A DNA stretch of 52,346 bases from Bacteroidales bacterium (lineage in GTDB: Bacteria; Bacteroidota; Bacteroidia; Bacteroidales; UBA932): positions 1 to 52,346 of the forward strand of contig DUNA01000004.1 in the NCBI GenBank assembly GCA_012839605.1. The letters run 5' to 3'. Numbering within the stretch: position 1 is the first letter of the stretch; each line of letters opens with the position of its first letter. Of the stretch, positions 1-52,346 are shown one piece after another. The notes below the pieces were generated by a model. The model worked only from the letters and a program-made list of their open reading frames with translations. It was not told where the DNA came from and did no database searches. The translations under genes and the position numbers were made by a program.

Positions 1-1
1 A

Positions 2-76
2 CTGAACAACTTAACCATTGATGAATTTTGGGAACAGTATAATGCTAAAAAAGAATCTATTAATAATGCAGCTTAA
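2..76 (+). CDS. C-terminal fragment of an unidentified protein
   Basis: An open frame enters from the left edge and ends at TAA 74-76, giving 24 residues ending ...KKESINNAA. I do not recognise the family. The piece is hydrophilic and looks like the tail or linker of a larger protein. It is in the same frame as the SPOR-domain segment at 95-385, from which only TAA 74-76 and TAG 92-94 separate it. It could therefore be the middle of one broken gene rather than a true C-terminus. Confidence 0.4.
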   Translation: MNNLTIDEFWEQYNAKKESINNAA

Positions 77-94
77 CTTTTTGTCTCAAATTAG

Positions 95-385
95 TTTGCA
101 ATTCCAAAGCCTGTTACAGAAATAGCTAAACCAATAAGCGGATATCGCCTGCAATTTGCGACTCTTAGAGAACCGCTTAAAGATGCAGAAAGTTACTTTG
201 CTCGCTTGTCTCAAAAATTACCCACCTTGCACATTTCCGTAATACAAGACGAAACGGGTCTGTACAAATACGTCTCTCAAATATTCACTACACGTAAAGA
301 AGCTGTGCATTGGATGCAACTGATTAACGCTTTGGGCTGGAAAGACTGCTTCCTTAAGAAAGAAGAAACCTCTAGTAAAAACTAG
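95..385 (+). pseudogene. SPOR-domain remnant lacking a start codon
   Basis: The frame from after TAG 92-94 to TAG 383-385 encodes about 96 residues with a SPOR-like pattern: GYRLQFATL, then LHISVIQDETGLYKYVSQIFTTRKEA, closing with an aromatic/basic tail. SPOR domains bind glycan strands stripped of stem peptides, usually at division sites. It resembles the SPOR tail of the amidase at 44594-45697. The first in-frame ATG lies close to the C-terminus, and no plausible ATG, GTG or TTG start precedes the domain. With two in-frame stops upstream, the simplest reading is a gene broken in its linker. A rare start codon or a sequencing error is possible. Confidence 0.45.
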
Positions 386-393
386 AGGTTTCT
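364..393 (+). terminator. 13-bp hairpin at the end of the SPOR remnant
   Basis: A perfect inverted repeat (arms 364-376 and 381-393, loop AAAA) overlaps the TAG stop of the SPOR segment. No T-run follows, so intrinsic termination may be weak. It also separates this transcript from the tRNA on the other strand. Confidence 0.5.
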
Positions 394-402
394 GTATGGT
401 TG

Positions 403-477
403 TGGGAGTTGGGAGATTCGAACTTCCGACCCCCTGCTTGTAAGGCAGGTGCTCTAAACCAGCTGAGCTAAACTCCC
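403..477 (-). tRNA. tRNA-Val (anticodon UAC)
   Basis: The reverse strand folds as a complete 75-nt cloverleaf. The acceptor stem is GGGAGTT/AACTCCC with discriminator A, followed by a 4-bp D stem and a CCTGC/GCAGG anticodon stem around CTTACAA (anticodon TAC, valine). A five-base variable loop and a TTCGAAT T-loop follow. CCA is not encoded, as the bases after the discriminator read CAACCA. The T stem (GGAAG/CTCCC) has an A·C mismatch at its central pair, which is unusual. It stands alone downstream of folC on the same strand. Confidence 0.95.
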
Positions 478-508
478 AAAAGGGATTGCAAATATACGCG
501 TATTTTTT

Positions 509-1777
509 TTACGTGCAAAAAAAGTTTGCAATTGCATCTGCAACTGTAAAAGTGCTGCCTGTGACAAGAATCAAATCTTTGGCTCCTGCACTTGACAAAG
601 CTTCTAAATAAGCCGCTCGTACATCAGGTATTGTTTTCCCTATAAAGCCCTGTTTTACGGCCCAATCCCTAAGAGCAGTTGCCGGTAAAGCTCTGTCAAT
701 AGACGGCTGTGTAAAAAAGTATGTAGCATCGCGCGGCAACAAGTTGGCCATCGGAAACAATGCCTTTTCCCGAACAATTCCGTAAACCACAAACAAATGT
801 TCATATTTTTCTACGGATAGTTGTTCTTTCAAATACGACAAACCGTCTGCGTTGTGTCCTGTATCCAGGATAACTGCCGGGTTTTCACAGACACGTTCCC
901 ATCTTCCGCGCAAACCGGTACGTGTTTGATAATACAGCAAGCCCTCAGTTATGGATTGTTGCGTAATGGACGCAAATCTGTCAGGATACGTTTCTTTCAA
1001 TACCCACAAAGCACTTAATGCCGTATTGGCATTTCTCTTCTGGTACAAATTGTTGTTTTCTAACGAATACTCTTTACAAGTACTTTCATAAGCGCCAATC
1101 CATTTTGACCCAAGTTGAAAGGCCTGTTTTTTTATTATCGGAAATGAAGCTGCGTCGTATTCCCCCAACACTACGGGAATACCGCTTTTGATGATTCCGG
1201 CTTTTTCTTTGGCAATTTCCTCTTTGGTCTGACCTAAAATATCGCAATGATCCAGGCCTATATTTGTAATTATGGAAAGCAAAACAGATTGAGAGCTAAG
1301 GATGTTTGTTGAATCAAGCCGCCCCCCTAGTCCCGTTTCTATAATGGCTATATCCACTTTTTGTGTTGCAAAATACTGAAAGGCCATTGCCGTTGTCATA
1401 TCAAAGAAGGAGGGTTTTTCATCTCCTATTTCCGGCAGGCGATTTTCAAAAAATTCTGTTACAAAAGAGGTTACACTCTCCTCTGAAATCATTTGACCGT
1501 TTACTTTAATCCTCTCTCTAAAATCTATGAGATGCGGAGAGGTATACAAACCTGTACGCAATCCCGCCGTTTGTAAGACAGAAGCCATCATATGTGCTAC
1601 AGATCCTTTGCCGTTTGTACCGGCTATATGGATACATGGATACGACAATTGAGGATTCCCCAACCAAGAGATCAAAGACAGCATACGGGCCGGATAGGGT
1701 TTGTATCCATCCATACCTGTCTTCTGGTATTGAGGGAAATGTGTAATAAGATACGTTACCGCCTTACTGTAATTCAT
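509..1777 (-). CDS. folC: Bifunctional folylpolyglutamate synthase / dihydrofolate synthase
   Basis: This protein of about 422 residues is a Mur-ligase-type ATP-dependent enzyme. It joins glutamate to dihydropteroate and adds further glutamates to folates in the cytoplasm. The P-loop reads AGTNGKGSVAHM near residue 51, followed by SPHLIDFRERI and the ligase motifs IIETGLGGRLDSTN, GLDH and LDTGHNADG. I start it at ATG 1777 (MNYSKAVTYL), which matches the usual family N-terminus. A start nine codons further upstream at 1804 would pass the likely promoter (TACATTCG, 1785-1792). It is divergent from phoH, with 39 bp between start codons. Confidence 0.93.
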   Translation of the reverse strand: MNYSKAVTYLITHFPQYQKTGMDGYKPYPARMLSLISWLGNPQLSYPCIHIAGTNGKGSVAHMMASVLQTAGLRTGLYTSPHLIDFRERIKVNGQMISEESVTSFVTEFFENRLPEIGDEKPSFFDMTTAMAFQYFATQKVDIAIIETGLGGRLDSTNILSSQSVLLSIITNIGLDHCDILGQTKEEIAKEKAGIIKSGIPVVLGEYDAASFPIIKKQAFQLGSKWIGAYESTCKEYSLENNNLYQKRNANTALSALWVLKETYPDRFASITQQSITEGLLYYQTRTGLRGRWERVCENPAVILDTGHNADGLSYLKEQLSVEKYEHLFVVYGIVREKALFPMANLLPRDATYFFTQPSIDRALPATALRDWAVKQGFIGKTIPDVRAAYLEALSSAGAKDLILVTGSTFTVADAIANFFCT

Positions 1778-1784
1778 AATGGTG

Positions 1785-1792
1785 CGAATGTA
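1785..1792 (-). promoter_or_regulatory. Probable folC -7 box TACATTCG
   Basis: The reverse strand matches the Bacteroidetes -7 consensus TAnnTTTG at all but one defined base. Seven bases separate it from the ATG at 1777, so the leader would be only a few bases. It supports the shorter folC start. Confidence 0.4.
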
Positions 1793-1804
1793 TGCTTTTT
1801 TCAT

Positions 1805-1812
1805 TACATTTG
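1805..1812 (+). promoter_or_regulatory. phoH -7 box TACATTTG, nearly leaderless
   Basis: A perfect TAnnTTTG box ends four bases before the phoH ATG at 1817. In Bacteroides such boxes are centred near -7, so transcription should begin within about two bases of the start codon. No clear -33 TTTG is seen. Confidence 0.6.
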
Positions 1813-1816
1813 CCAG

Positions 1817-3148
1817 ATGACAACTCTCCCAAAAATTTTCGTATTAGATACCAACGTATTGTTGCACGACCACCAAGCACTTAGAAATTTTCAAGAAAAC
1901 GATCTGGTAATTCCCATCATAGTGCTAGAAGAATTGGATCGTTTCAAAAAAGGGAATGAACAAATCAATTACAATGCACGGGAGTTCTCTCGGGAATTGG
2001 ATCGCATCTTAGGCGATAAAATGTTGGATGGTTGGATTGGTATGGGAAACGGCAGAGGACGACTGAAAGTAGAACCGGGTCACCCTTTTCCCGAATCTTT
2101 AAAAGCTGCTTTTTACAGAGATATACCGGATCATCGCATTTTATCTACCACTCATTTTATAAAAGAAAAACACCCGGAACGGAAAGTAATCCTGGTCACC
2201 AAAGACATCAACTTACGCATCAAGTCAAAAGCCTTGGGTATAGAAGCCCAAGATTACTTAACAGACAAAGTCAAAGATGAAAACATTACCATCTTATCTA
2301 AAGGGATTGTGCATCTGCCACAAGTACCTTCAGATATTATGGCTCAATTGTATCAGTCACCCGACGGACTGGACGCTGCAGCCATCCCTTTAAAAAATGC
2401 GTACCACAACCAGTATTACGTACTGCAAAACAAAGACGGGTCTGCTATGGCCAGGTACAATGCGTCGCAAAAAAGACTCATTCCTGTACCGGGTCATAGG
2501 GCGTACGGCATAACCCCACGTAACAGCGAACAAAATTTCGCATTGGATGCACTTCTTGACGAAAACATCAAATTGGTATCCATAACGGGAATAGCCGGAA
2601 CCGGAAAGACACTTTTATCATTGGCTGCTGCCCTTGCGCTTGAAAGAGAATACGATCAGATTATGTTATCCCGCCCTGTTATCCCCCTTAGGAGTCAGGA
2701 GGTGGGATTTTTACCCGGAGATATCAAAGAAAAACTAGCACCGTACATGCTTCCCTTAATGGACAATTTGAGCGTCATCAAGGGGAACCTCAAATCCAAC
2801 AGCCGGGAATATGTACGTATAGAAGAAATGCAGCGTAATGAAAAATTATTGATTGCACCATTGGCCTATATTCGTGGGAGAAGCCTTTCCAAGGTGTTTT
2901 TTATTGTTGACGAATCACAAAACCTTACCCCTCACGAAGTCAAAACCATCATTACCAGAGCCGGAGAAGGCACCAAATTGGTGTTTACAGGCGATATTCA
3001 TCAAATAGACCAACCGTACTTAGATAGACACTCTAACGGACTCACTTATTTGACAGACAAGATGTTAGGTCAAGACCTCTTTGCTCATATAAACTTAGTC
3101 AAAGGAGAAAGAAGCCGTTTGGCAGAGCTGGCTGGTACAATATTGTAA
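1817..3148 (+). CDS. PIN-PhoH family ATPase (PhoH2/YlaK type)
   Basis: The 443-residue protein has two domains. An N-terminal PIN nuclease domain begins FVLDTNVLLHD and carries further acidic residues such as EELDRFKKG. A C-terminal PhoH ATPase has Walker A GIAGTGKTLL near residue 257, Walker B FFIVDESQN and the sensor-like FTGDIHQID. PIN-PhoH proteins studied elsewhere unwind and cleave RNA using ATP, so a role in RNA turnover is likely, though the physiological substrate is unknown. I chose ATG 1817 because the family motif begins there and a promoter box ends at 1812. Codons further upstream run antisense through folC. Confidence 0.9.
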   Translation: MTTLPKIFVLDTNVLLHDHQALRNFQENDLVIPIIVLEELDRFKKGNEQINYNAREFSRELDRILGDKMLDGWIGMGNGRGRLKVEPGHPFPESLKAAFYRDIPDHRILSTTHFIKEKHPERKVILVTKDINLRIKSKALGIEAQDYLTDKVKDENITILSKGIVHLPQVPSDIMAQLYQSPDGLDAAAIPLKNAYHNQYYVLQNKDGSAMARYNASQKRLIPVPGHRAYGITPRNSEQNFALDALLDENIKLVSITGIAGTGKTLLSLAAALALEREYDQIMLSRPVIPLRSQEVGFLPGDIKEKLAPYMLPLMDNLSVIKGNLKSNSREYVRIEEMQRNEKLLIAPLAYIRGRSLSKVFFIVDESQNLTPHEVKTIITRAGEGTKLVFTGDIHQIDQPYLDRHSNGLTYLTDKMLGQDLFAHINLVKGERSRLAELAGTIL

Positions 3149-3157
3149 CTTTTTTAT

Positions 3158-3165
3158 TATTTTTG
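3158..3165 (+). promoter_or_regulatory. ppdK -7 box TATTTTTG
   Basis: A perfect TAnnTTTG box lies just after the phoH stop and predicts a leader of about 47 bases before the ppdK ATG at 3217. Confidence 0.55.
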
Positions 3166-3216
3166 CAAGTCAAAATCGGATATTTATCTATTATCTAATC
3201 TTACTTATATAAATTT

Positions 3217-5937
3217 ATGTCAGAAATTAAAAGAGTTTACAGCTTTGGTGGGAAAACCGCCGAAGGTGATGGTACTATGAGAAATCTGTTAGGTGGCAAA
3301 GGAGCCAACTTAGCAGAAATGTGTCTTTTGGGGATGCCTGTACCTGCAGGTTTCACTATTACCACAGATACTTGCACAGAGTACTATGCATTGGGATGTA
3401 ACTACCCCCAAGGATTGGCAGAAGAAGTTGAAAAAGCACTGAAAAAGACAGAAGAGGTGATGGAAGCTCGTTACGGAGATCCTCAAAACCCCCTGCTGTT
3501 ATCTTGTCGCTCAGGTGCAAGAAGCTCTATGCCCGGTATGATGGAAACAGTGCTTAACATTGGACTGTGTGCAGAAACCATCGAAGGACTGATCAAAAAA
3601 ACAAACAATCCACGCTTTGTGTACGATGCATACCGTCGTCTGATTATGATGTATTCAGATGTAGTTATGGAAAAAGCAGAAGGCATTGAGCCGGAAGAAG
3701 GAAAAGGAATCCGTGTGCAGTTGGATGGACTGATGCAGAAAATGAAAGCTGACAAAGGATACAAAAGCGATACAGACCTCACGGCAGAAGATTTAAAAGA
3801 CCTCTGTGATATATTCAAGGAAAAAGTACAAGAAGTACTGGGTAAACCTTTCCCTGACAACGCCATGGAACAGCTCTGGGGCAGTATAGGTGCCGTATTG
3901 AAATCTTGGAACGGAAAACGCGCCATTGCCTACCGCCGGATTGAAGGCATTCCTGATGAGTGGGGTACAGCCGTTACCGTACAATCTATGGTCTACGGAA
4001 ACATGGGTGAAAACTCGGCAACAGGTGTTGCTTTTTCACGCAACCCGGCTACGGGAGAAGCCAAGTTTTACGGAGAGTGGCTTTTGGATGCACAAGGTGA
4101 AGACGTAGTTGCAGGAATCAGAACTCCCAGCCCGCTTAACGAAGCTACAAAAACAGAACAGACCAAAGATATACCTTCGTTGGAATCTGTAATGCCTAAA
4201 GCTTACCAAGAGCTGGATCAAATCCAGAAAAACTTGGAAGCCCATTTCCGCGATATGCAAGATATTGAGTTTACCATTCAAGAAGGCAGACTTTGGATGT
4301 TGCAATGCCGTGTTGGCAAACGAACGGGTGTGGCAGCTCTGAATATGGCTATGGATATGGTGGCAGAAGGGCTGATAGATAAAAAAACAGCCGTTATGCG
4401 TGTAGCTCCTGCGCAGCTGGACGAACTACTCCATCCCATTCTTGATTCCAATTCAGAAAAGAAGGCAAAAGTAGTAGCCAGAGGTTTGCCGGCCGGACCG
4501 GGCGGTGCCGTTGGCCAGATAGTCTTTACGGCAGAAGACGCCGTTGCTTGGCACAGTCAAGGCAAACGCGTTATCCTGGTAAGAGAAGAAACCAATCCTG
4601 AGGATGTGGAAGGTATGCGTGTAGCAGACGGACTGCTTACGGCTCGCGGAGGTATGACTTCTCATGCCGCATTGGTTGCTCGCGGATGGGGCAAATGCGC
4701 TATTGTAGGTTGTGAAGCAGTACACTTAGACGTAGATAAACGCATCATGACCATCAACGGAAAAGAATATCCGGAAGGTACCGTATTCAGCCTGAACGGA
4801 ACGCGTGGTTTTGTATACGATTCCAAAATAGAAACCATGGATGCTTCTGAAAATCCCAGGTTTAAAGAATTTATGGATATGGTAGACACTTTCCGCACCA
4901 TGGGCGTTCGTGCCAACGCCGACACTCCGGAAGCCGCACAAACGGCTTTAGATTTTGGAGCAGAAGGAATAGGACTTTTCCGCATTGAACACATGTTTTA
5001 CGGATTGAACGCAGAGGCTCCTCTGAGCAAATTGCGTAAAATCATTTTGTCGGAAAATGCAGAGGAAAGGCAACAAGCTATAAACGAGCTGGCTCCTTAT
5101 GTTAAAGTGGCTGCTAAAGAGACCTTGCGTGTAATGGACGGTTTGCCGCTTACGTTCCGTTTGCTTGACCCGCCTTTGCACGAATTTGTTCCTCAAACAT
5201 TAGAGATACAAAAAGAATTGGCAGAAGAGCTGAATATCAGTGTAGAAGAAATCATCAGACGTTCCGACCTGCTGAAAGAAGTCAACCCCATGATGGGACA
5301 TCGCGGAGTACGTCTGGGAATCTCCTACCCCGAGATTTCTGAAATGCAGATCCGTGCCATCTTTTCCGCTACAGCAGAATTGATTAAGGAAGGTTTGAAA
5401 CCCATACCCGAGATTATGGTCCCCGTGACCCTTAGTGTCAAAGAATTGGACGATCAGAAAGCCATATGCGACAGGGTACATAAAGAAGTAGAGGAAGAAT
5501 TTGGAATCTCGTTTACATACGTATACGGAACCATGATTGAAATCCCGCGTGCTACCCTGCTGGCCGATGAAATGGCTCGCAACGCTGAATTTTTCTCCTT
5601 TGGAACCAACGACCTCACCCAAATGACGTATGGATTTTCCAGGGACGATATAGGCTCTTTCTTAGGTGAATACATAGATAAGAAGATCCTTCCTTTTGAC
5701 CCGTTCCAGCACATTGATGAAGAATCGGTTGGAGTACTTATGGAAACAGCCGTTGAAAAAGGCCGCTCTACAAATCCCGGCATAGAGTTGGGTATTTGCG
5801 GTGAGCACGGCGGAGATCCCCAGTCTGTACATTTTTGCTACAAACTGGGACTTACCTACGTTTCTTGTTCACCCTTCAGGATTCCTATTGCAAGACTGGC
5901 TGCTGCACAAGCTGCCATTATGGATACTAAATCCTAA
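3217..5937 (+). CDS. ppdK: Pyruvate, phosphate dikinase
   Basis: At 906 residues this has the usual bacterial length. The enzyme interconverts pyruvate + ATP + Pi and phosphoenolpyruvate + AMP + PPi in the cytosol, and in anaerobic Bacteroidales commonly works in PPi-linked glycolysis. The N-terminal nucleotide-binding domain (GGKGANLAEM; CRSGARSSMPGMM) is followed by the swivelling phosphohistidine domain GGMTSHAALVARGWGK, with the catalytic His near residue 483. The C-terminal TIM-barrel pyruvate site includes GLFRIEHMF, FGTNDLTQM and GICGEHGGDP with its catalytic Cys. It has its own promoter and a strong terminator downstream, so it is probably a single-gene unit. Confidence 0.97.
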   Translation: MSEIKRVYSFGGKTAEGDGTMRNLLGGKGANLAEMCLLGMPVPAGFTITTDTCTEYYALGCNYPQGLAEEVEKALKKTEEVMEARYGDPQNPLLLSCRSGARSSMPGMMETVLNIGLCAETIEGLIKKTNNPRFVYDAYRRLIMMYSDVVMEKAEGIEPEEGKGIRVQLDGLMQKMKADKGYKSDTDLTAEDLKDLCDIFKEKVQEVLGKPFPDNAMEQLWGSIGAVLKSWNGKRAIAYRRIEGIPDEWGTAVTVQSMVYGNMGENSATGVAFSRNPATGEAKFYGEWLLDAQGEDVVAGIRTPSPLNEATKTEQTKDIPSLESVMPKAYQELDQIQKNLEAHFRDMQDIEFTIQEGRLWMLQCRVGKRTGVAALNMAMDMVAEGLIDKKTAVMRVAPAQLDELLHPILDSNSEKKAKVVARGLPAGPGGAVGQIVFTAEDAVAWHSQGKRVILVREETNPEDVEGMRVADGLLTARGGMTSHAALVARGWGKCAIVGCEAVHLDVDKRIMTINGKEYPEGTVFSLNGTRGFVYDSKIETMDASENPRFKEFMDMVDTFRTMGVRANADTPEAAQTALDFGAEGIGLFRIEHMFYGLNAEAPLSKLRKIILSENAEERQQAINELAPYVKVAAKETLRVMDGLPLTFRLLDPPLHEFVPQTLEIQKELAEELNISVEEIIRRSDLLKEVNPMMGHRGVRLGISYPEISEMQIRAIFSATAELIKEGLKPIPEIMVPVTLSVKELDDQKAICDRVHKEVEEEFGISFTYVYGTMIEIPRATLLADEMARNAEFFSFGTNDLTQMTYGFSRDDIGSFLGEYIDKKILPFDPFQHIDEESVGVLMETAVEKGRSTNPGIELGICGEHGGDPQSVHFCYKLGLTYVSCSPFRIPIARLAAAQAAIMDTKS

Positions 5938-5968
5938 AGCTGCTGAACGGCTGAACTTTAGTACAATC

Positions 5969-6005
5969 AAAAACCGACTGAAGAACACCTTCTCAGTCGG
6001 TTTTT
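5969..6005 (+). terminator. Intrinsic terminator after ppdK
   Basis: Arms 5969-5981 and 5993-6005 form a 13-bp stem (core ACCGACTGA/TCAGTCGGT) whose 3' arm ends in TTTTT. Only two bases separate the T-run from the galE promoter box. Confidence 0.85.
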
Positions 6006-6007
6006 CT

Positions 6008-6015
6008 TATCTTTG
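6008..6015 (+). promoter_or_regulatory. galE -7 box TATCTTTG, nearly leaderless
   Basis: A perfect TAnnTTTG box lies five bases before the galE ATG at 6021 and abuts the ppdK terminator. The predicted start site is within about three bases of the start codon. Confidence 0.6.
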
Positions 6016-6020
6016 CTTTC

Positions 6021-7040
6021 ATGAAGACCATACTTATTACAGGAGGAGCAGGCTACATAGGAAGCCACACGGCTGTTGAACTGGTGGCTGCCGGTTACCA
6101 GGTTGTAGTAGTAGACAACTTGTCCAATGCAGACACAACGTGTCTGAAAGGTGCAGAAAAAATAACGGGACGTTCCTTGCCGTTTTATGAAATAGATTGC
6201 TGTTGCAAGGAAGATCTACAAACTGTTTTCAAAAAACACCCGATAGACGGTGTGATTCATTTTGCAGCCTTTAAAGCCGTAGGAGAAAGTGTTGAAAAGC
6301 CCTTGATGTATTATAAAAACAACCTTACGTCTTTTCTAACGGTACTTGAAGTATTGTTGGAGAACGGCGGGGGGAACATAGTCTTTTCTTCTTCTGCGAC
6401 TGTTTACGGACAACCGGATATACTACCGGCAACAGAAGATACTCCCAGAGGGGTGGCTACCAATCCATACGGCAACACCAAGCAAATATGCGAAGACATC
6501 TTAACCGATGCCGTAAAAGCTCACCCCACATTACAGGGAATCATACTCAGGTACTTCAATCCTATTGGAGCACACCCTTCAGCCCTCATGGGAGAATTGC
6601 CACGTGGAGTACCCAACAACTTGGTGCCTTTTATTACTCAAACAGCCGCAGGCGTTAGAGATGTGTTGCAGATTTTTGGAAGCGATTACAACACGCCCGA
6701 CGGAACGGCTTTACGGGATTATATAGATGTCAACGACTTGGCACGGGCACATGTAAGTGCGCTGCAGAAAATGTACACAAAAAACGACCCCGGCTCTTGT
6801 GAAATTTACAATGTGGGAACAGGACAGCCTCTTTCTGTACTGGAACTCGTTCAAAAGTTCTGTGCAGTAAACAACATAAAAGTGAAGTATAAAATGGCAG
6901 GCAGAAGACAAGGAGACGTAGAAGCCGTTTGGGCCAACACATCGCTAGCCAACAAACATTTGCAATGGAAGGCAGAAGTGCCTGTAGAAGAAACATTGGC
7001 CCGTGCCTGGGCCTGGGAGAAAAAAATACGTGACTTATGA
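6021..7040 (+). CDS. galE: UDP-glucose 4-epimerase
   Basis: The 339-residue short-chain dehydrogenase-type epimerase interconverts UDP-glucose and UDP-galactose with tightly bound NAD. It serves galactose use and envelope sugar supply. The NAD-binding glycine motif GGAGYIGSHTA lies at residues 8-18. SSSATVYG is followed by the catalytic YxxxK as YGNTK, and LRYFNPIGAHPSALMGE is the substrate-binding segment. The start is the first ATG after the terminator and promoter. The stop overlaps the following dgt start (ATGA), so the two are translationally coupled. Confidence 0.96.
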   Translation: MKTILITGGAGYIGSHTAVELVAAGYQVVVVDNLSNADTTCLKGAEKITGRSLPFYEIDCCCKEDLQTVFKKHPIDGVIHFAAFKAVGESVEKPLMYYKNNLTSFLTVLEVLLENGGGNIVFSSSATVYGQPDILPATEDTPRGVATNPYGNTKQICEDILTDAVKAHPTLQGIILRYFNPIGAHPSALMGELPRGVPNNLVPFITQTAAGVRDVLQIFGSDYNTPDGTALRDYIDVNDLARAHVSALQKMYTKNDPGSCEIYNVGTGQPLSVLELVQKFCAVNNIKVKYKMAGRRQGDVEAVWANTSLANKHLQWKAEVPVEETLARAWAWEKKIRDL

Positions 7041-8296
7041 ACAAAAAAATGGTACCGGATTTATTTAAAAAAGTACAAATAGGACCTAACAACCCCAAAT
7101 GGGAACAATCGCTGCAAAGAGGGCGGGAATTTTTCCCTCATGAAGAAAAGCCCGACGAAACACGTTCTCCTTTTTACAGGGATTATTCGCGCATCCTACA
7201 TTGTACATCGTACCGACGTTTAAAACACAAAACTCAGGTGTTTTTTGCTACGCAGAACGACCACATCTGCACACGTATGGAGCATGTGAACCACGTGGCT
7301 TCCATCAGTTATACTATTTCTAAATTCATGGGGCTGAATACAGAACTTACCCAGGCCATTGCTCTGGGCCATGATCTGGGTCACAGTCCGTTTGGACACG
7401 AAGGAGAAACCTTGTTGTCTGAAATTATGCAAGAGTGGGATGGTACTTTTTGGCATGAAAAGAACGGCCTGTATACGGCAGACAAAATAGCGACTCTCCC
7501 CAATGCTTACGGTATTCATAAGAATCTCAGACTTACGTATGCTGTTCGGGACGGAATCATTTCCCATTGTGGAGAAGCAGATGAAAACGGGTTGTTTCCC
7601 AGAGTACAAGCCATTGATTTGGATCAAATCAAAAGACCCAACCAATACATGCCTTATACTTGGGAAGGATGCGTAGTCAAACTGTCAGATAAAATTGCTT
7701 ATCTGGGTCGTGATATTGAAGACGCCATTGAACTCAATCTGTTGGAACCCGATCGCCTGGAAGAACTGAACAAACTGCTTCGTAAGGTTCCCCTTCCCCG
7801 GGGCGTGGAAGACAACAAACCTCTGGTAGCTAACAATACGGCTCTGATAGAGCTGTTTATCAAAGACCTGTGTACCCACTCCTCTCCGGAAGAAGGCATG
7901 CATTTTTCTCATAAATATTTTGACCTGCTGGTAGAGATCAAAGAGTTCAATTACCGACATATTTATTACCATCCTCGGTTGCAGTATTATCAAGAATATG
8001 CGCGTTGCATTATCCGGACTGTCTTTGATTTTCTGGATAAATTTTACGATAAGGACTTACTTGGGAATATAGAAGGCAGCATGTATAAATTTCCAACGTT
8101 GTTACGGTATTTTAAAGAATGGCTCATCAAATACAGCTCTTTAGATCCGGAATCCAGAAAAGAAGCCGGGTTTGAAAACGATATTGTGTACGATGTATCA
8201 GACCCCATTCAATACAAGAGAGCCGTAATAGATTATATAGCCGGTATGACAGACAATTTTGCCATACGCGTGTACCATGAAATCATCTCTTTCTAA
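7037..8296 (+). CDS. dgt: dGTP triphosphohydrolase-like HD-domain protein
   Basis: The 419-residue protein belongs to the dGTPase branch of the HD phosphohydrolases, which split dNTPs into nucleoside and tripolyphosphate and so tune dNTP pools. Diagnostic segments are YRRLKHKTQVF, RMEHVNHVASIS, and the metal site ALGHDLGHSPFGHEGE with its HD pair. KLSDKIAYLGRDIEDA supplies the last conserved Asp. It overlaps galE by four bases and ends ten bases from the convergent serpin gene. Exact nucleotide preference cannot be read from sequence. Confidence 0.9.
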   Translation: MNKKMVPDLFKKVQIGPNNPKWEQSLQRGREFFPHEEKPDETRSPFYRDYSRILHCTSYRRLKHKTQVFFATQNDHICTRMEHVNHVASISYTISKFMGLNTELTQAIALGHDLGHSPFGHEGETLLSEIMQEWDGTFWHEKNGLYTADKIATLPNAYGIHKNLRLTYAVRDGIISHCGEADENGLFPRVQAIDLDQIKRPNQYMPYTWEGCVVKLSDKIAYLGRDIEDAIELNLLEPDRLEELNKLLRKVPLPRGVEDNKPLVANNTALIELFIKDLCTHSSPEEGMHFSHKYFDLLVEIKEFNYRHIYYHPRLQYYQEYARCIIRTVFDFLDKFYDKDLLGNIEGSMYKFPTLLRYFKEWLIKYSSLDPESRKEAGFENDIVYDVSDPIQYKRAVIDYIAGMTDNFAIRVYHEIISF

Positions 8297-8306
8297 TCCT
8301 TTCCGG

Positions 8307-9542
8307 TCAAAGTTCCCTGACTAACCCTGTAAAGAGAAGAGTCCCTGTACTTTTTTCTTTTATGAACAAAATAAAGGGCCTGTCTATATAAAAAGGCACA
8401 GGAGCTGGGCCTATAGATGTATATCTGACTCCTATAATGGTGACGGCGGCCGCCTCGGTACCTTTCTCATCTACTTTTATACGAGCGTTCTGTTTTATCA
8501 AATCTATAAAAAGGGGAATGTCACTGATATTGGAAAAATCTGCGCGACTTCCATCAAAAGCGATATCCATCCCCATACGACTTAAAACAGGAATCATCAT
8601 GTCCTCTGAATCGTATTCCAGCTCAAACCGTGGCATGCGTACATGCAACTCTACGGGAGATAAAGATTCCATCCAGGAATGCCATTTTTCAAGGGTCAAT
8701 GACTGCAAACATTCTTCAGCCGTAACACCCTCTGCCGGCAAAGCTATGACCATACTAAAGGCTTCGTTCCCATAGGGAAATTCTGCCAAAGCCACCCTGT
8801 CTTCTTCATAGTAAGGAAACGTTTGCGTTTGTTCCATGAATACTACCTCAGAAGCCTGTCCGGTACCATTCCGGAACAGTCCCTCTTGGCTATGCTTCTT
8901 ATCAAACGTGCTTTTCCAATCGCCTTTAAAATACAATGCATTCGTATAAAACAGTTTGTACGAAGGATCAACACGGTCAATAATTTCCGGAATCATTCCG
9001 TTTGTGTTGTCTTTACACCACTTGTTAATGATTCCCGGAGCTTTGCCATCTCTAAAATCCAATTTATTTACGCTAGCTTTGTAATAGTGTTGTAGGGCAT
9101 CTAAAAACGGTTTCTTTACAGGAAATGCTTTTTCTATCCATACCGCATTAGCACTATGTAAAGTAACTTGTCTGTCGGCTTTTTGAAGGGCCGGAATAAG
9201 TTTCTTGTAAAACCCATTCATCTGCTCCAAAGAAAAATCTTGAAAGCCTAAAACAGCTTTCATTTGTTCCTGTGTGCTGCCTTCCGCTCCATTTGTTACA
9301 GCAGAAAGGGCAAGTGATAGACTTAAAGGAGAAACAAACAGATTGCCTTTCTCCTGCTCTTTGCCCATTTCTTTAAAAAAATCAATAGCAAACACCTGAC
9401 TCCTGTCCAGCACGTCTTGCTGGGCTTTTGTCAGGACAATATCTTGTCTATCAATAGAATCGTTTCTGTCCCATTTGGAACAAGAAAAAGTAGAGAAGCC
9501 CGAAAGGACTACCATCAACAACAAACCGGAAAGTGATTTCAT
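8307..9542 (-). CDS. Serpin-family protease inhibitor lipoprotein (copy 1)
   Basis: This 411-residue serpin begins with a lipoprotein signal peptide (KSLSGLLLMVVLSGF, then FSTFSC), so it is probably anchored to an envelope membrane. The shutter segment NAVWIEKAFPVKKPFL, LFYTNALYFKGDWKSTF and the C-terminal DRPFILFIKEKSTGTLLFTGL are typical. The reactive-loop hinge DEKGTEAAAVT is intact, so it should be an inhibitor rather than a non-inhibitory relative. Counting from the hinge, P4-P1' reads V-R-Y-T-S. It lies three bases after the second serpin and is presumably cotranscribed with it. Bacterial serpins such as Tannerella miropin inhibit host or competitor proteases; a similar role here is inference. 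Confidence 0.93.
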   Translation of the reverse strand: MKSLSGLLLMVVLSGFSTFSCSKWDRNDSIDRQDIVLTKAQQDVLDRSQVFAIDFFKEMGKEQEKGNLFVSPLSLSLALSAVTNGAEGSTQEQMKAVLGFQDFSLEQMNGFYKKLIPALQKADRQVTLHSANAVWIEKAFPVKKPFLDALQHYYKASVNKLDFRDGKAPGIINKWCKDNTNGMIPEIIDRVDPSYKLFYTNALYFKGDWKSTFDKKHSQEGLFRNGTGQASEVVFMEQTQTFPYYEEDRVALAEFPYGNEAFSMVIALPAEGVTAEECLQSLTLEKWHSWMESLSPVELHVRMPRFELEYDSEDMMIPVLSRMGMDIAFDGSRADFSNISDIPLFIDLIKQNARIKVDEKGTEAAAVTIIGVRYTSIGPAPVPFYIDRPFILFIKEKSTGTLLFTGLVREL

Positions 9543-9545
9543 ATG

Positions 9546-10787
9546 TTACAATTCTTTAATAAGTCCCGAGAACAAAATAGTTCCCGTACTTTTCTCCTTA
9601 ATAAAAAACAAAAAAGGCCTATCCATATAAAAAGGAACGGGCTTCGGATTCGGTCTTACAGAAGTGACTTCGAATCCTATAATGGTCACAGCTGCTGCCT
9701 CTGTGCCTTTTTCATCTACCTGAATGCGGGCACACTGTTTAACCATACCTATGAAAAGCGGAATATCACTGATTCCGGAAAAATCTGCCATCAATGGATC
9801 AAAAGCAACCCCCATACCCATACGTGATAATACGGGAATCATCATTTCTTCTGTATCAAAGTCCAACTCAAAACGCGGCATACGCACGTGAAGCGTGGCC
9901 GGATAAAGAGATTCCATCCAGCCATTCCACGTGGCTATGTCCAGAGATAAAACCAGGTCTTCTGCAGACATGCCTTCAGCCGGCAAGGCAACTACCATGC
10001 TGAACGCTTCGTTTCCGTATGGCAATTCGGCCAAGGCTACTTTCTCGTTCGCATAATAATGGAGCGTTTGCGTTTGCTCCATAAAGACAATTTGTGAAGT
10101 ATGGCCCAAAGCATTCCGGAAAGGACCTTTCCGACTGTCTTTTTTGTCAAAAGTACTTTTCCAGTCGCCTTTAAAGTAGAGGGCATTTGTGTAAAACAAC
10201 CTGTACGCCGGGTCAATACGATCAATAATCTTTTTGATCATTCCCTTTGTGTTGTCGCTGCACCAAGCGTTGATTACATCGGATGATTTTGGATCTTTAA
10301 AATCCAGTTTGTTGATAGATGCATCATAATAATCCTGCAAAGAGTTCGTAAAGGACTCTTTCACCGGAAAGGTTTGCTCTATCCATGCAGCATTGGCTAC
10401 AAGCAAGTCGACAGTATTGTCTACTTTTTTTAAGGCGGGAACAAGCGTCTTGTAAAAATCATTCATCTGTTCCAAAGAAAAATTCCCAAATCCCAAGGTT
10501 GCCTTCATATCTTCCATGGTAGTGCCTACCCCGCCGTTTGCTACGGCAGAAAGCGCCATGGAGGCACTCAGGGGAGAAACAAACAGATTGCCTTTTTCCA
10601 GTTCGCAGCACATTTCCTTAAAGAAGTCAATGGCAAATACCTGGCTGCTGTTCAGTATTTCTTGCTGAGCTTTGGTGAGTACGATATCTTTCCTCTCAAT
10701 AGGAGGTTTCAAGGGCCATTTAGAACAAGAAGCAAAAGAAAAACCGCAAAGAACGGTCATTATAAGAAAACCGGAAAGTGATTTCAT
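9546..10787 (-). CDS. Serpin-family protease inhibitor lipoprotein (copy 2)
   Basis: The upstream paralogue of the serpin at 8307-9542 has 413 residues. I start it at 10787 because MKSLSGFLIM matches the other copy, although an ATG two codons upstream (10793) is possible. The lipobox reads FASC. The fold signatures (NAAWIEQTFPVKESF, LFYTNALYFKGDWKSTF, DRPFLFFIKEKSTGTILFSGL) and inhibitory hinge DEKGTEAAAVT are present. The exposed loop differs: P4-P1' is F-E-V-T-S, followed by a longer VRPNPKPVPF segment. This pattern suggests tandem duplication followed by change in protease specificity. No consensus promoter box was found upstream, but the rubredoxin terminator implies one exists. Confidence 0.93.
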   Translation of the reverse strand: MKSLSGFLIMTVLCGFSFASCSKWPLKPPIERKDIVLTKAQQEILNSSQVFAIDFFKEMCCELEKGNLFVSPLSASMALSAVANGGVGTTMEDMKATLGFGNFSLEQMNDFYKTLVPALKKVDNTVDLLVANAAWIEQTFPVKESFTNSLQDYYDASINKLDFKDPKSSDVINAWCSDNTKGMIKKIIDRIDPAYRLFYTNALYFKGDWKSTFDKKDSRKGPFRNALGHTSQIVFMEQTQTLHYYANEKVALAELPYGNEAFSMVVALPAEGMSAEDLVLSLDIATWNGWMESLYPATLHVRMPRFELDFDTEEMMIPVLSRMGMGVAFDPLMADFSGISDIPLFIGMVKQCARIQVDEKGTEAAAVTIIGFEVTSVRPNPKPVPFYMDRPFLFFIKEKSTGTILFSGLIKEL

Positions 10788-10877
10788 ATACAATATTTAT
10801 GTAAAAAAGTGATGTTCTATATTGTAAATGCACGAAATCCCACAATACTGCACAATCCGGTGTTTTTATCTGTCCCC

Positions 10878-10913
10878 AAAAAAACAAGGGCCCGACTTGT
10901 GAGCCGGGCCCTT
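10878..10913 (-). terminator. Intrinsic terminator after rubredoxin
   Basis: Read on the minus strand, a 9-bp GC-rich stem (AAGGGCCCG/CGGGCCCTT, arms 10886-10894 and 10905-10913) is followed by GTTTTTTT. It ends the rubredoxin transcript before the serpin genes. Confidence 0.85.
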
Positions 10914-10922
10914 ATGCACATC

Positions 10923-11081
10923 CTATATGGGAGAAAAGTCTTCTTTCCCTGCACCGCACAGCGGGCAAACCCAATCTTCAGGAATGTCTTCAAAGGCAGT
11001 TCCGGGAGCAACACCGTTATCGGGATCTCCCTCAGCAGGGTCATAAATGTACCCACACAAATCGCATTCGTACTTTTTCAT
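10923..11081 (-). CDS. Rubredoxin
   Basis: This 52-residue protein has two CxxC-type iron-binding knuckles, CDLCGYIYD (residues 6-14) and [11 protein letters not shown] (near 39-49), with the usual DPDNGV and FEDIPEDW segments between. It is a one-electron carrier with a single Fe(Cys)4 centre, typically feeding oxygen or peroxide detoxification enzymes in anaerobes. No partner oxidoreductase is adjacent. It is a single-gene unit closed by a strong terminator, and is divergent from tldD. Confidence 0.96.
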
Positions 11082-11122
11082 AGACATATAAATTTAGATA
11101 AGGTAAAAGTAGCATTTTTTTT

Positions 11123-11130
11123 TAATTTTG
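11123..11130 (+). promoter_or_regulatory. tldD -7 box TAATTTTG
   Basis: A perfect TAnnTTTG box lies 13 bases before the tldD ATG at 11144, predicting a leader of about 10 bases for the tldD-pmbA-nhaC-slyD unit. Confidence 0.55.
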
Positions 11131-11143
11131 TACTTGTTTTACC

Positions 11144-12520
11144 ATGGATTCAAGAAAATTATTAAACCTGGCGCTTAGTAAAGGTGGAGATTATGCAGAT
11201 CTTTATGTTGAGAAATCCTTCTACAACACCATAACATTGCAAGACGGAGAAGTGAACGCTGCGGGAGTTCATCAAGAAGGAGGTTTAGGTATCCGAGTTG
11301 TTAAAGGCCAAAACACAGGCTATGCGTTTACAGAAAGCGCTGTTCCTTCTGATCGTGAAAAAACAGCCCTTATTGCTTCTCATATTGCCAACAACGGAGC
11401 TGTCGTAAAAACAGCAGACCGTTTTACAACAGCACAATTGCCTAACAGATATCCTTCTCTGATTCCATGGGAAAGTATGTCCGTCCATGATAAAATGCCT
11501 TTTCTTTACCGGTTGAATGAACTTATCTTTGAGCAAGACAAACGAGTAAGCAAAGTCATAGCACGCTTGGAAAACAGCACTTCTTCCATAGATTTTTACA
11601 ATTCCTATGGCGACCATTTTTCAGACATACGTCCTTTGGCTTCTTTACTAGTTGTTTGCATAATGGAACAGAACGGGCACAGAGAAACAGCTTCTGTTTC
11701 CAGATCGTTCAGAATGGGTGCCGAATTTCTGACGCATGAACTCGTGAGTCAATTAGCAAAAGAAGTAACGGAACGTACGGCATTTTTGTTTGATGCCCAA
11801 CAACCAAAAGGTGGAGAAATGCCTGTTGTCATGTCTGCCGGCAGTTCCGGTATCTTATTACACGAAGCCATAGGCCATGCGTTTGAAGCTGATTTTATAA
11901 GAAAAAACGAATCTGTCTTTTCAGACAAAATGGGAGAGAAAATATGTCGTAATGGCATTTATGTAATAGATGACGGCACGTTGCAGGGCAACAGAGGGTC
12001 TCTGAACATAGATGACGAAGGAGTGCCTGCTCAGAAGACATATATGGTTACAGACGGCATCCTCACTTCTTTTTTGCACGACCGCATTTCTGCTCGGTTT
12101 TTTAACACCACTCCTACAGGAAACGGAAGAAGAGAGTCTTTTCGTTATGCACCGCTACCGCGCATGCGTGCCACGTATATGGAGAATGGGAAAGATACGG
12201 AAGAATCTCTTATAGCTTCCATAAAAAAAGGACTGTACGTAGATACATTCAGCAACGGCCAAGTGCAGATAGGTGCAGGAGATTTTACCTTTTTTGTAAA
12301 AAGCGGTTATTTGATTGAGAACGGAAAATTGACACAACCCATAAAAGATACCAACATCATTGGTAACGGTCCTCGAACACTATCTACCATTGCAGGAGTA
12401 GCCAACAACTTACTCATAGATGACGGCACATGGACTTGTGGCAAAGGTCAAACCTGCCCCGTATCATGTGGTATGCCTTCTGTATTGGTTGAATCACTTA
12501 CTGTAGGAGGCCGTATATGA
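11144..12520 (+). CDS. tldD: TldD-type metalloprotease subunit
   Basis: The 458-residue protein is the catalytic half of the TldD/TldE protease. In E. coli this heterodimer degrades unfolded peptides and trims microcin B17 and CcdA. The zinc motif HEAIGH (residues 240-245) is in the family context SSGILLHEAIGHAFEADF, and the C-terminal TCPVSCGMPSVLVESLTVGG segment supplies the conserved Cys. The next gene, pmbA, overlaps by four bases, as expected for an obligate partner. No peptide-antibiotic precursor gene is seen nearby, so a housekeeping role is the likelier one. Confidence 0.93.
   Translation: MDSRKLLNLALSKGGDYADLYVEKSFYNTITLQDGEVNAAGVHQEGGLGIRVVKGQNTGYAFTESAVPSDREKTALIASHIANNGAVVKTADRFTTAQLPNRYPSLIPWESMSVHDKMPFLYRLNELIFEQDKRVSKVIARLENSTSSIDFYNSYGDHFSDIRPLASLLVVCIMEQNGHRETASVSRSFRMGAEFLTHELVSQLAKEVTERTAFLFDAQQPKGGEMPVVMSAGSSGILLHEAIGHAFEADFIRKNESVFSDKMGEKICRNGIYVIDDGTLQGNRGSLNIDDEGVPAQKTYMVTDGILTSFLHDRISARFFNTTPTGNGRRESFRYAPLPRMRATYMENGKDTEESLIASIKKGLYVDTFSNGQVQIGAGDFTFFVKSGYLIENGKLTQPIKDTNIIGNGPRTLSTIAGVANNLLIDDGTWTCGKGQTCPVSCGMPSVLVESLTVGGRI
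12505..12510 (+). promoter_or_regulatory. AGGAGG six bases before the pmbA start
   Basis: A perfect Shine-Dalgarno hexamer sits within the last codons of tldD (the conserved Gly-Gly), at ideal spacing to the pmbA ATG at 12517. Because these bases also encode conserved residues, the match may be incidental. Confidence 0.35.
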
Positions 12521-13830
12521 AAGACAAAAAAATGTTGCAAAAAATGACGGAATACGTCTTGCAATCAGCTCTCAAAAAAGGAGCTTCGCATGTCCGCGTT
12601 ACGGCTGTTAGGGATGTTTCCAATGAACTTACGGTATTAAACCATTCGTTGGAAAAAATCCAAAGTGCGGTAGAATCTGTCTTACACATTCATTTATTTG
12701 TAGACGGGCGTTACGGAACATGTTCCACAAACACAATGCAAACAGGGCACCTGGACAACCTGTTGAATCAGTCCATAGCGTCTATCAAGCTTTTGGCTCC
12801 TGATCCTTTCAGAACACTTCTTCCTAAAGAATTGCAATATAAAGGAGTTCCTCTACGCGATGTTTTTTCCGGAGATGTAGAAACAGAAGAAAAAAAAGAT
12901 CTCCTTTTTTCCAGTACTGCATCCATACAAAATAAAAACCCGGCACTTATCAACGCAACAGCACATTATACAGATTCTATCAGATGGGTACATATTGCAG
13001 ATTCCAATGGATTGCATTGTACATCTGAAAAAAGTTGGTTTGGTTTGCTGACAGAGTGTAGTGTTCTGGGAGAAAACAACACCCGCCCCTCAGACTGGAA
13101 TTTCATAGGAGGAACCAATCCTATACACATCTCTGCCGCCCATGAAAGCATGCGTCAAACACTTGACAGAGCTTTGAACAAAAGAAATCCCAAAAAAGCC
13201 CGTTCAGGCATCTACAACGTAGTTGTTGAAAACAGAGTGGCATCCACGCTCCTTGCTCCTGTTATAGACGCCATATCGGGGGCACAACTTCAACAAAAAA
13301 ACTCTTTTCTTCTAAACAGCCTTGGTCAACGCATAGGCTCATCTGTTCTTACCCTCATTGATGATCCACACAAAACAGGAGTACCTGCATACAGTTTTTT
13401 TGATTATGAAGGAAACGCCACAAAGAAAAGAACAGTCATTGAAAAAGGTATTTTAAATCTTTTTTATTTAAATACGTACCATGCCTCCAAAATGCAAATG
13501 CCTTGTACCATAGCCACCCCTTCCACCTTGCTGCTTACAGGAGGTAAAGGAGATGTGCTTTCTCTGACAAAACAAATGCAGCACGGAATCATCATAACAG
13601 GCTTTAATGGAGGCAATTGCAATACAGCAACCGGTGATTTTTCATATGGCATAGAGGGATTCCTGGTTGAAAACGGACAAATAACCACCCCCATTAATGA
13701 AATGGTCATGACGGGGAACATGATAAACCTTTGGAACCAATTACATATAGCCGGGGACGATGCACAGCCTATTTCTTCCCGGTTACTGCCTTCCTTGCTT
13801 TTTGAGAGCATTGAATTGGCAGGCTTATAA
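12517..13830 (+). CDS. pmbA: PmbA/TldE, partner subunit of the TldD protease
   Basis: The 437-residue TldE homologue lacks the HExxxH motif, as expected for the non-catalytic half that helps form the peptide channel. Recognisable segments are the C-terminal FNGGNCNTATGDFSYGIEGFLVENGQ and the earlier KKARSGIYNVVVENRVASTLL. The ATGA overlap with tldD implies coupled 1:1 expression. nhaC follows eight bases later. Confidence 0.92.
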   Translation: MKDKKMLQKMTEYVLQSALKKGASHVRVTAVRDVSNELTVLNHSLEKIQSAVESVLHIHLFVDGRYGTCSTNTMQTGHLDNLLNQSIASIKLLAPDPFRTLLPKELQYKGVPLRDVFSGDVETEEKKDLLFSSTASIQNKNPALINATAHYTDSIRWVHIADSNGLHCTSEKSWFGLLTECSVLGENNTRPSDWNFIGGTNPIHISAAHESMRQTLDRALNKRNPKKARSGIYNVVVENRVASTLLAPVIDAISGAQLQQKNSFLLNSLGQRIGSSVLTLIDDPHKTGVPAYSFFDYEGNATKKRTVIEKGILNLFYLNTYHASKMQMPCTIATPSTLLLTGGKGDVLSLTKQMQHGIIITGFNGGNCNTATGDFSYGIEGFLVENGQITTPINEMVMTGNMINLWNQLHIAGDDAQPISSRLLPSLLFESIELAGL

Positions 13831-13838
13831 AAATACAT

Positions 13839-15245
13839 ATGAAAAAACCATCACTCACCGTCAGCCTTATTCCCCTTTTGTTACTCATTGTAATCATCTT
13901 TACCTGCGTCCGCATATTTGGAGACAATGTTACAGCAGGCCCTTCACAATTCACCCTGCTTTTTGTGGCTGTTGTTGCTTTTGCCATTGCTCGCATCTTT
14001 TATGGAATGACATGGGAACAAGCAGAAGAAGGGATGATCACCCATCTGAAAAACACCTACCCGGCCATACTTATTCTTATTGCCATTGGCGCCCTCATTG
14101 GGAGCTGGATGAGTAGTGGCATCATCCCAACCATGATTTATTACGGATTAAAAGTGATCCACCCGGCTGTGTTTTTGCCATTGGCTTTTGTCATCAGTAG
14201 TGTCATTTCTATAGTAACAGGAAGTTCCTGGAGTACGGTGGGCACTTTTGGAGTTGCACTGTTGGGAGCCGGTCAAATTATAGGATTTCCCACTCCGTGG
14301 TTGGCTGGGGCCATCATTTCAGGTGCTTATTTTGGAGATCAAATGTCACCCCTATCAGACACCACAAACTTGGCTTCTTCTTTTTGCAACGTACCTCTTT
14401 TTACACATATAAGATATATGATGGTAAATAGCATTCCGGTTTTTATCATTTGCCTGATTATTTATCTGATTGCCGGACTGGCCATTCCCACAGAAAGTAC
14501 GGTTGATATCCAATCTCAGCTGGATGCTTTGCAAGGCACTTTTCGTATTTCAGGATGGCTCTTGCTCATTCCGCTTATTACCATAGTCCTTGTCATAAAA
14601 AAAGTTCCCCCTTTTATTACATTGCTTCTTTCTGCCGTTGTAGGAGCTCTAGCAGCTGTTTTGTTTCAACCTCAAATATGCGATACTATTGGAGGAGGAC
14701 GTTTTGGAGCTGCTATTACCATGATAAGCTCACATGTGAAGATTGATACCGGGGACGCTATATTGAACAACCTTACGACTACCAACGGCATGGCCGGAAT
14801 GATGAATACTGTATGGCTCATACTTTGTGTTATAGCCTATGCAGGTATAATGACTGCCTCTGGCATGATTCATGTAATAACACAATACCTGCTCAAGCTC
14901 ATGAAAAACACCGTTTCTACCGTAGCTGCCACTTTAGGAACAGGCATTTTTTTCAATTTAACACTAGGAGATCAATATATGGCCATTATTATGCCGGGAA
15001 GCATGTTTTCAGAAACGTACAAAAAGAAAGGACTTGCTCCTGAATTGCTTTCACGTACCATTGAAGAGTCAGCTACTGTGACCTCTGTCCTTGTACCTTG
15101 GAACACATGTGCCGTTGCTCAATCTACCGTATTGAACGTGGCTACATTAACTTATCTTCCCTATTGTTTCTTTAATTTGATACTTCCTGTTTTTTCATTA
15201 TTTGCAGCAGCTGTAGGATATAAAATCAGAAAAATCACTAACTAA
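13839..15245 (+). CDS. nhaC: NhaC-family Na+/H+ antiporter
   Basis: The 468-residue protein is almost entirely hydrophobic, with about eleven membrane spans. It contains the NhaC signatures SSWSTVGTFG, AIISGAYFGDQMSPLSDTTNLA and the C-terminal LGDQYMAIIMPG and ESATVTSVLVPWNTCA. NhaC transporters exchange sodium for protons and some members handle other substrates, so the exact ion is not certain. It is third in the tldD-pmbA-nhaC-slyD unit; no functional link with the protease is evident. Confidence 0.88.
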   Translation: MKKPSLTVSLIPLLLLIVIIFTCVRIFGDNVTAGPSQFTLLFVAVVAFAIARIFYGMTWEQAEEGMITHLKNTYPAILILIAIGALIGSWMSSGIIPTMIYYGLKVIHPAVFLPLAFVISSVISIVTGSSWSTVGTFGVALLGAGQIIGFPTPWLAGAIISGAYFGDQMSPLSDTTNLASSFCNVPLFTHIRYMMVNSIPVFIICLIIYLIAGLAIPTESTVDIQSQLDALQGTFRISGWLLLIPLITIVLVIKKVPPFITLLLSAVVGALAAVLFQPQICDTIGGGRFGAAITMISSHVKIDTGDAILNNLTTTNGMAGMMNTVWLILCVIAYAGIMTASGMIHVITQYLLKLMKNTVSTVAATLGTGIFFNLTLGDQYMAIIMPGSMFSETYKKKGLAPELLSRTIEESATVTSVLVPWNTCAVAQSTVLNVATLTYLPYCFFNLILPVFSLFAAAVGYKIRKITN

Positions 15246-15258
15246 CATATTTAATACA

Positions 15259-15789
15259 ATGACTATTTCAGACGAAAAAGTAGTTTCACTCTCTTATACA
15301 TTGGTAGTTGACGGAGATACCATTGAAACAGTTACAGATGACAAGCCCATGAAGTTCATTTTTGGACTGGGTTATTTATTACAAGCTTTTGAAGAAAACA
15401 TAAAAGGCAAAAAAACAGGTGACGGGTTCGACTTTGTTTTGTCTGCTAAAGAAGGATACGGAGAAATAAATCCGGATGCTATTGTAGAACTTCCTAAAGA
15501 TTTGTTTAAAGTAAACGGTAAAATCGAGGAAGGCCTTCTGGTAAAAGACAAAATCATTCCTATGCAAGATGCTCAAGGAAACCGCATGAATGGCATTGTG
15601 GATGAAGTCTTGGAGGAGACTGTAAAAATGAATTTCAACCACCCCCTAGCCGGCTGCGAATTGCACTTCTCAGGGAAAGTGGTGGAAATTAGAGAAGCTA
15701 CAGAAAAAGAACTCGTTGAAGGCTTATACGGCGAAAGAGCTGTTTCCGGATGCGAAGGAAGCTGTGACGGATGCTCAGGGTGCGATTGA
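15259..15789 (+). CDS. slyD: SlyD-like FKBP-type peptidyl-prolyl isomerase
   Basis: The 176-residue protein begins with an FKBP half-domain (SYTLVVDGDTIETV; FIFGLGYLLQAFEENIKGKKTGD), then an insert-in-flap chaperone segment, then FNHPLAGCELHFSGKVVEIREAT. The tail SGCEGSCDGCSGCD is Cys-rich and probably binds metal, as the His/Cys tail of E. coli SlyD binds nickel. It likely assists folding and perhaps metal delivery in the cytoplasm. Its last 15 bases overlap the convergent tsaD gene. Confidence 0.9.
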   Translation: MTISDEKVVSLSYTLVVDGDTIETVTDDKPMKFIFGLGYLLQAFEENIKGKKTGDGFDFVLSAKEGYGEINPDAIVELPKDLFKVNGKIEEGLLVKDKIIPMQDAQGNRMNGIVDEVLEETVKMNFNHPLAGCELHFSGKVVEIREATEKELVEGLYGERAVSGCEGSCDGCSGCD

Positions 15790-16812
15790 TTCACTAGGCA
15801 TCAAACTACTCCTTGTAATAGGTGTACTATCCAGTGAGGCAAAACGACCTTCCAGCCACTTGTAATAACCTGTAACAGCAATCATAGCCGCATTGTCTGT
15901 GGTAAAATGGATAGGGGGCAGAAAAACATCCCATCGGTGTTTTTCTGCTTCTTTTATCATACGTTCGCGCAAACCTCTATTGGCAGACACACCTCCTGCC
16001 AATGCAATACGTTTTATTCCCGTAGTTGCAACAGCAGCCACTACTTTTTCAAGAAGTATGTCTATAAGGGTTTGCTGAAGACCGGCCGCCAAATCGGCTC
16101 TATTGTGTATAGAAAACCCCGGTTCTTCTCGTTCCTTGTCTCTTAAAAAGTACAAAAAAGATGTTTTTACACCACTAAAACTAAAGTCGAGCGCTTGTAC
16201 TCTTGGACGGGCAAAGGCAAACTTATGAGGATTTCCATCAGATGCCCATTTGTCTATTTGTGGTCCGCCGGGATAGTCAAATCCCAACAGTTTGGCTCCT
16301 TTGTCAAAAGCTTCTCCAACAGCATCGTCAATCGTTTGTCCCAATATTTCAAAAACAAGAGGTGCTTTTACTTCTATAATTTGTGTGTGTCCACCCGACA
16401 CAAGCAGACATAAAAAGGGAAAATCCGGTTTGCGGCTTGTATCCTCCGTATCTATAAAGTGGCTTAACACATGTCCCGTAAGATGGTTTACTTCAATTAA
16501 CGGAAGGTTCGTTGCCACTGACAATCCTTTAGCAAAGGATGTACCTACCAAAAGAGAACCCAACAAACCGGGGCCTAGTGTGAATGCAATAGCGTCCAAA
16601 TCTCCTACGCCAATACCTGCTTGCTCCAAAGCCCTATTGACTACCGGAACAATATGTTGTTGGTGTGCTCTGCTAGCCAATTCCGGTACCACTCCACCAT
16701 ATTTCTTGTGTACTTCCTGCGTTGCCATTACGTTAGAAAGCATCTTTGTGTTCTTTAAAACAGCTGCCGATGTGTCGTCACAAGAAGATTCTATTCCTAA
16801 AATATAAGCCAC
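15775..16812 (-). CDS. tsaD: tRNA N6-adenosine threonylcarbamoyltransferase
   Basis: This 345-residue protein (formerly Gcp) transfers the threonylcarbamoyl group to A37 of ANN-reading tRNAs, working with TsaB and TsaE. The ATPase-fold signatures ILGIESSCDDTSAAV, GPGLLGSLLVG, metal site NHLTGHVLSH, LVSGGHTQI and LAGGVSANRGLRE are present. The start is GTG 16812, the codon that places the family N-terminus correctly, with AGGAGG only three bases before it. It is divergent from tamB, and its 3' end overlaps slyD by 15 bases. Confidence 0.95.
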   Translation of the reverse strand: MAYILGIESSCDDTSAAVLKNTKMLSNVMATQEVHKKYGGVVPELASRAHQQHIVPVVNRALEQAGIGVGDLDAIAFTLGPGLLGSLLVGTSFAKGLSVATNLPLIEVNHLTGHVLSHFIDTEDTSRKPDFPFLCLLVSGGHTQIIEVKAPLVFEILGQTIDDAVGEAFDKGAKLLGFDYPGGPQIDKWASDGNPHKFAFARPRVQALDFSFSGVKTSFLYFLRDKEREEPGFSIHNRADLAAGLQQTLIDILLEKVVAAVATTGIKRIALAGGVSANRGLRERMIKEAEKHRWDVFLPPIHFTTDNAAMIAVTGYYKWLEGRFASLDSTPITRSSLMPSESIAP

Positions 16813-16815
16813 TAT

Positions 16816-16821
16816 CCTCCT
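16816..16821 (-). promoter_or_regulatory. AGGAGG before the GTG start of tsaD
   Basis: The minus strand reads AGGAGG-ATA-GTG. A perfect Shine-Dalgarno hexamer is rare in this lineage. The three-base spacing is shorter than optimal, so use by ribosomes is uncertain. Confidence 0.4.
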
Positions 16822-16833
16822 TTTTTACTACTG

Positions 16834-16841
16834 CAAATTTG
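16834..16841 (-). promoter_or_regulatory. Possible tsaD -7 box CAAATTTG
   Basis: One mismatch from TAnnTTTG on the minus strand, predicting a leader of about 18 bases. The octamer is palindromic, so the match is not strand-specific. Confidence 0.3.
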
Positions 16842-16854
16842 GGCATTTTTTTCT

Positions 16855-16862
16855 TAACTTTG
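16855..16862 (+). promoter_or_regulatory. tamB -7 box TAACTTTG
   Basis: A perfect TAnnTTTG box 17 bases before the tamB ATG at 16880, predicting a leader of about 14 bases. Confidence 0.55.
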
Positions 16863-16879
16863 TAAGATAGGGATTTTCT

Positions 16880-19800
16880 ATGAGGACTTTTAAGAACATA
16901 CTTCGGGCCGTGCTCTTTGTTTTAGCCATAGGACTGGCCGGTTTGTTCATTACACTTCAAGTTCCTTCTGTACAAAGTCGTTTGGCAGATGAAACAGCGC
17001 AATGGCTTTCGCAAGCTTCCGGTGCCGATATCAAAATAGGTTCTGTCCATTTCCTGTTTTTTAACAAACTGGTAATACACGACATAGCTATAACAACATC
17101 CTCCGACACCCTCTTTCACAGCCATAAGCTAGCTCTCACTTTAAGCAATTTTCATCCGCTTGGGAAAAAAATCAGATTGCGTAACGTATCTCTTTCAGAC
17201 GGTTCCTTTCATTTGATTACAAGAAGTGGACAACACAATTTGTCCTCTGTTTTTCCGCCTGCAGTAGATAAGGATACCACAAACAAATCTTTTGATTGGG
17301 ATATTCAGGCTCGCCATGTGACCTTAGAGCGGTTTGCCTACCATATGATTAATGATGGTGTAGAGCCACCCCCTTTAGAAAGCAACAGCATAGATTTTGG
17401 TAATATGCATGTAGACAGTATTACCATAGCCCTTCAACATGTCCGTTTTAAAGACGGCATGGTGCGAGCCCGGCTGGATCATTTGTGTGGCAAAGAAAAA
17501 TCGGGGTATGTATTGCAACATTTGGAAGGAGATGTTACCGTAGACCATAAAGAAGCATTCGTTTACAATATGGTAGCGAAAGACAACTACTCTTTTCTTA
17601 CAGCCGACTATTTTCTTATGCATTATGGCCATGTGGACCGTTTATCGGACTACGTGAATAAAGTACACATGGAGCTCGATCTCCATCGCTCTTTGGTGTC
17701 CTTTAAGTCCATTGCCTATTACGCTATGCATTTTCCTGAAGATTTTGTACTGGATATCCATGCTAAAGGAAAAGTAACGGGCACAGTAAGCAATCTGCGG
17801 TCCGACCAATTAGACATACACTCTGTCAGCGGAAACACAAGACTGCTGTGTGGGTTCCGGTTAAAAGGACTTCCTCAAGCAGAAGAAACCGTTTTGATGG
17901 TTCAAATAGACAGTTTGCAATCGCAAATAGGTGACTTAAACCACATTTTGTACAACATTGCTTCCGTAAACCTAGATGTTTTGGAACAAAGAACAGGAAC
18001 GGGAGCTGCCTTTGACTTTAAAGGCCGCTTAGCAGGACTTCTGACAGATTTTGTCGTAAACGGTCGTCTTCAAGGTGACGTGGGAGACTTGTATATAGAC
18101 TTGCTTATCAATAGCAATAAGTACAAGAGAGGAGTATTCCTTTCAGGAATAGCAGATGTACAACAAGTGGATCTGGGCACTCTTACGGGGATAAATGGCA
18201 TGGGAGAATGTGCTTTATATACAAAGGCAAACATAAGTATACAGCAAGGTGGTATTCAAAACATAGAAACGCAGATTGACACTCTTTCCCTTTCTCGTCT
18301 TGAGTTTAACGATTATGTATTTAAAGATTTTAAAATGCTGGGGGAGTTTAAAAACGGCATTTTTGATGGTAGAATTAGTGCCGCCGACCCCAATCTCAAT
18401 TTTTTATTTCAAGGACGCACAGATTTATCAAGATCTGCAGGTGCTTCCATGAACTTTTTCGCCAATATTGCTTATGCAGATTTGACACGGCTGAATATAT
18501 ATAAAAGCGATTCGTCTGCCGTATTGAGCGGGTTGATTCAAGCGGATTTCTCTCATATCAACAACAAAGGAGATATTGATGGCACCTTATACGCTTCCCA
18601 TTTAACACTTCAGAACACATCGGGTGTACATGCATTGGAACACTTTTTCTTAGAAAGTCTTATGGAGGAAAACGGTTCTTCTAAGGTAACGGTAGATTCT
18701 GATGCTTTCAATGCAACCTACGAAGGGACAGATGGTCTTATGAGTTACCTGACAGGGCTCATTAACAAACGTCTTGCTCTCTTCCGTAACAACGATTCCC
18801 TTCAGATACTACCCCCCGCCAAAGAGAACCATTCTGCAGCCTTACAGCTGACAGTCAACAATAGCGCTTTCTTAGAAGAATTGTTTATGCCGGGTCTCTA
18901 CATATCAGCGGGAACAGAAATTGCATTACAAGATTTTGGAAACGACAGTTTGAGTTCTACCATACATTCCCCAAGGATAGGCTACAAAGAACACAACTTG
19001 AAAGACCTGGCTCTCAGTGCTTGGACAAACAAGAAAGAGATGCAAGTAGATGTGGCATGCAATGAAATAACTATAGGTTCTGTAAAAGCAGATACGTTCC
19101 ACCTGAAATCTGCCGCTTTTGACAACAAAATAACCTCTGATTTATACTACAACAGAAAAGAAGAGAAATGGAACAGCGCAAACATACATTCTCTCTTTTC
19201 TTTTAGCCGTCCGGAAGATAATAAAACACCTGTAGTGGCTGCGTTTTTAACTTCCGACAACCTGTTCATCAACGGCAAACGCTGGACGCTCCAAACAGAC
19301 AGTCTTGTCCTTTCCGGAAAAACAATAGCCATTCATGAAATACTCTTACAACATACGGCAATGCACAAAGAGCCGGAATATTTACTGGTCAACGGCGTCT
19401 TATCTCCCAAATCGTCCGATACGCTCTTTGTAGAGTTGTCAAAATTTGACGCCGCTCTCTTCAATACCTTAATGCCTCCACAATATCCTTTTGCATTTCA
19501 AGGCGCATTTACAGGCAAAGGACATCTCACACATTTTTATACAGACAGGCATTTTACCGCCAATCTTTTTGGGGAACAATTTTTTGTCAACGATTCGCTT
19601 GCCGGAGACATACGACTACAAAGTACCTGGAATCCGAAAATGTCTTGCTTGGAATTGGAAGCTGCTACTCTTTTACCCAACGGAAAAAATCCTTTCTACG
19701 CCTCCGGAACGTATCATCCTTCTTCAAAAAAAGTAGATGTGCAGGCATCTTTCAACAAATTTCAAGCAGCTTTGGTTGCTCCCTTTCTACAAAGCCTGGT

Positions 19801-21328
19801 TACAGACGTATACGGATATATATCGGGAGATATGCACTTGTCGGGCAAGTTCCCCGACCTGGACCTAATCAGCTCAAACACTTTTGTTTCTGACTTGAAT
19901 TTCACAGTTGATTATACAAAAGTTCCTTACTCCTTATCCGGTCCCGTTCATTTGACACAAGAAGGATTGTTCTTACCAAGAGATACACTAAGAGATGAAG
20001 CCGGTCGGTATGCACTGGTAAAAGGTGGGTTACAGTATAAGCACTTCCGTGACATCCAGACAGATATCACAATGGACTTCAACAATTTACACGGCTTAAA
20101 CCTTGAAGAAAAGGACAATGATGTTTTTTACGGTCAAGCTTTTGCAACGGGCAATTTGTTGATAAAAGGTCCCTTAGATAATATTTTATTAGATATTTCC
20201 GTTAGACCGGAACCCTCTACAAGCCTTCACATACCTTTAACCTCTGCACTACAGGCCAGACAAACAAACCTTCTTTCCTTTGCAGATCCTCCGCCTTCCT
20301 ACATAGGAAGAGACCCCTATACGCGAGCAGCTATCATAGAGAAAGAACAAAAAGAAAGAAAAAGCAACCTGACTTTAAACATCAGAACGGAACTGACTAC
20401 AGACGCAGAAATATTGCTGGAAATAAATAAGATTACGGGAGATATCATTCAAGCAAGAGGAACAGGATTGATAAATTTGGGGCTGGATCCAAAAGATGAT
20501 ACATTTTCCATATTGGGAGATTGCTCTGTAGAAAGCGGAAGTTATTTATTTGGTCTCCAGGGAATTGTATCAAAAAGGTTTCAGATTGTACCGGGAGGAA
20601 CAGTTTCGTTTCATGGTGAAATTGAAAACACACAAGTCAATTTGACCGCCTCGTATAAAACAAAAGCATCCATTAACACACTTCTTGCAGACACTACGGT
20701 AGTAAGCAACCGCAGAGATGTGGACTGCCAAATCTTGATGTCGGGGAACTTGATGAACCCCAATCTTGGATTTAACATTGAATTGGATGATATTGATCCT
20801 ATGACAAGAGCCCGTGTTGAAAGCGCACTGTCTACCGACGACAAAGTCATGCGTCAATTTGTGGCACTCTTGGTCACCAGCAACTTTATTCCGGAACAAG
20901 AATCGGGTATTGTAAACAACTCCAATTTGCTGTATTCCAATGCTACTGAAATTCTTTCCAATCAGTTGAACAACATTTTTGTACAACTGAATATACCTTT
21001 GGACGTAGGTTTCAATTACCAACCGGGGCAAAGCGGTGATTTGTTTGATGTTGCCATCTCTACACGCTTGTTCAACAACCGGGTAGTCATTAACGGCAAT
21101 ATGGGCAACAACCCCTACACCCGTAACGAAAGCGATTTGGTAGGCAATGTGGATATAGAATTGAAACTGGACGAAAAAGGCAAATTCCGCTTAAAAGCAT
21201 TTAGCCATGCAGCAGACCAGTATTCCAACTACCTGGACAATACGCAACGTAGCGGCGCAGGGCTTGTATATCAAGAAGAATTTGATTCATTTCGCACGCT
21301 TTGGAGAAAGTGGCTCCGGCTGCAATAG
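16880..21328 (+). CDS. tamB: TamB-like translocation/assembly module protein
   Basis: At 1482 residues this is the largest gene here. An N-terminal membrane anchor (AVLFVLAIGLAGLFITLQV) is followed by long stretches of beta-rich sequence. The C-terminal DUF490/TamB domain includes GTVSFHGEIENTQVNLTASY and ends near GFNYQPGQSGDLFDVAISTRLFNNRV. TamB and related AsmA-like proteins form a hydrophobic groove across the periplasm and are implicated in outer-membrane protein insertion and phospholipid transport. A BamA/TamA partner is not in the window. It is divergent from tsaD and converges on pheT with 12 bp between stops. Confidence 0.88.
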   Translation: MRTFKNILRAVLFVLAIGLAGLFITLQVPSVQSRLADETAQWLSQASGADIKIGSVHFLFFNKLVIHDIAITTSSDTLFHSHKLALTLSNFHPLGKKIRLRNVSLSDGSFHLITRSGQHNLSSVFPPAVDKDTTNKSFDWDIQARHVTLERFAYHMINDGVEPPPLESNSIDFGNMHVDSITIALQHVRFKDGMVRARLDHLCGKEKSGYVLQHLEGDVTVDHKEAFVYNMVAKDNYSFLTADYFLMHYGHVDRLSDYVNKVHMELDLHRSLVSFKSIAYYAMHFPEDFVLDIHAKGKVTGTVSNLRSDQLDIHSVSGNTRLLCGFRLKGLPQAEETVLMVQIDSLQSQIGDLNHILYNIASVNLDVLEQRTGTGAAFDFKGRLAGLLTDFVVNGRLQGDVGDLYIDLLINSNKYKRGVFLSGIADVQQVDLGTLTGINGMGECALYTKANISIQQGGIQNIETQIDTLSLSRLEFNDYVFKDFKMLGEFKNGIFDGRISAADPNLNFLFQGRTDLSRSAGASMNFFANIAYADLTRLNIYKSDSSAVLSGLIQADFSHINNKGDIDGTLYASHLTLQNTSGVHALEHFFLESLMEENGSSKVTVDSDAFNATYEGTDGLMSYLTGLINKRLALFRNNDSLQILPPAKENHSAALQLTVNNSAFLEELFMPGLYISAGTEIALQDFGNDSLSSTIHSPRIGYKEHNLKDLALSAWTNKKEMQVDVACNEITIGSVKADTFHLKSAAFDNKITSDLYYNRKEEKWNSANIHSLFSFSRPEDNKTPVVAAFLTSDNLFINGKRWTLQTDSLVLSGKTIAIHEILLQHTAMHKEPEYLLVNGVLSPKSSDTLFVELSKFDAALFNTLMPPQYPFAFQGAFTGKGHLTHFYTDRHFTANLFGEQFFVNDSLAGDIRLQSTWNPKMSCLELEAATLLPNGKNPFYASGTYHPSSKKVDVQASFNKFQAALVAPFLQSLVTDVYGYISGDMHLSGKFPDLDLISSNTFVSDLNFTVDYTKVPYSLSGPVHLTQEGLFLPRDTLRDEAGRYALVKGGLQYKHFRDIQTDITMDFNNLHGLNLEEKDNDVFYGQAFATGNLLIKGPLDNILLDISVRPEPSTSLHIPLTSALQARQTNLLSFADPPPSYIGRDPYTRAAIIEKEQKERKSNLTLNIRTELTTDAEILLEINKITGDIIQARGTGLINLGLDPKDDTFSILGDCSVESGSYLFGLQGIVSKRFQIVPGGTVSFHGEIENTQVNLTASYKTKASINTLLADTTVVSNRRDVDCQILMSGNLMNPNLGFNIELDDIDPMTRARVESALSTDDKVMRQFVALLVTSNFIPEQESGIVNNSNLLYSNATEILSNQLNNIFVQLNIPLDVGFNYQPGQSGDLFDVAISTRLFNNRVVINGNMGNNPYTRNESDLVGNVDIELKLDEKGKFRLKAFSHAADQYSNYLDNTQRSGAGLVYQEEFDSFRTLWRKWLRLQ

Positions 21329-21340
21329 CCCATCTTTCCA

Positions 21341-23773
21341 TCAACGCAATAGAGCACCTGTTTCTTTCTCAAAAGCTTTTAAAAGACGTTCTATGGCTTT
21401 TTCTACATGGGTGTCCGTCAATGTCTTTTGTACATCACGAAACACAAAGTGAAGGGCGTATTGTTTTTTTCCTTCAGGTACACCTTTCCCTTCATAGACA
21501 TCAAAAAGACTCACACTTTGCAAGAATTGTTTCTCCGTTTTAAAAGCAATGCTATGCAATTTTTCATAAGGAATGTCTTTATCTATCACTAAAGCCAAAT
21601 CTCTGTGTACTTCCGGAAAACGCGGCAATTCTTTACATCTTGTTTCTTTGTTCCCTATCAAGATGAGAAACAAATCCCAAGAAATTTCTGCCATAAACAC
21701 CTCTTGCTTAATATCTAAGACAGACAGACATGTACTGTTTACTTTGCCTATATCTACCAAGGGTTTTCCGTTGAGCAAATAGCGAATTCCCTCCTCAAAA
21801 ACATCTTCCGGAGTGGCTGTGGAACGCAACTTCGTAAGATCCACTCCAAAGCCGACGAACAGCCATTCGACGTATGATTTTAATAAGAAAAAATCTACCT
21901 CTCGTGCAGGTGTGTGCCAATTCAAAGGCCTGTCATTACCTGTTATAAACAACGCCAAACGCTCCTCCTCTGTATAGTCGCTCAGTGCAGCGCCTGTGTT
22001 TTCCATACTATAGACATTCCCCTGTTCAAAAAACTTCAGGTCATACTGCTGCCTATTGATATTGCGAGCAATGGCTTCCAAACCTCCCCACAGCAACGTG
22101 CGACGCATTACACTCAGATCGTTGCTTAACGGATTCAAAACCTTAACGAGAGATGAAAACGGGTATGCATCTGACTCTTTGTAGTACAAAGCTCGAGTGA
22201 GCGAATTGGACATGATTTCTCTAAACCCGACAGATGCCAACCTGTCTCCAATAGAGTCTCTCATATGTTGCGAAATCGGGCCCTCCGGTAAAGAATAAGA
22301 AGCCGTTATTTTATCCGGGAGTTCAATGTTGTTGTAGCCGTATATTCTAAGTACCTCTTCCGCCACATCACACAGCCTTGTCACGTCAACTCGGTACGTT
22401 GGAACCAATACCGAGTCTTCTATTTTTTCAAAATCCAAGGCTTGCAAAATGGTATCCACCATCTTGTGACCAATATCTTTACCTATTAAAGCATACAATC
22501 GGTCATAATCTAGTAGTACACGCGCCCGCTCCACCGGATTTGGATACAAATCTATTATCTTCCCTTCTACCTTGGCTCCACATATTTCCTGCATAAGCAA
22601 CACAGCCCTCTTAAGAACATCTACGGTAGCGTTGGGATCTGTACCTCTTTCAAAACGAAAAGAAGCATCTGTTTTCAACCCATGGCGTTTAGAAGTTCTC
22701 CTTATCCACGTAGGATGAAACCAAGCCGATTCAAGAAATATTGAAGTTGTTTTTTCCGTTACTCCACTCTTTAGCCCTCCAAATACGCCTCCAATACACA
22801 TGGGTTCTTTTGTATTGCAAATCATCAAATCCTCTGCACTCAGTGTTCTTTCCACTTCGTCCAAAGTGACAAATCGGCTTCCCGGTTCCGCCAAACGTAC
22901 TACCACACAATCTCCTTCAATATGGTCCCTGTCAAAAGCATGCAACGGTTGGCCCGTCTCCAACAATACGTAATTTGTGATATCTACCACGTTGTTTATA
23001 GGACGAATACCCGTCAATCTCAAACGCTCTTGCAGCCATTCCGGGGAAGGTCCCACTTTCAAATTGCTCAATGTAATGCCGCTGTAACGCGGCGCGGCTT
23101 GCGGTGCCTCTACCACAACACGGACGCCTTCTGTATTGGGATCCTCTTCAAAAGCCGAGACATCAGGCCGAGTTAACGGCATATCCTGCCCTTTCCCTTT
23201 GTACCAAGCCGCCAGGTCACGGGCAACACCAAAATGCGATGCAGCATCTATTCTATTGGGAGTCAATCCTATTTCAAAAACAGCATACGAAGGAATGTTC
23301 AAATATTCAGCTGCCGGAATGCCAATGGGTGTATCTTCCGGCAAGACCATAATGCCGTCGTGAGAAGTTCCTATTCCCAATTCATCCTCTGCACAAATCA
23401 TCCCAAAAGACTCTTCTCCTCGTATTTTACTTTTTCTGATAGTAAGCTGATTTCCATCTGTAAAAGTCAGTTGTGTTCCAATCGTTGCTAGAAACACCTT
23501 CTGACCTGCTGCCACATTGGGAGCACCACACACGACAGGAACAGGCTCACCTTTGCCAAAATCCACTGTTGTCAATGACAAGTGATCTGAATTGGGGTGC
23601 GGATTGCATGCAATCACTTTAGCCGTTACTACGCCTTTAAGTCCACCCGGTATGGTTTCTATTTCTTCCAGAGATTCTACTTCCAGTCCAATATCTGTCA
23701 ATACCTCTGCCGTCTTCACAGGTGTCATACCCAAAGGCAAGTAATCTTTCAGCCAATTATAAAGAATTTTCAT
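21341..23773 (-). CDS. pheT: Phenylalanine--tRNA ligase beta subunit
   Basis: This 810-residue protein has the standard domain order. An N-terminal tRNA-binding OB fold (GVVTAKVIACNPHPNSDHLSL) is followed by the B3/B4 editing region (FEIGLTPNRIDAASHFGVARDLAA; VVDITNYVLLETGQPLHAFD). The B5 and catalytic-like core follow, and a C-terminal ferredoxin-fold anticodon-binding domain ends the protein (FPEVHRDLALVIDKDIPYEKL...ALHFVFRDVQKTLTDTHVE). It forms the alpha2beta2 enzyme with PheS, which is not in the window. It lies nine bases downstream of ftsY and is probably cotranscribed with it. Confidence 0.97.
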   Translation of the reverse strand: MKILYNWLKDYLPLGMTPVKTAEVLTDIGLEVESLEEIETIPGGLKGVVTAKVIACNPHPNSDHLSLTTVDFGKGEPVPVVCGAPNVAAGQKVFLATIGTQLTFTDGNQLTIRKSKIRGEESFGMICAEDELGIGTSHDGIMVLPEDTPIGIPAAEYLNIPSYAVFEIGLTPNRIDAASHFGVARDLAAWYKGKGQDMPLTRPDVSAFEEDPNTEGVRVVVEAPQAAPRYSGITLSNLKVGPSPEWLQERLRLTGIRPINNVVDITNYVLLETGQPLHAFDRDHIEGDCVVVRLAEPGSRFVTLDEVERTLSAEDLMICNTKEPMCIGGVFGGLKSGVTEKTTSIFLESAWFHPTWIRRTSKRHGLKTDASFRFERGTDPNATVDVLKRAVLLMQEICGAKVEGKIIDLYPNPVERARVLLDYDRLYALIGKDIGHKMVDTILQALDFEKIEDSVLVPTYRVDVTRLCDVAEEVLRIYGYNNIELPDKITASYSLPEGPISQHMRDSIGDRLASVGFREIMSNSLTRALYYKESDAYPFSSLVKVLNPLSNDLSVMRRTLLWGGLEAIARNINRQQYDLKFFEQGNVYSMENTGAALSDYTEEERLALFITGNDRPLNWHTPAREVDFFLLKSYVEWLFVGFGVDLTKLRSTATPEDVFEEGIRYLLNGKPLVDIGKVNSTCLSVLDIKQEVFMAEISWDLFLILIGNKETRCKELPRFPEVHRDLALVIDKDIPYEKLHSIAFKTEKQFLQSVSLFDVYEGKGVPEGKKQYALHFVFRDVQKTLTDTHVEKAIERLLKAFEKETGALLR

Positions 23774-23782
23774 ACGTATGTA

Positions 23783-24685
23783 TTATTCAAACAAAGATGC
23801 CACAAAAGATTTTTTATCAAAAACCTGCAAATCTTCAATGCCCTCTCCCAAACCAATAAATTTAACAGGTACCTGCAACATATCGCTTATACCAATGACT
23901 ACACCGCCTTTAGCTGTACCATCCAGTTTAGTGACAGCCAATGCCGTTACCGGAGTAGCTTTAGAAAATTCACTAGCTTGTTGGTAGGCATTCTGTCCCG
24001 TTGAACCGTCCAAAACAAGAAGAACTTCGTGAGGGGCTTCCGGAATGAGTTTCTGCAACACCTTCCTTATTTTCGCCAATTCATTCATCAAGTGTACTTT
24101 GTTGTGCAACCTTCCGGCCGTATCTATAAGCAAAACATCTACGTCTTTGGCTAAAGCCGAGGCAAGAGAGTCGTACGCTACAGCAGCCGGATCGCTTCCC
24201 ATAGCCTGCTTAACAATAGGGACGTCTGCTCGTTCACTCCAAATGGTAAGCTGCTCAATGGCTGCCGCCCTAAACGTATCTGCTGCACCCAACATGACTT
24301 GCTTTCCTGCTTTTTTCAGTTGTGCCGCCAATTTCCCTATAGTAGTTGTTTTTCCGGTACCGTTCACTCCAACTACCAGCACTACAAATGGTTTCTTTGA
24401 AAAATCGAACGGAAGAACGTTGTTTGTAAACTCATTCGATAAAAGCAAGGCTTCTATTTCTTCTCTCAAATATTTGTTCAGCTCTTCTGCATTCATGTAT
24501 TTATCTTGCTGAACACGCTCCTCCAACCTTTCAATAATACGTAGCGTAGTATCTACTCCTACGTCAGAAGCTATCAACGCTTCCTCTACATTGTCAAGAA
24601 CCTGATCGTCTACTCTGGAGCGCCCCATAACGGCCCTGGACAATCTGGTAAATAAGCTTTTTTTCGTTTTCTCCAATCCAAACAT
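23783..24685 (-). CDS. ftsY: Signal recognition particle receptor FtsY
   Basis: The 300-residue SRP GTPase docks ribosome-SRP complexes to SecYEG. It has a short N-terminal segment, the NG domain with G1 GVNGTGKTTTIGKLA, DTFRAAAIEQL, DTAGRLHNKVHLMNEL, TKLDGTAKGG and the closing GLGEGIEDLQVFD. I start it at ATG 24685 (MFGLEKTKK). A longer open frame to 24754 would run through the upstream terminator and promoter. The long acidic A domain of E. coli FtsY is absent, as in many Bacteroidetes. Confidence 0.95.
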   Translation of the reverse strand: MFGLEKTKKSLFTRLSRAVMGRSRVDDQVLDNVEEALIASDVGVDTTLRIIERLEERVQQDKYMNAEELNKYLREEIEALLLSNEFTNNVLPFDFSKKPFVVLVVGVNGTGKTTTIGKLAAQLKKAGKQVMLGAADTFRAAAIEQLTIWSERADVPIVKQAMGSDPAAVAYDSLASALAKDVDVLLIDTAGRLHNKVHLMNELAKIRKVLQKLIPEAPHEVLLVLDGSTGQNAYQQASEFSKATPVTALAVTKLDGTAKGGVVIGISDMLQVPVKFIGLGEGIEDLQVFDKKSFVASLFE

Positions 24686-24692
24686 AAGAATG

Positions 24693-24700
24693 CAAATATA
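24693..24700 (-). promoter_or_regulatory. ftsY -7 box TATATTTG, nearly leaderless
   Basis: A perfect TAnnTTTG box on the minus strand, seven bases before the ATG at 24685, just downstream of the DUF4295 terminator. The predicted leader is about three or four bases. Confidence 0.55.
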
Positions 24701-24723
24701 AGAAAAAGGATGGTCCCCGTAAA

Positions 24724-24752
24724 TAAAAAAAGCTCCCTGAGGGAGCTTTTTC
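24724..24752 (-). terminator. Intrinsic terminator after the rpmB-rpmG-DUF4295 genes
   Basis: Minus strand: AGCTCCC-TCA-GGGAGCT hairpin with A-run before and T-run after. The ribosomal-protein transcript should end here, making ftsY a separate unit. Confidence 0.85.
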
Positions 24753-24769
24753 ATATAGCTTTCTTTAGA

Positions 24770-24928
24770 TTACTTTGCTTCAAAGAATTCCTTTTCTTTA
24801 TCTACCGGAAGTATTTCTTCCTGAAAAATATAAGCACCACTACGCTTTGAACGGACCATACGGATGCATTTCACGGTGCCCTTTCCTGATGTTCTGTCTC
24901 TTAATGTTGCTACTGCTTTCTTTGCCAT
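24770..24928 (-). CDS. DUF4295 small basic protein, probable ribosomal protein bL38
   Basis: A 52-residue, Lys/Arg-rich protein (starts MAKKAVATLRDR, ends KEFFEAK). It sits directly after rpmG, a position kept across Bacteroidetes. I recognise it as DUF4295. From memory, a lineage-specific large-subunit protein named bL38 was found in a Flavobacterium ribosome structure. The size, charge and operon fit, but I cannot confirm the identity here. It is followed at once by a strong terminator. Confidence 0.9.
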   Translation of the reverse strand: MAKKAVATLRDRTSGKGTVKCIRMVRSKRSGAYIFQEEILPVDKEKEFFEAK

Positions 24929-24942
24929 AGTATTACAATTTT

Positions 24943-25125
24943 TTATTTAATCTCTCTGTGAACGGTAACTTTCTTTAGGAAAGGGTTGTATTTTTTCCGC
25001 TCCAATCTTTGAGTAGTATTTTTCTTATTTTTTGTGGTTATGTAACGGGACATTCCCGGAACGCCACTTTCTTTTTGTTCCGTACATTCCAAGATGACTT
25101 GTACTCTGTTTTCTTTCTTTGCCAT
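24943..25125 (-). CDS. rpmG: 50S ribosomal protein L33 (bL33)
   Basis: A 60-residue protein starting [21 protein letters not shown] and ending [15 protein letters not shown], the usual bL33 pattern. Only one Cys is present, so this is a zinc-free form. It lies between rpmB (10 bp upstream) and the DUF4295 gene. Confidence 0.96.
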
Positions 25126-25135
25126 AAGACGAAAA

Positions 25136-25378
25136 TTAAACTATGTCAATCAAACCTTTTTCTTTGGAAGCTTTCAATACTGCTGCCAATCCTTTTTTAT
25201 TGATGGTACGCATCCCGGCGGCTGTCACTTTTAACGTAATGTAACGACCTTCCTCCTCTAACCAAAAACGTTTTGTTTTTAAATTGGGAGCAAATTCACG
25301 CTTGGTGCGACGTTTTGAGTGGGATACCTTGTTCCCTACCATCCTCTTCTTACCTGTAACTTGACAAACTCGTGCCAT
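25136..25378 (-). CDS. rpmB: 50S ribosomal protein L28 (bL28)
   Basis: An 80-residue protein with the family opening [21 protein letters not shown], then [27 protein letters not shown] and the ending [18 protein letters not shown]. It is first in the rpmB-rpmG-DUF4295 unit. A possible -7 box (GATATTTG, one mismatch) lies at 25420-25427 on the minus strand. Confidence 0.97.
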
Positions 25379-25412
25379 GGATTCTATATTTATTTGATTT
25401 TATTTATTTTAG

Positions 25413-25447
25413 GGGGTTGCAAATATCTGCATTTTTTTTGTAACCCC
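25413..25447 (-). terminator. Weak hairpin between lepB and rpmB
   Basis: Minus strand: GGGGTT-A-CAAA pairs with TTTG-C-AACCCC (one A·C mismatch, 13-base A-rich loop). No T-run follows. It overlaps the likely rpmB promoter, so it may be coincidental or may reduce read-through from lepB. Confidence 0.3.
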
Positions 25448-25452
25448 AAAAT

Positions 25453-26787
25453 TTATTTGAATCTGACCTTCAACAACCTATCCAAGCGAATGCTTGCAGG
25501 AAATTTTTTAAACTTATCTGTTGAAAACCAAACTATCAACGGATTACCAACTATTCTGTCTTCCGGAACAAAGCCCCAGTAACGCGAATCAAGCGAATTG
25601 TGGCGGTTGTCCCCCATCATAAAATAGTAATCCATCCGGAACGTATACTCAGAAGTTTCTTCTCCATCAATATAAAAGACACCATCCGATTCTTCCAGAG
25701 TATGACCTTCATAGGTAGTAATTATACGTTTGTACAAAGGGATGTTTTGCGAAGTAAGGGTTACTGTTGTCCCTTCCTTCGGAATCCACAAGGGTCCGTA
25801 ATTATCTCTTGTCCAGGGATATTCATCGGATACTACAAACGGGAACAACACCAATTGGGAGTCGGGATAATCAGGAGGAAAAACATCTATATTCTGTGTG
25901 ACAGACAGAACATTTCTCAGTTCCTTCAATTCCTCTGCATGTTGCGGATTCAAGGGCAAAGACGCATAGCCCGGAATGCGGTTATCAAAACGTGCTTCTT
26001 CTACGGACACCTTAAACTTTTCCAACAAACGCTTATTCAAAGGTTGTCCGTCTGTTATTAACGTATACGTAGACCTAATACCGGAAAAAACTGGTTGCGC
26101 CTGTCCGTTTACCCACACTTGTCCGTCAATTACCTGCAACGTATCGCCGGCCGCTGCCACACATCTTTTCACATAGTTGTCTTCTTTTCCCGGGGGACGA
26201 ACTTTTACAGGTCCGTAATGATCCAATGTGCTTTTTTCTCCATTCAACCGTACGTGAGTATAAAAATCATCCATTGGATACTTGACAAGCACCGTATCCC
26301 CATGCGGAAAGTTGAAGACAACCATATCGTTTCTTTGTACTTTCCTAAACCCGGCCATACGTTTGTAAGGCCGCTCAATAATTCTGGAATACGATTCTTT
26401 CCCAAAAATCACATTGTGTGTTAACGGAACGGTCAGGGGATTTCTAGGTCTTACGGGACCGTATTTGATTTTCCCCACAAACAAATAATCTCCCGTCTTC
26501 AGCGTATTCTCCATAGAGGATGTGGGAATCATATACGCTTCAAAGAAAAAAGATTTTACAAACGTAGCTGCTATCAAGGCAAAGATGACGGCATCCAGCC
26601 ATTCCAACCACACATTTCTTTTTTCTCCTTCTTTATACTTTTTTTTCCAGAACGCCCATTTGACCTTCTTTGTAATATACAGATCAAAAATGACAAGTAA
26701 GCCCAACAGCCACCAGAAACTTCCCAGCCAGATGACCCAAAGAAGATAACCTACAGCTACCAGAGAAAACTTTACCCAGCGGTTCAA
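25453..26787 (-). CDS. lepB: Signal peptidase I
   Basis: At 444 residues this is longer than most type I signal peptidases. Two N-terminal membrane spans are followed by a third hydrophobic stretch (AVIFALIAATFVKSFFFEAY). The catalytic Ser lies in PTSSMENTLKTGD (Ser near 91), and the Ser-Lys dyad is completed by Lys in YVKRCVAAAGDTL (near 208). The last box is MGDNRHNSLDSRYWGFV near the C-terminus. Some 160 residues separate the Lys box from the last box, much of it a periplasmic insertion typical of Bacteroidales. It removes signal peptides from exported proteins. It sits seven bases after rplT. Confidence 0.95.
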   Translation of the reverse strand: MNRWVKFSLVAVGYLLWVIWLGSFWWLLGLLVIFDLYITKKVKWAFWKKKYKEGEKRNVWLEWLDAVIFALIAATFVKSFFFEAYMIPTSSMENTLKTGDYLFVGKIKYGPVRPRNPLTVPLTHNVIFGKESYSRIIERPYKRMAGFRKVQRNDMVVFNFPHGDTVLVKYPMDDFYTHVRLNGEKSTLDHYGPVKVRPPGKEDNYVKRCVAAAGDTLQVIDGQVWVNGQAQPVFSGIRSTYTLITDGQPLNKRLLEKFKVSVEEARFDNRIPGYASLPLNPQHAEELKELRNVLSVTQNIDVFPPDYPDSQLVLFPFVVSDEYPWTRDNYGPLWIPKEGTTVTLTSQNIPLYKRIITTYEGHTLEESDGVFYIDGEETSEYTFRMDYYFMMGDNRHNSLDSRYWGFVPEDRIVGNPLIVWFSTDKFKKFPASIRLDRLLKVRFK

Positions 26788-26793
26788 TGTGAT

Positions 26794-27138
26794 TTACTTA
26801 ATAGATTCAATAACGGCTTCAAACGCCTTGGGATTGTTCATGGCCAAATCTGCCAGCACCTTTCTATTTAAACCTATATTGGATTTGTTCACTTTTCCCA
26901 TGAATTGAGAATAAGACATTCCGTGCATGCGAGCTGCTGCATTGATACGTTGTATCCAAAGCGAACGGAACGACCTCTTTTTATTTTTACGATCACGATA
27001 GGCATATGTTAAGCCTTTTTCGTACGTGTGTTTGGCAATTGTCCATACATTGCCACGTGCCAAAAAATTTCCCTTCGTTTGTTTTAAGATTTTTTTTCGT
27101 CTGGCTCTTGAAGCCACTGAATTTACCGATCTTGGCAT
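26794..27138 (-). CDS. rplT: 50S ribosomal protein L20 (bL20)
   Basis: A 114-residue basic protein with the family pattern [40 protein letters not shown] and [16 protein letters not shown]. It is in the universal infC-rpmI-rplT order. L20 often represses its own operon by binding a leader or spacer RNA; the 85-base spacer upstream of this gene is a candidate site. Confidence 0.97.
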
Positions 27139-27223
27139 AATACATCTTCTTTGCGGCTGTCAGCGTTCTCCTCCTCCGAGATACTTTATCAGCTGTGCAA
27201 CCTGATTCATAATTTTTGCTCAG
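27139..27223 (-). other. rpmI-rplT spacer with a 16-codon micro-ORF
   Basis: This 85-base gap is long for the operon. On the minus strand it holds ATG 27210 to TGA 27160, encoding MNQVAQLIKYLGGGER, whose Gly codons are a GGAGGAGGAG tract. An ATCAG/CTGAT hairpin can form near its start. It could be a chance frame or part of an L20 control element. I know of no matching family. Confidence 0.3.
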
Positions 27224-27418
27224 CTATACACAAAGCAATTTTTTAATACGCTTCTCATCTGCCTTATCTACCAAACCGGTGTAGGCCAGATTGCGTTTTT
27301 GTTTTTTTGTTTTTTTAGTCAAAATATGACTGTGGTAAGCGTGTTTCCGCTTCACCTTTCCGGTACCTGTAAGAGCAAAACGCTTTTTGGCTCCGGAATT
27401 TGTTTTCATTTTTGGCAT
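27224..27418 (-). CDS. rpmI: 50S ribosomal protein L35 (bL35)
   Basis: A 64-residue, very basic protein starting [31 protein letters not shown], followed by the [12 protein letters not shown] block. These are the bL35 hallmarks. It lies 25 bases after infC. Confidence 0.96.
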
Positions 27419-27443
27419 AGGGTTCTCTTTTATTTTAAAATGA

Positions 27444-28046
27444 TTACTTTTTCTTTACGTTTGTTTTCATAGGAGCTATCATCATAATCATGCGCTTTCC
27501 CTCCAATTTGGGCATTTGCTCTGCTTTTCCGTAATCTTCCAAGTCTACTGCAAACCTAAGCAACAGCTTTTCTCCCTGCTCTGTAAAAACAATGGATCTT
27601 CCTCTAAAAAATACAAATGCTTTTACTTTTGCTCCGTCTTTCAGAAATTCAATGGCGTGCTTTAATTTAAATTGATAATCGTGTTCATCCGTATTGGGGC
27701 CAAAACGAATCTCTTTCACAATCACCTTAGACGCATTGGCTTTCATCTCCTTGGCTTTCTTCTTGCGCTGATATAAGAATTTTTGGTAATCCATAATTTT
27801 ACAGACGGGTGGATCTGACTGTGCAGAGATTTCTACCAAATCTAAGTTCATTTTTTCCGCCATCCTCAAAGCCTGAGCAATAGGGTAAATACCCTGCTTC
27901 TCAATATTATCACCTACAACACGCACCTGTGAAGCGGTAATTTCAGCATTGGCCCTTGGGCCTTCTTCCTGCCTTGGAAACCTTGGATTGTATCTGTTAC
28001 TCGGTCGCCTTTGCGGGGCAGGCTTTGGTCTGTAAGATTTTGCGAT
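27444..28046 (-). CDS. infC: Translation initiation factor IF-3 with an ATC start codon
   Basis: IF-3 binds the 30S subunit, checks the start codon and prevents early 50S joining. From ATC 28046 the frame gives 200 residues. A short basic leader ([19 protein letters not shown]) precedes the conserved N-domain [25 protein letters not shown] and [23 protein letters not shown]. The C-domain carries [25 protein letters not shown] and [10 protein letters not shown] start at GTG 27926 would cut into the N-domain. AGGAGG lies eight bases before ATC, and no ATG is in frame. Non-standard starts in infC let IF-3 repress its own translation in other bacteria, and the same is inferred here. Confidence 0.9.
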
Positions 28047-28054
28047 AGTATGTT

Positions 28055-28060
28055 CCTCCT
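28055..28060 (-). promoter_or_regulatory. Strong Shine-Dalgarno AGGAGG of infC
   Basis: Minus strand AAAAGGAGGAACA, eight bases upstream of the ATC start, directly after the thrS stop. It fixes the infC start and is one of very few perfect SD hexamers before genes in the window. Confidence 0.75.
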
Positions 28061-28065
28061 TTTAA

Positions 28066-30000
28066 CTAATTGGTTATTATTTCTATTTCTTTCCGGAGTA
28101 ATATAACAAATTCTTCCGGTTTCATGGTGCCTTGATCTCCTTCTCCTTGTCGACGTACGGAAACCGTGCCGGTAGTCTCTTCTTTTTCTCCAACTATCAG
28201 CAAGTAAGGGATTCTTTTCATTTCATTTTCTCTAATGCGCTTACCTACAGTTTCGTTCCTCTCGTCAATAGAGGCGCGAATATCGGCATTATTCAAGAAA
28301 TCACAAACTTTTTTGGCAAAAACATTGAATTTTTCACTCAACGGAAGCACTACAACTTGTTCCGGTGCCAGCCAAAGTGGGAATTTTCCACCTGTGTGTT
28401 CCAACAATACGGCCACAAAACGCTCCATGGAACCAAAAGGCGCACGGTGAATCATTACCGGTCTGTGCCGCTTATCATCCGCTCCAATATACTCTAATTC
28501 AAAGCGTTCAGGCAAATTGTAATCTACTTGAATAGTTCCCAATTGCCATTTCCTCCCCAAGGCATCTCTTACCATAAAATCCAATTTGGGACCGTAAAAA
28601 GCAGCTTCTCCATATTCTACCTGCGCTTTCAACTGCCTTTCTTCTACAGCATCCAAAATGGCTTGCTCTGCTTTTTCCCAATTGTCATCCGTACCAATAT
28701 ATTTTGTCTTATCTTCTTTATCACGCAATGAAATCTGTATGGTATAGTCTGTGAAACCAAGCGTTTTGAAAATGTACAAAACAATATCTATAACTTTACA
28801 AAATTCGTCCTTCAGCTGATCGGGGCGGCAAAAAATATGAGCATCGTCTTGAGTAAAACCGCGCACACGTGTAAGGCCGTGCAATTCTCCGCTTTGTTCG
28901 TAACGATACACCGTACCAAATTCGGCCAAACGAACCGGCATGTCCTTATAAGAACGAGGTTTGACTTTATAGATTTCACAATGGTGCGGGCAATTCATGG
29001 GTTTGAGTAAAAACTCTTCACCTTCATGCGGTGTTTTGATGGGTTGGAAACTGTCTTTTCCATATTTCTCATAATGACCGCTTGTCACATACAAATCTTT
29101 TTGCCCTATATGAGGCGTAATGACTTGTTCATACCCGTGTTCCTTTTGTACGGCTTTTAAAAAATTTTCCAAACGTTCTCTCAAAGCCGCTCCTCGCGGG
29201 AGCCACAGAGGAAGTCCCTGCCCTACTTTTTGTGAAAAAGCAAAAAGTTCCAATTCTCTTCCCAGTTTGCGATGATCTCTTTTTTTGGCTTCTTCCAGCA
29301 TAACCAAATATTCGTCCAAAAGAGATTTTTTGGGAAATGTAATGCCGTACACACGCGTCAACATTTGTCTGCTCTCATCGCCCCTCCAATACGCTCCGGC
29401 TATGGAAGTCAATTTGATGGCCTTGATGGCGGCCGTATGCGGAATATGCGGTCCCTTGCACAAGTCTGTGAAAGCTCCGTTCGTATAAAAAGTAATGGTT
29501 CCGTCTTCCAAATCTTCTATCAGCTCACACTTGTACTCGTCTCCTTTTTCCCTATAGATCCTCAACGCTTCTTCCTTGCTGATCTCTTGGCGATCAAAAG
29601 ATTGCTTTGTACGGGCCAGTTCGTACATTTTTTTCTCTACTACTTGTAGGTCTGCTTCCGTCAATTGGCGATCTCCGGAATCTACGTCGTAATAAAATCC
29701 GTTTTCCACAGCCGGCCCTATACCAAACTTTATTCCCGGAAACACCTCTTCCAAAGCGGCCGCCATAAGGTGTGACGAGGAATGCCAAAATACTTGTTTG
29801 CCTTGGTCGTCTTCCCATTTCAAAAATTGCACAGCGGCATCTTCCGTTATAGGCAATCTGATATCGGTCACCACATCGTCTACTTTCATAGCCAAGACTT
29901 CTGCTGCCAATCTTGGACTGATATCGTTGGCTACTTCTAGACCGGTGACTCCTTTTTTATATGTTCTTGTTTTTCCGTCCGGAAAAGTAATTGTTATCAT
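28066..30000 (-). CDS. thrS: Threonine--tRNA ligase
   Basis: At 644 residues it has the full architecture: an N-terminal TGS domain ([17 protein letters not shown]), then the editing domain with [11 protein letters not shown] and the later CKGPH. The class II catalytic core has [48 protein letters not shown] and the zinc ligands Cys/His, and an anticodon-binding domain ends the protein. It leads the thrS-infC-rpmI-rplT-lepB unit. Its promoter box ends five bases before the ATG, leaving no room for a leader-based riboswitch or attenuator. Confidence 0.97.
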
Positions 30001-30005
30001 GTTTG

Positions 30006-30013
30006 CAAAGTTA
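30006..30013 (-). promoter_or_regulatory. thrS -7 box TAACTTTG, nearly leaderless
   Basis: A perfect TAnnTTTG box on the minus strand with only five bases before the thrS ATG at 30000. Confidence 0.6.
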
Positions 30014-30034
30014 GGTATTTTTTAAAAATTTTGA

Positions 30035-30042
30035 TTAATTTG
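30035..30042 (+). promoter_or_regulatory. Weak -7 box TTAATTTG for the DUF4199 gene
   Basis: One mismatch from TAnnTTTG, predicting a leader of about 23 bases. This is the only candidate in the short gap shared with thrS. Confidence 0.3.
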
Positions 30043-30068
30043 CATCTTATCTCTTAAACAATATATCC

Positions 30069-30581
30069 ATGAAATCATCCTTTTGGAATAAAGCCGCTCC
30101 TTACGGTATCATTCTGGCACTTATTTCCATTTTGTTTACTGTTTTGCAAACGGTACTTCCTTTAACCGGTACTTTTTACACCTTTGTCATGTGGGTATTG
30201 AAACTGGCCGGTACCTTGGGCTTTTTATTCTATGTCATGAAAGACTTTGGCAAAGAGAAAGAATCTTATATCTATGCAGATGCCTTTAAGTTTGGACTGG
30301 CCGTATCTTTTTGTTCATCCATTATAGGGGCAGCCTACTACTACCTGCATGTCATGTTCCTTTTCCCGGATTCCGTTGATCAGTTGACAAATGCCATGTA
30401 CCAGGGATTTGAGCAAGCAGGTGTGTTGGATGCAGGTTTTGATATAGACAAAATGTTAAACCACTTGCCCGTGGTACTCACCATCACCCAACTTTTCTAT
30501 TACAACATCATAGGACTTCTTTGGGCTTCCTTATTGGCAAACGGTGCCAAACACAAAGTAGAAAAGACCCCGTTTGATTAA
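30069..30581 (+). CDS. DUF4199 family membrane protein
   Basis: This 170-residue protein has four predicted membrane spans: ILALISILFTVLQTVLPL; FVMWVLKLAGTLGFLFYVM; FGLAVSFCSSIIGAAYYYL; and YYNIIGLLWASLLANG. It matches the Bacteroidetes DUF4199 pattern, whose function is unknown. It lies 14 bases before a glycosyltransferase that often accompanies it in this order, which suggests a link to envelope glycan or lipid-linked sugar work without proving it. Confidence 0.8.
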   Translation: MKSSFWNKAAPYGIILALISILFTVLQTVLPLTGTFYTFVMWVLKLAGTLGFLFYVMKDFGKEKESYIYADAFKFGLAVSFCSSIIGAAYYYLHVMFLFPDSVDQLTNAMYQGFEQAGVLDAGFDIDKMLNHLPVVLTITQLFYYNIIGLLWASLLANGAKHKVEKTPFD

Positions 30582-30595
30582 AGCAATATCCGGCC

Positions 30596-31567
30596 ATGGA
30601 CCTTTCAATAGTCATTGCACTTTATAACGAGCAAGAATCGCTTCCGGAATTGTTGGAGCGCATACGGAACGTACTCCAAAAACCACTGATCCCGACTGAA
30701 GAGGCACTGCCCCGGTATGAAGTGCTGTTTGTAGACGACGGCAGCACAGACGAATCCTGGGACTTCATTGCTCAAGAAGCAGAAGCTGACAAGCGGGTCC
30801 GAGGCATACGGTTTCGTAGAAATTACGGAAAATCAGCAGCGCTTTACTGCGGTTTCAAAGCAGCTGAGGGAAAGGTTATCATTACCATGGATGCCGATTT
30901 GCAGGACGACCCGGCAGAAATACCGGCTTTGTATCGCATGGTAATAGAGGAAGGCTACGACTTGGTTTCCGGATGGAAGAAAAAGCGCAAAGACCGGGTT
31001 CTTACTAAAAACATTCCTTCTCGTATATACAACGCCACGGCCCGTGCCGTAACAGGCATCAAGCTACACGATATGAATTGCGGATTGAAAGCATACCGCA
31101 AAGAAGTAGTCAAAAACATAGAGGTTTACGGAGAAATGCACCGGTATATACCCTACCTGGCAAAAGAAGCAGGGTTTACAAAAATTGGAGAAAAACCGGT
31201 TGTCCACGCCCGTCGTAAATACGGGAAAAGCAAATTCGGACTCAGTCGTTTTGTCAACGGTTATCTAGACTTATTGACCTTATGGTTTCTGGCTCGTTTT
31301 GGAAAAAGACCCATGCATATTTTTGGGCTCTTTGGCTCACTGATGTTTTTTGCAGGAGGCATTTTGGCCGTTTGGTTGATTGTACAAAAAATCTATTGGC
31401 AATCTCATGGAATGCCCTATAGAGCTGTAACGGATCAACCTCTTTTCTATCTGGCGCTATTGGCTGTTATCTTAGGTATGCAATTGTTTTTAGCCGGTTT
31501 CATAGGCGAACTCATTACGCGTAATGCCCCCGAAAGAAACCACTACCATATTCAAGAAGAACGCTAA
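30596..31567 (+). CDS. GT2 family glycosyltransferase (DPM/GtrB-like)
   Basis: The 323-residue protein has an N-terminal GT-A fold: SIVIALYNEQESLPELLERI, VDDGSTDESW, and the metal-binding DADLQDDPAEIP. KYGKSKFGLSRF follows, then two C-terminal membrane spans (IFGLFGSLMFFAGGILAVW; LFYLALLAVILGMQLFLAGF). This is the architecture of enzymes moving a sugar from a nucleotide donor to undecaprenyl or dolichyl phosphate. The sugar cannot be read from sequence. It is cotranscribed with DUF4199. Confidence 0.88.
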   Translation: MDLSIVIALYNEQESLPELLERIRNVLQKPLIPTEEALPRYEVLFVDDGSTDESWDFIAQEAEADKRVRGIRFRRNYGKSAALYCGFKAAEGKVIITMDADLQDDPAEIPALYRMVIEEGYDLVSGWKKKRKDRVLTKNIPSRIYNATARAVTGIKLHDMNCGLKAYRKEVVKNIEVYGEMHRYIPYLAKEAGFTKIGEKPVVHARRKYGKSKFGLSRFVNGYLDLLTLWFLARFGKRPMHIFGLFGSLMFFAGGILAVWLIVQKIYWQSHGMPYRAVTDQPLFYLALLAVILGMQLFLAGFIGELITRNAPERNHYHIQEER

Positions 31568-31570
31568 CCT

Positions 31571-32947
31571 CTAAATATGTATGCAACGATCGGCTGCATG
31601 CGCCGCTGCTTCCATAATGCTTTCGCTCATGGTGGGATGAGGAAAAATGGAATACATCAAATCTTTACCTGTTATTTTTTTCCCTTGTGCTGCTACCAAA
31701 GGACCAATCATTTCTGTGGCATGAGCTCCAACAATATGAGCTCCTAACAAGCGATCGTCAGAGGCATCAAAAACCAATTTGACAAAACCGTCTCTTTCTC
31801 CGGCAGCCGTGGCTTTTCCGGAAGCCGTGAACGGAAATTTACCTGTTTTTACGGCAATGCCTTTTTCTTCGGCTTGTTTTTCGCGAAGGCCGAAAGAAGC
31901 AATTTCCGGAGTAGCGTATATACAACCGGGTACGTTGTCGTAATCTACCGGTGCTGCGTCCAAACCGGCCATGCGTTCCACACAGCAAATAGCCTCTGCA
32001 GAAGCCAGATGTGCCAATGCCGGTGTTGCCAAAACATCTCCTACTGCATAAATGCCTTCCACAGAGGTCATATAATTTTCATCTACCGTTATCCTACCTC
32101 GATCCATGGCTACTCCCACTTCTTCCAATCCCATATGCGATGTGTTGGGAACTACCCCGGTGGCCGACAAGACTATTTCTGCCTCTACCATTACCTCTCC
32201 CTTTTTCGTTTCCACTGCCAAAGTACATCCGCAATCTGTTTTATCTGAACGCGTCACCCCGGAAGACGTCATGACTTTGATACCGGCCTTACGGAAAGAG
32301 CGACTCAGTTGAGCGGCTACTTCTGCATCTTCCGTTGGAACCAATTGGTCCAAATATTCTATTAAGGTTACTTTTGTTCCTAGAGAATGATAGAAAAAGG
32401 CCAGTTCCGTACCGATGGCGCCGGACCCGATGACTGCCATTGTTTTTGGAATGCTTACCGGAGTCAGTGCATGACGGTAGCTGATGATTTTTTTTCCGTC
32501 AATAGGGGCTCCCGGTAAGGAATTGGGTTTGGCACCGGTTGCTATCAATATGTTTTTTGCTTCTATTATGCGATCTCCAACGGCTACTTGACCTACGCCT
32601 TTGACAACTCCTTTTCCATGAACAACCTCTACTTTGTTCTTCTTCAATAAGTATTCAACTCCTTTGGCCATCTGTGCAGACACGTTTCTACTGCGTTCCA
32701 CTATTTCCTGCAAATGGGGCGTAGTTCCTTCCGGAACATGGATTCCATAAGAAGCAGCTGTTTTTGTTGCATTCAAGACTTCAACACTTTTGAGAAGTGC
32801 TTTTGTAGGAATGCATCCCCAGTTTAAACAAACTCCTCCTAAGGGGCCTCTTTCAATAATTACAGTTTTCAATCCCAACTGCGACGCACGGATGGCACCT
32901 ACATAACCGGCAGGCCCCGATCCAATAATGGCTAAATCGTATGACAT
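31571..32947 (-). CDS. lpd: Dihydrolipoyl dehydrogenase
   Basis: This 458-residue FAD disulfide oxidoreductase has the N-terminal FAD motif IGSGPAGYVGAIRA and the redox-active pair in GGVCLNWGCIPTK. A second Rossmann motif reads VIGSGAIGTELAFF, GIYAVGDV follows, and the C-terminal catalytic HPTMSE is present. It reoxidises the lipoamide of 2-oxoacid dehydrogenase or glycine cleavage complexes. No E1 or E2 gene is adjacent, so the complex it serves is unknown. It lies 17 bases after secA and converges on the glycosyltransferase gene with three bases between. Confidence 0.95.
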   Translation of the reverse strand: MSYDLAIIGSGPAGYVGAIRASQLGLKTVIIERGPLGGVCLNWGCIPTKALLKSVEVLNATKTAASYGIHVPEGTTPHLQEIVERSRNVSAQMAKGVEYLLKKNKVEVVHGKGVVKGVGQVAVGDRIIEAKNILIATGAKPNSLPGAPIDGKKIISYRHALTPVSIPKTMAVIGSGAIGTELAFFYHSLGTKVTLIEYLDQLVPTEDAEVAAQLSRSFRKAGIKVMTSSGVTRSDKTDCGCTLAVETKKGEVMVEAEIVLSATGVVPNTSHMGLEEVGVAMDRGRITVDENYMTSVEGIYAVGDVLATPALAHLASAEAICCVERMAGLDAAPVDYDNVPGCIYATPEIASFGLREKQAEEKGIAVKTGKFPFTASGKATAAGERDGFVKLVFDASDDRLLGAHIVGAHATEMIGPLVAAQGKKITGKDLMYSIFPHPTMSESIMEAAAHAADRCIHI

Positions 32948-32964
32948 AGATCTTTTTTAAAAAA

Positions 32965-35900
32965 TTAGACGTTTTTACCGTGACAATGTTTGAATTTTTT
33001 TCCGCTTCCGCATGGACACGGATCGTTTCTACCTACTTGTTTTTCCACATGCACAGGAGCATTGGATCTGGGTTCGGCAGACTGTGTCAACAAATCGGGC
33101 CTGGATGTTTGTGTACGGCTCATATCTGTTCTTCTTTCACTTTCTGCTTTATCCAATCTATCCTGATCCCTACGCAAAGGAATGTGTGCCTTGAGCAAGA
33201 AAGAAAGCACATCACGCGCTATTTTTTCCAACATTTGGCTAAAGAGATTGAAGCTCTCAAATTTATAGACTAGCAACGGATCTTTTTGTTCATAGGTGGC
33301 GCTTTGTACAGATTGTTTCAAATCGTCCATGTCTCTCAGGTGCTCCTTCCAGTATTCGTCAATCATCACCAAATTGATGGTTTTATTGATGGCTCTGATC
33401 AATTCTTTTCCTTTGCTGTCATATGCCTTCTTTAAGTTTAAAACAACTTGGTATATCCGTTTTCCATCACCTACGGGTACTACTACGTTTTCATAGCCGG
33501 CCCGTTGTGTTTCATAGATGTTTTTCAGAATAGGCCATGCTTGTGCAACCAAAGCCTCAGCTCTACGACTATACGATGTGTGAATTTGCACGGAAAGCAA
33601 TTGAGACAATTCGGACAGTTGGCTGTCTTTGAACACTTTCTTGTCAAATCCGCATTCTATGGATATTTGACGAATCAATTCGTGATTGAATGCATCGTAA
33701 TCCAATCCGTCCATTTGCTGAACAAAAGCATCTGCAAAATCAGACATCATATTGGCCACGTCTACATCTACCCGCTCCCCATACAATGCGTTCCGACGCC
33801 GAGTATAGATTACCTCTCTTTGCGAGTTCATCACATCGTCGTATTCCAGCAATCTCTTCCTCACACCAAAGTTGTTTTCTTCTACTTTTTTCTGTGCTCT
33901 TTCTATGGAGCTTGACAACATGGAGTGTTGCAAGACTTCTCCTTCTTGCATACCCATTTTATCTACTACAGAAGCAATCCTTCCGCTACCAAAAAGACGC
34001 ATCAAGTCGTCTTCCAAGGATACAAAGAACGAGGACGAACCCGGGTCTCCCTGACGTCCTGCCCTTCCTCGCAACTGCCTGTCTACACGCCGGCTGTCGT
34101 GGCGTTCCGTTCCTATAATGGCCAATCCTCCGGCCTCCTTCACTCCTTCCCTCAATTTGATGTCCGTACCCCTACCTGCCATGTTCGTAGCAATGGTAAC
34201 GGCTGCTGCATAACCGGCTCCGGCTACAATTTCAGCTTCACGAGCATGTTGTTTCGCATTCAGCACGTTGTGCTTAATTCCTCGCATATTCAACATGCGA
34301 CTTAGCAGTTCAGACACCTCTACAGAAGTAGTTCCAACCAAAACAGGTCTTCCTTCTTTTGTCAAAGACGTAATCCTGTCTATGATGGCGTTGTATTTTT
34401 CACGTTTTGTTTTATAAATCAAATCGTCTCCATCCAAACGGACGACAGGACGGTTTGTGGGAATGACTACTACATCCAATTCATAAATAGACCAGAATTC
34501 ACCCGCTTCTGTTTCTGCCGTTCCCGTCATCCCGGCCAATTTGTGGTACATCCTGAAATAATTTTGCAAGGTAATGGTTGCAAACGTTTGCGTGGCAGCC
34601 TCTACCTTAACGCGTTCTTTAGCTTCTATGGCCTGATGCAAACCATCGGAATAGCGCCTGCCTTCCAACACGCGGCCTGTCTGCTCATCGACAATTTTGA
34701 TTTTGTTGTCAACCACTATGTATTCCACGTCTTTATCAAACATGGCATAAGCTTTCAATAGTTGATTTACCGTGTGTACCCTCTCAGATTTCACTGCATA
34801 CTCACTGAGCAATTCATCTTTTGCCGTTTCTTTTTCCTGTGGTGAAAGTCCTTTTTGATCCAGTTCAGATATTTCTGTCCCTATATCTGGCAAGATGAAA
34901 AACGCCGGATCACTCACCTTTCTGGCTATCAAATCGTGTCCTTTTTCTGTGAGATCAACGGAATGCTGCTGTTCTTCAATAACAAAATACAAGTCATCTG
35001 TAATCAAATGCATTTGTTTGTTGTTGTCCTGCATATAAAAGTTTTCCGTCTTTTGGAGCAGCTGCTTGATACCTGTTTCGCTCAAAAACTTGATTAAAGG
35101 CGTGTACTTGGGCAGGCCTTTAAAGGCTCTCAACAACAGTTTGCCGCCGTTTTCCTCGTCTCCTTGGCCAATAAGCTTACGGGCTTCTGCAAGCAGTTGT
35201 TGTACAAGAGACCTCTGGGCCGTATACAACTGTTCCACAATGGGGCGAAATTCGTTAAACTGTTGGTCTTCTCCTTTCTCAACCGGTCCCGAAATAATCA
35301 AAGGCGTACGTGCATCGTCCACCAAAACTGAGTCTACCTCGTCTACAATAGCGTAATGATGTTTCCTTTGCACAAGGTCTTCTCTATTGATGGCCATGTT
35401 GTCCCGCAAGTAGTCAAAGCCAAATTCATTATTCGTTCCAAACGTAATGTCGGCTCTATACGCTTTCTTTCTTGCTTCTGAGTTTGGTTGGTGCTTATCT
35501 ATACAATCTACTTTCAGACCGTGAAATTCATAAAGCGGCCCCATCCATTCCGAGTCTCGGCGGGACAAGTAGTCGTTCACAGTTACCACATGTACGCCTT
35601 TGCCGGCCAAGGCGTTTAAGAATACAGGAAGGGTCGCTACCAACGTTTTTCCTTCACCGGTTGCCATCTCGGCAATTTTCCCCTGATGCAGTACCACACC
35701 GCCAATAAGCTGCACATCGTAATGTACCATGTCCCAGGTAATCATATTGCCTCCTGCCATCCATTCGTTATGCCAGATGGCCTTATCACCACGTATTTCT
35801 ACGTGGTCCTTATGTGCAGAAATTTCCCTGTCGAACTGCGTCGCCGCAACCTCTATCGTTTTGTTGTCGTTGAAACGTCTGGCCGTCGACTTCATAATGG

Positions 35901-36243
35901 CAAAAGCCTTTGGCAGTACCTGCTCCAACACTTCTTCCAGTTTTTCATCTATTTTGCGAGACAGCTTGTCTACTTCTGCAGCCAGGTCTTCTTTTTTATC
36001 TACCTCTATCTCTACGTCTTCCAACTGCTCCCTTAGAGCCGCCTTCTTTCTCTCGTCTTCTGCAATGTATTCTATTATAGTGTGGCGCAGTTTGTCTGTT
36101 TCTGCTCTCAAATCGTCTGCAGTCAGAGTATCAATACGTTTATACTCCTCTTTCACTGCATCTACATACGGAGTCAACTGTTTGAGGTCCCTATCTGATT
36201 TTGAACCAAAAATTTTTCCAATGAATTGTACAAGTGAAGCCAT
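32965..36243 (-). CDS. secA: Preprotein translocase ATPase SecA
   Basis: SecA drives secretory proteins through SecYEG. At 1092 residues it is about 190 longer than E. coli SecA. Walker A reads [11 protein letters not shown] near residue 198, and [20 protein letters not shown] contains the DEAD-like box. The helicase motifs [12 protein letters not shown] and [16 protein letters not shown] follow, and the zinc-binding tail ends [14 protein letters not shown]. Extra length includes a charged coiled-coil-like insertion near residues 62-110 ([20 protein letters not shown]) and one in the preprotein cross-linking region, both common in Bacteroidetes. It has its own -7 box at 36277-36284. Confidence 0.97.
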
Positions 36244-36276
36244 ATAATTAGCTTTATATTACTGTTTAAAACCTTA

Positions 36277-36284
36277 CAAAGGTA
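36277..36284 (-). promoter_or_regulatory. secA -7 box TACCTTTG
   Basis: A perfect TAnnTTTG box on the minus strand, 33 bases before the secA ATG at 36243, downstream of the ferredoxin terminator. Confidence 0.55.
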
Positions 36285-36296
36285 CACTTTTTCTTA

Positions 36297-36334
36297 CGAA
36301 AAAGCCGGCCGAAAAGAATTCAGCCGGCCTTTAA
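36297..36334 (-). terminator. Intrinsic terminator after ferredoxin
   Basis: Minus strand: a long GC-rich stem (core GGCCGGC/GCCGGC, with two G·U pairs) followed by TTTTT. It separates ferredoxin from the secA promoter. Confidence 0.8.
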
Positions 36335-36387
36335 CCGGATTGATTCATCTACAGCCTAATCGGCTGACAAATGGTGGACTATCCTTC

Positions 36388-36555
36388 TTATTCGGCTAAA
36401 ATAGCGCCGACCGGACAAACTGCAGCACATGCTCCGCAATCAATGCATTCATCTGCGTCAATTACGTAAATATCCCCGGCAGTAATGCATTCTACGGGAC
36501 ATTCGTCAATACAAGTTCCGCATGCTGTGCAGTCTTCAGTAATTCTGTGTGCCAT
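36388..36555 (-). CDS. 2[4Fe-4S] ferredoxin
   Basis: A 55-residue clostridial-type ferredoxin with two binding motifs, CTACGTCIDECP (residues 9-20) and CIDCGACAAVCP (near 37-48). Each Cys set serves one cubane cluster. It is a low-potential electron carrier, for example for pyruvate:ferredoxin oxidoreductase or Rnf in anaerobes. It is a single-gene unit with its own promoter and terminator. Confidence 0.96.
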   Translation of the reverse strand: MAHRITEDCTACGTCIDECPVECITAGDIYVIDADECIDCGACAAVCPVGAILAE

Positions 36556-36589
36556 AGTAAAATTTGACTATTAATTGTAAATAATTCCA

Positions 36590-36597
36590 CAAATATA
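36590..36597 (-). promoter_or_regulatory. Ferredoxin -7 box TATATTTG
   Basis: A perfect TAnnTTTG box on the minus strand, 34 bases before the ATG at 36555, back to back with the promoter of the DUF1573 gene. Confidence 0.55.
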
Positions 36598-36613
36598 TGA
36601 ATTAAATTCTTAC

Positions 36614-36621
36614 TACCTTTG
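36614..36621 (+). promoter_or_regulatory. DUF1573 gene -7 box TACCTTTG
   Basis: A perfect TAnnTTTG box 19 bases before the ATG at 36641. Confidence 0.55.
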
Positions 36622-36640
36622 TAAAAGACAACTTTTACCC

Positions 36641-37717
36641 ATGAAATGGTTTCTTTTTCTATTAGCCGCGCTTTTATTATCTAGTCCTCCTACGAACCAG
36701 GAAGACGGCAGGGTAGTTTTTGAAAAACCCGTTCATGATTTTGGGGATTTCAAAATAGATGACGGGCCAAAAACCCATACGTTTTCATTTACAAACAAGT
36801 GGGATAAACCCGTAGTTATCCAAAGAGTTATTTCTTCGTGCGGATGTGCGGCTCCTGAGTGGACAAGACATCCGGTGGCCTCTGGAGCTAAAGGAGAAGT
36901 AATCGTTACATTCAACAACGACATAGGTCCCTATCCTTTTGATAAAAGTTTGTCTGTATATTTTGCCGGCATACAACGTCCGTACATACTCCGTATTCGC
37001 GGTGTAGTTCATAGGAAGCCTGTGTCGGTAGCGCAAACGCATCCCATAGTTATGGGCCCCCTGCGGTTAAAAAAGCAAAACTTGGATTTGGGGCAAATCA
37101 GACAAGGACTGACAAAAACAGACTCTATAGAAATCATCAATACAAGCAAAAGACCTGTCTTTTTGAAAGCAAAAAGCAACCACCTGAATCTCCTTGTTCG
37201 TTCCTCATCGGGACGCATAGACCCGGGAGAAAAAAGCTTCTTAATTTATACTGTAGATAGCCGGAAAGAACAAATGTGGGGTGACGTTCTTTTTCATGCA
37301 AACCTTATCATAAACAATAAAGAAAATCCTTTGCATGTAGTGACGGTAAAGGCGTCTGTTAAAATGAATCCGGAAGGGTTGAGTGCTTCTGACAAAAGAA
37401 ATGCTCCCATTCCGCAAATGAACAAAAGCGCTTTCAATTTTGCAACCACCAAATCCGGTTCTGATATACAAGCAGATTTTATCCTCTACAACAAAGGAAA
37501 GACTCGGCTGGTCGTTTACAAAATTGACACAGAACATCAGGACATTCAAGTTCAAATGAAGCAAGAAATAGCTCCCGCCGATCACACCCCCATTACCGTA
37601 CGTATTCCCGGACATGTCACACGCGAGTGCGGAGAAGTCATTTACACAATCAGTTTGACAACGAATGCTCCGTCCAGACCTACTATACATGTATTAATAT
37701 ACGGAAGCATAGAATAA
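36641..37717 (+). CDS. DUF1573 domain protein, probably exported
   Basis: The 358-residue protein has an N-terminal signal peptide (KWFLFLLAALLLSS). A DUF1573 Ig-like repeat follows, with FEKPVHDFGDFK, THTFSFTNKWDKPVVI and SSCGCAAPEW. Further weakly conserved beta repeats include LDLGQIRQGLTKTDSIEIINTSKRPVFL and FNFATTKSGSDIQADFILYNKGKTRLVV. The family is abundant in Bacteroidetes and structurally resembles chaperone-like MSP/ASH domains, but its function is unknown. It lies nine bases before meaB, probably in one transcript. Confidence 0.85.
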   Translation: MKWFLFLLAALLLSSPPTNQEDGRVVFEKPVHDFGDFKIDDGPKTHTFSFTNKWDKPVVIQRVISSCGCAAPEWTRHPVASGAKGEVIVTFNNDIGPYPFDKSLSVYFAGIQRPYILRIRGVVHRKPVSVAQTHPIVMGPLRLKKQNLDLGQIRQGLTKTDSIEIINTSKRPVFLKAKSNHLNLLVRSSSGRIDPGEKSFLIYTVDSRKEQMWGDVLFHANLIINNKENPLHVVTVKASVKMNPEGLSASDKRNAPIPQMNKSAFNFATTKSGSDIQADFILYNKGKTRLVVYKIDTEHQDIQVQMKQEIAPADHTPITVRIPGHVTRECGEVIYTISLTTNAPSRPTIHVLIYGSIE

Positions 37718-37726
37718 ACAACCACA

Positions 37727-38806
37727 ATGGATTCCTCTAAACATACAGATTCTGCTCTTATAGTAAACGAAGGCATTCCCCAACCACCGGCCATTAACCC
37801 AAAAGCAGCAAGGATATTAAAAAAGAGACCGGGAAGAGACCTGAGCGTCTCTGCCCTTTTGCAAGGCATCCGGGCCGGCAATATTCCCATACTGGCACAA
37901 GCTATCACATTGGTGGAAAGCACACTGGAAAAAGACAGAGAAAAGGCCCGAGAGCTCGTTTCTGCTTGTTTGCCTTATGCCGGCAATTCCATCAGAATTG
38001 GTATCACCGGTGTTCCCGGTGTAGGAAAAAGTACGTTTATAGAAACGTTTGGAAAGCACTTGACAGCGGCCGGACATAAGCTGGCGGTACTGGCTATCGA
38101 TCCCAGCAGCGGAAAAAGCAAAGGCAGCATTTTGGGTGATAAAACACGTATGGAAACGTTGGCCAACGACCCCCGTGCATTTATCAGGCCATCGCCCAGC
38201 GGAGGTTCTTTGGGAGGGGTGGCAAGAAAAACAAGAGAGTCTGTCATTTTGTGCGAAGCGGCCGGGTTTGACACCCTCTTTATTGAAACGGTAGGTGTAG
38301 GTCAATCAGAAACAGTGGTGCATTCTATGACAGATTTTTTCCTTTTGCTGATGCTTACCGGAGCCGGTGACGGGTTGCAAGGCATCAAAAGAGGAATTAT
38401 GGAAATGTCAGACTTATTGGTCATACATAAGGCAGATGGAAACAATGTGGCAAAAGCTCTGCAAGCACAATCTTTATATCAAGGTGCACTACAACTTTTT
38501 CCACCCTCTCCTTCCGGCTGGAAACCTTTGGCGCTTACAGCTTCTTCTCTAGAGAAGACAGGTATGGATAACATTTATCAAACCATTCAGGAATATATGG
38601 AATTGACAAAAGACAACGGCTTTTTCAACAACCAAAGGGCAGAACAGTCTGTGCATTGGATGAGAGAAAGTATAGACGACCATTTGTTGTCTTGTTTTTA
38701 CAACAACCCCCTTGTGAAAAACACCTTACCGCAAGTAGAAAAAAAAGTTCAAGAAGGTACGTTGGACTCGTTCCGCGCTGCCTCTGAATTGTTAGATCTT
38801 TTGTAA
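37727..38806 (+). CDS. meaB: MeaB/ArgK-type P-loop GTPase
   Basis: This 359-residue G3E-family GTPase protects and loads methylmalonyl-CoA mutase, a cobalamin enzyme of the succinate-propionate pathway. The P-loop reads GVPGVGKST near residue 94. AIDPSSGKSKGSILGDKTRM, RPSPSGGSLGGVARKT and the Walker B FIETVGVGQSE are diagnostic, and the base-recognition site is HKADG. The mutase genes, often adjacent, are not in the window. One base separates it from the transporter gene. Confidence 0.94.
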   Translation: MDSSKHTDSALIVNEGIPQPPAINPKAARILKKRPGRDLSVSALLQGIRAGNIPILAQAITLVESTLEKDREKARELVSACLPYAGNSIRIGITGVPGVGKSTFIETFGKHLTAAGHKLAVLAIDPSSGKSKGSILGDKTRMETLANDPRAFIRPSPSGGSLGGVARKTRESVILCEAAGFDTLFIETVGVGQSETVVHSMTDFFLLLMLTGAGDGLQGIKRGIMEMSDLLVIHKADGNNVAKALQAQSLYQGALQLFPPSPSGWKPLALTASSLEKTGMDNIYQTIQEYMELTKDNGFFNNQRAEQSVHWMRESIDDHLLSCFYNNPLVKNTLPQVEKKVQEGTLDSFRAASELLDLL

Positions 38807-38807
38807 T

Positions 38808-39863
38808 ATGGAAATTGTCAAACAAAGCATACTCATTACCGGTTTGGTAATGGTCATGATGGTATTCATTGAGTACATCAATGTATCCAGTCAAGGAGCA
38901 ACCTTTGAGAAACTGCAAAACAAACCCTTTCTGCAGATTGTACTTTCCGCGTTGCTGGGAGCCTTGCCCGGGTGCAGTGGCGGTTTTGTTGTGGTAAGCT
39001 TGTTTACTCACAATTTGATTTCGTTTGGAGCGTTGGTGGCTATGATGGTAGCTACGGCCGGCGACGAAGCATTCCTTATGATGGCCATTATGCCTAAAGA
39101 GTCCGTTGTTTTGTTTGCTATTCTTTTGGTGCTGGCCGTAGTTTCAGGTTTGTTGGTAAATAAATTTGTACGTCATGCACCGCGCCCTTGCTGTCCGGAA
39201 CCCTTCAATATTCATACACACGAACACGGAGATCATGAAGATTTGGGCGTTTGGGGAAGTTTCAAAAGCAATTTCAAAAAACCGGGATACAAACGGGTAC
39301 TCCTGTTATTGGGCCTGATTGTTTTTATCATCAGCATTTCCACAGGCTTTTTAGGTCACGACCACCACGACCACGGACAGGTACACCATTCTATCTTTTC
39401 AGAAAAATGGCTGAATCTCATCTTTGCAGCCTTGTCTGTAGTAACGCTCTTTTTCATTCTGTTTTCAACGCGCCATTTCCTTGAAGAACATATTTGGAAC
39501 CATATCATCAAACACCATTTCTTAAAAATTCTGCTGTGGACTTCAGGTACCCTGCTTGTCATTCATTTTTTATTAGGTTCTCTTGATATCACTATGTGGA
39601 TCAAAGAGCAATATTGGATTGTTTTGCTCTTAGCCATTCTTATTGGAATAATCCCTACCTCGGGACCTCATCTTGTTTTTGTGACACTTTTTGCAAACGG
39701 AGCTCTTCCTTTTAGCATTTTGCTGGCAAACAGCATTGTGCAGGAAGGCCATGCAGGGCTTCCTCTTCTGGCAGAAACGAAAAAAGGCTTTGTACTAGCC
39801 AAAGCCCTTAAAATAGTGTTAGCCTTATTGGTTGCCTTTGCAAGCCGGCTTATAGGTTTTTGA
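38808..39863 (+). CDS. ArsP_2-like 10-TM putative metal exporter
   Basis: A 351-residue membrane protein with two halves, each carrying a re-entrant-like Gly/Ser-rich motif: ALLGALPGCSGGFVVVSLF in the first, IGIIPTSGPHLVFVTLF in the second. Each is followed by an acidic segment, ATAGDEAFLM and SIVQEGHAG. The pattern matches the putative 10-TM heavy-metal exporter group, some annotated as manganese transporters. Two His-rich loops (HTHEHGDHED; GHDHHDHGQVHH) lie between the halves and suggest divalent metal binding. Substrate and direction are unproven. Confidence 0.75.
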   Translation: MEIVKQSILITGLVMVMMVFIEYINVSSQGATFEKLQNKPFLQIVLSALLGALPGCSGGFVVVSLFTHNLISFGALVAMMVATAGDEAFLMMAIMPKESVVLFAILLVLAVVSGLLVNKFVRHAPRPCCPEPFNIHTHEHGDHEDLGVWGSFKSNFKKPGYKRVLLLLGLIVFIISISTGFLGHDHHDHGQVHHSIFSEKWLNLIFAALSVVTLFFILFSTRHFLEEHIWNHIIKHHFLKILLWTSGTLLVIHFLLGSLDITMWIKEQYWIVLLLAILIGIIPTSGPHLVFVTLFANGALPFSILLANSIVQEGHAGLPLLAETKKGFVLAKALKIVLALLVAFASRLIGF

Positions 39864-39867
39864 TTCC

Positions 39868-41739
39868 TTATTGGTTCATGGTAACTAGGAATTCTTCGTT
39901 GTCTTCTGTTCGCATCAAACGGTCTTTCATGAACTCCATGGCTTCTACGGCATTCATATCTGCCAGGTAGTTCCTTAAAATCCAGACGCGATTCAATTTG
40001 TCTTTTTCCATCAACAAATCTTCGCGACGCGTGGAACTGAGGGTCACGTCCACCGCAGGGAAAATACGTTTGTTGGAAAGTCTTCTGTCCAACTGCAATT
40101 CCAAGTTTCCCGTTCCCTTAAATTCTTCAAAAATGACTTCGTCCATTTTTGATCCCGTATCTATAAGGGCAGTAGCCAAAATAGTAAGAGAGCCTCCGTT
40201 TTCTATATTACGAGCAGCTCCAAAGAAACGTTTTGGTTTTTGCAAGGCGTTGGCATCTACTCCACCGCTCAACACTTTACCGCTTGCCGGTTGCACCGTA
40301 TTGAACGCTCTAGCCAATCGCGTGATGCTATCTAATAGAATCACCACATCGTGGCCACATTCCACCAGACGTTTGGCTTTTTCCAACACAATGTTTGCCA
40401 CTTTCACATGACGTTCTGCAGACTCGTCAAAAGTAGAAGCTATCACTTCTGCTTTTACGTTTCTTGCCATATCGGTCACTTCTTCCGGGCGCTCATCAAT
40501 AAGCAGTACAATCATGTATACTTCCGGATTGTTATCGGCTATGGCGTTTGCCAAGGATTGCAGCAAGACCGTTTTACCTGTTTTGGGTTGTGCCACAATC
40601 AATCCACGTTGTCCTTTTCCAACGGGAGTAAACAAGTCTACCACTCTGTTGGACAGCGTATTGTGGCCCTTAGAAGTGATGTCGAATTTTTCATCGGGAA
40701 AAAGAGGTGTCAGAAAATCAAACGGCACTCTGTCTCTGATGAATTCAGGGTGCCTGCCGTTTATTTCATTGATTTTTACCAAAGGGAAGAATTTTTCATT
40801 TTCTCTGGGAGGGCGGATTTCACCGCTGACCGTATCCCCGGTTTTCAAACCGTACATCTTGATTTGTTGCTGCGATAGATAAATATCGTCCGGAGAGTTC
40901 AAGTAATTGTAATCTGAAGAGCGTAAAAACCCATACCCATCCGGCATCATTTCCAAGACACCTATAGCTTTTACAACACCTTCGTATTCCGGTTTTTTGG
41001 CAGCTTGCTCCACAGGCTGCTTGGCTTTCTGAGCAGCCGGCTTTTGTTCTTCCTTGACATCGGCCTTCACAACATCTACTTTTTCCGACTCTTGCGTTTT
41101 CCGAGGTCTTCCTCTGGGACGAGGTGTTTTCTTCACTTCAGGCTTTTTTTCCTCAGGCGCATCTTTCTCAAACAGTTCTTTCTGTTCTGTTTTCTCGCCG
41201 GCTTCGGATTTCGGCTTCGATTCCGGTTTCTGTTTTTCTCTCATCTCTTTTGCTTCTTCCTTTTTGCTTTCCGTTGCTTGTTTGGAAGCCGGAGCCGATT
41301 TGGGTTTTGCCTCTTTTTTTGCCGACTCTTCCGATTTCACCTCGGCTTTGGCTTTTGAAGGAGCCGCTGCTTTTGAAGGAGCTGCTGCTTTCGAGGGCTC
41401 TGCCTCTTTTGAAGGAGCCGTTGCTTTCGAGGGCGCTGCTGCTTTCGAGGGCGCTGCTGCTGCTTTCGAAGGTGCTGCCGCTTTTTTTACATCTGCAGCT
41501 TTTGAGCTTTCCTCCTCTTTTTTGTCTTTTGCTGCAGGCTTTACTTCCTTAGGCTTTCTTTTTGTTTTAGGTATATTTTTCTCAGATGATACAGCTGCTC
41601 CGGTCTCTGCCTGAACATCTAAAATCTGATAAATGAGATCGTTTTTTGCATAGGTGCTCAATTTTTTGATTTCCAATGCCTTTGCAATACTATGGAGCTC
41701 TTCCATAGACTTCTTGCTAAGCTCAATTATGTCGTACAT
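39868..41739 (-). CDS. rho: Transcription termination factor Rho with long disordered insertion
   Basis: Rho is an RNA-dependent hexameric helicase that ends transcription. This copy has 623 residues against about 420 in E. coli. Residues 1-45 form the Rho_N helical part. Residues 50 to about 250 are Lys/Ala/Glu/Pro-rich and disordered, with seven tandem AAAPSK-like units at 87-129 and an AT-hook-like RGRPRK at 209-214. The RNA-binding cold-shock fold follows ([15 protein letters not shown]). The ATPase core carries [24 protein letters not shown] and [14 protein letters not shown] related insertion in Bacteroides thetaiotaomicron Rho is reported to drive phase separation in gut fitness. Confidence 0.96.
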
Positions 41740-41791
41740 TTAAAATATGTTAAAAAATGGATAATAGCTTTGAATGATAGCTAAGATGAGG

Positions 41792-41799
41792 CAAATATA
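41792..41799 (-). promoter_or_regulatory. rho -7 box TATATTTG
   Basis: A perfect TAnnTTTG box on the minus strand, predicting a leader of about 49 bases before the rho ATG at 41739. It lies just past the lptD stop. Confidence 0.5.
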
Positions 41800-41809
41800 A
41801 ACAAAATAT

Positions 41810-44578
41810 TTAATTATCCCAGAAGCTTGACGTTTTCTTGTATTGCAACACATCTGCCAAAGCAGCTGCCTTAGCGGCAATACGAAAACTCCAGCTCTCC
41901 CACTGGCCGTTGGGAACCCATGAAAAAGAAATTTGAAAACAATGCAGATCGTATGTAGCACTCAATTGCGTTGTCGTGAGTTTGAATTTCATAAGGTCCA
42001 ACCCACTCCTGAGATTTAAGCTGAAATCTTTGGTCACTTTTACTTGAGCCGAAAATCCCAGCGTTTGTGTAAAGTTGTGGTTGGTATTTAACGTTTCGTT
42101 GGCATATGTATAAGATCTGTTGTATGAGAAACTGTAATTGAAATTGACAGACCAAGGTATTTCCGGATCCATGTAATACACCCATCCACCCGGAATGTAG
42201 GCTCCAGTAACCGGGTCTTCGTACACCAATTGGTAAGCATTGTTTTTAGAATCTTTTCCTCCGCCGCTAAAAGAATACGCTGTAGAAAAGCTGGCATTCG
42301 TCAAACGTGCAGGCGTGCCTGTTTTAAACATGTGAAGGGTGTTGATTCTGACGCCTTTCTCGTTTACCGTATAAGGATCAAACACTGCGTTGGCGTTGAG
42401 TCCCAGTTTCTCAAATATGGATGTAGACAACGTGACGTTGATATTGGACAGCTTCATAGAATCTGCTAAGAAATTGTACGACCCGCTTAACGACAAATTG
42501 TCTATCAATTTGATCTTTTTGAGTCCTCCTTTATCCGTCGTGTCTTTTTTGTCAAAAACTTTGGCTTCCAGGTTGTTGCCTAGTGAAAAACTGAGCGCTG
42601 CCGTACGCCCTTTGGACGGAGGCCCGTAAACAGATTTGCTATATTTGTTGTACTCTACGGTGTGATCCTTTCCCAAACTGTCTGTATAGTTTAGTGTAAC
42701 AAATCCGTTCGCCGGAGTTCCCAATTCCGGACGTATGCTAAAACTTAAAGAAGGTGTAATCATATGGCGGATGGCACGTACCTTTCCGGTAGGTTTAAAG
42801 TTAAACATACCATAGATTCGAGTAGACATGGACATGCCTCCGGAATACGTTTGCGTAATGCCAAAATGAGAAAACGGTTTAGACAAGTCAGCTACTACTT
42901 TCTGTGTTTCCGGATCAAATTCTCTTGTTTCTGTCATAAAATGCCAATTCATTCCGTAACTGATGGTCGGAGAAAAATTCAAGTACTTCAACAGCGTAAA
43001 ACTGGGTAGTCCTATAGCAAAATTGTGTTGCATACCTGTTCTGAAGTCATTCCAAAGTTCAGGTGTTCCAAATTGCGACGACTTGAAGTTCAATTTGTTC
43101 TGAAAGGCTGTGTTGTAGCTGATGGAAATGTCTTCATAAAACTTTTTCTTTCCTACCCGGACTTTCTGCTTAAAGGGATTGATCCTGTTCATAGTGAATG
43201 TCAAGTTGGGCAAGGTCAAAGCGTATGATGAATCTCTGTTGTTTTGACTATGCAACAAGTTGATGGAAAGGTTAAAAGGAGTGCCGGCAAACGTTTTTGC
43301 ATAAGAGATGCTGGAAGATGTCTGCGACTGCAGCGCTTCATCAATAGATTGGCTATTAAAACGGTTGTTCGTTGGACTGGAAAAGTTTACGGAAGCACTA
43401 AAGGTAGTACCCGGTTTCTTTTTTGGATCTTGCGTATGATTCCATCTGATGGAAAAATCTCCGCTTTCGTTGTAATCAGGAGAGCCTCTCTCTCCCGTAA
43501 TGTTCTTCGAATAATTGACATTCAACCCACCGTTGTACTTGTATCTGTTTTTGTAACGAGCTGTTCCTTTCACACCCCACGATCCCATAGAGTAAATATC
43601 ACCTGTTATAGAGAAATCAAGATAGTCTCCAAACACAAAATAGTATCCCAAGTCTCTTAAGAAAAAACCTCTGGCCACTTCTTCTCCGTACGTAGGTATA
43701 AGCAACCCTCCCGAGCGATCAGGTCGTTTGGGAACAAAGCCAAAAGGAACAATAATGGGTGTGGGTACGTCTTCGATGACCACATAGGAGGGACCAAAAA
43801 TTGTCTGCCCCACATTGCCGTCCTCGTCTGTAGTTATCTTGGCATTTGTCATGTGCAAATAAAAGTGCGGATGTTCCGCATCGCACGTCGTATATTTTCC
43901 ATCTTTGATATTGATGGAATTGTCAGGCATTTTCTTCAGGCTCTTCCCGTGTAAAAAACCTTGCTCATCTTGCGTGACCATATTGTTGATACGCGCCTTT
44001 CTAGTGGCAAAGTTGTAGTACACAGATTCCATTTCGTAATTGTTGTTTCCTTCTTTCAAAACAGGCTTTCCCTGCATGTTTCCCAAAGAGTCCACTACCC
44101 CTGTGGCAAAAACTATTCTGGAATCGGCATCATACTCCATATATTCTGACGTAATCTCCAAATTATCATACGTAACTTTCACGTCTCCGTAATAGTAGAG
44201 GAGGGTTTTTCCCTGGCTAAAATCTTCTACAACGGAATCCCTTGCCACTGAAAAGGCAGGTGCTTCCAATTGTGTTTTTGTTCGGATCAGATCCATTCTG
44301 GCCAAACTGTCTGTATCTGTTTGAAACAATCCTACCTCTGGTTTTTCCATGCCGGTATATCGGCTCAGATTTTCCCACATGGTTGATAAAGAGATCTTTC
44401 CTCGCCCTGTTGTGGCCGGAGTATACAAAAGTGCTTTGTACTTTTCACTTATAGGGGCAATGGAACGCTCCGGAGGACGCATTTGCTGTCCCGGCAAGGT
44501 TTGTGTGCCAAGCAAAAGGCATACAAGGCAACATACCGTATGCAAAATACTTTTCTTATCTTTGCCTCCAGCAGACAT
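41810..44578 (-). CDS. lptD: LptD-like LPS assembly outer-membrane protein
   Basis: From ATG 44578 (MSAGGKDKKS) the protein has 922 residues. A signal peptide (SILHTVCCLVCLLLGTQ) is followed by an OstA/LptA-like jellyroll: LLYYYGDVKVTYDNLEITSEYMEYD, then IVFATGVVDSLG and KARINNMVTQDEQGFLHG. A long C-terminal beta-barrel ends FSFRIAAKAAALADVLQYKK. LptD with LptE inserts LPS into the outer leaflet. The frame stays open to 44923, but the first 115 codons there lie antisense to the amidase gene and past the promoter. Its start codon is 15 bp from that of the amidase. Confidence 0.85.
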   Translation of the reverse strand: MSAGGKDKKSILHTVCCLVCLLLGTQTLPGQQMRPPERSIAPISEKYKALLYTPATTGRGKISLSTMWENLSRYTGMEKPEVGLFQTDTDSLARMDLIRTKTQLEAPAFSVARDSVVEDFSQGKTLLYYYGDVKVTYDNLEITSEYMEYDADSRIVFATGVVDSLGNMQGKPVLKEGNNNYEMESVYYNFATRKARINNMVTQDEQGFLHGKSLKKMPDNSINIKDGKYTTCDAEHPHFYLHMTNAKITTDEDGNVGQTIFGPSYVVIEDVPTPIIVPFGFVPKRPDRSGGLLIPTYGEEVARGFFLRDLGYYFVFGDYLDFSITGDIYSMGSWGVKGTARYKNRYKYNGGLNVNYSKNITGERGSPDYNESGDFSIRWNHTQDPKKKPGTTFSASVNFSSPTNNRFNSQSIDEALQSQTSSSISYAKTFAGTPFNLSINLLHSQNNRDSSYALTLPNLTFTMNRINPFKQKVRVGKKKFYEDISISYNTAFQNKLNFKSSQFGTPELWNDFRTGMQHNFAIGLPSFTLLKYLNFSPTISYGMNWHFMTETREFDPETQKVVADLSKPFSHFGITQTYSGGMSMSTRIYGMFNFKPTGKVRAIRHMITPSLSFSIRPELGTPANGFVTLNYTDSLGKDHTVEYNKYSKSVYGPPSKGRTAALSFSLGNNLEAKVFDKKDTTDKGGLKKIKLIDNLSLSGSYNFLADSMKLSNINVTLSTSIFEKLGLNANAVFDPYTVNEKGVRINTLHMFKTGTPARLTNASFSTAYSFSGGGKDSKNNAYQLVYEDPVTGAYIPGGWVYYMDPEIPWSVNFNYSFSYNRSYTYANETLNTNHNFTQTLGFSAQVKVTKDFSLNLRSGLDLMKFKLTTTQLSATYDLHCFQISFSWVPNGQWESWSFRIAAKAAALADVLQYKKTSSFWDN
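44557..44564 (+). promoter_or_regulatory. Amidase -7 box TATCTTTG inside the lptD 5' end
   Basis: A perfect TAnnTTTG box 29 bases before the amidase ATG at 44594. It lies within codons 5-8 of the oppositely transcribed lptD. Confidence 0.5.
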
Positions 44579-44584
44579 AAACTG

Positions 44585-44592
44585 CAAATATA
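44585..44592 (-). promoter_or_regulatory. lptD -7 box TATATTTG next to the amidase start
   Basis: A perfect TAnnTTTG box on the minus strand, six bases before the lptD ATG at 44578 and ending two bases before the amidase ATG. The predicted leader is two or three bases. Confidence 0.5.
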
Positions 44593-44593
44593 T

Positions 44594-45697
44594 ATGAAAA
44601 AACTGATTCCCGTACTGGTAGCCCTTCTTACTATTTGCAATTCGCATGCCACCTTGGGACAGGCATTTTCCGGTCCTTTTATTAAAAAAGTAGTCATAGA
44701 TCCCGGTCATGGAGGACGCGATCCGGGTGCATTGAGCCCGGACAAAAAAATCAGAGAAAAAGATATCAATTTGGCTGTTTCCAAATATTTGGGACAAGAA
44801 ATCAATACCCATTATCCGGAAATAGAAGTACTCTATACGCGCCAAAAAGACGTAGCCGTAGACTTGGATAAGCGCGGCATCATGGCTTCCGAGCAACATG
44901 CAGACGTGTTTATTTCCATCCACGTAAATTCAGCCAGAAGAAGTACCTCTGTCACAGTGGGACCGGAAACGTGGGTGTTTGGAGGCGATAGAAGCCAAAG
45001 AAGAGATGATAGTTACGATGTGGTTCTCAAAGAGAACGAGGTCATCAAATTTGAAGAAGATTATAAAACAAAGTACGAAGGATTTGATCCGGACAATCCT
45101 CAATCCATGATTGTATTTAATTTTCAGAAGGAAGCCATTATGCGTCAATCAAAGATTTTGGGGAGCTGTATACAACAATCGCTACGCAAAGGTCCGTTAA
45201 GAGGAACAGAAAAGGATAGAGGTATGAAAGAGGGCGGTTTTGTAGTTTTGGCATACTGTTCCATGCCCGCCGTTCTGGTGGAACTTGGATTTATAAACAG
45301 CGCCATGGACAGAAAAGTATTGGGATCCACAGACGGTCAAAAAAAATTGGCCCGCCAGCTTTTTCTGGGCTTTGAAGATTATTTGAAAACATATGCAGAA
45401 AACGGGAAGATGTACGAAAAAGTTCCGGAAGATAAAAAGCCCGCTTCCGTATACTACCACATACAAGTAGCGGCTTCAAAAACAGCTCTTCCGCAAGGAC
45501 ATATGCTTTTTAAATCACATCCGGATATCAAGTATATTGTTTGTGAAGACCACATCTATACACACAAATATTTTCTAGGCTCCTTTGCAGATTTGAAAGA
45601 AGCATCCGTTTTTTGTGAAAAAATCCGGGAAAAGCATTTCCCGGACGCTTTCGTCATTGCCGTGCAAAATGGCAAACTTGTACCTATTATTCCTTAA
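44594..45697 (+). CDS. N-acetylmuramoyl-L-alanine amidase with SPOR domain
   Basis: From ATG 44594 the protein has 367 residues. A signal peptide (KKLIPVLVALLTICNSHATLGQ) precedes an Amidase_3 zinc domain with VVIDPGHGGRDPGA, FISIHVNSA and the catalytic Glu in VLVELGFINSAMD. A C-terminal SPOR domain follows (YYHIQVAASKTAL...HKYFLGSFADLKEASVFCEKI). It cleaves stem peptides from peptidoglycan, probably in cell separation, with SPOR steering it to denuded glycan at the septum. The MCE-domain gene follows after three bases. Confidence 0.93.
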   Translation: MKKLIPVLVALLTICNSHATLGQAFSGPFIKKVVIDPGHGGRDPGALSPDKKIREKDINLAVSKYLGQEINTHYPEIEVLYTRQKDVAVDLDKRGIMASEQHADVFISIHVNSARRSTSVTVGPETWVFGGDRSQRRDDSYDVVLKENEVIKFEEDYKTKYEGFDPDNPQSMIVFNFQKEAIMRQSKILGSCIQQSLRKGPLRGTEKDRGMKEGGFVVLAYCSMPAVLVELGFINSAMDRKVLGSTDGQKKLARQLFLGFEDYLKTYAENGKMYEKVPEDKKPASVYYHIQVAASKTALPQGHMLFKSHPDIKYIVCEDHIYTHKYFLGSFADLKEASVFCEKIREKHFPDAFVIAVQNGKLVPIIP

Positions 45698-45700
45698 TGT

Positions 45701-46621
45701 ATGAAAAACAAGTTTTTTTCCCGTGAACTAAAAATCGGATTGTTTGCAATCCTAATCATAGGTTCTCTCTATTTTACCATCCAGTTCTTGAAAGGGAGCG
45801 ATTTGTTCAGTGGAACAAGTACGTATTACGCTGCGTATAGCGATCTTGGAGGATTGGCACCCACCAGCCCCGTTTCTGTATTGGGCTTAACGGCAGGCAC
45901 AGTAGATGACATTCATTTTGATCAGCAGAACAAGCTGATGGTTGTGAAAATCAAATTGAAAAAGAATTTTTTACTGCCCAAAGGAACGGTAGCCGAAATT
46001 TACAGTGCAGATATTTTGGGCGGTAAAGCCATTCGTTTGTTGTTGAGCGATGCATCCAATCTCCATCGTTCCGGAGACACATTGGCTTCTGCCATACAAC
46101 GCGACATTACAAGCATCCTCACACAAGACTTGGGATTTATCAAAGAAGATATCACAAACTTGTTGTCAAAACTGGATGTAACGGTTACTCAAATCAACCA
46201 TTTGTTGGATGCGGAAAACAGAGAACAAGTTCAGGAAATTTTACAACACTTAAACCACTCCCTGAAAGATGTAAATACTTTTACAAAATCGCTGGCCGGT
46301 CATCAGAAAACGGTTGATCGAGTAATTACAGGGACAGATACGCTGTTTACAGAACTAAATAAGGCCGCAGACAAATTGGCCGGTACTTTACATCATTTTG
46401 AAGGAATTTCTTCTCAAATCAAAGAATCAGACGTAACCGGCATTTTAGACGGCCTCAAAGAACTGATAGACGGTTTAAACAACCCCGAGGGATCATTAAG
46501 TCAACTCACCTCCAATCCGGAATTGTACCACTCTGTCAACGATATTTTATCAAGAGCAGACTCTTTGATTCGCATGATTGGTGACAATCCTAAAAAATAT
46601 CTTAAGATTTCTGTTTTTTAA
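45701..46621 (+). CDS. MlaD-like MCE-domain lipid transport protein
   Basis: The 306-residue protein has an N-terminal membrane anchor (LKIGLFAILIIGSLYFTIQFL), then an MCE domain (SDLGGLAPTSPVSVLGLTAGTVDDIHF...GTVAEIYSADILGGKAIRLLL). A long helical, coiled-coil-like tail follows, with heptad-like INHLLDAENREQVQEILQHLNHSLKDV. MCE proteins form hexameric rings that move phospholipids between the two membranes with an MlaFE transporter. No MlaE, F or B gene is adjacent, so it works with genes elsewhere or alone. It is cotranscribed with the amidase. Confidence 0.88.
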   Translation: MKNKFFSRELKIGLFAILIIGSLYFTIQFLKGSDLFSGTSTYYAAYSDLGGLAPTSPVSVLGLTAGTVDDIHFDQQNKLMVVKIKLKKNFLLPKGTVAEIYSADILGGKAIRLLLSDASNLHRSGDTLASAIQRDITSILTQDLGFIKEDITNLLSKLDVTVTQINHLLDAENREQVQEILQHLNHSLKDVNTFTKSLAGHQKTVDRVITGTDTLFTELNKAADKLAGTLHHFEGISSQIKESDVTGILDGLKELIDGLNNPEGSLSQLTSNPELYHSVNDILSRADSLIRMIGDNPKKYLKISVF

Positions 46622-46833
46622 AAATTTCTTTTTTGTCTCAAATGTAGGTGAGTCAACGAAAAGCGATTATCGCAATTTTACACACAGCTGACTGTCAGGC
46701 ATTTAAGGCTTAAAGATTTTTTCTTGCTGATTATTAGGATGTTATTGAATTTTTGAAAATTCCAAACGTTTTTCATTTTTTTATCCCATTTTTTTCAACC
46801 ATTTTTGTATCAATTTAACCCCAAAAACCCAAT
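46622..46833. other. AT-rich region upstream of dnaA
   Basis: The 212 bases before dnaA hold a GCGAT-T-ATCGC palindrome (near 46663), one exact TTWTNCACA DnaA-box match (TTTTACACA, 46676-46684) and a CTGAC/GTCAG hairpin. A TTTAAGGCTTAAA inverted repeat with a T-run follows (46699-46725), possibly ending the MCE transcript. About 100 bases of A/T tracts come next. A near-match promoter box CATTTTTG lies at 46800-46807. It may be a dnaA control region; one box is too few to call an origin. Confidence 0.35.
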
Positions 46834-48249
46834 ATGTCCCTGTCACCACACAAAATTGTATGGAATAATTGCTTGTCTATTATCAAAGATAATATACAAT
46901 CTACAAGTTTTAGTACATGGTTTGAACCCATTGTGCCTCTTAAACTGAAGAACAATGTCCTTACAATTGAAGTGCCTTCTCATTTTTTCAGGGAATACAT
47001 AGAAGAGCATTTTATTGACCTTTTGGGGCACTGCCTTAGAAAAGAATTGGGCAATTCGGCAAAATTGGAGTACTACGTGAAAGTAGATTCTCACAGTAAA
47101 GGAGTTCCCATGCCCCATCAAGAACAGGGGCAATATCAAAACAGATCTATCCCTTTCACAAGGATTAACAAAGATGAAGTGGCCAGTCCTTATGTAGTAC
47201 CCGGATTGCGTCAAGTAAAAATCAATCCGCAATTGAACCCGGCTTATTCCTTCAATAATTTTGTAGAAGGTGCGTGTAACAAACTGGCCAGAACGGCCGG
47301 GATGAGTATTGCTGAAAAACCGGGAGGCCCTTTCAACCCCTTATTTATCTATGGCAAATCCGGTTTGGGTAAAACACACCTGGCACAAGCTATAGGAATA
47401 GAAGTGAAAAAGAAGCTTCCTGAAAAAATAGTGCTGTACGTTTCTGCCAATCTTTTTCAAATCCAATTTATGGATGCTGTCAATATCAAAAACAAATTGA
47501 CAGACTTCATGCGGTTTTATCAAATGATTGATATTTTGATCATAGATGACGTGCAAGATTTTGCAGGAAAACCGGGAACTCAAAATGCCTATTTTAATAT
47601 TTTCAACCATTTGCATCAATCAGGTAAACAACTGATTCTCACAAGCGATAAAGCTCCGGTTGATTTGAAAGACTTGGACGACAGGCTGCTTTCTCGTTTT
47701 AAGTGGGGACTTTCTGCAGAATTGCAATCTCCCGATTATCCTACACGGTTGGCCATCTTAGAAAAGAAAGCGTACAATGAAGGAGTTGAAGTGCCTGCAG
47801 AAGTATTGGAATTTATAGCGCGCCAAGTAACAACAAACGTTCGAGAAATTGAAGGTACTTTCTGCTCTTTGTTGGCGCAATCAACCATAAACAAAAAACC
47901 CATCACTATGCAATTGGCACGTGTTATTACAGATCGCTTGGTAAATAACACGCCAAAAGAAATTACTGTACAAGAAATCAAAAAGGCAGTTTGTCAATAT
48001 TTTGATATAGCACCGGACGTTCTCTTGTCAAAAACACGCAAACGTGAAATTTGTCAAGCCAGACAAATTGCCATGTATCTTAGCAGAAACCACACCAAAA
48101 ATTCCTTATCTACCATTGGATCGCTAGTCGGTGGCAAAGATCACGCTACCGTATTGCATTCTTGCAACACAGTCAACAATCTGATGGATACGGATCGCAT
48201 GTTCCGTCAATACGTGACAGATATTGAAAAACAGCTGAAAAACGGTTAA
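46834..48249 (+). CDS. dnaA: Chromosomal replication initiator DnaA
   Basis: The 471-residue protein has domain I (IVWNNCLSIIKDNIQSTSFSTWFEPI) and a short variable domain II. The AAA+ domain III carries Walker A FIYGKSGLGKTHLAQAIG near residue 172 and Walker B DILIIDDVQDFAGKPGTQ. Domain IV, the double-stranded DNA-binding part, includes the signature GGKDHATVLHSCNTV. It opens the replication origin and also acts as a regulator. A possible promoter CATTTTTG lies at 46800-46807. pepD follows 12 bases after the stop. Confidence 0.97.
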   Translation: MSLSPHKIVWNNCLSIIKDNIQSTSFSTWFEPIVPLKLKNNVLTIEVPSHFFREYIEEHFIDLLGHCLRKELGNSAKLEYYVKVDSHSKGVPMPHQEQGQYQNRSIPFTRINKDEVASPYVVPGLRQVKINPQLNPAYSFNNFVEGACNKLARTAGMSIAEKPGGPFNPLFIYGKSGLGKTHLAQAIGIEVKKKLPEKIVLYVSANLFQIQFMDAVNIKNKLTDFMRFYQMIDILIIDDVQDFAGKPGTQNAYFNIFNHLHQSGKQLILTSDKAPVDLKDLDDRLLSRFKWGLSAELQSPDYPTRLAILEKKAYNEGVEVPAEVLEFIARQVTTNVREIEGTFCSLLAQSTINKKPITMQLARVITDRLVNNTPKEITVQEIKKAVCQYFDIAPDVLLSKTRKREICQARQIAMYLSRNHTKNSLSTIGSLVGGKDHATVLHSCNTVNNLMDTDRMFRQYVTDIEKQLKNG

Positions 48250-48261
48250 ACACATTTTACC

Positions 48262-49713
48262 ATGAAAATTCCGGAACCCAAATCTGTATTTCATTATTTT
48301 TTTGAAATATGTAAAATCCCACGTGAAAGCGGCAACGAAGCCGGTATGACCCGCTATCTGGAACAATTTGCCATAGAAAGAAACTTAGCTTACAAAACAG
48401 ATGCAATAGGAAATGTTGTCATCAGCAAGCCGGCATCACCCGGTAAAGAAGACAGACCCGGCGTTATTTTACAAAGCCATACAGATATGGTATGCGAGAA
48501 AAACGAAGGCACTGTATTTGATTTTGCAAAAGACCCCATAACCTGTTACATAGAAGACGGCTGGCTAAAAGCAGAGGGTACAACCTTGGGAGCAGACGAC
48601 GGCATAGGTGTAGCTGCCCAATTGGCTGTACTGGAAGACGATTCTTTGGAACACGGTCCCTTGGAGTGCCTGTTTACCGTAGAAGAAGAAACGGGTTTGG
48701 ATGGAGCCAGAGTTGTTGCTCCCGGATTTATGACGGGCAGCATCTTGCTCAACTTGGACTCAGAGGATGAAGGAGAAATATTCATAGGCTGCGCGGGTGG
48801 AGTGGATACCTCGGCTTATTTTTCTTACACAACAGTTCCGGCTCCCTATGCTGAAAGTGGTGTAGCTTTGAAAGTAGGCATTTCAGGAGGCACGGGAGGA
48901 CATAGCGGAGATGAAATCCACAAAGACATTTGCAATGCAGTACAAACATTGGCTCGCTTTTTATGGAATGCCGCAGAGCGTTTTCATTTTGGCATAAGCC
49001 ACATTTCAGGAGGCAACAAACGAAATGCCATAGCACGTGAAGCCTCTGCTGTCTGTGTTTTGCATGAAAAAGACGCAGAAGCATTCAAAGATTTCTTTCA
49101 GACACTTTCGTCTGAATGGGAAAAAGAACATAAACATACAGATCCGCAACTGACCGGAAATATTGAAGAAGTTCCCATCCCGGACAGGTGCATAGATGAA
49201 GAAACAGCAGAACGCCTTGTAGCTGCTCTCTACTCTTGCCCTCATGGTGTCCTGTCCATGAGTAAAGAAATACCGGAACTTGTTGAAACTTCTACAAATT
49301 TGGCTTCTGTACGTATGGATCAAGAAAAACAAATCATACGTATAGGAACAAGCCAACGTAGCGCTTTAAACTCTGCCAGAAAAAATGCGGCTTCACGAAT
49401 AGAATCTCTTTTCCGCTTAGCAGGGGCAAAGGTAACCCATGAAGGAGAATATCCGGGGTGGGCACCCAATCCTAATTCCCCCGTACTGAAGGTGAGTGAA
49501 AAGGCATATATGGACTTGTTCAAAACACCGGCAAAGGTTAAAGCCATTCATGCCGGATTGGAATGCGGTATTTTCCTAGATGCTTTTCCACATTTAGATA
49601 TGATTTCTTTCGGACCTACCATTAAAGGAGCTCACTCTCCCGACGAAAGATTGGATATAGCCACTACTCAAAAATTTTGGGACCTGCTTCTAGAGATTTT
49701 AAAACGCATATAG
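48262..49713 (+). CDS. pepD: Aminoacyl-histidine dipeptidase (M20 family)
   Basis: This 483-residue cytosolic metallopeptidase cleaves Xaa-His and other dipeptides. The metal site is built from LQSHTDMVCEKN, then TTLGADDGIGVA, VEEETGLDGA (catalytic Glu pair), LLNLDSEDEGEIFIGCAGG and the late AIHAGLECGIF and GPTIKGAHSPDE. The length is typical of the PepD branch. It lies between dnaA and rpe, all on one strand with short gaps. Confidence 0.95.
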   Translation: MKIPEPKSVFHYFFEICKIPRESGNEAGMTRYLEQFAIERNLAYKTDAIGNVVISKPASPGKEDRPGVILQSHTDMVCEKNEGTVFDFAKDPITCYIEDGWLKAEGTTLGADDGIGVAAQLAVLEDDSLEHGPLECLFTVEEETGLDGARVVAPGFMTGSILLNLDSEDEGEIFIGCAGGVDTSAYFSYTTVPAPYAESGVALKVGISGGTGGHSGDEIHKDICNAVQTLARFLWNAAERFHFGISHISGGNKRNAIAREASAVCVLHEKDAEAFKDFFQTLSSEWEKEHKHTDPQLTGNIEEVPIPDRCIDEETAERLVAALYSCPHGVLSMSKEIPELVETSTNLASVRMDQEKQIIRIGTSQRSALNSARKNAASRIESLFRLAGAKVTHEGEYPGWAPNPNSPVLKVSEKAYMDLFKTPAKVKAIHAGLECGIFLDAFPHLDMISFGPTIKGAHSPDERLDIATTQKFWDLLLEILKRI

Positions 49714-49715
49714 TT

Positions 49716-50357
49716 ATGGGAAAAGTGTCTGTATCTATGTTGTCAGCCGACTTTGGCCATTTGGCCCAGTCTTGCCAAATGGTTAACGAGAGTGCCGCGT
49801 GGGGATTTCATTTGGACATCATGGACGGAGTTTTTGTACCAAACATCTCTTATGGATTTCCCATTATAGAAGCCATTGCGTTGTATGCAAAAAAACCGTT
49901 GGACGCCCACTTGATGACTGTAGAGCCATGGCGTTATTACGAACGGTACAAAAAGATAGGAATTGACTGGCTTACTGTCCATTACGAAGCATGCCCCCAT
50001 TTGAACAGAGATTTGCAAGAAATCAGAAGATTGGGTATGAAAGCAGGAGTATCCATCAACCCGGCTACACCCGTATCTGTTTTGGAGCAGGCCGTTTATT
50101 ATGCAGATTTGGTGTTAATCATGTCTGTAAATCCCGGATTTGGTGGTCAAGCTTTCATTGAAAGCTCTTACGAAAAAATTGAGCAACTCTGCCGCATGAG
50201 AGAAGAGAAAAATCTTCGTTTTCTTATTCAGGTAGATGGTGGAGTCAATGATAGTAGAGCAGAGATTTTGTACGAAAAAGGAGCCGATATTTTGGTTGCC
50301 GGCAGTTACGTCTTTTCAGCAAAAGACCCTGCTGCAGCCATTCTCACCATTTCTTAA
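49716..50357 (+). CDS. rpe: Ribulose-phosphate 3-epimerase
   Basis: The 213-residue TIM barrel interconverts ribulose-5-phosphate and xylulose-5-phosphate in the pentose phosphate pathway. Motifs are SVSMLSADFGHL, GFHLDIMDGVFVPNISYGF, AHLMTVEPWRYYE, LIMSVNPGFGGQAFIES and the closing QVDGGVNDSRAEIL with GADILVAGSYVF. I start it at ATG 49716, two bases after the pepD stop. The frame opens earlier, but only inside pepD. Confidence 0.96.
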   Translation: MGKVSVSMLSADFGHLAQSCQMVNESAAWGFHLDIMDGVFVPNISYGFPIIEAIALYAKKPLDAHLMTVEPWRYYERYKKIGIDWLTVHYEACPHLNRDLQEIRRLGMKAGVSINPATPVSVLEQAVYYADLVLIMSVNPGFGGQAFIESSYEKIEQLCRMREEKNLRFLIQVDGGVNDSRAEILYEKGADILVAGSYVFSAKDPAAAILTIS

Positions 50358-50358
50358 A

Positions 50359-51018
50359 TCAAGGCGTGAGCGTGGCCAACAAAGTTTCACACCCCCAAAC
50401 TTTTTGACCCAATTCCACATGAACTTCTGCATCTAAAGGAATGAGTATATCAAGTCTGGAACCAAACTTGATAATCCCCATTTCACTTCCCTGCAAAACT
50501 TGCTTCCCCTTTTGTGCCTTGCATACTATGCGCCTGGCAATAAGGCCGGCTACTTGGCGCACCCCTACTGTATGATTTCCTTGATGGATAAAAACAGCAG
50601 TGTGTTCATTTTTTTCAGAAGATTTTGGATGCCAGGCTACCATTTTTTCTCCCGGATGGTATTTGTAATAGGCAATTGTACCGCTACAGGGATACCAATT
50701 GACATGCACATTAAAAATGTTCATGAAGATAGAAATCTGCAATCGTTTCTCCTGCAAGAATTCGTTTACCATAACCTCTTCTATCATCACAATCTTTCCA
50801 TCTGCCGGGGCAACTACTCCGTTGTCTTCAATACGTATGTTTCTGTTTGGGATGCGAAAGAAAACAAGCAATTGAAGTATCAAATAGGTGGCTGCCAATC
50901 CGTAGATCACATAAACCCAAGTGTTTTGCACAGAAAAAACAAGCAATGCTCCCAATACAATACCTAGAAATGCAATGACCACAATAAAACTTCCTATACC
51001 TTCCTTATGTATTCTCAT
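50359..51018 (-). CDS. psd: Phosphatidylserine decarboxylase proenzyme
   Basis: The 219-residue short-form enzyme makes phosphatidylethanolamine from phosphatidylserine at the membrane. Two membrane spans (FIVVIAFLGIVLGALLVF; VYVIYGLAATYLILQLLVFF) precede APADGKIV, ISIFMNIFNVHVNWYP and the self-cleavage site GIIKFGSRLDI. Cleavage there turns Ser187 into the pyruvoyl group. The start is ATG 51018, two bases after the cdsA stop. The frame is open to 51045, inside cdsA. Confidence 0.94.
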   Translation of the reverse strand: MRIHKEGIGSFIVVIAFLGIVLGALLVFSVQNTWVYVIYGLAATYLILQLLVFFRIPNRNIRIEDNGVVAPADGKIVMIEEVMVNEFLQEKRLQISIFMNIFNVHVNWYPCSGTIAYYKYHPGEKMVAWHPKSSEKNEHTAVFIHQGNHTVGVRQVAGLIARRIVCKAQKGKQVLQGSEMGIIKFGSRLDILIPLDAEVHVELGQKVWGCETLLATLTP

Positions 51019-51020
51019 TT

Positions 51021-51863
51021 TTACAAAACCATATGATAGACCCACAATACATATACTATAGCTATGGGAAACGCTATAAGCGCTCCGTCAAACCTATCTA
51101 GCAATCCGCCGTGCCCCGGCATGATTGTTCCCGTATCTTTTACACCAAAACTTCTTTTCATGACAGACTCTATCAAATCTCCGAGTACACCAAATACAGC
51201 TATCAGCAAAGCCAATACTAGGTAATGAATAAGAGCTAAAGTCAAGGGGTTCCATACATACAATAGTACGCCGGCCAACTGAGCAAACACAATACTCCCT
51301 ACAAAACCCTCCCAAGATTTTTTTGGAGAAATTCTGGGAAACAACTTGTGTCCTCTCTTTTGTCCAAACCCCATACCTATAAGGTATCCCCCAATATCCG
51401 ACGCCCATAATAAAATGAAAAGCGTTAACAGTCTTACTCCCTCAAAAGTGCCTGTTGGGTGATTTGTCAAAAAATTAAACAGAGAAAAGGGTACTGCAAT
51501 GTACAACAAAGGAAGAAAAAGAAAAGCCGCGCGCTGTAACAACGTATCCGATTTGTTGTATAAAACAGTAATCCATATGGCTACAATGGGAAGAGGAATA
51601 AGAAACAGCAAAAAACGGGCTTCTTCTATTCCGTATCCTGTCATGACAAAACTTGTAAGAAATAAGAGTCCGGCAGCTAACAAGCCAAAGAATTGCCCCC
51701 ATTTGTTCCAACTACCCAAAGACATACGGTAAAATTCGAATACCATTATGCCCATACAGACAAGCATCAAGCCGGCATAACCCAATGGGTGCAAAAGCAA
51801 CCCCAACAACATGAGCACAACAAAGACGAAACCGCTTAATGTTCTTTTAAGTAACGTATTCAC
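51021..51863 (-). CDS. cdsA: Phosphatidate cytidylyltransferase
   Basis: The 280-residue multi-span membrane enzyme makes CDP-diacylglycerol, the precursor for phosphatidylserine. The C-terminal family signature is complete: ESVMKRSFGVKDTGTIMPGHGGLLDRFDG, preceded by LLWASDIGGYLIGMGFGQKRGHKLFPRISPKKSWEG. It is flanked by ftsH (six bases upstream) and psd, which uses the downstream product, so ftsH-cdsA-psd is one unit. Confidence 0.95.
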   Translation of the reverse strand: MNTLLKRTLSGFVFVVLMLLGLLLHPLGYAGLMLVCMGIMVFEFYRMSLGSWNKWGQFFGLLAAGLLFLTSFVMTGYGIEEARFLLFLIPLPIVAIWITVLYNKSDTLLQRAAFLFLPLLYIAVPFSLFNFLTNHPTGTFEGVRLLTLFILLWASDIGGYLIGMGFGQKRGHKLFPRISPKKSWEGFVGSIVFAQLAGVLLYVWNPLTLALIHYLVLALLIAVFGVLGDLIESVMKRSFGVKDTGTIMPGHGGLLDRFDGALIAFPIAIVYVLWVYHMVL

Positions 51864-51869
51864 CTTTGT

Positions 51870-52346
51870 TTATGCTTTAATTTCTTCTATTACGGGACGT
51901 TTTCCAAAAATGGCTTCCAGGTCGTCAGAAAACAGTACTTCTTTTTCCAGGAGCGACTCTGCCAGTTTTACGAAACCTTCCTTGTTTTGTGATAAAATGT
52001 CACGAGCCGTATTGTAAGCATTGTCAATAATACGCTTCACTTCTTTATCTATCAACTGGGCTGTTTCTTCACTGTATGGTTTGTTGAAATTGAGTCCTGC
52101 GCTTTCTGTGGAATCATAAAAAGAAACGTTTCCTATCTTATCACTCATTCCAAAGTAAGCTACCATAGCATAAGCCTGACGTGTTACTTTTTCCAGATCG
52201 TTCATGGCGCCTGTGGAAATAGTTCCAATCATCAGTTCTTCTGCCGCTCTTCCTCCCAATGCAGATGCCATTTCATCCATCATCTGCTCTACTGTGGTAA
52301 TAGCTCTTTCTTCCGGTAAGTACCAAGCAGCTCCCAATGCACGACC
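51870..52346 (-). CDS. ftsH: ATP-dependent zinc metalloprotease FtsH, C-terminal part
   Basis: The last 158 residues of FtsH; the gene runs off the right edge, so the start and AAA+ domain are not visible. The visible part begins GRALGAAWYLPEE, just after where the HExxH motif would lie. It continues through MASALGGRAAEELMIG and the third zinc ligand Asp in GAMNDLEKVTRQAYAM, ending FGKRPVIEEIKA. FtsH is a membrane-bound protease for quality control and regulated turnover; in E. coli it controls LPS synthesis, which fits its place beside lipid genes. Confidence 0.96.
   Translation of the reverse strand, partial: GRALGAAWYLPEERAITTVEQMMDEMASALGGRAAEELMIGTISTGAMNDLEKVTRQAYAMVAYFGMSDKIGNVSFYDSTESAGLNFNKPYSEETAQLIDKEVKRIIDNAYNTARDILSQNKEGFVKLAESLLEKEVLFSDDLEAIFGKRPVIEEIKA

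Follow-up and report, generated by a model that had tools for sequence, protein, structure and literature searches.

The infC locus and its start codon

The window analysed here is a stretch of 52,346 nucleotides from a Bacteroidales bacterium, in which the genes thrS, infC, rpmI and rplT follow one another in that order on the minus strand. The features considered are as follows (SD, Shine-Dalgarno sequence):

28066..30000, minus strand: thrS, upstream neighbour and control; stop codon at 28068-28066, 19 nt before the ATC; no SD
28062..28064, minus strand: TAA, in-frame stop opening the infC frame, read from the sequence
28055..28060, minus strand: AGGAGG, SD core (within AAAGGAGG at 28055-28062), with 8 nt between core and ATC
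28044..28046, minus strand: ATC, inferred infC start codon, the sole start-capable codon from the upstream stop to the IF3 domain, barring the Ile codon of the domain
27444..28046, minus strand: infC (IF3) coding sequence, ATC to stop, identified by TIGR00168, Pfam IF3_N and IF3_C, and phmmer
27224..27418, minus strand: rpmI (bL35), downstream neighbour and control; no SD
26794..27138, minus strand: rplT (bL20), downstream neighbour and control; no SD

infC encodes an ordinary IF3. Its product matches TIGR00168 above the cut-off (profile search, 5.7e-59), possesses both Pfam domains (IF3_N and IF3_C) and matches a solved IF-3 chain (phmmer, 4.4e-41). Read on the minus strand, the stop codon of thrS (TAG) is followed by TTAAAAGGAGGAACATACT and then by ATC GCA AAA TCT TAC; within the infC frame, the TAA at 28064-28062 is followed by AAG GAG GAA CAT ACT and then ATC. 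No ATG, GTG or TTG occurs in this frame of the window between the upstream stop and the conserved IF3 domain. This reading of the frame bears out the preliminary description, in which the IF-3 frame was said to lack an ATG and to start at the ATC at 28046.

The first GTG of the frame lies at 27926 (residue 46) and is also the start chosen by the ORF caller. The Pfam IF3_N match runs from residue 38 (position 2 of the profile) onwards; GTG 27926 was rejected as the infC start because it lies inside this match and would truncate the domain by about eight positions. The only other ATH codon (ATA, ATC or ATT) ahead of it is the Ile codon of the ITAS motif, which belongs to the domain and by eye has no SD. 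That the start has been misread, with IF3 beginning at the ATT of ITAS, at GTG 27926 or at an out-of-frame upstream start, is thus a reading to which we give hardly any weight: GTG 27926 does have in its favour that it is the mechanical ORF start, but relatives share an AUH codon at this position, the SD and, for the most part, GCN as the second codon.

The Shine-Dalgarno element before infC

The preliminary description placed a well-spaced AGGAGG before the ATC, and the spacing of 8 nt confirms it. Against the 16S tail GGAACACCUCCUUUCU, which is one of two variants in relatives, the infC SD forms 8 bp with an energy of -12.2 kcal/mol; 16S rRNA of the genome itself is absent from the assembly, and the energy was computed with the tails of relatives. 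These values fall short of an extended SD of the bS21 type (under -13 kcal/mol, 9-13 bp). The element does have the properties of a strong-SD gene, namely a strong, suitably spaced SD in a genome most of whose genes have none. The hexamer had also been called rare, which holds for an SD in front of a start and not for AGGAGG itself, as the window contains 28 copies against 18.3 expected (a count attained in 3 of 100 shuffles). One of these copies (27170-27175) lies in the rpmI-rplT gap, 31 nt from the rplT ATG and too distant to serve as its SD. Another stands 6 nt before the first ATG of a PmbA/TldD-family gene (12505-13830), possibly by chance.

The initiation region of infC is unstructured: at -4.4 kcal/mol, its fold is no more stable than those of 192 among 200 shuffles. 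An Rfam scan of the window at the gathering score returned a tRNA as its single match and nothing at the infC leader. A structured leader at infC was rejected on these two results.

SD use elsewhere in the genome

SDs before starts are rare in the genome to which the window belongs, near the level of mock windows placed further upstream of the same genes. At least five SD bases at spacing 4-12 were found before 14 of 324 genes (442 kb), against 17, 29 and 18 in the mock windows, and at least six before 6 of 324, against 7, 7 and 8; under the stricter rule applied to infC (below), the count was 8 of 324 against 2, 6 and 5. These figures are approximate because genes were called simply, as the longest ORFs that do not overlap, each counted from its first ATG. 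Together with the neighbours of infC, which seldom carry an SD, they agree with the earlier claim that most genes here lack one.

Two of the six genes with at least six SD bases, a number not above the mock windows, are rpsR and an rplI-like gene. The latter is an ORF (L386:1330-1782, contig C28) that begins MEIILKQDVPNLGDK, lies directly after rpsR and has AAGGAGG 7 nt before its ATG; we take it to encode bL9 (rplI). Certain Bacteroidia have been reported to carry SDs at rplI (PMC9976891, accessible text).

The rpsU gene of this genome, too short for the list of 324, has an 11-base SD match. Extended SDs of 10-11 bases (-16.5 to -18.5 kcal/mol) precede rpsU both here (L061, G000:C63) and in two genomes of the same family (L399, L400). 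According to the accessible text of McNutt 2023 (PMC9976891), no Bacteroidales meet both rpsU criteria (a clear winner, and an energy under -13 kcal/mol); the family of the window may be an exception, as judged from the energy side of that comparison.

Conservation across Bacteroidales

Of 139 genomes of the order searched, 132 had infC, and 129 loci were used. G414, G497, G446 (whose locus L032 is cut at the edge) and the second matches of G420 and G428 were left out, while L206, an edge case, is counted within the 129. G446 has two infC matches, one of which (4.1e-67) scores far above the range of the order, possibly through contamination. An SD was defined as at least 5 bases complementary to the 16S tail, including GGAG or GAGG and ending 4-10 nt before the codon; ATH candidates had to lie at least 10 codons ahead of the IF3 domain. 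SD counts are somewhat low because this rule misses cases of short spacing (L147, L156, L171, L189).

An ATH start with an SD was found in 88 of the 129 loci (ATA in 74, ATC in 7, ATT in 7), and 79 of these 88 have no in-frame ATG before the domain. Spacing is 8 in 57 of them, 7 in 18, 9 in 6 and 5-6 in 7. The other 41 loci comprise 24 with ATG and no SD, 10 with GTG or TTG and neither ATG nor SD, 4 with ATH only, 2 with TTG behind AGGAG and 1 cut at the edge. Among the 128 usable loci, the 88 compare with a mean of 4.3 and a maximum of 11 in 200 dinucleotide-shuffled sets. The same rule applied at the ATG of the neighbours in the same loci gave 1/87 for thrS, 6/126 for rpmI and 1/125 for rplT, setting aside 42, 3 and 4 loci, respectively, without a match or a nearby ATG. 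ATC, the codon of the window, is used by two genomes of its family and by several close named relatives (L052, L059, L064-L066, L069-L072); L062 and L063 have ATT and ATC in tandem, of which the rule selects ATT. From sequence, most sampled relatives therefore appear to have an IF3 gene whose start codon is not AUG but usually AUA, preceded by a strong SD. A comparison of infC 5' regions across Bacteroidales had been proposed as a check on the preliminary description. It came out mostly in favour (88/129), and the 24/129 loci with an ATG and no SD partly correspond to the outcome named beforehand as speaking against it.

The second codon of infC is mostly GCN in these loci and the spacer is A-rich. 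In most of them infC is preceded by thrS, as it is at 19 nt in the window, an arrangement that would suit an SD serving reinitiation, with ribosomes that finish thrS being caught and restarted at the nearby AUH. The distances speak against this: among 86 SD-type loci in which thrS was located, only one has it closer than 18 nt and the distance reaches 648 nt, while 8 of 25 ATG-type loci sit 4-9 nt after thrS (these distances, like the second-codon survey, use slightly looser classes of 89 SD-type and 26 ATG-type loci). We regard reinitiation as improbable.

SD, start codon and anti-SD pairing

Within the order, 79 of the 93 loci that lack an in-frame ATG had an SD at any candidate start, against 11 of the 35 that have one (Fisher 1.3e-8, kinship ignored). 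On independent tree pairs the association was not significant (median p 0.25); the SD differs in about three of eight pairs, nearly always in the expected direction. The only two loci with an SD directly before an ATG, L229 and L230, each have an ATA behind AAAGGAGG as well. Three ATG loci (L149, L178, L210) retain a stranded SD further upstream, which is consistent, on sequence, with recent switches of start; relocation of the start alone could explain the loss of the SD.

General loss of SD use was considered as a cause of SD loss at infC, and the rpsR gene argues against it. Among checked genomes whose infC has an ATG without SD, 11 of 13 keep both SD and ATG at rpsR, compared with 11 of 15 genomes with an ATH + SD infC in which the rpsR SD is kept. 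On these counts the loss at infC seems local.

The 16S tail was readable in 24 of 25 loci from relatives in the order and each contained CCUCC (the partial L324-L328 being left out). SD pairing is evidently in use in the order, as 23 of the 30 best-scoring rpsR loci carry an SD; SDs at rpsR in Bacteroidales are also described in the accessible text of PMC9976891. For rpsU, the rule finds an SD in 5 of 32 loci (the best-scoring 30 plus two of the family), three of the five belonging to the family of the window.

infC beyond the order sample

Eighty named loci comprised 34 with ATH and SD (one of which, L121, looks spurious), 17 with ATG and no SD, 26 with ATH only and no SD, and 3 with GTG or TTG. 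The titles of 22 of the 26 name Flavobacteriaceae or genera assigned there; Winogradskyella, Maribacter, Aquimarina and others are presumably genera of that family. The typical infC start of Flavobacteriaceae (among L090-L140) is ATA GCA ATA or ATA GCA ATT with no SD, and judging by these sequences the gene seems to start at AUA without help from an SD. This contradicts the idea that the SD is indispensable to an AUH start. Records of Bacteroides and Prevotella (L127, L133, L135) have infC with ATG.

Among 62 loci of the class outside the order, 13 have ATH and SD, 16 ATH only (by a rule that wrongly rejects at least L408 and L422), 28 an in-frame GTG or TTG, which need not be the start actually used, without SD or ATG, and 5 an ATG. 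Elsewhere in the phylum, 12 of 30 loci have ATH and SD, one of them also with an in-frame ATG; here the ATH limit was three codons before the domain. Both the class and the phylum loci are biased towards high scorers. No infC match was obtained in 17 phylum genomes, 15 of them from family code f19, the listed members of which score below most others; IF3 may be divergent in that family.

The 12 phylum loci, in which the SD is mostly of the GAGGT type and precedes an AUH codon, suggest that AUH with SD may be ancestral. They would also fit an SD that is a relic of an SD-using ancestor with no present role. This we consider very improbable, as the SD stands at spacing 7-9 in 81 of the 129 loci of an order with more than 100 family codes, in which the genes next to infC seldom carry one.

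Control of IF3 synthesis

The reading towards which we lean is that translation of infC begins at AUC downstream of a functional SD, that IF3 controls its own synthesis and that the SD makes the weak start usable. As judged from sequence and comparison, the infC start differs from AUG, GUG and UUG, the property that marks E. coli-type autocontrol. IF3 represses starts other than ATG, GTG and TTG, and infC limits itself through ATT in E. coli and ATC in Streptomyces (PMC5472188, accessible text). A non-AUG start would likewise place IF3 synthesis under the start-codon discrimination of IF3 itself: infC would be repressed when IF3 is plentiful and released when it is scarce. The SD would anchor the 30S subunit and so make a weak codon usable where other genes mostly do without SD pairing; speculatively, it could also lower the need for IF3. 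Discrimination and feedback at infC are inferred by analogy with E. coli, Streptomyces and S. aureus, and SD-anti-SD pairing on its mRNA is likewise an expectation; the remaining support is comparative, consisting of the start position, the SD, the conservation of both across Bacteroidales, the fact that an infC ATG rarely has an SD in front of it, and the intact CCUCC of relatives. The likeness to infC genes controlled through AUU-type starts, drawn in the preliminary description, is supported by the AUH start. Against this reading, an AUH start does not need an SD (26 of 80 named and 16 of 62 class loci have ATH only), and the association of the SD with a missing ATG weakens once kinship is taken into account.

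A different role for the SD, put forward in the preliminary description, would be to sense the state of the 30S subunit, infC being translated mainly by subunits in which bS21, bS18 and bS6 do not sequester the 16S tail. IF3 output would then be coupled to subunit assembly, like that of bS21 in Flavobacterium. We think this rather unlikely. In F. johnsoniae, where an intact anti-SD is hidden, mutation or depletion of bS21 raises strong-SD reporters and not others; SD-less mRNA strictly needed IF3 for 30S complexes, and IF3-independent complexes formed on rpsU only with subunits carrying truncated bS21, wild-type subunits requiring IF3 (PMC9976891, accessible text). In the genome studied here, residue 54 of bS21, as counted by eye, is a Tyr, a residue mutated in that work, and the rpsU, rpsR and rplI-like genes also carry SDs. 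Against sensing, the infC SD at -12.2 kcal/mol lies within the range of rpsR (-7 to -14) and is weaker than that of rpsU (-14 to -21) (PMC9976891, accessible text). The genomes in which rpsR keeps its SD while infC has an ATG also weigh against it, as does the scarcity of rpsU SDs in the order. Furthermore, the infC SD is mostly missing in named Flavobacteriaceae, the family to which we take F. johnsoniae, in which tail sequestration was described, to belong.

The two roles might be combined in a gate with two inputs, the AUH codon reading the IF3 level and the SD reading 30S subunits with a freed tail, which lack or do not yet hold bS21 or bS18. We judge this unlikely; if true, it would tie IF3 output to small-subunit assembly in cells whose bulk translation ignores SDs.

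Relation to known systems

AUH-started infC genes and SD-bearing exceptions in Bacteroidia are each already known. Their combination, conserved in Bacteroidales, was not found in the open literature searched, though Jha 2021 may mention it; the accessible text of PMC9845219 cites a preprint on genes with a preference for non-AUG starts. The SD-carrying exceptions named in the accessible text of McNutt 2023 are ribosomal protein genes, and "infC" has no matches in the main text of that paper (PMC9976891). Bacteroidia retain an intact anti-SD but conceal it, as demonstrated in F. johnsoniae. infC would be a conserved SD exception outside the ribosomal protein genes, one that would join the anti-SD question to the control of IF3, and the role left to a hidden anti-SD would become testable with a few reporters. 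In practical terms, gene callers limited to ATG, GTG and TTG would get the IF3 start wrong for most of the order as sampled here.

Under the autocontrol reading, the arrangement looks to be a variant, particular to this lineage, of the self-control circuit already known for IF3. With E. coli and Streptomyces it has in common the IF3 gene, an AUH start and a protein of the IF3 family, known here from sequence. Both of those organisms use SDs generally, unlike the Bacteroidales studied here. In S. aureus, infC starts at AUA with a predicted extended SD (PMC13009471, accessible text), and AUA is likewise the commonest infC start in Bacteroidales, also behind a strong SD. The difference is that S. 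aureus relies on extended SD motifs (same source), whereas SDs in the genome of the window are near the mock level in the gene sample. The strong-SD genes of Bacteroidia (rpsU, rpsR and others, including rplI) resemble infC in being exceptional bearers of an SD in an SD-poor genome, the strength at infC being like that of rpsR (McNutt 2023, PMC9976891, accessible text). They differ in that rpsU and rpsR encode proteins that bind the 16S tail and start at AUG, while infC does neither.
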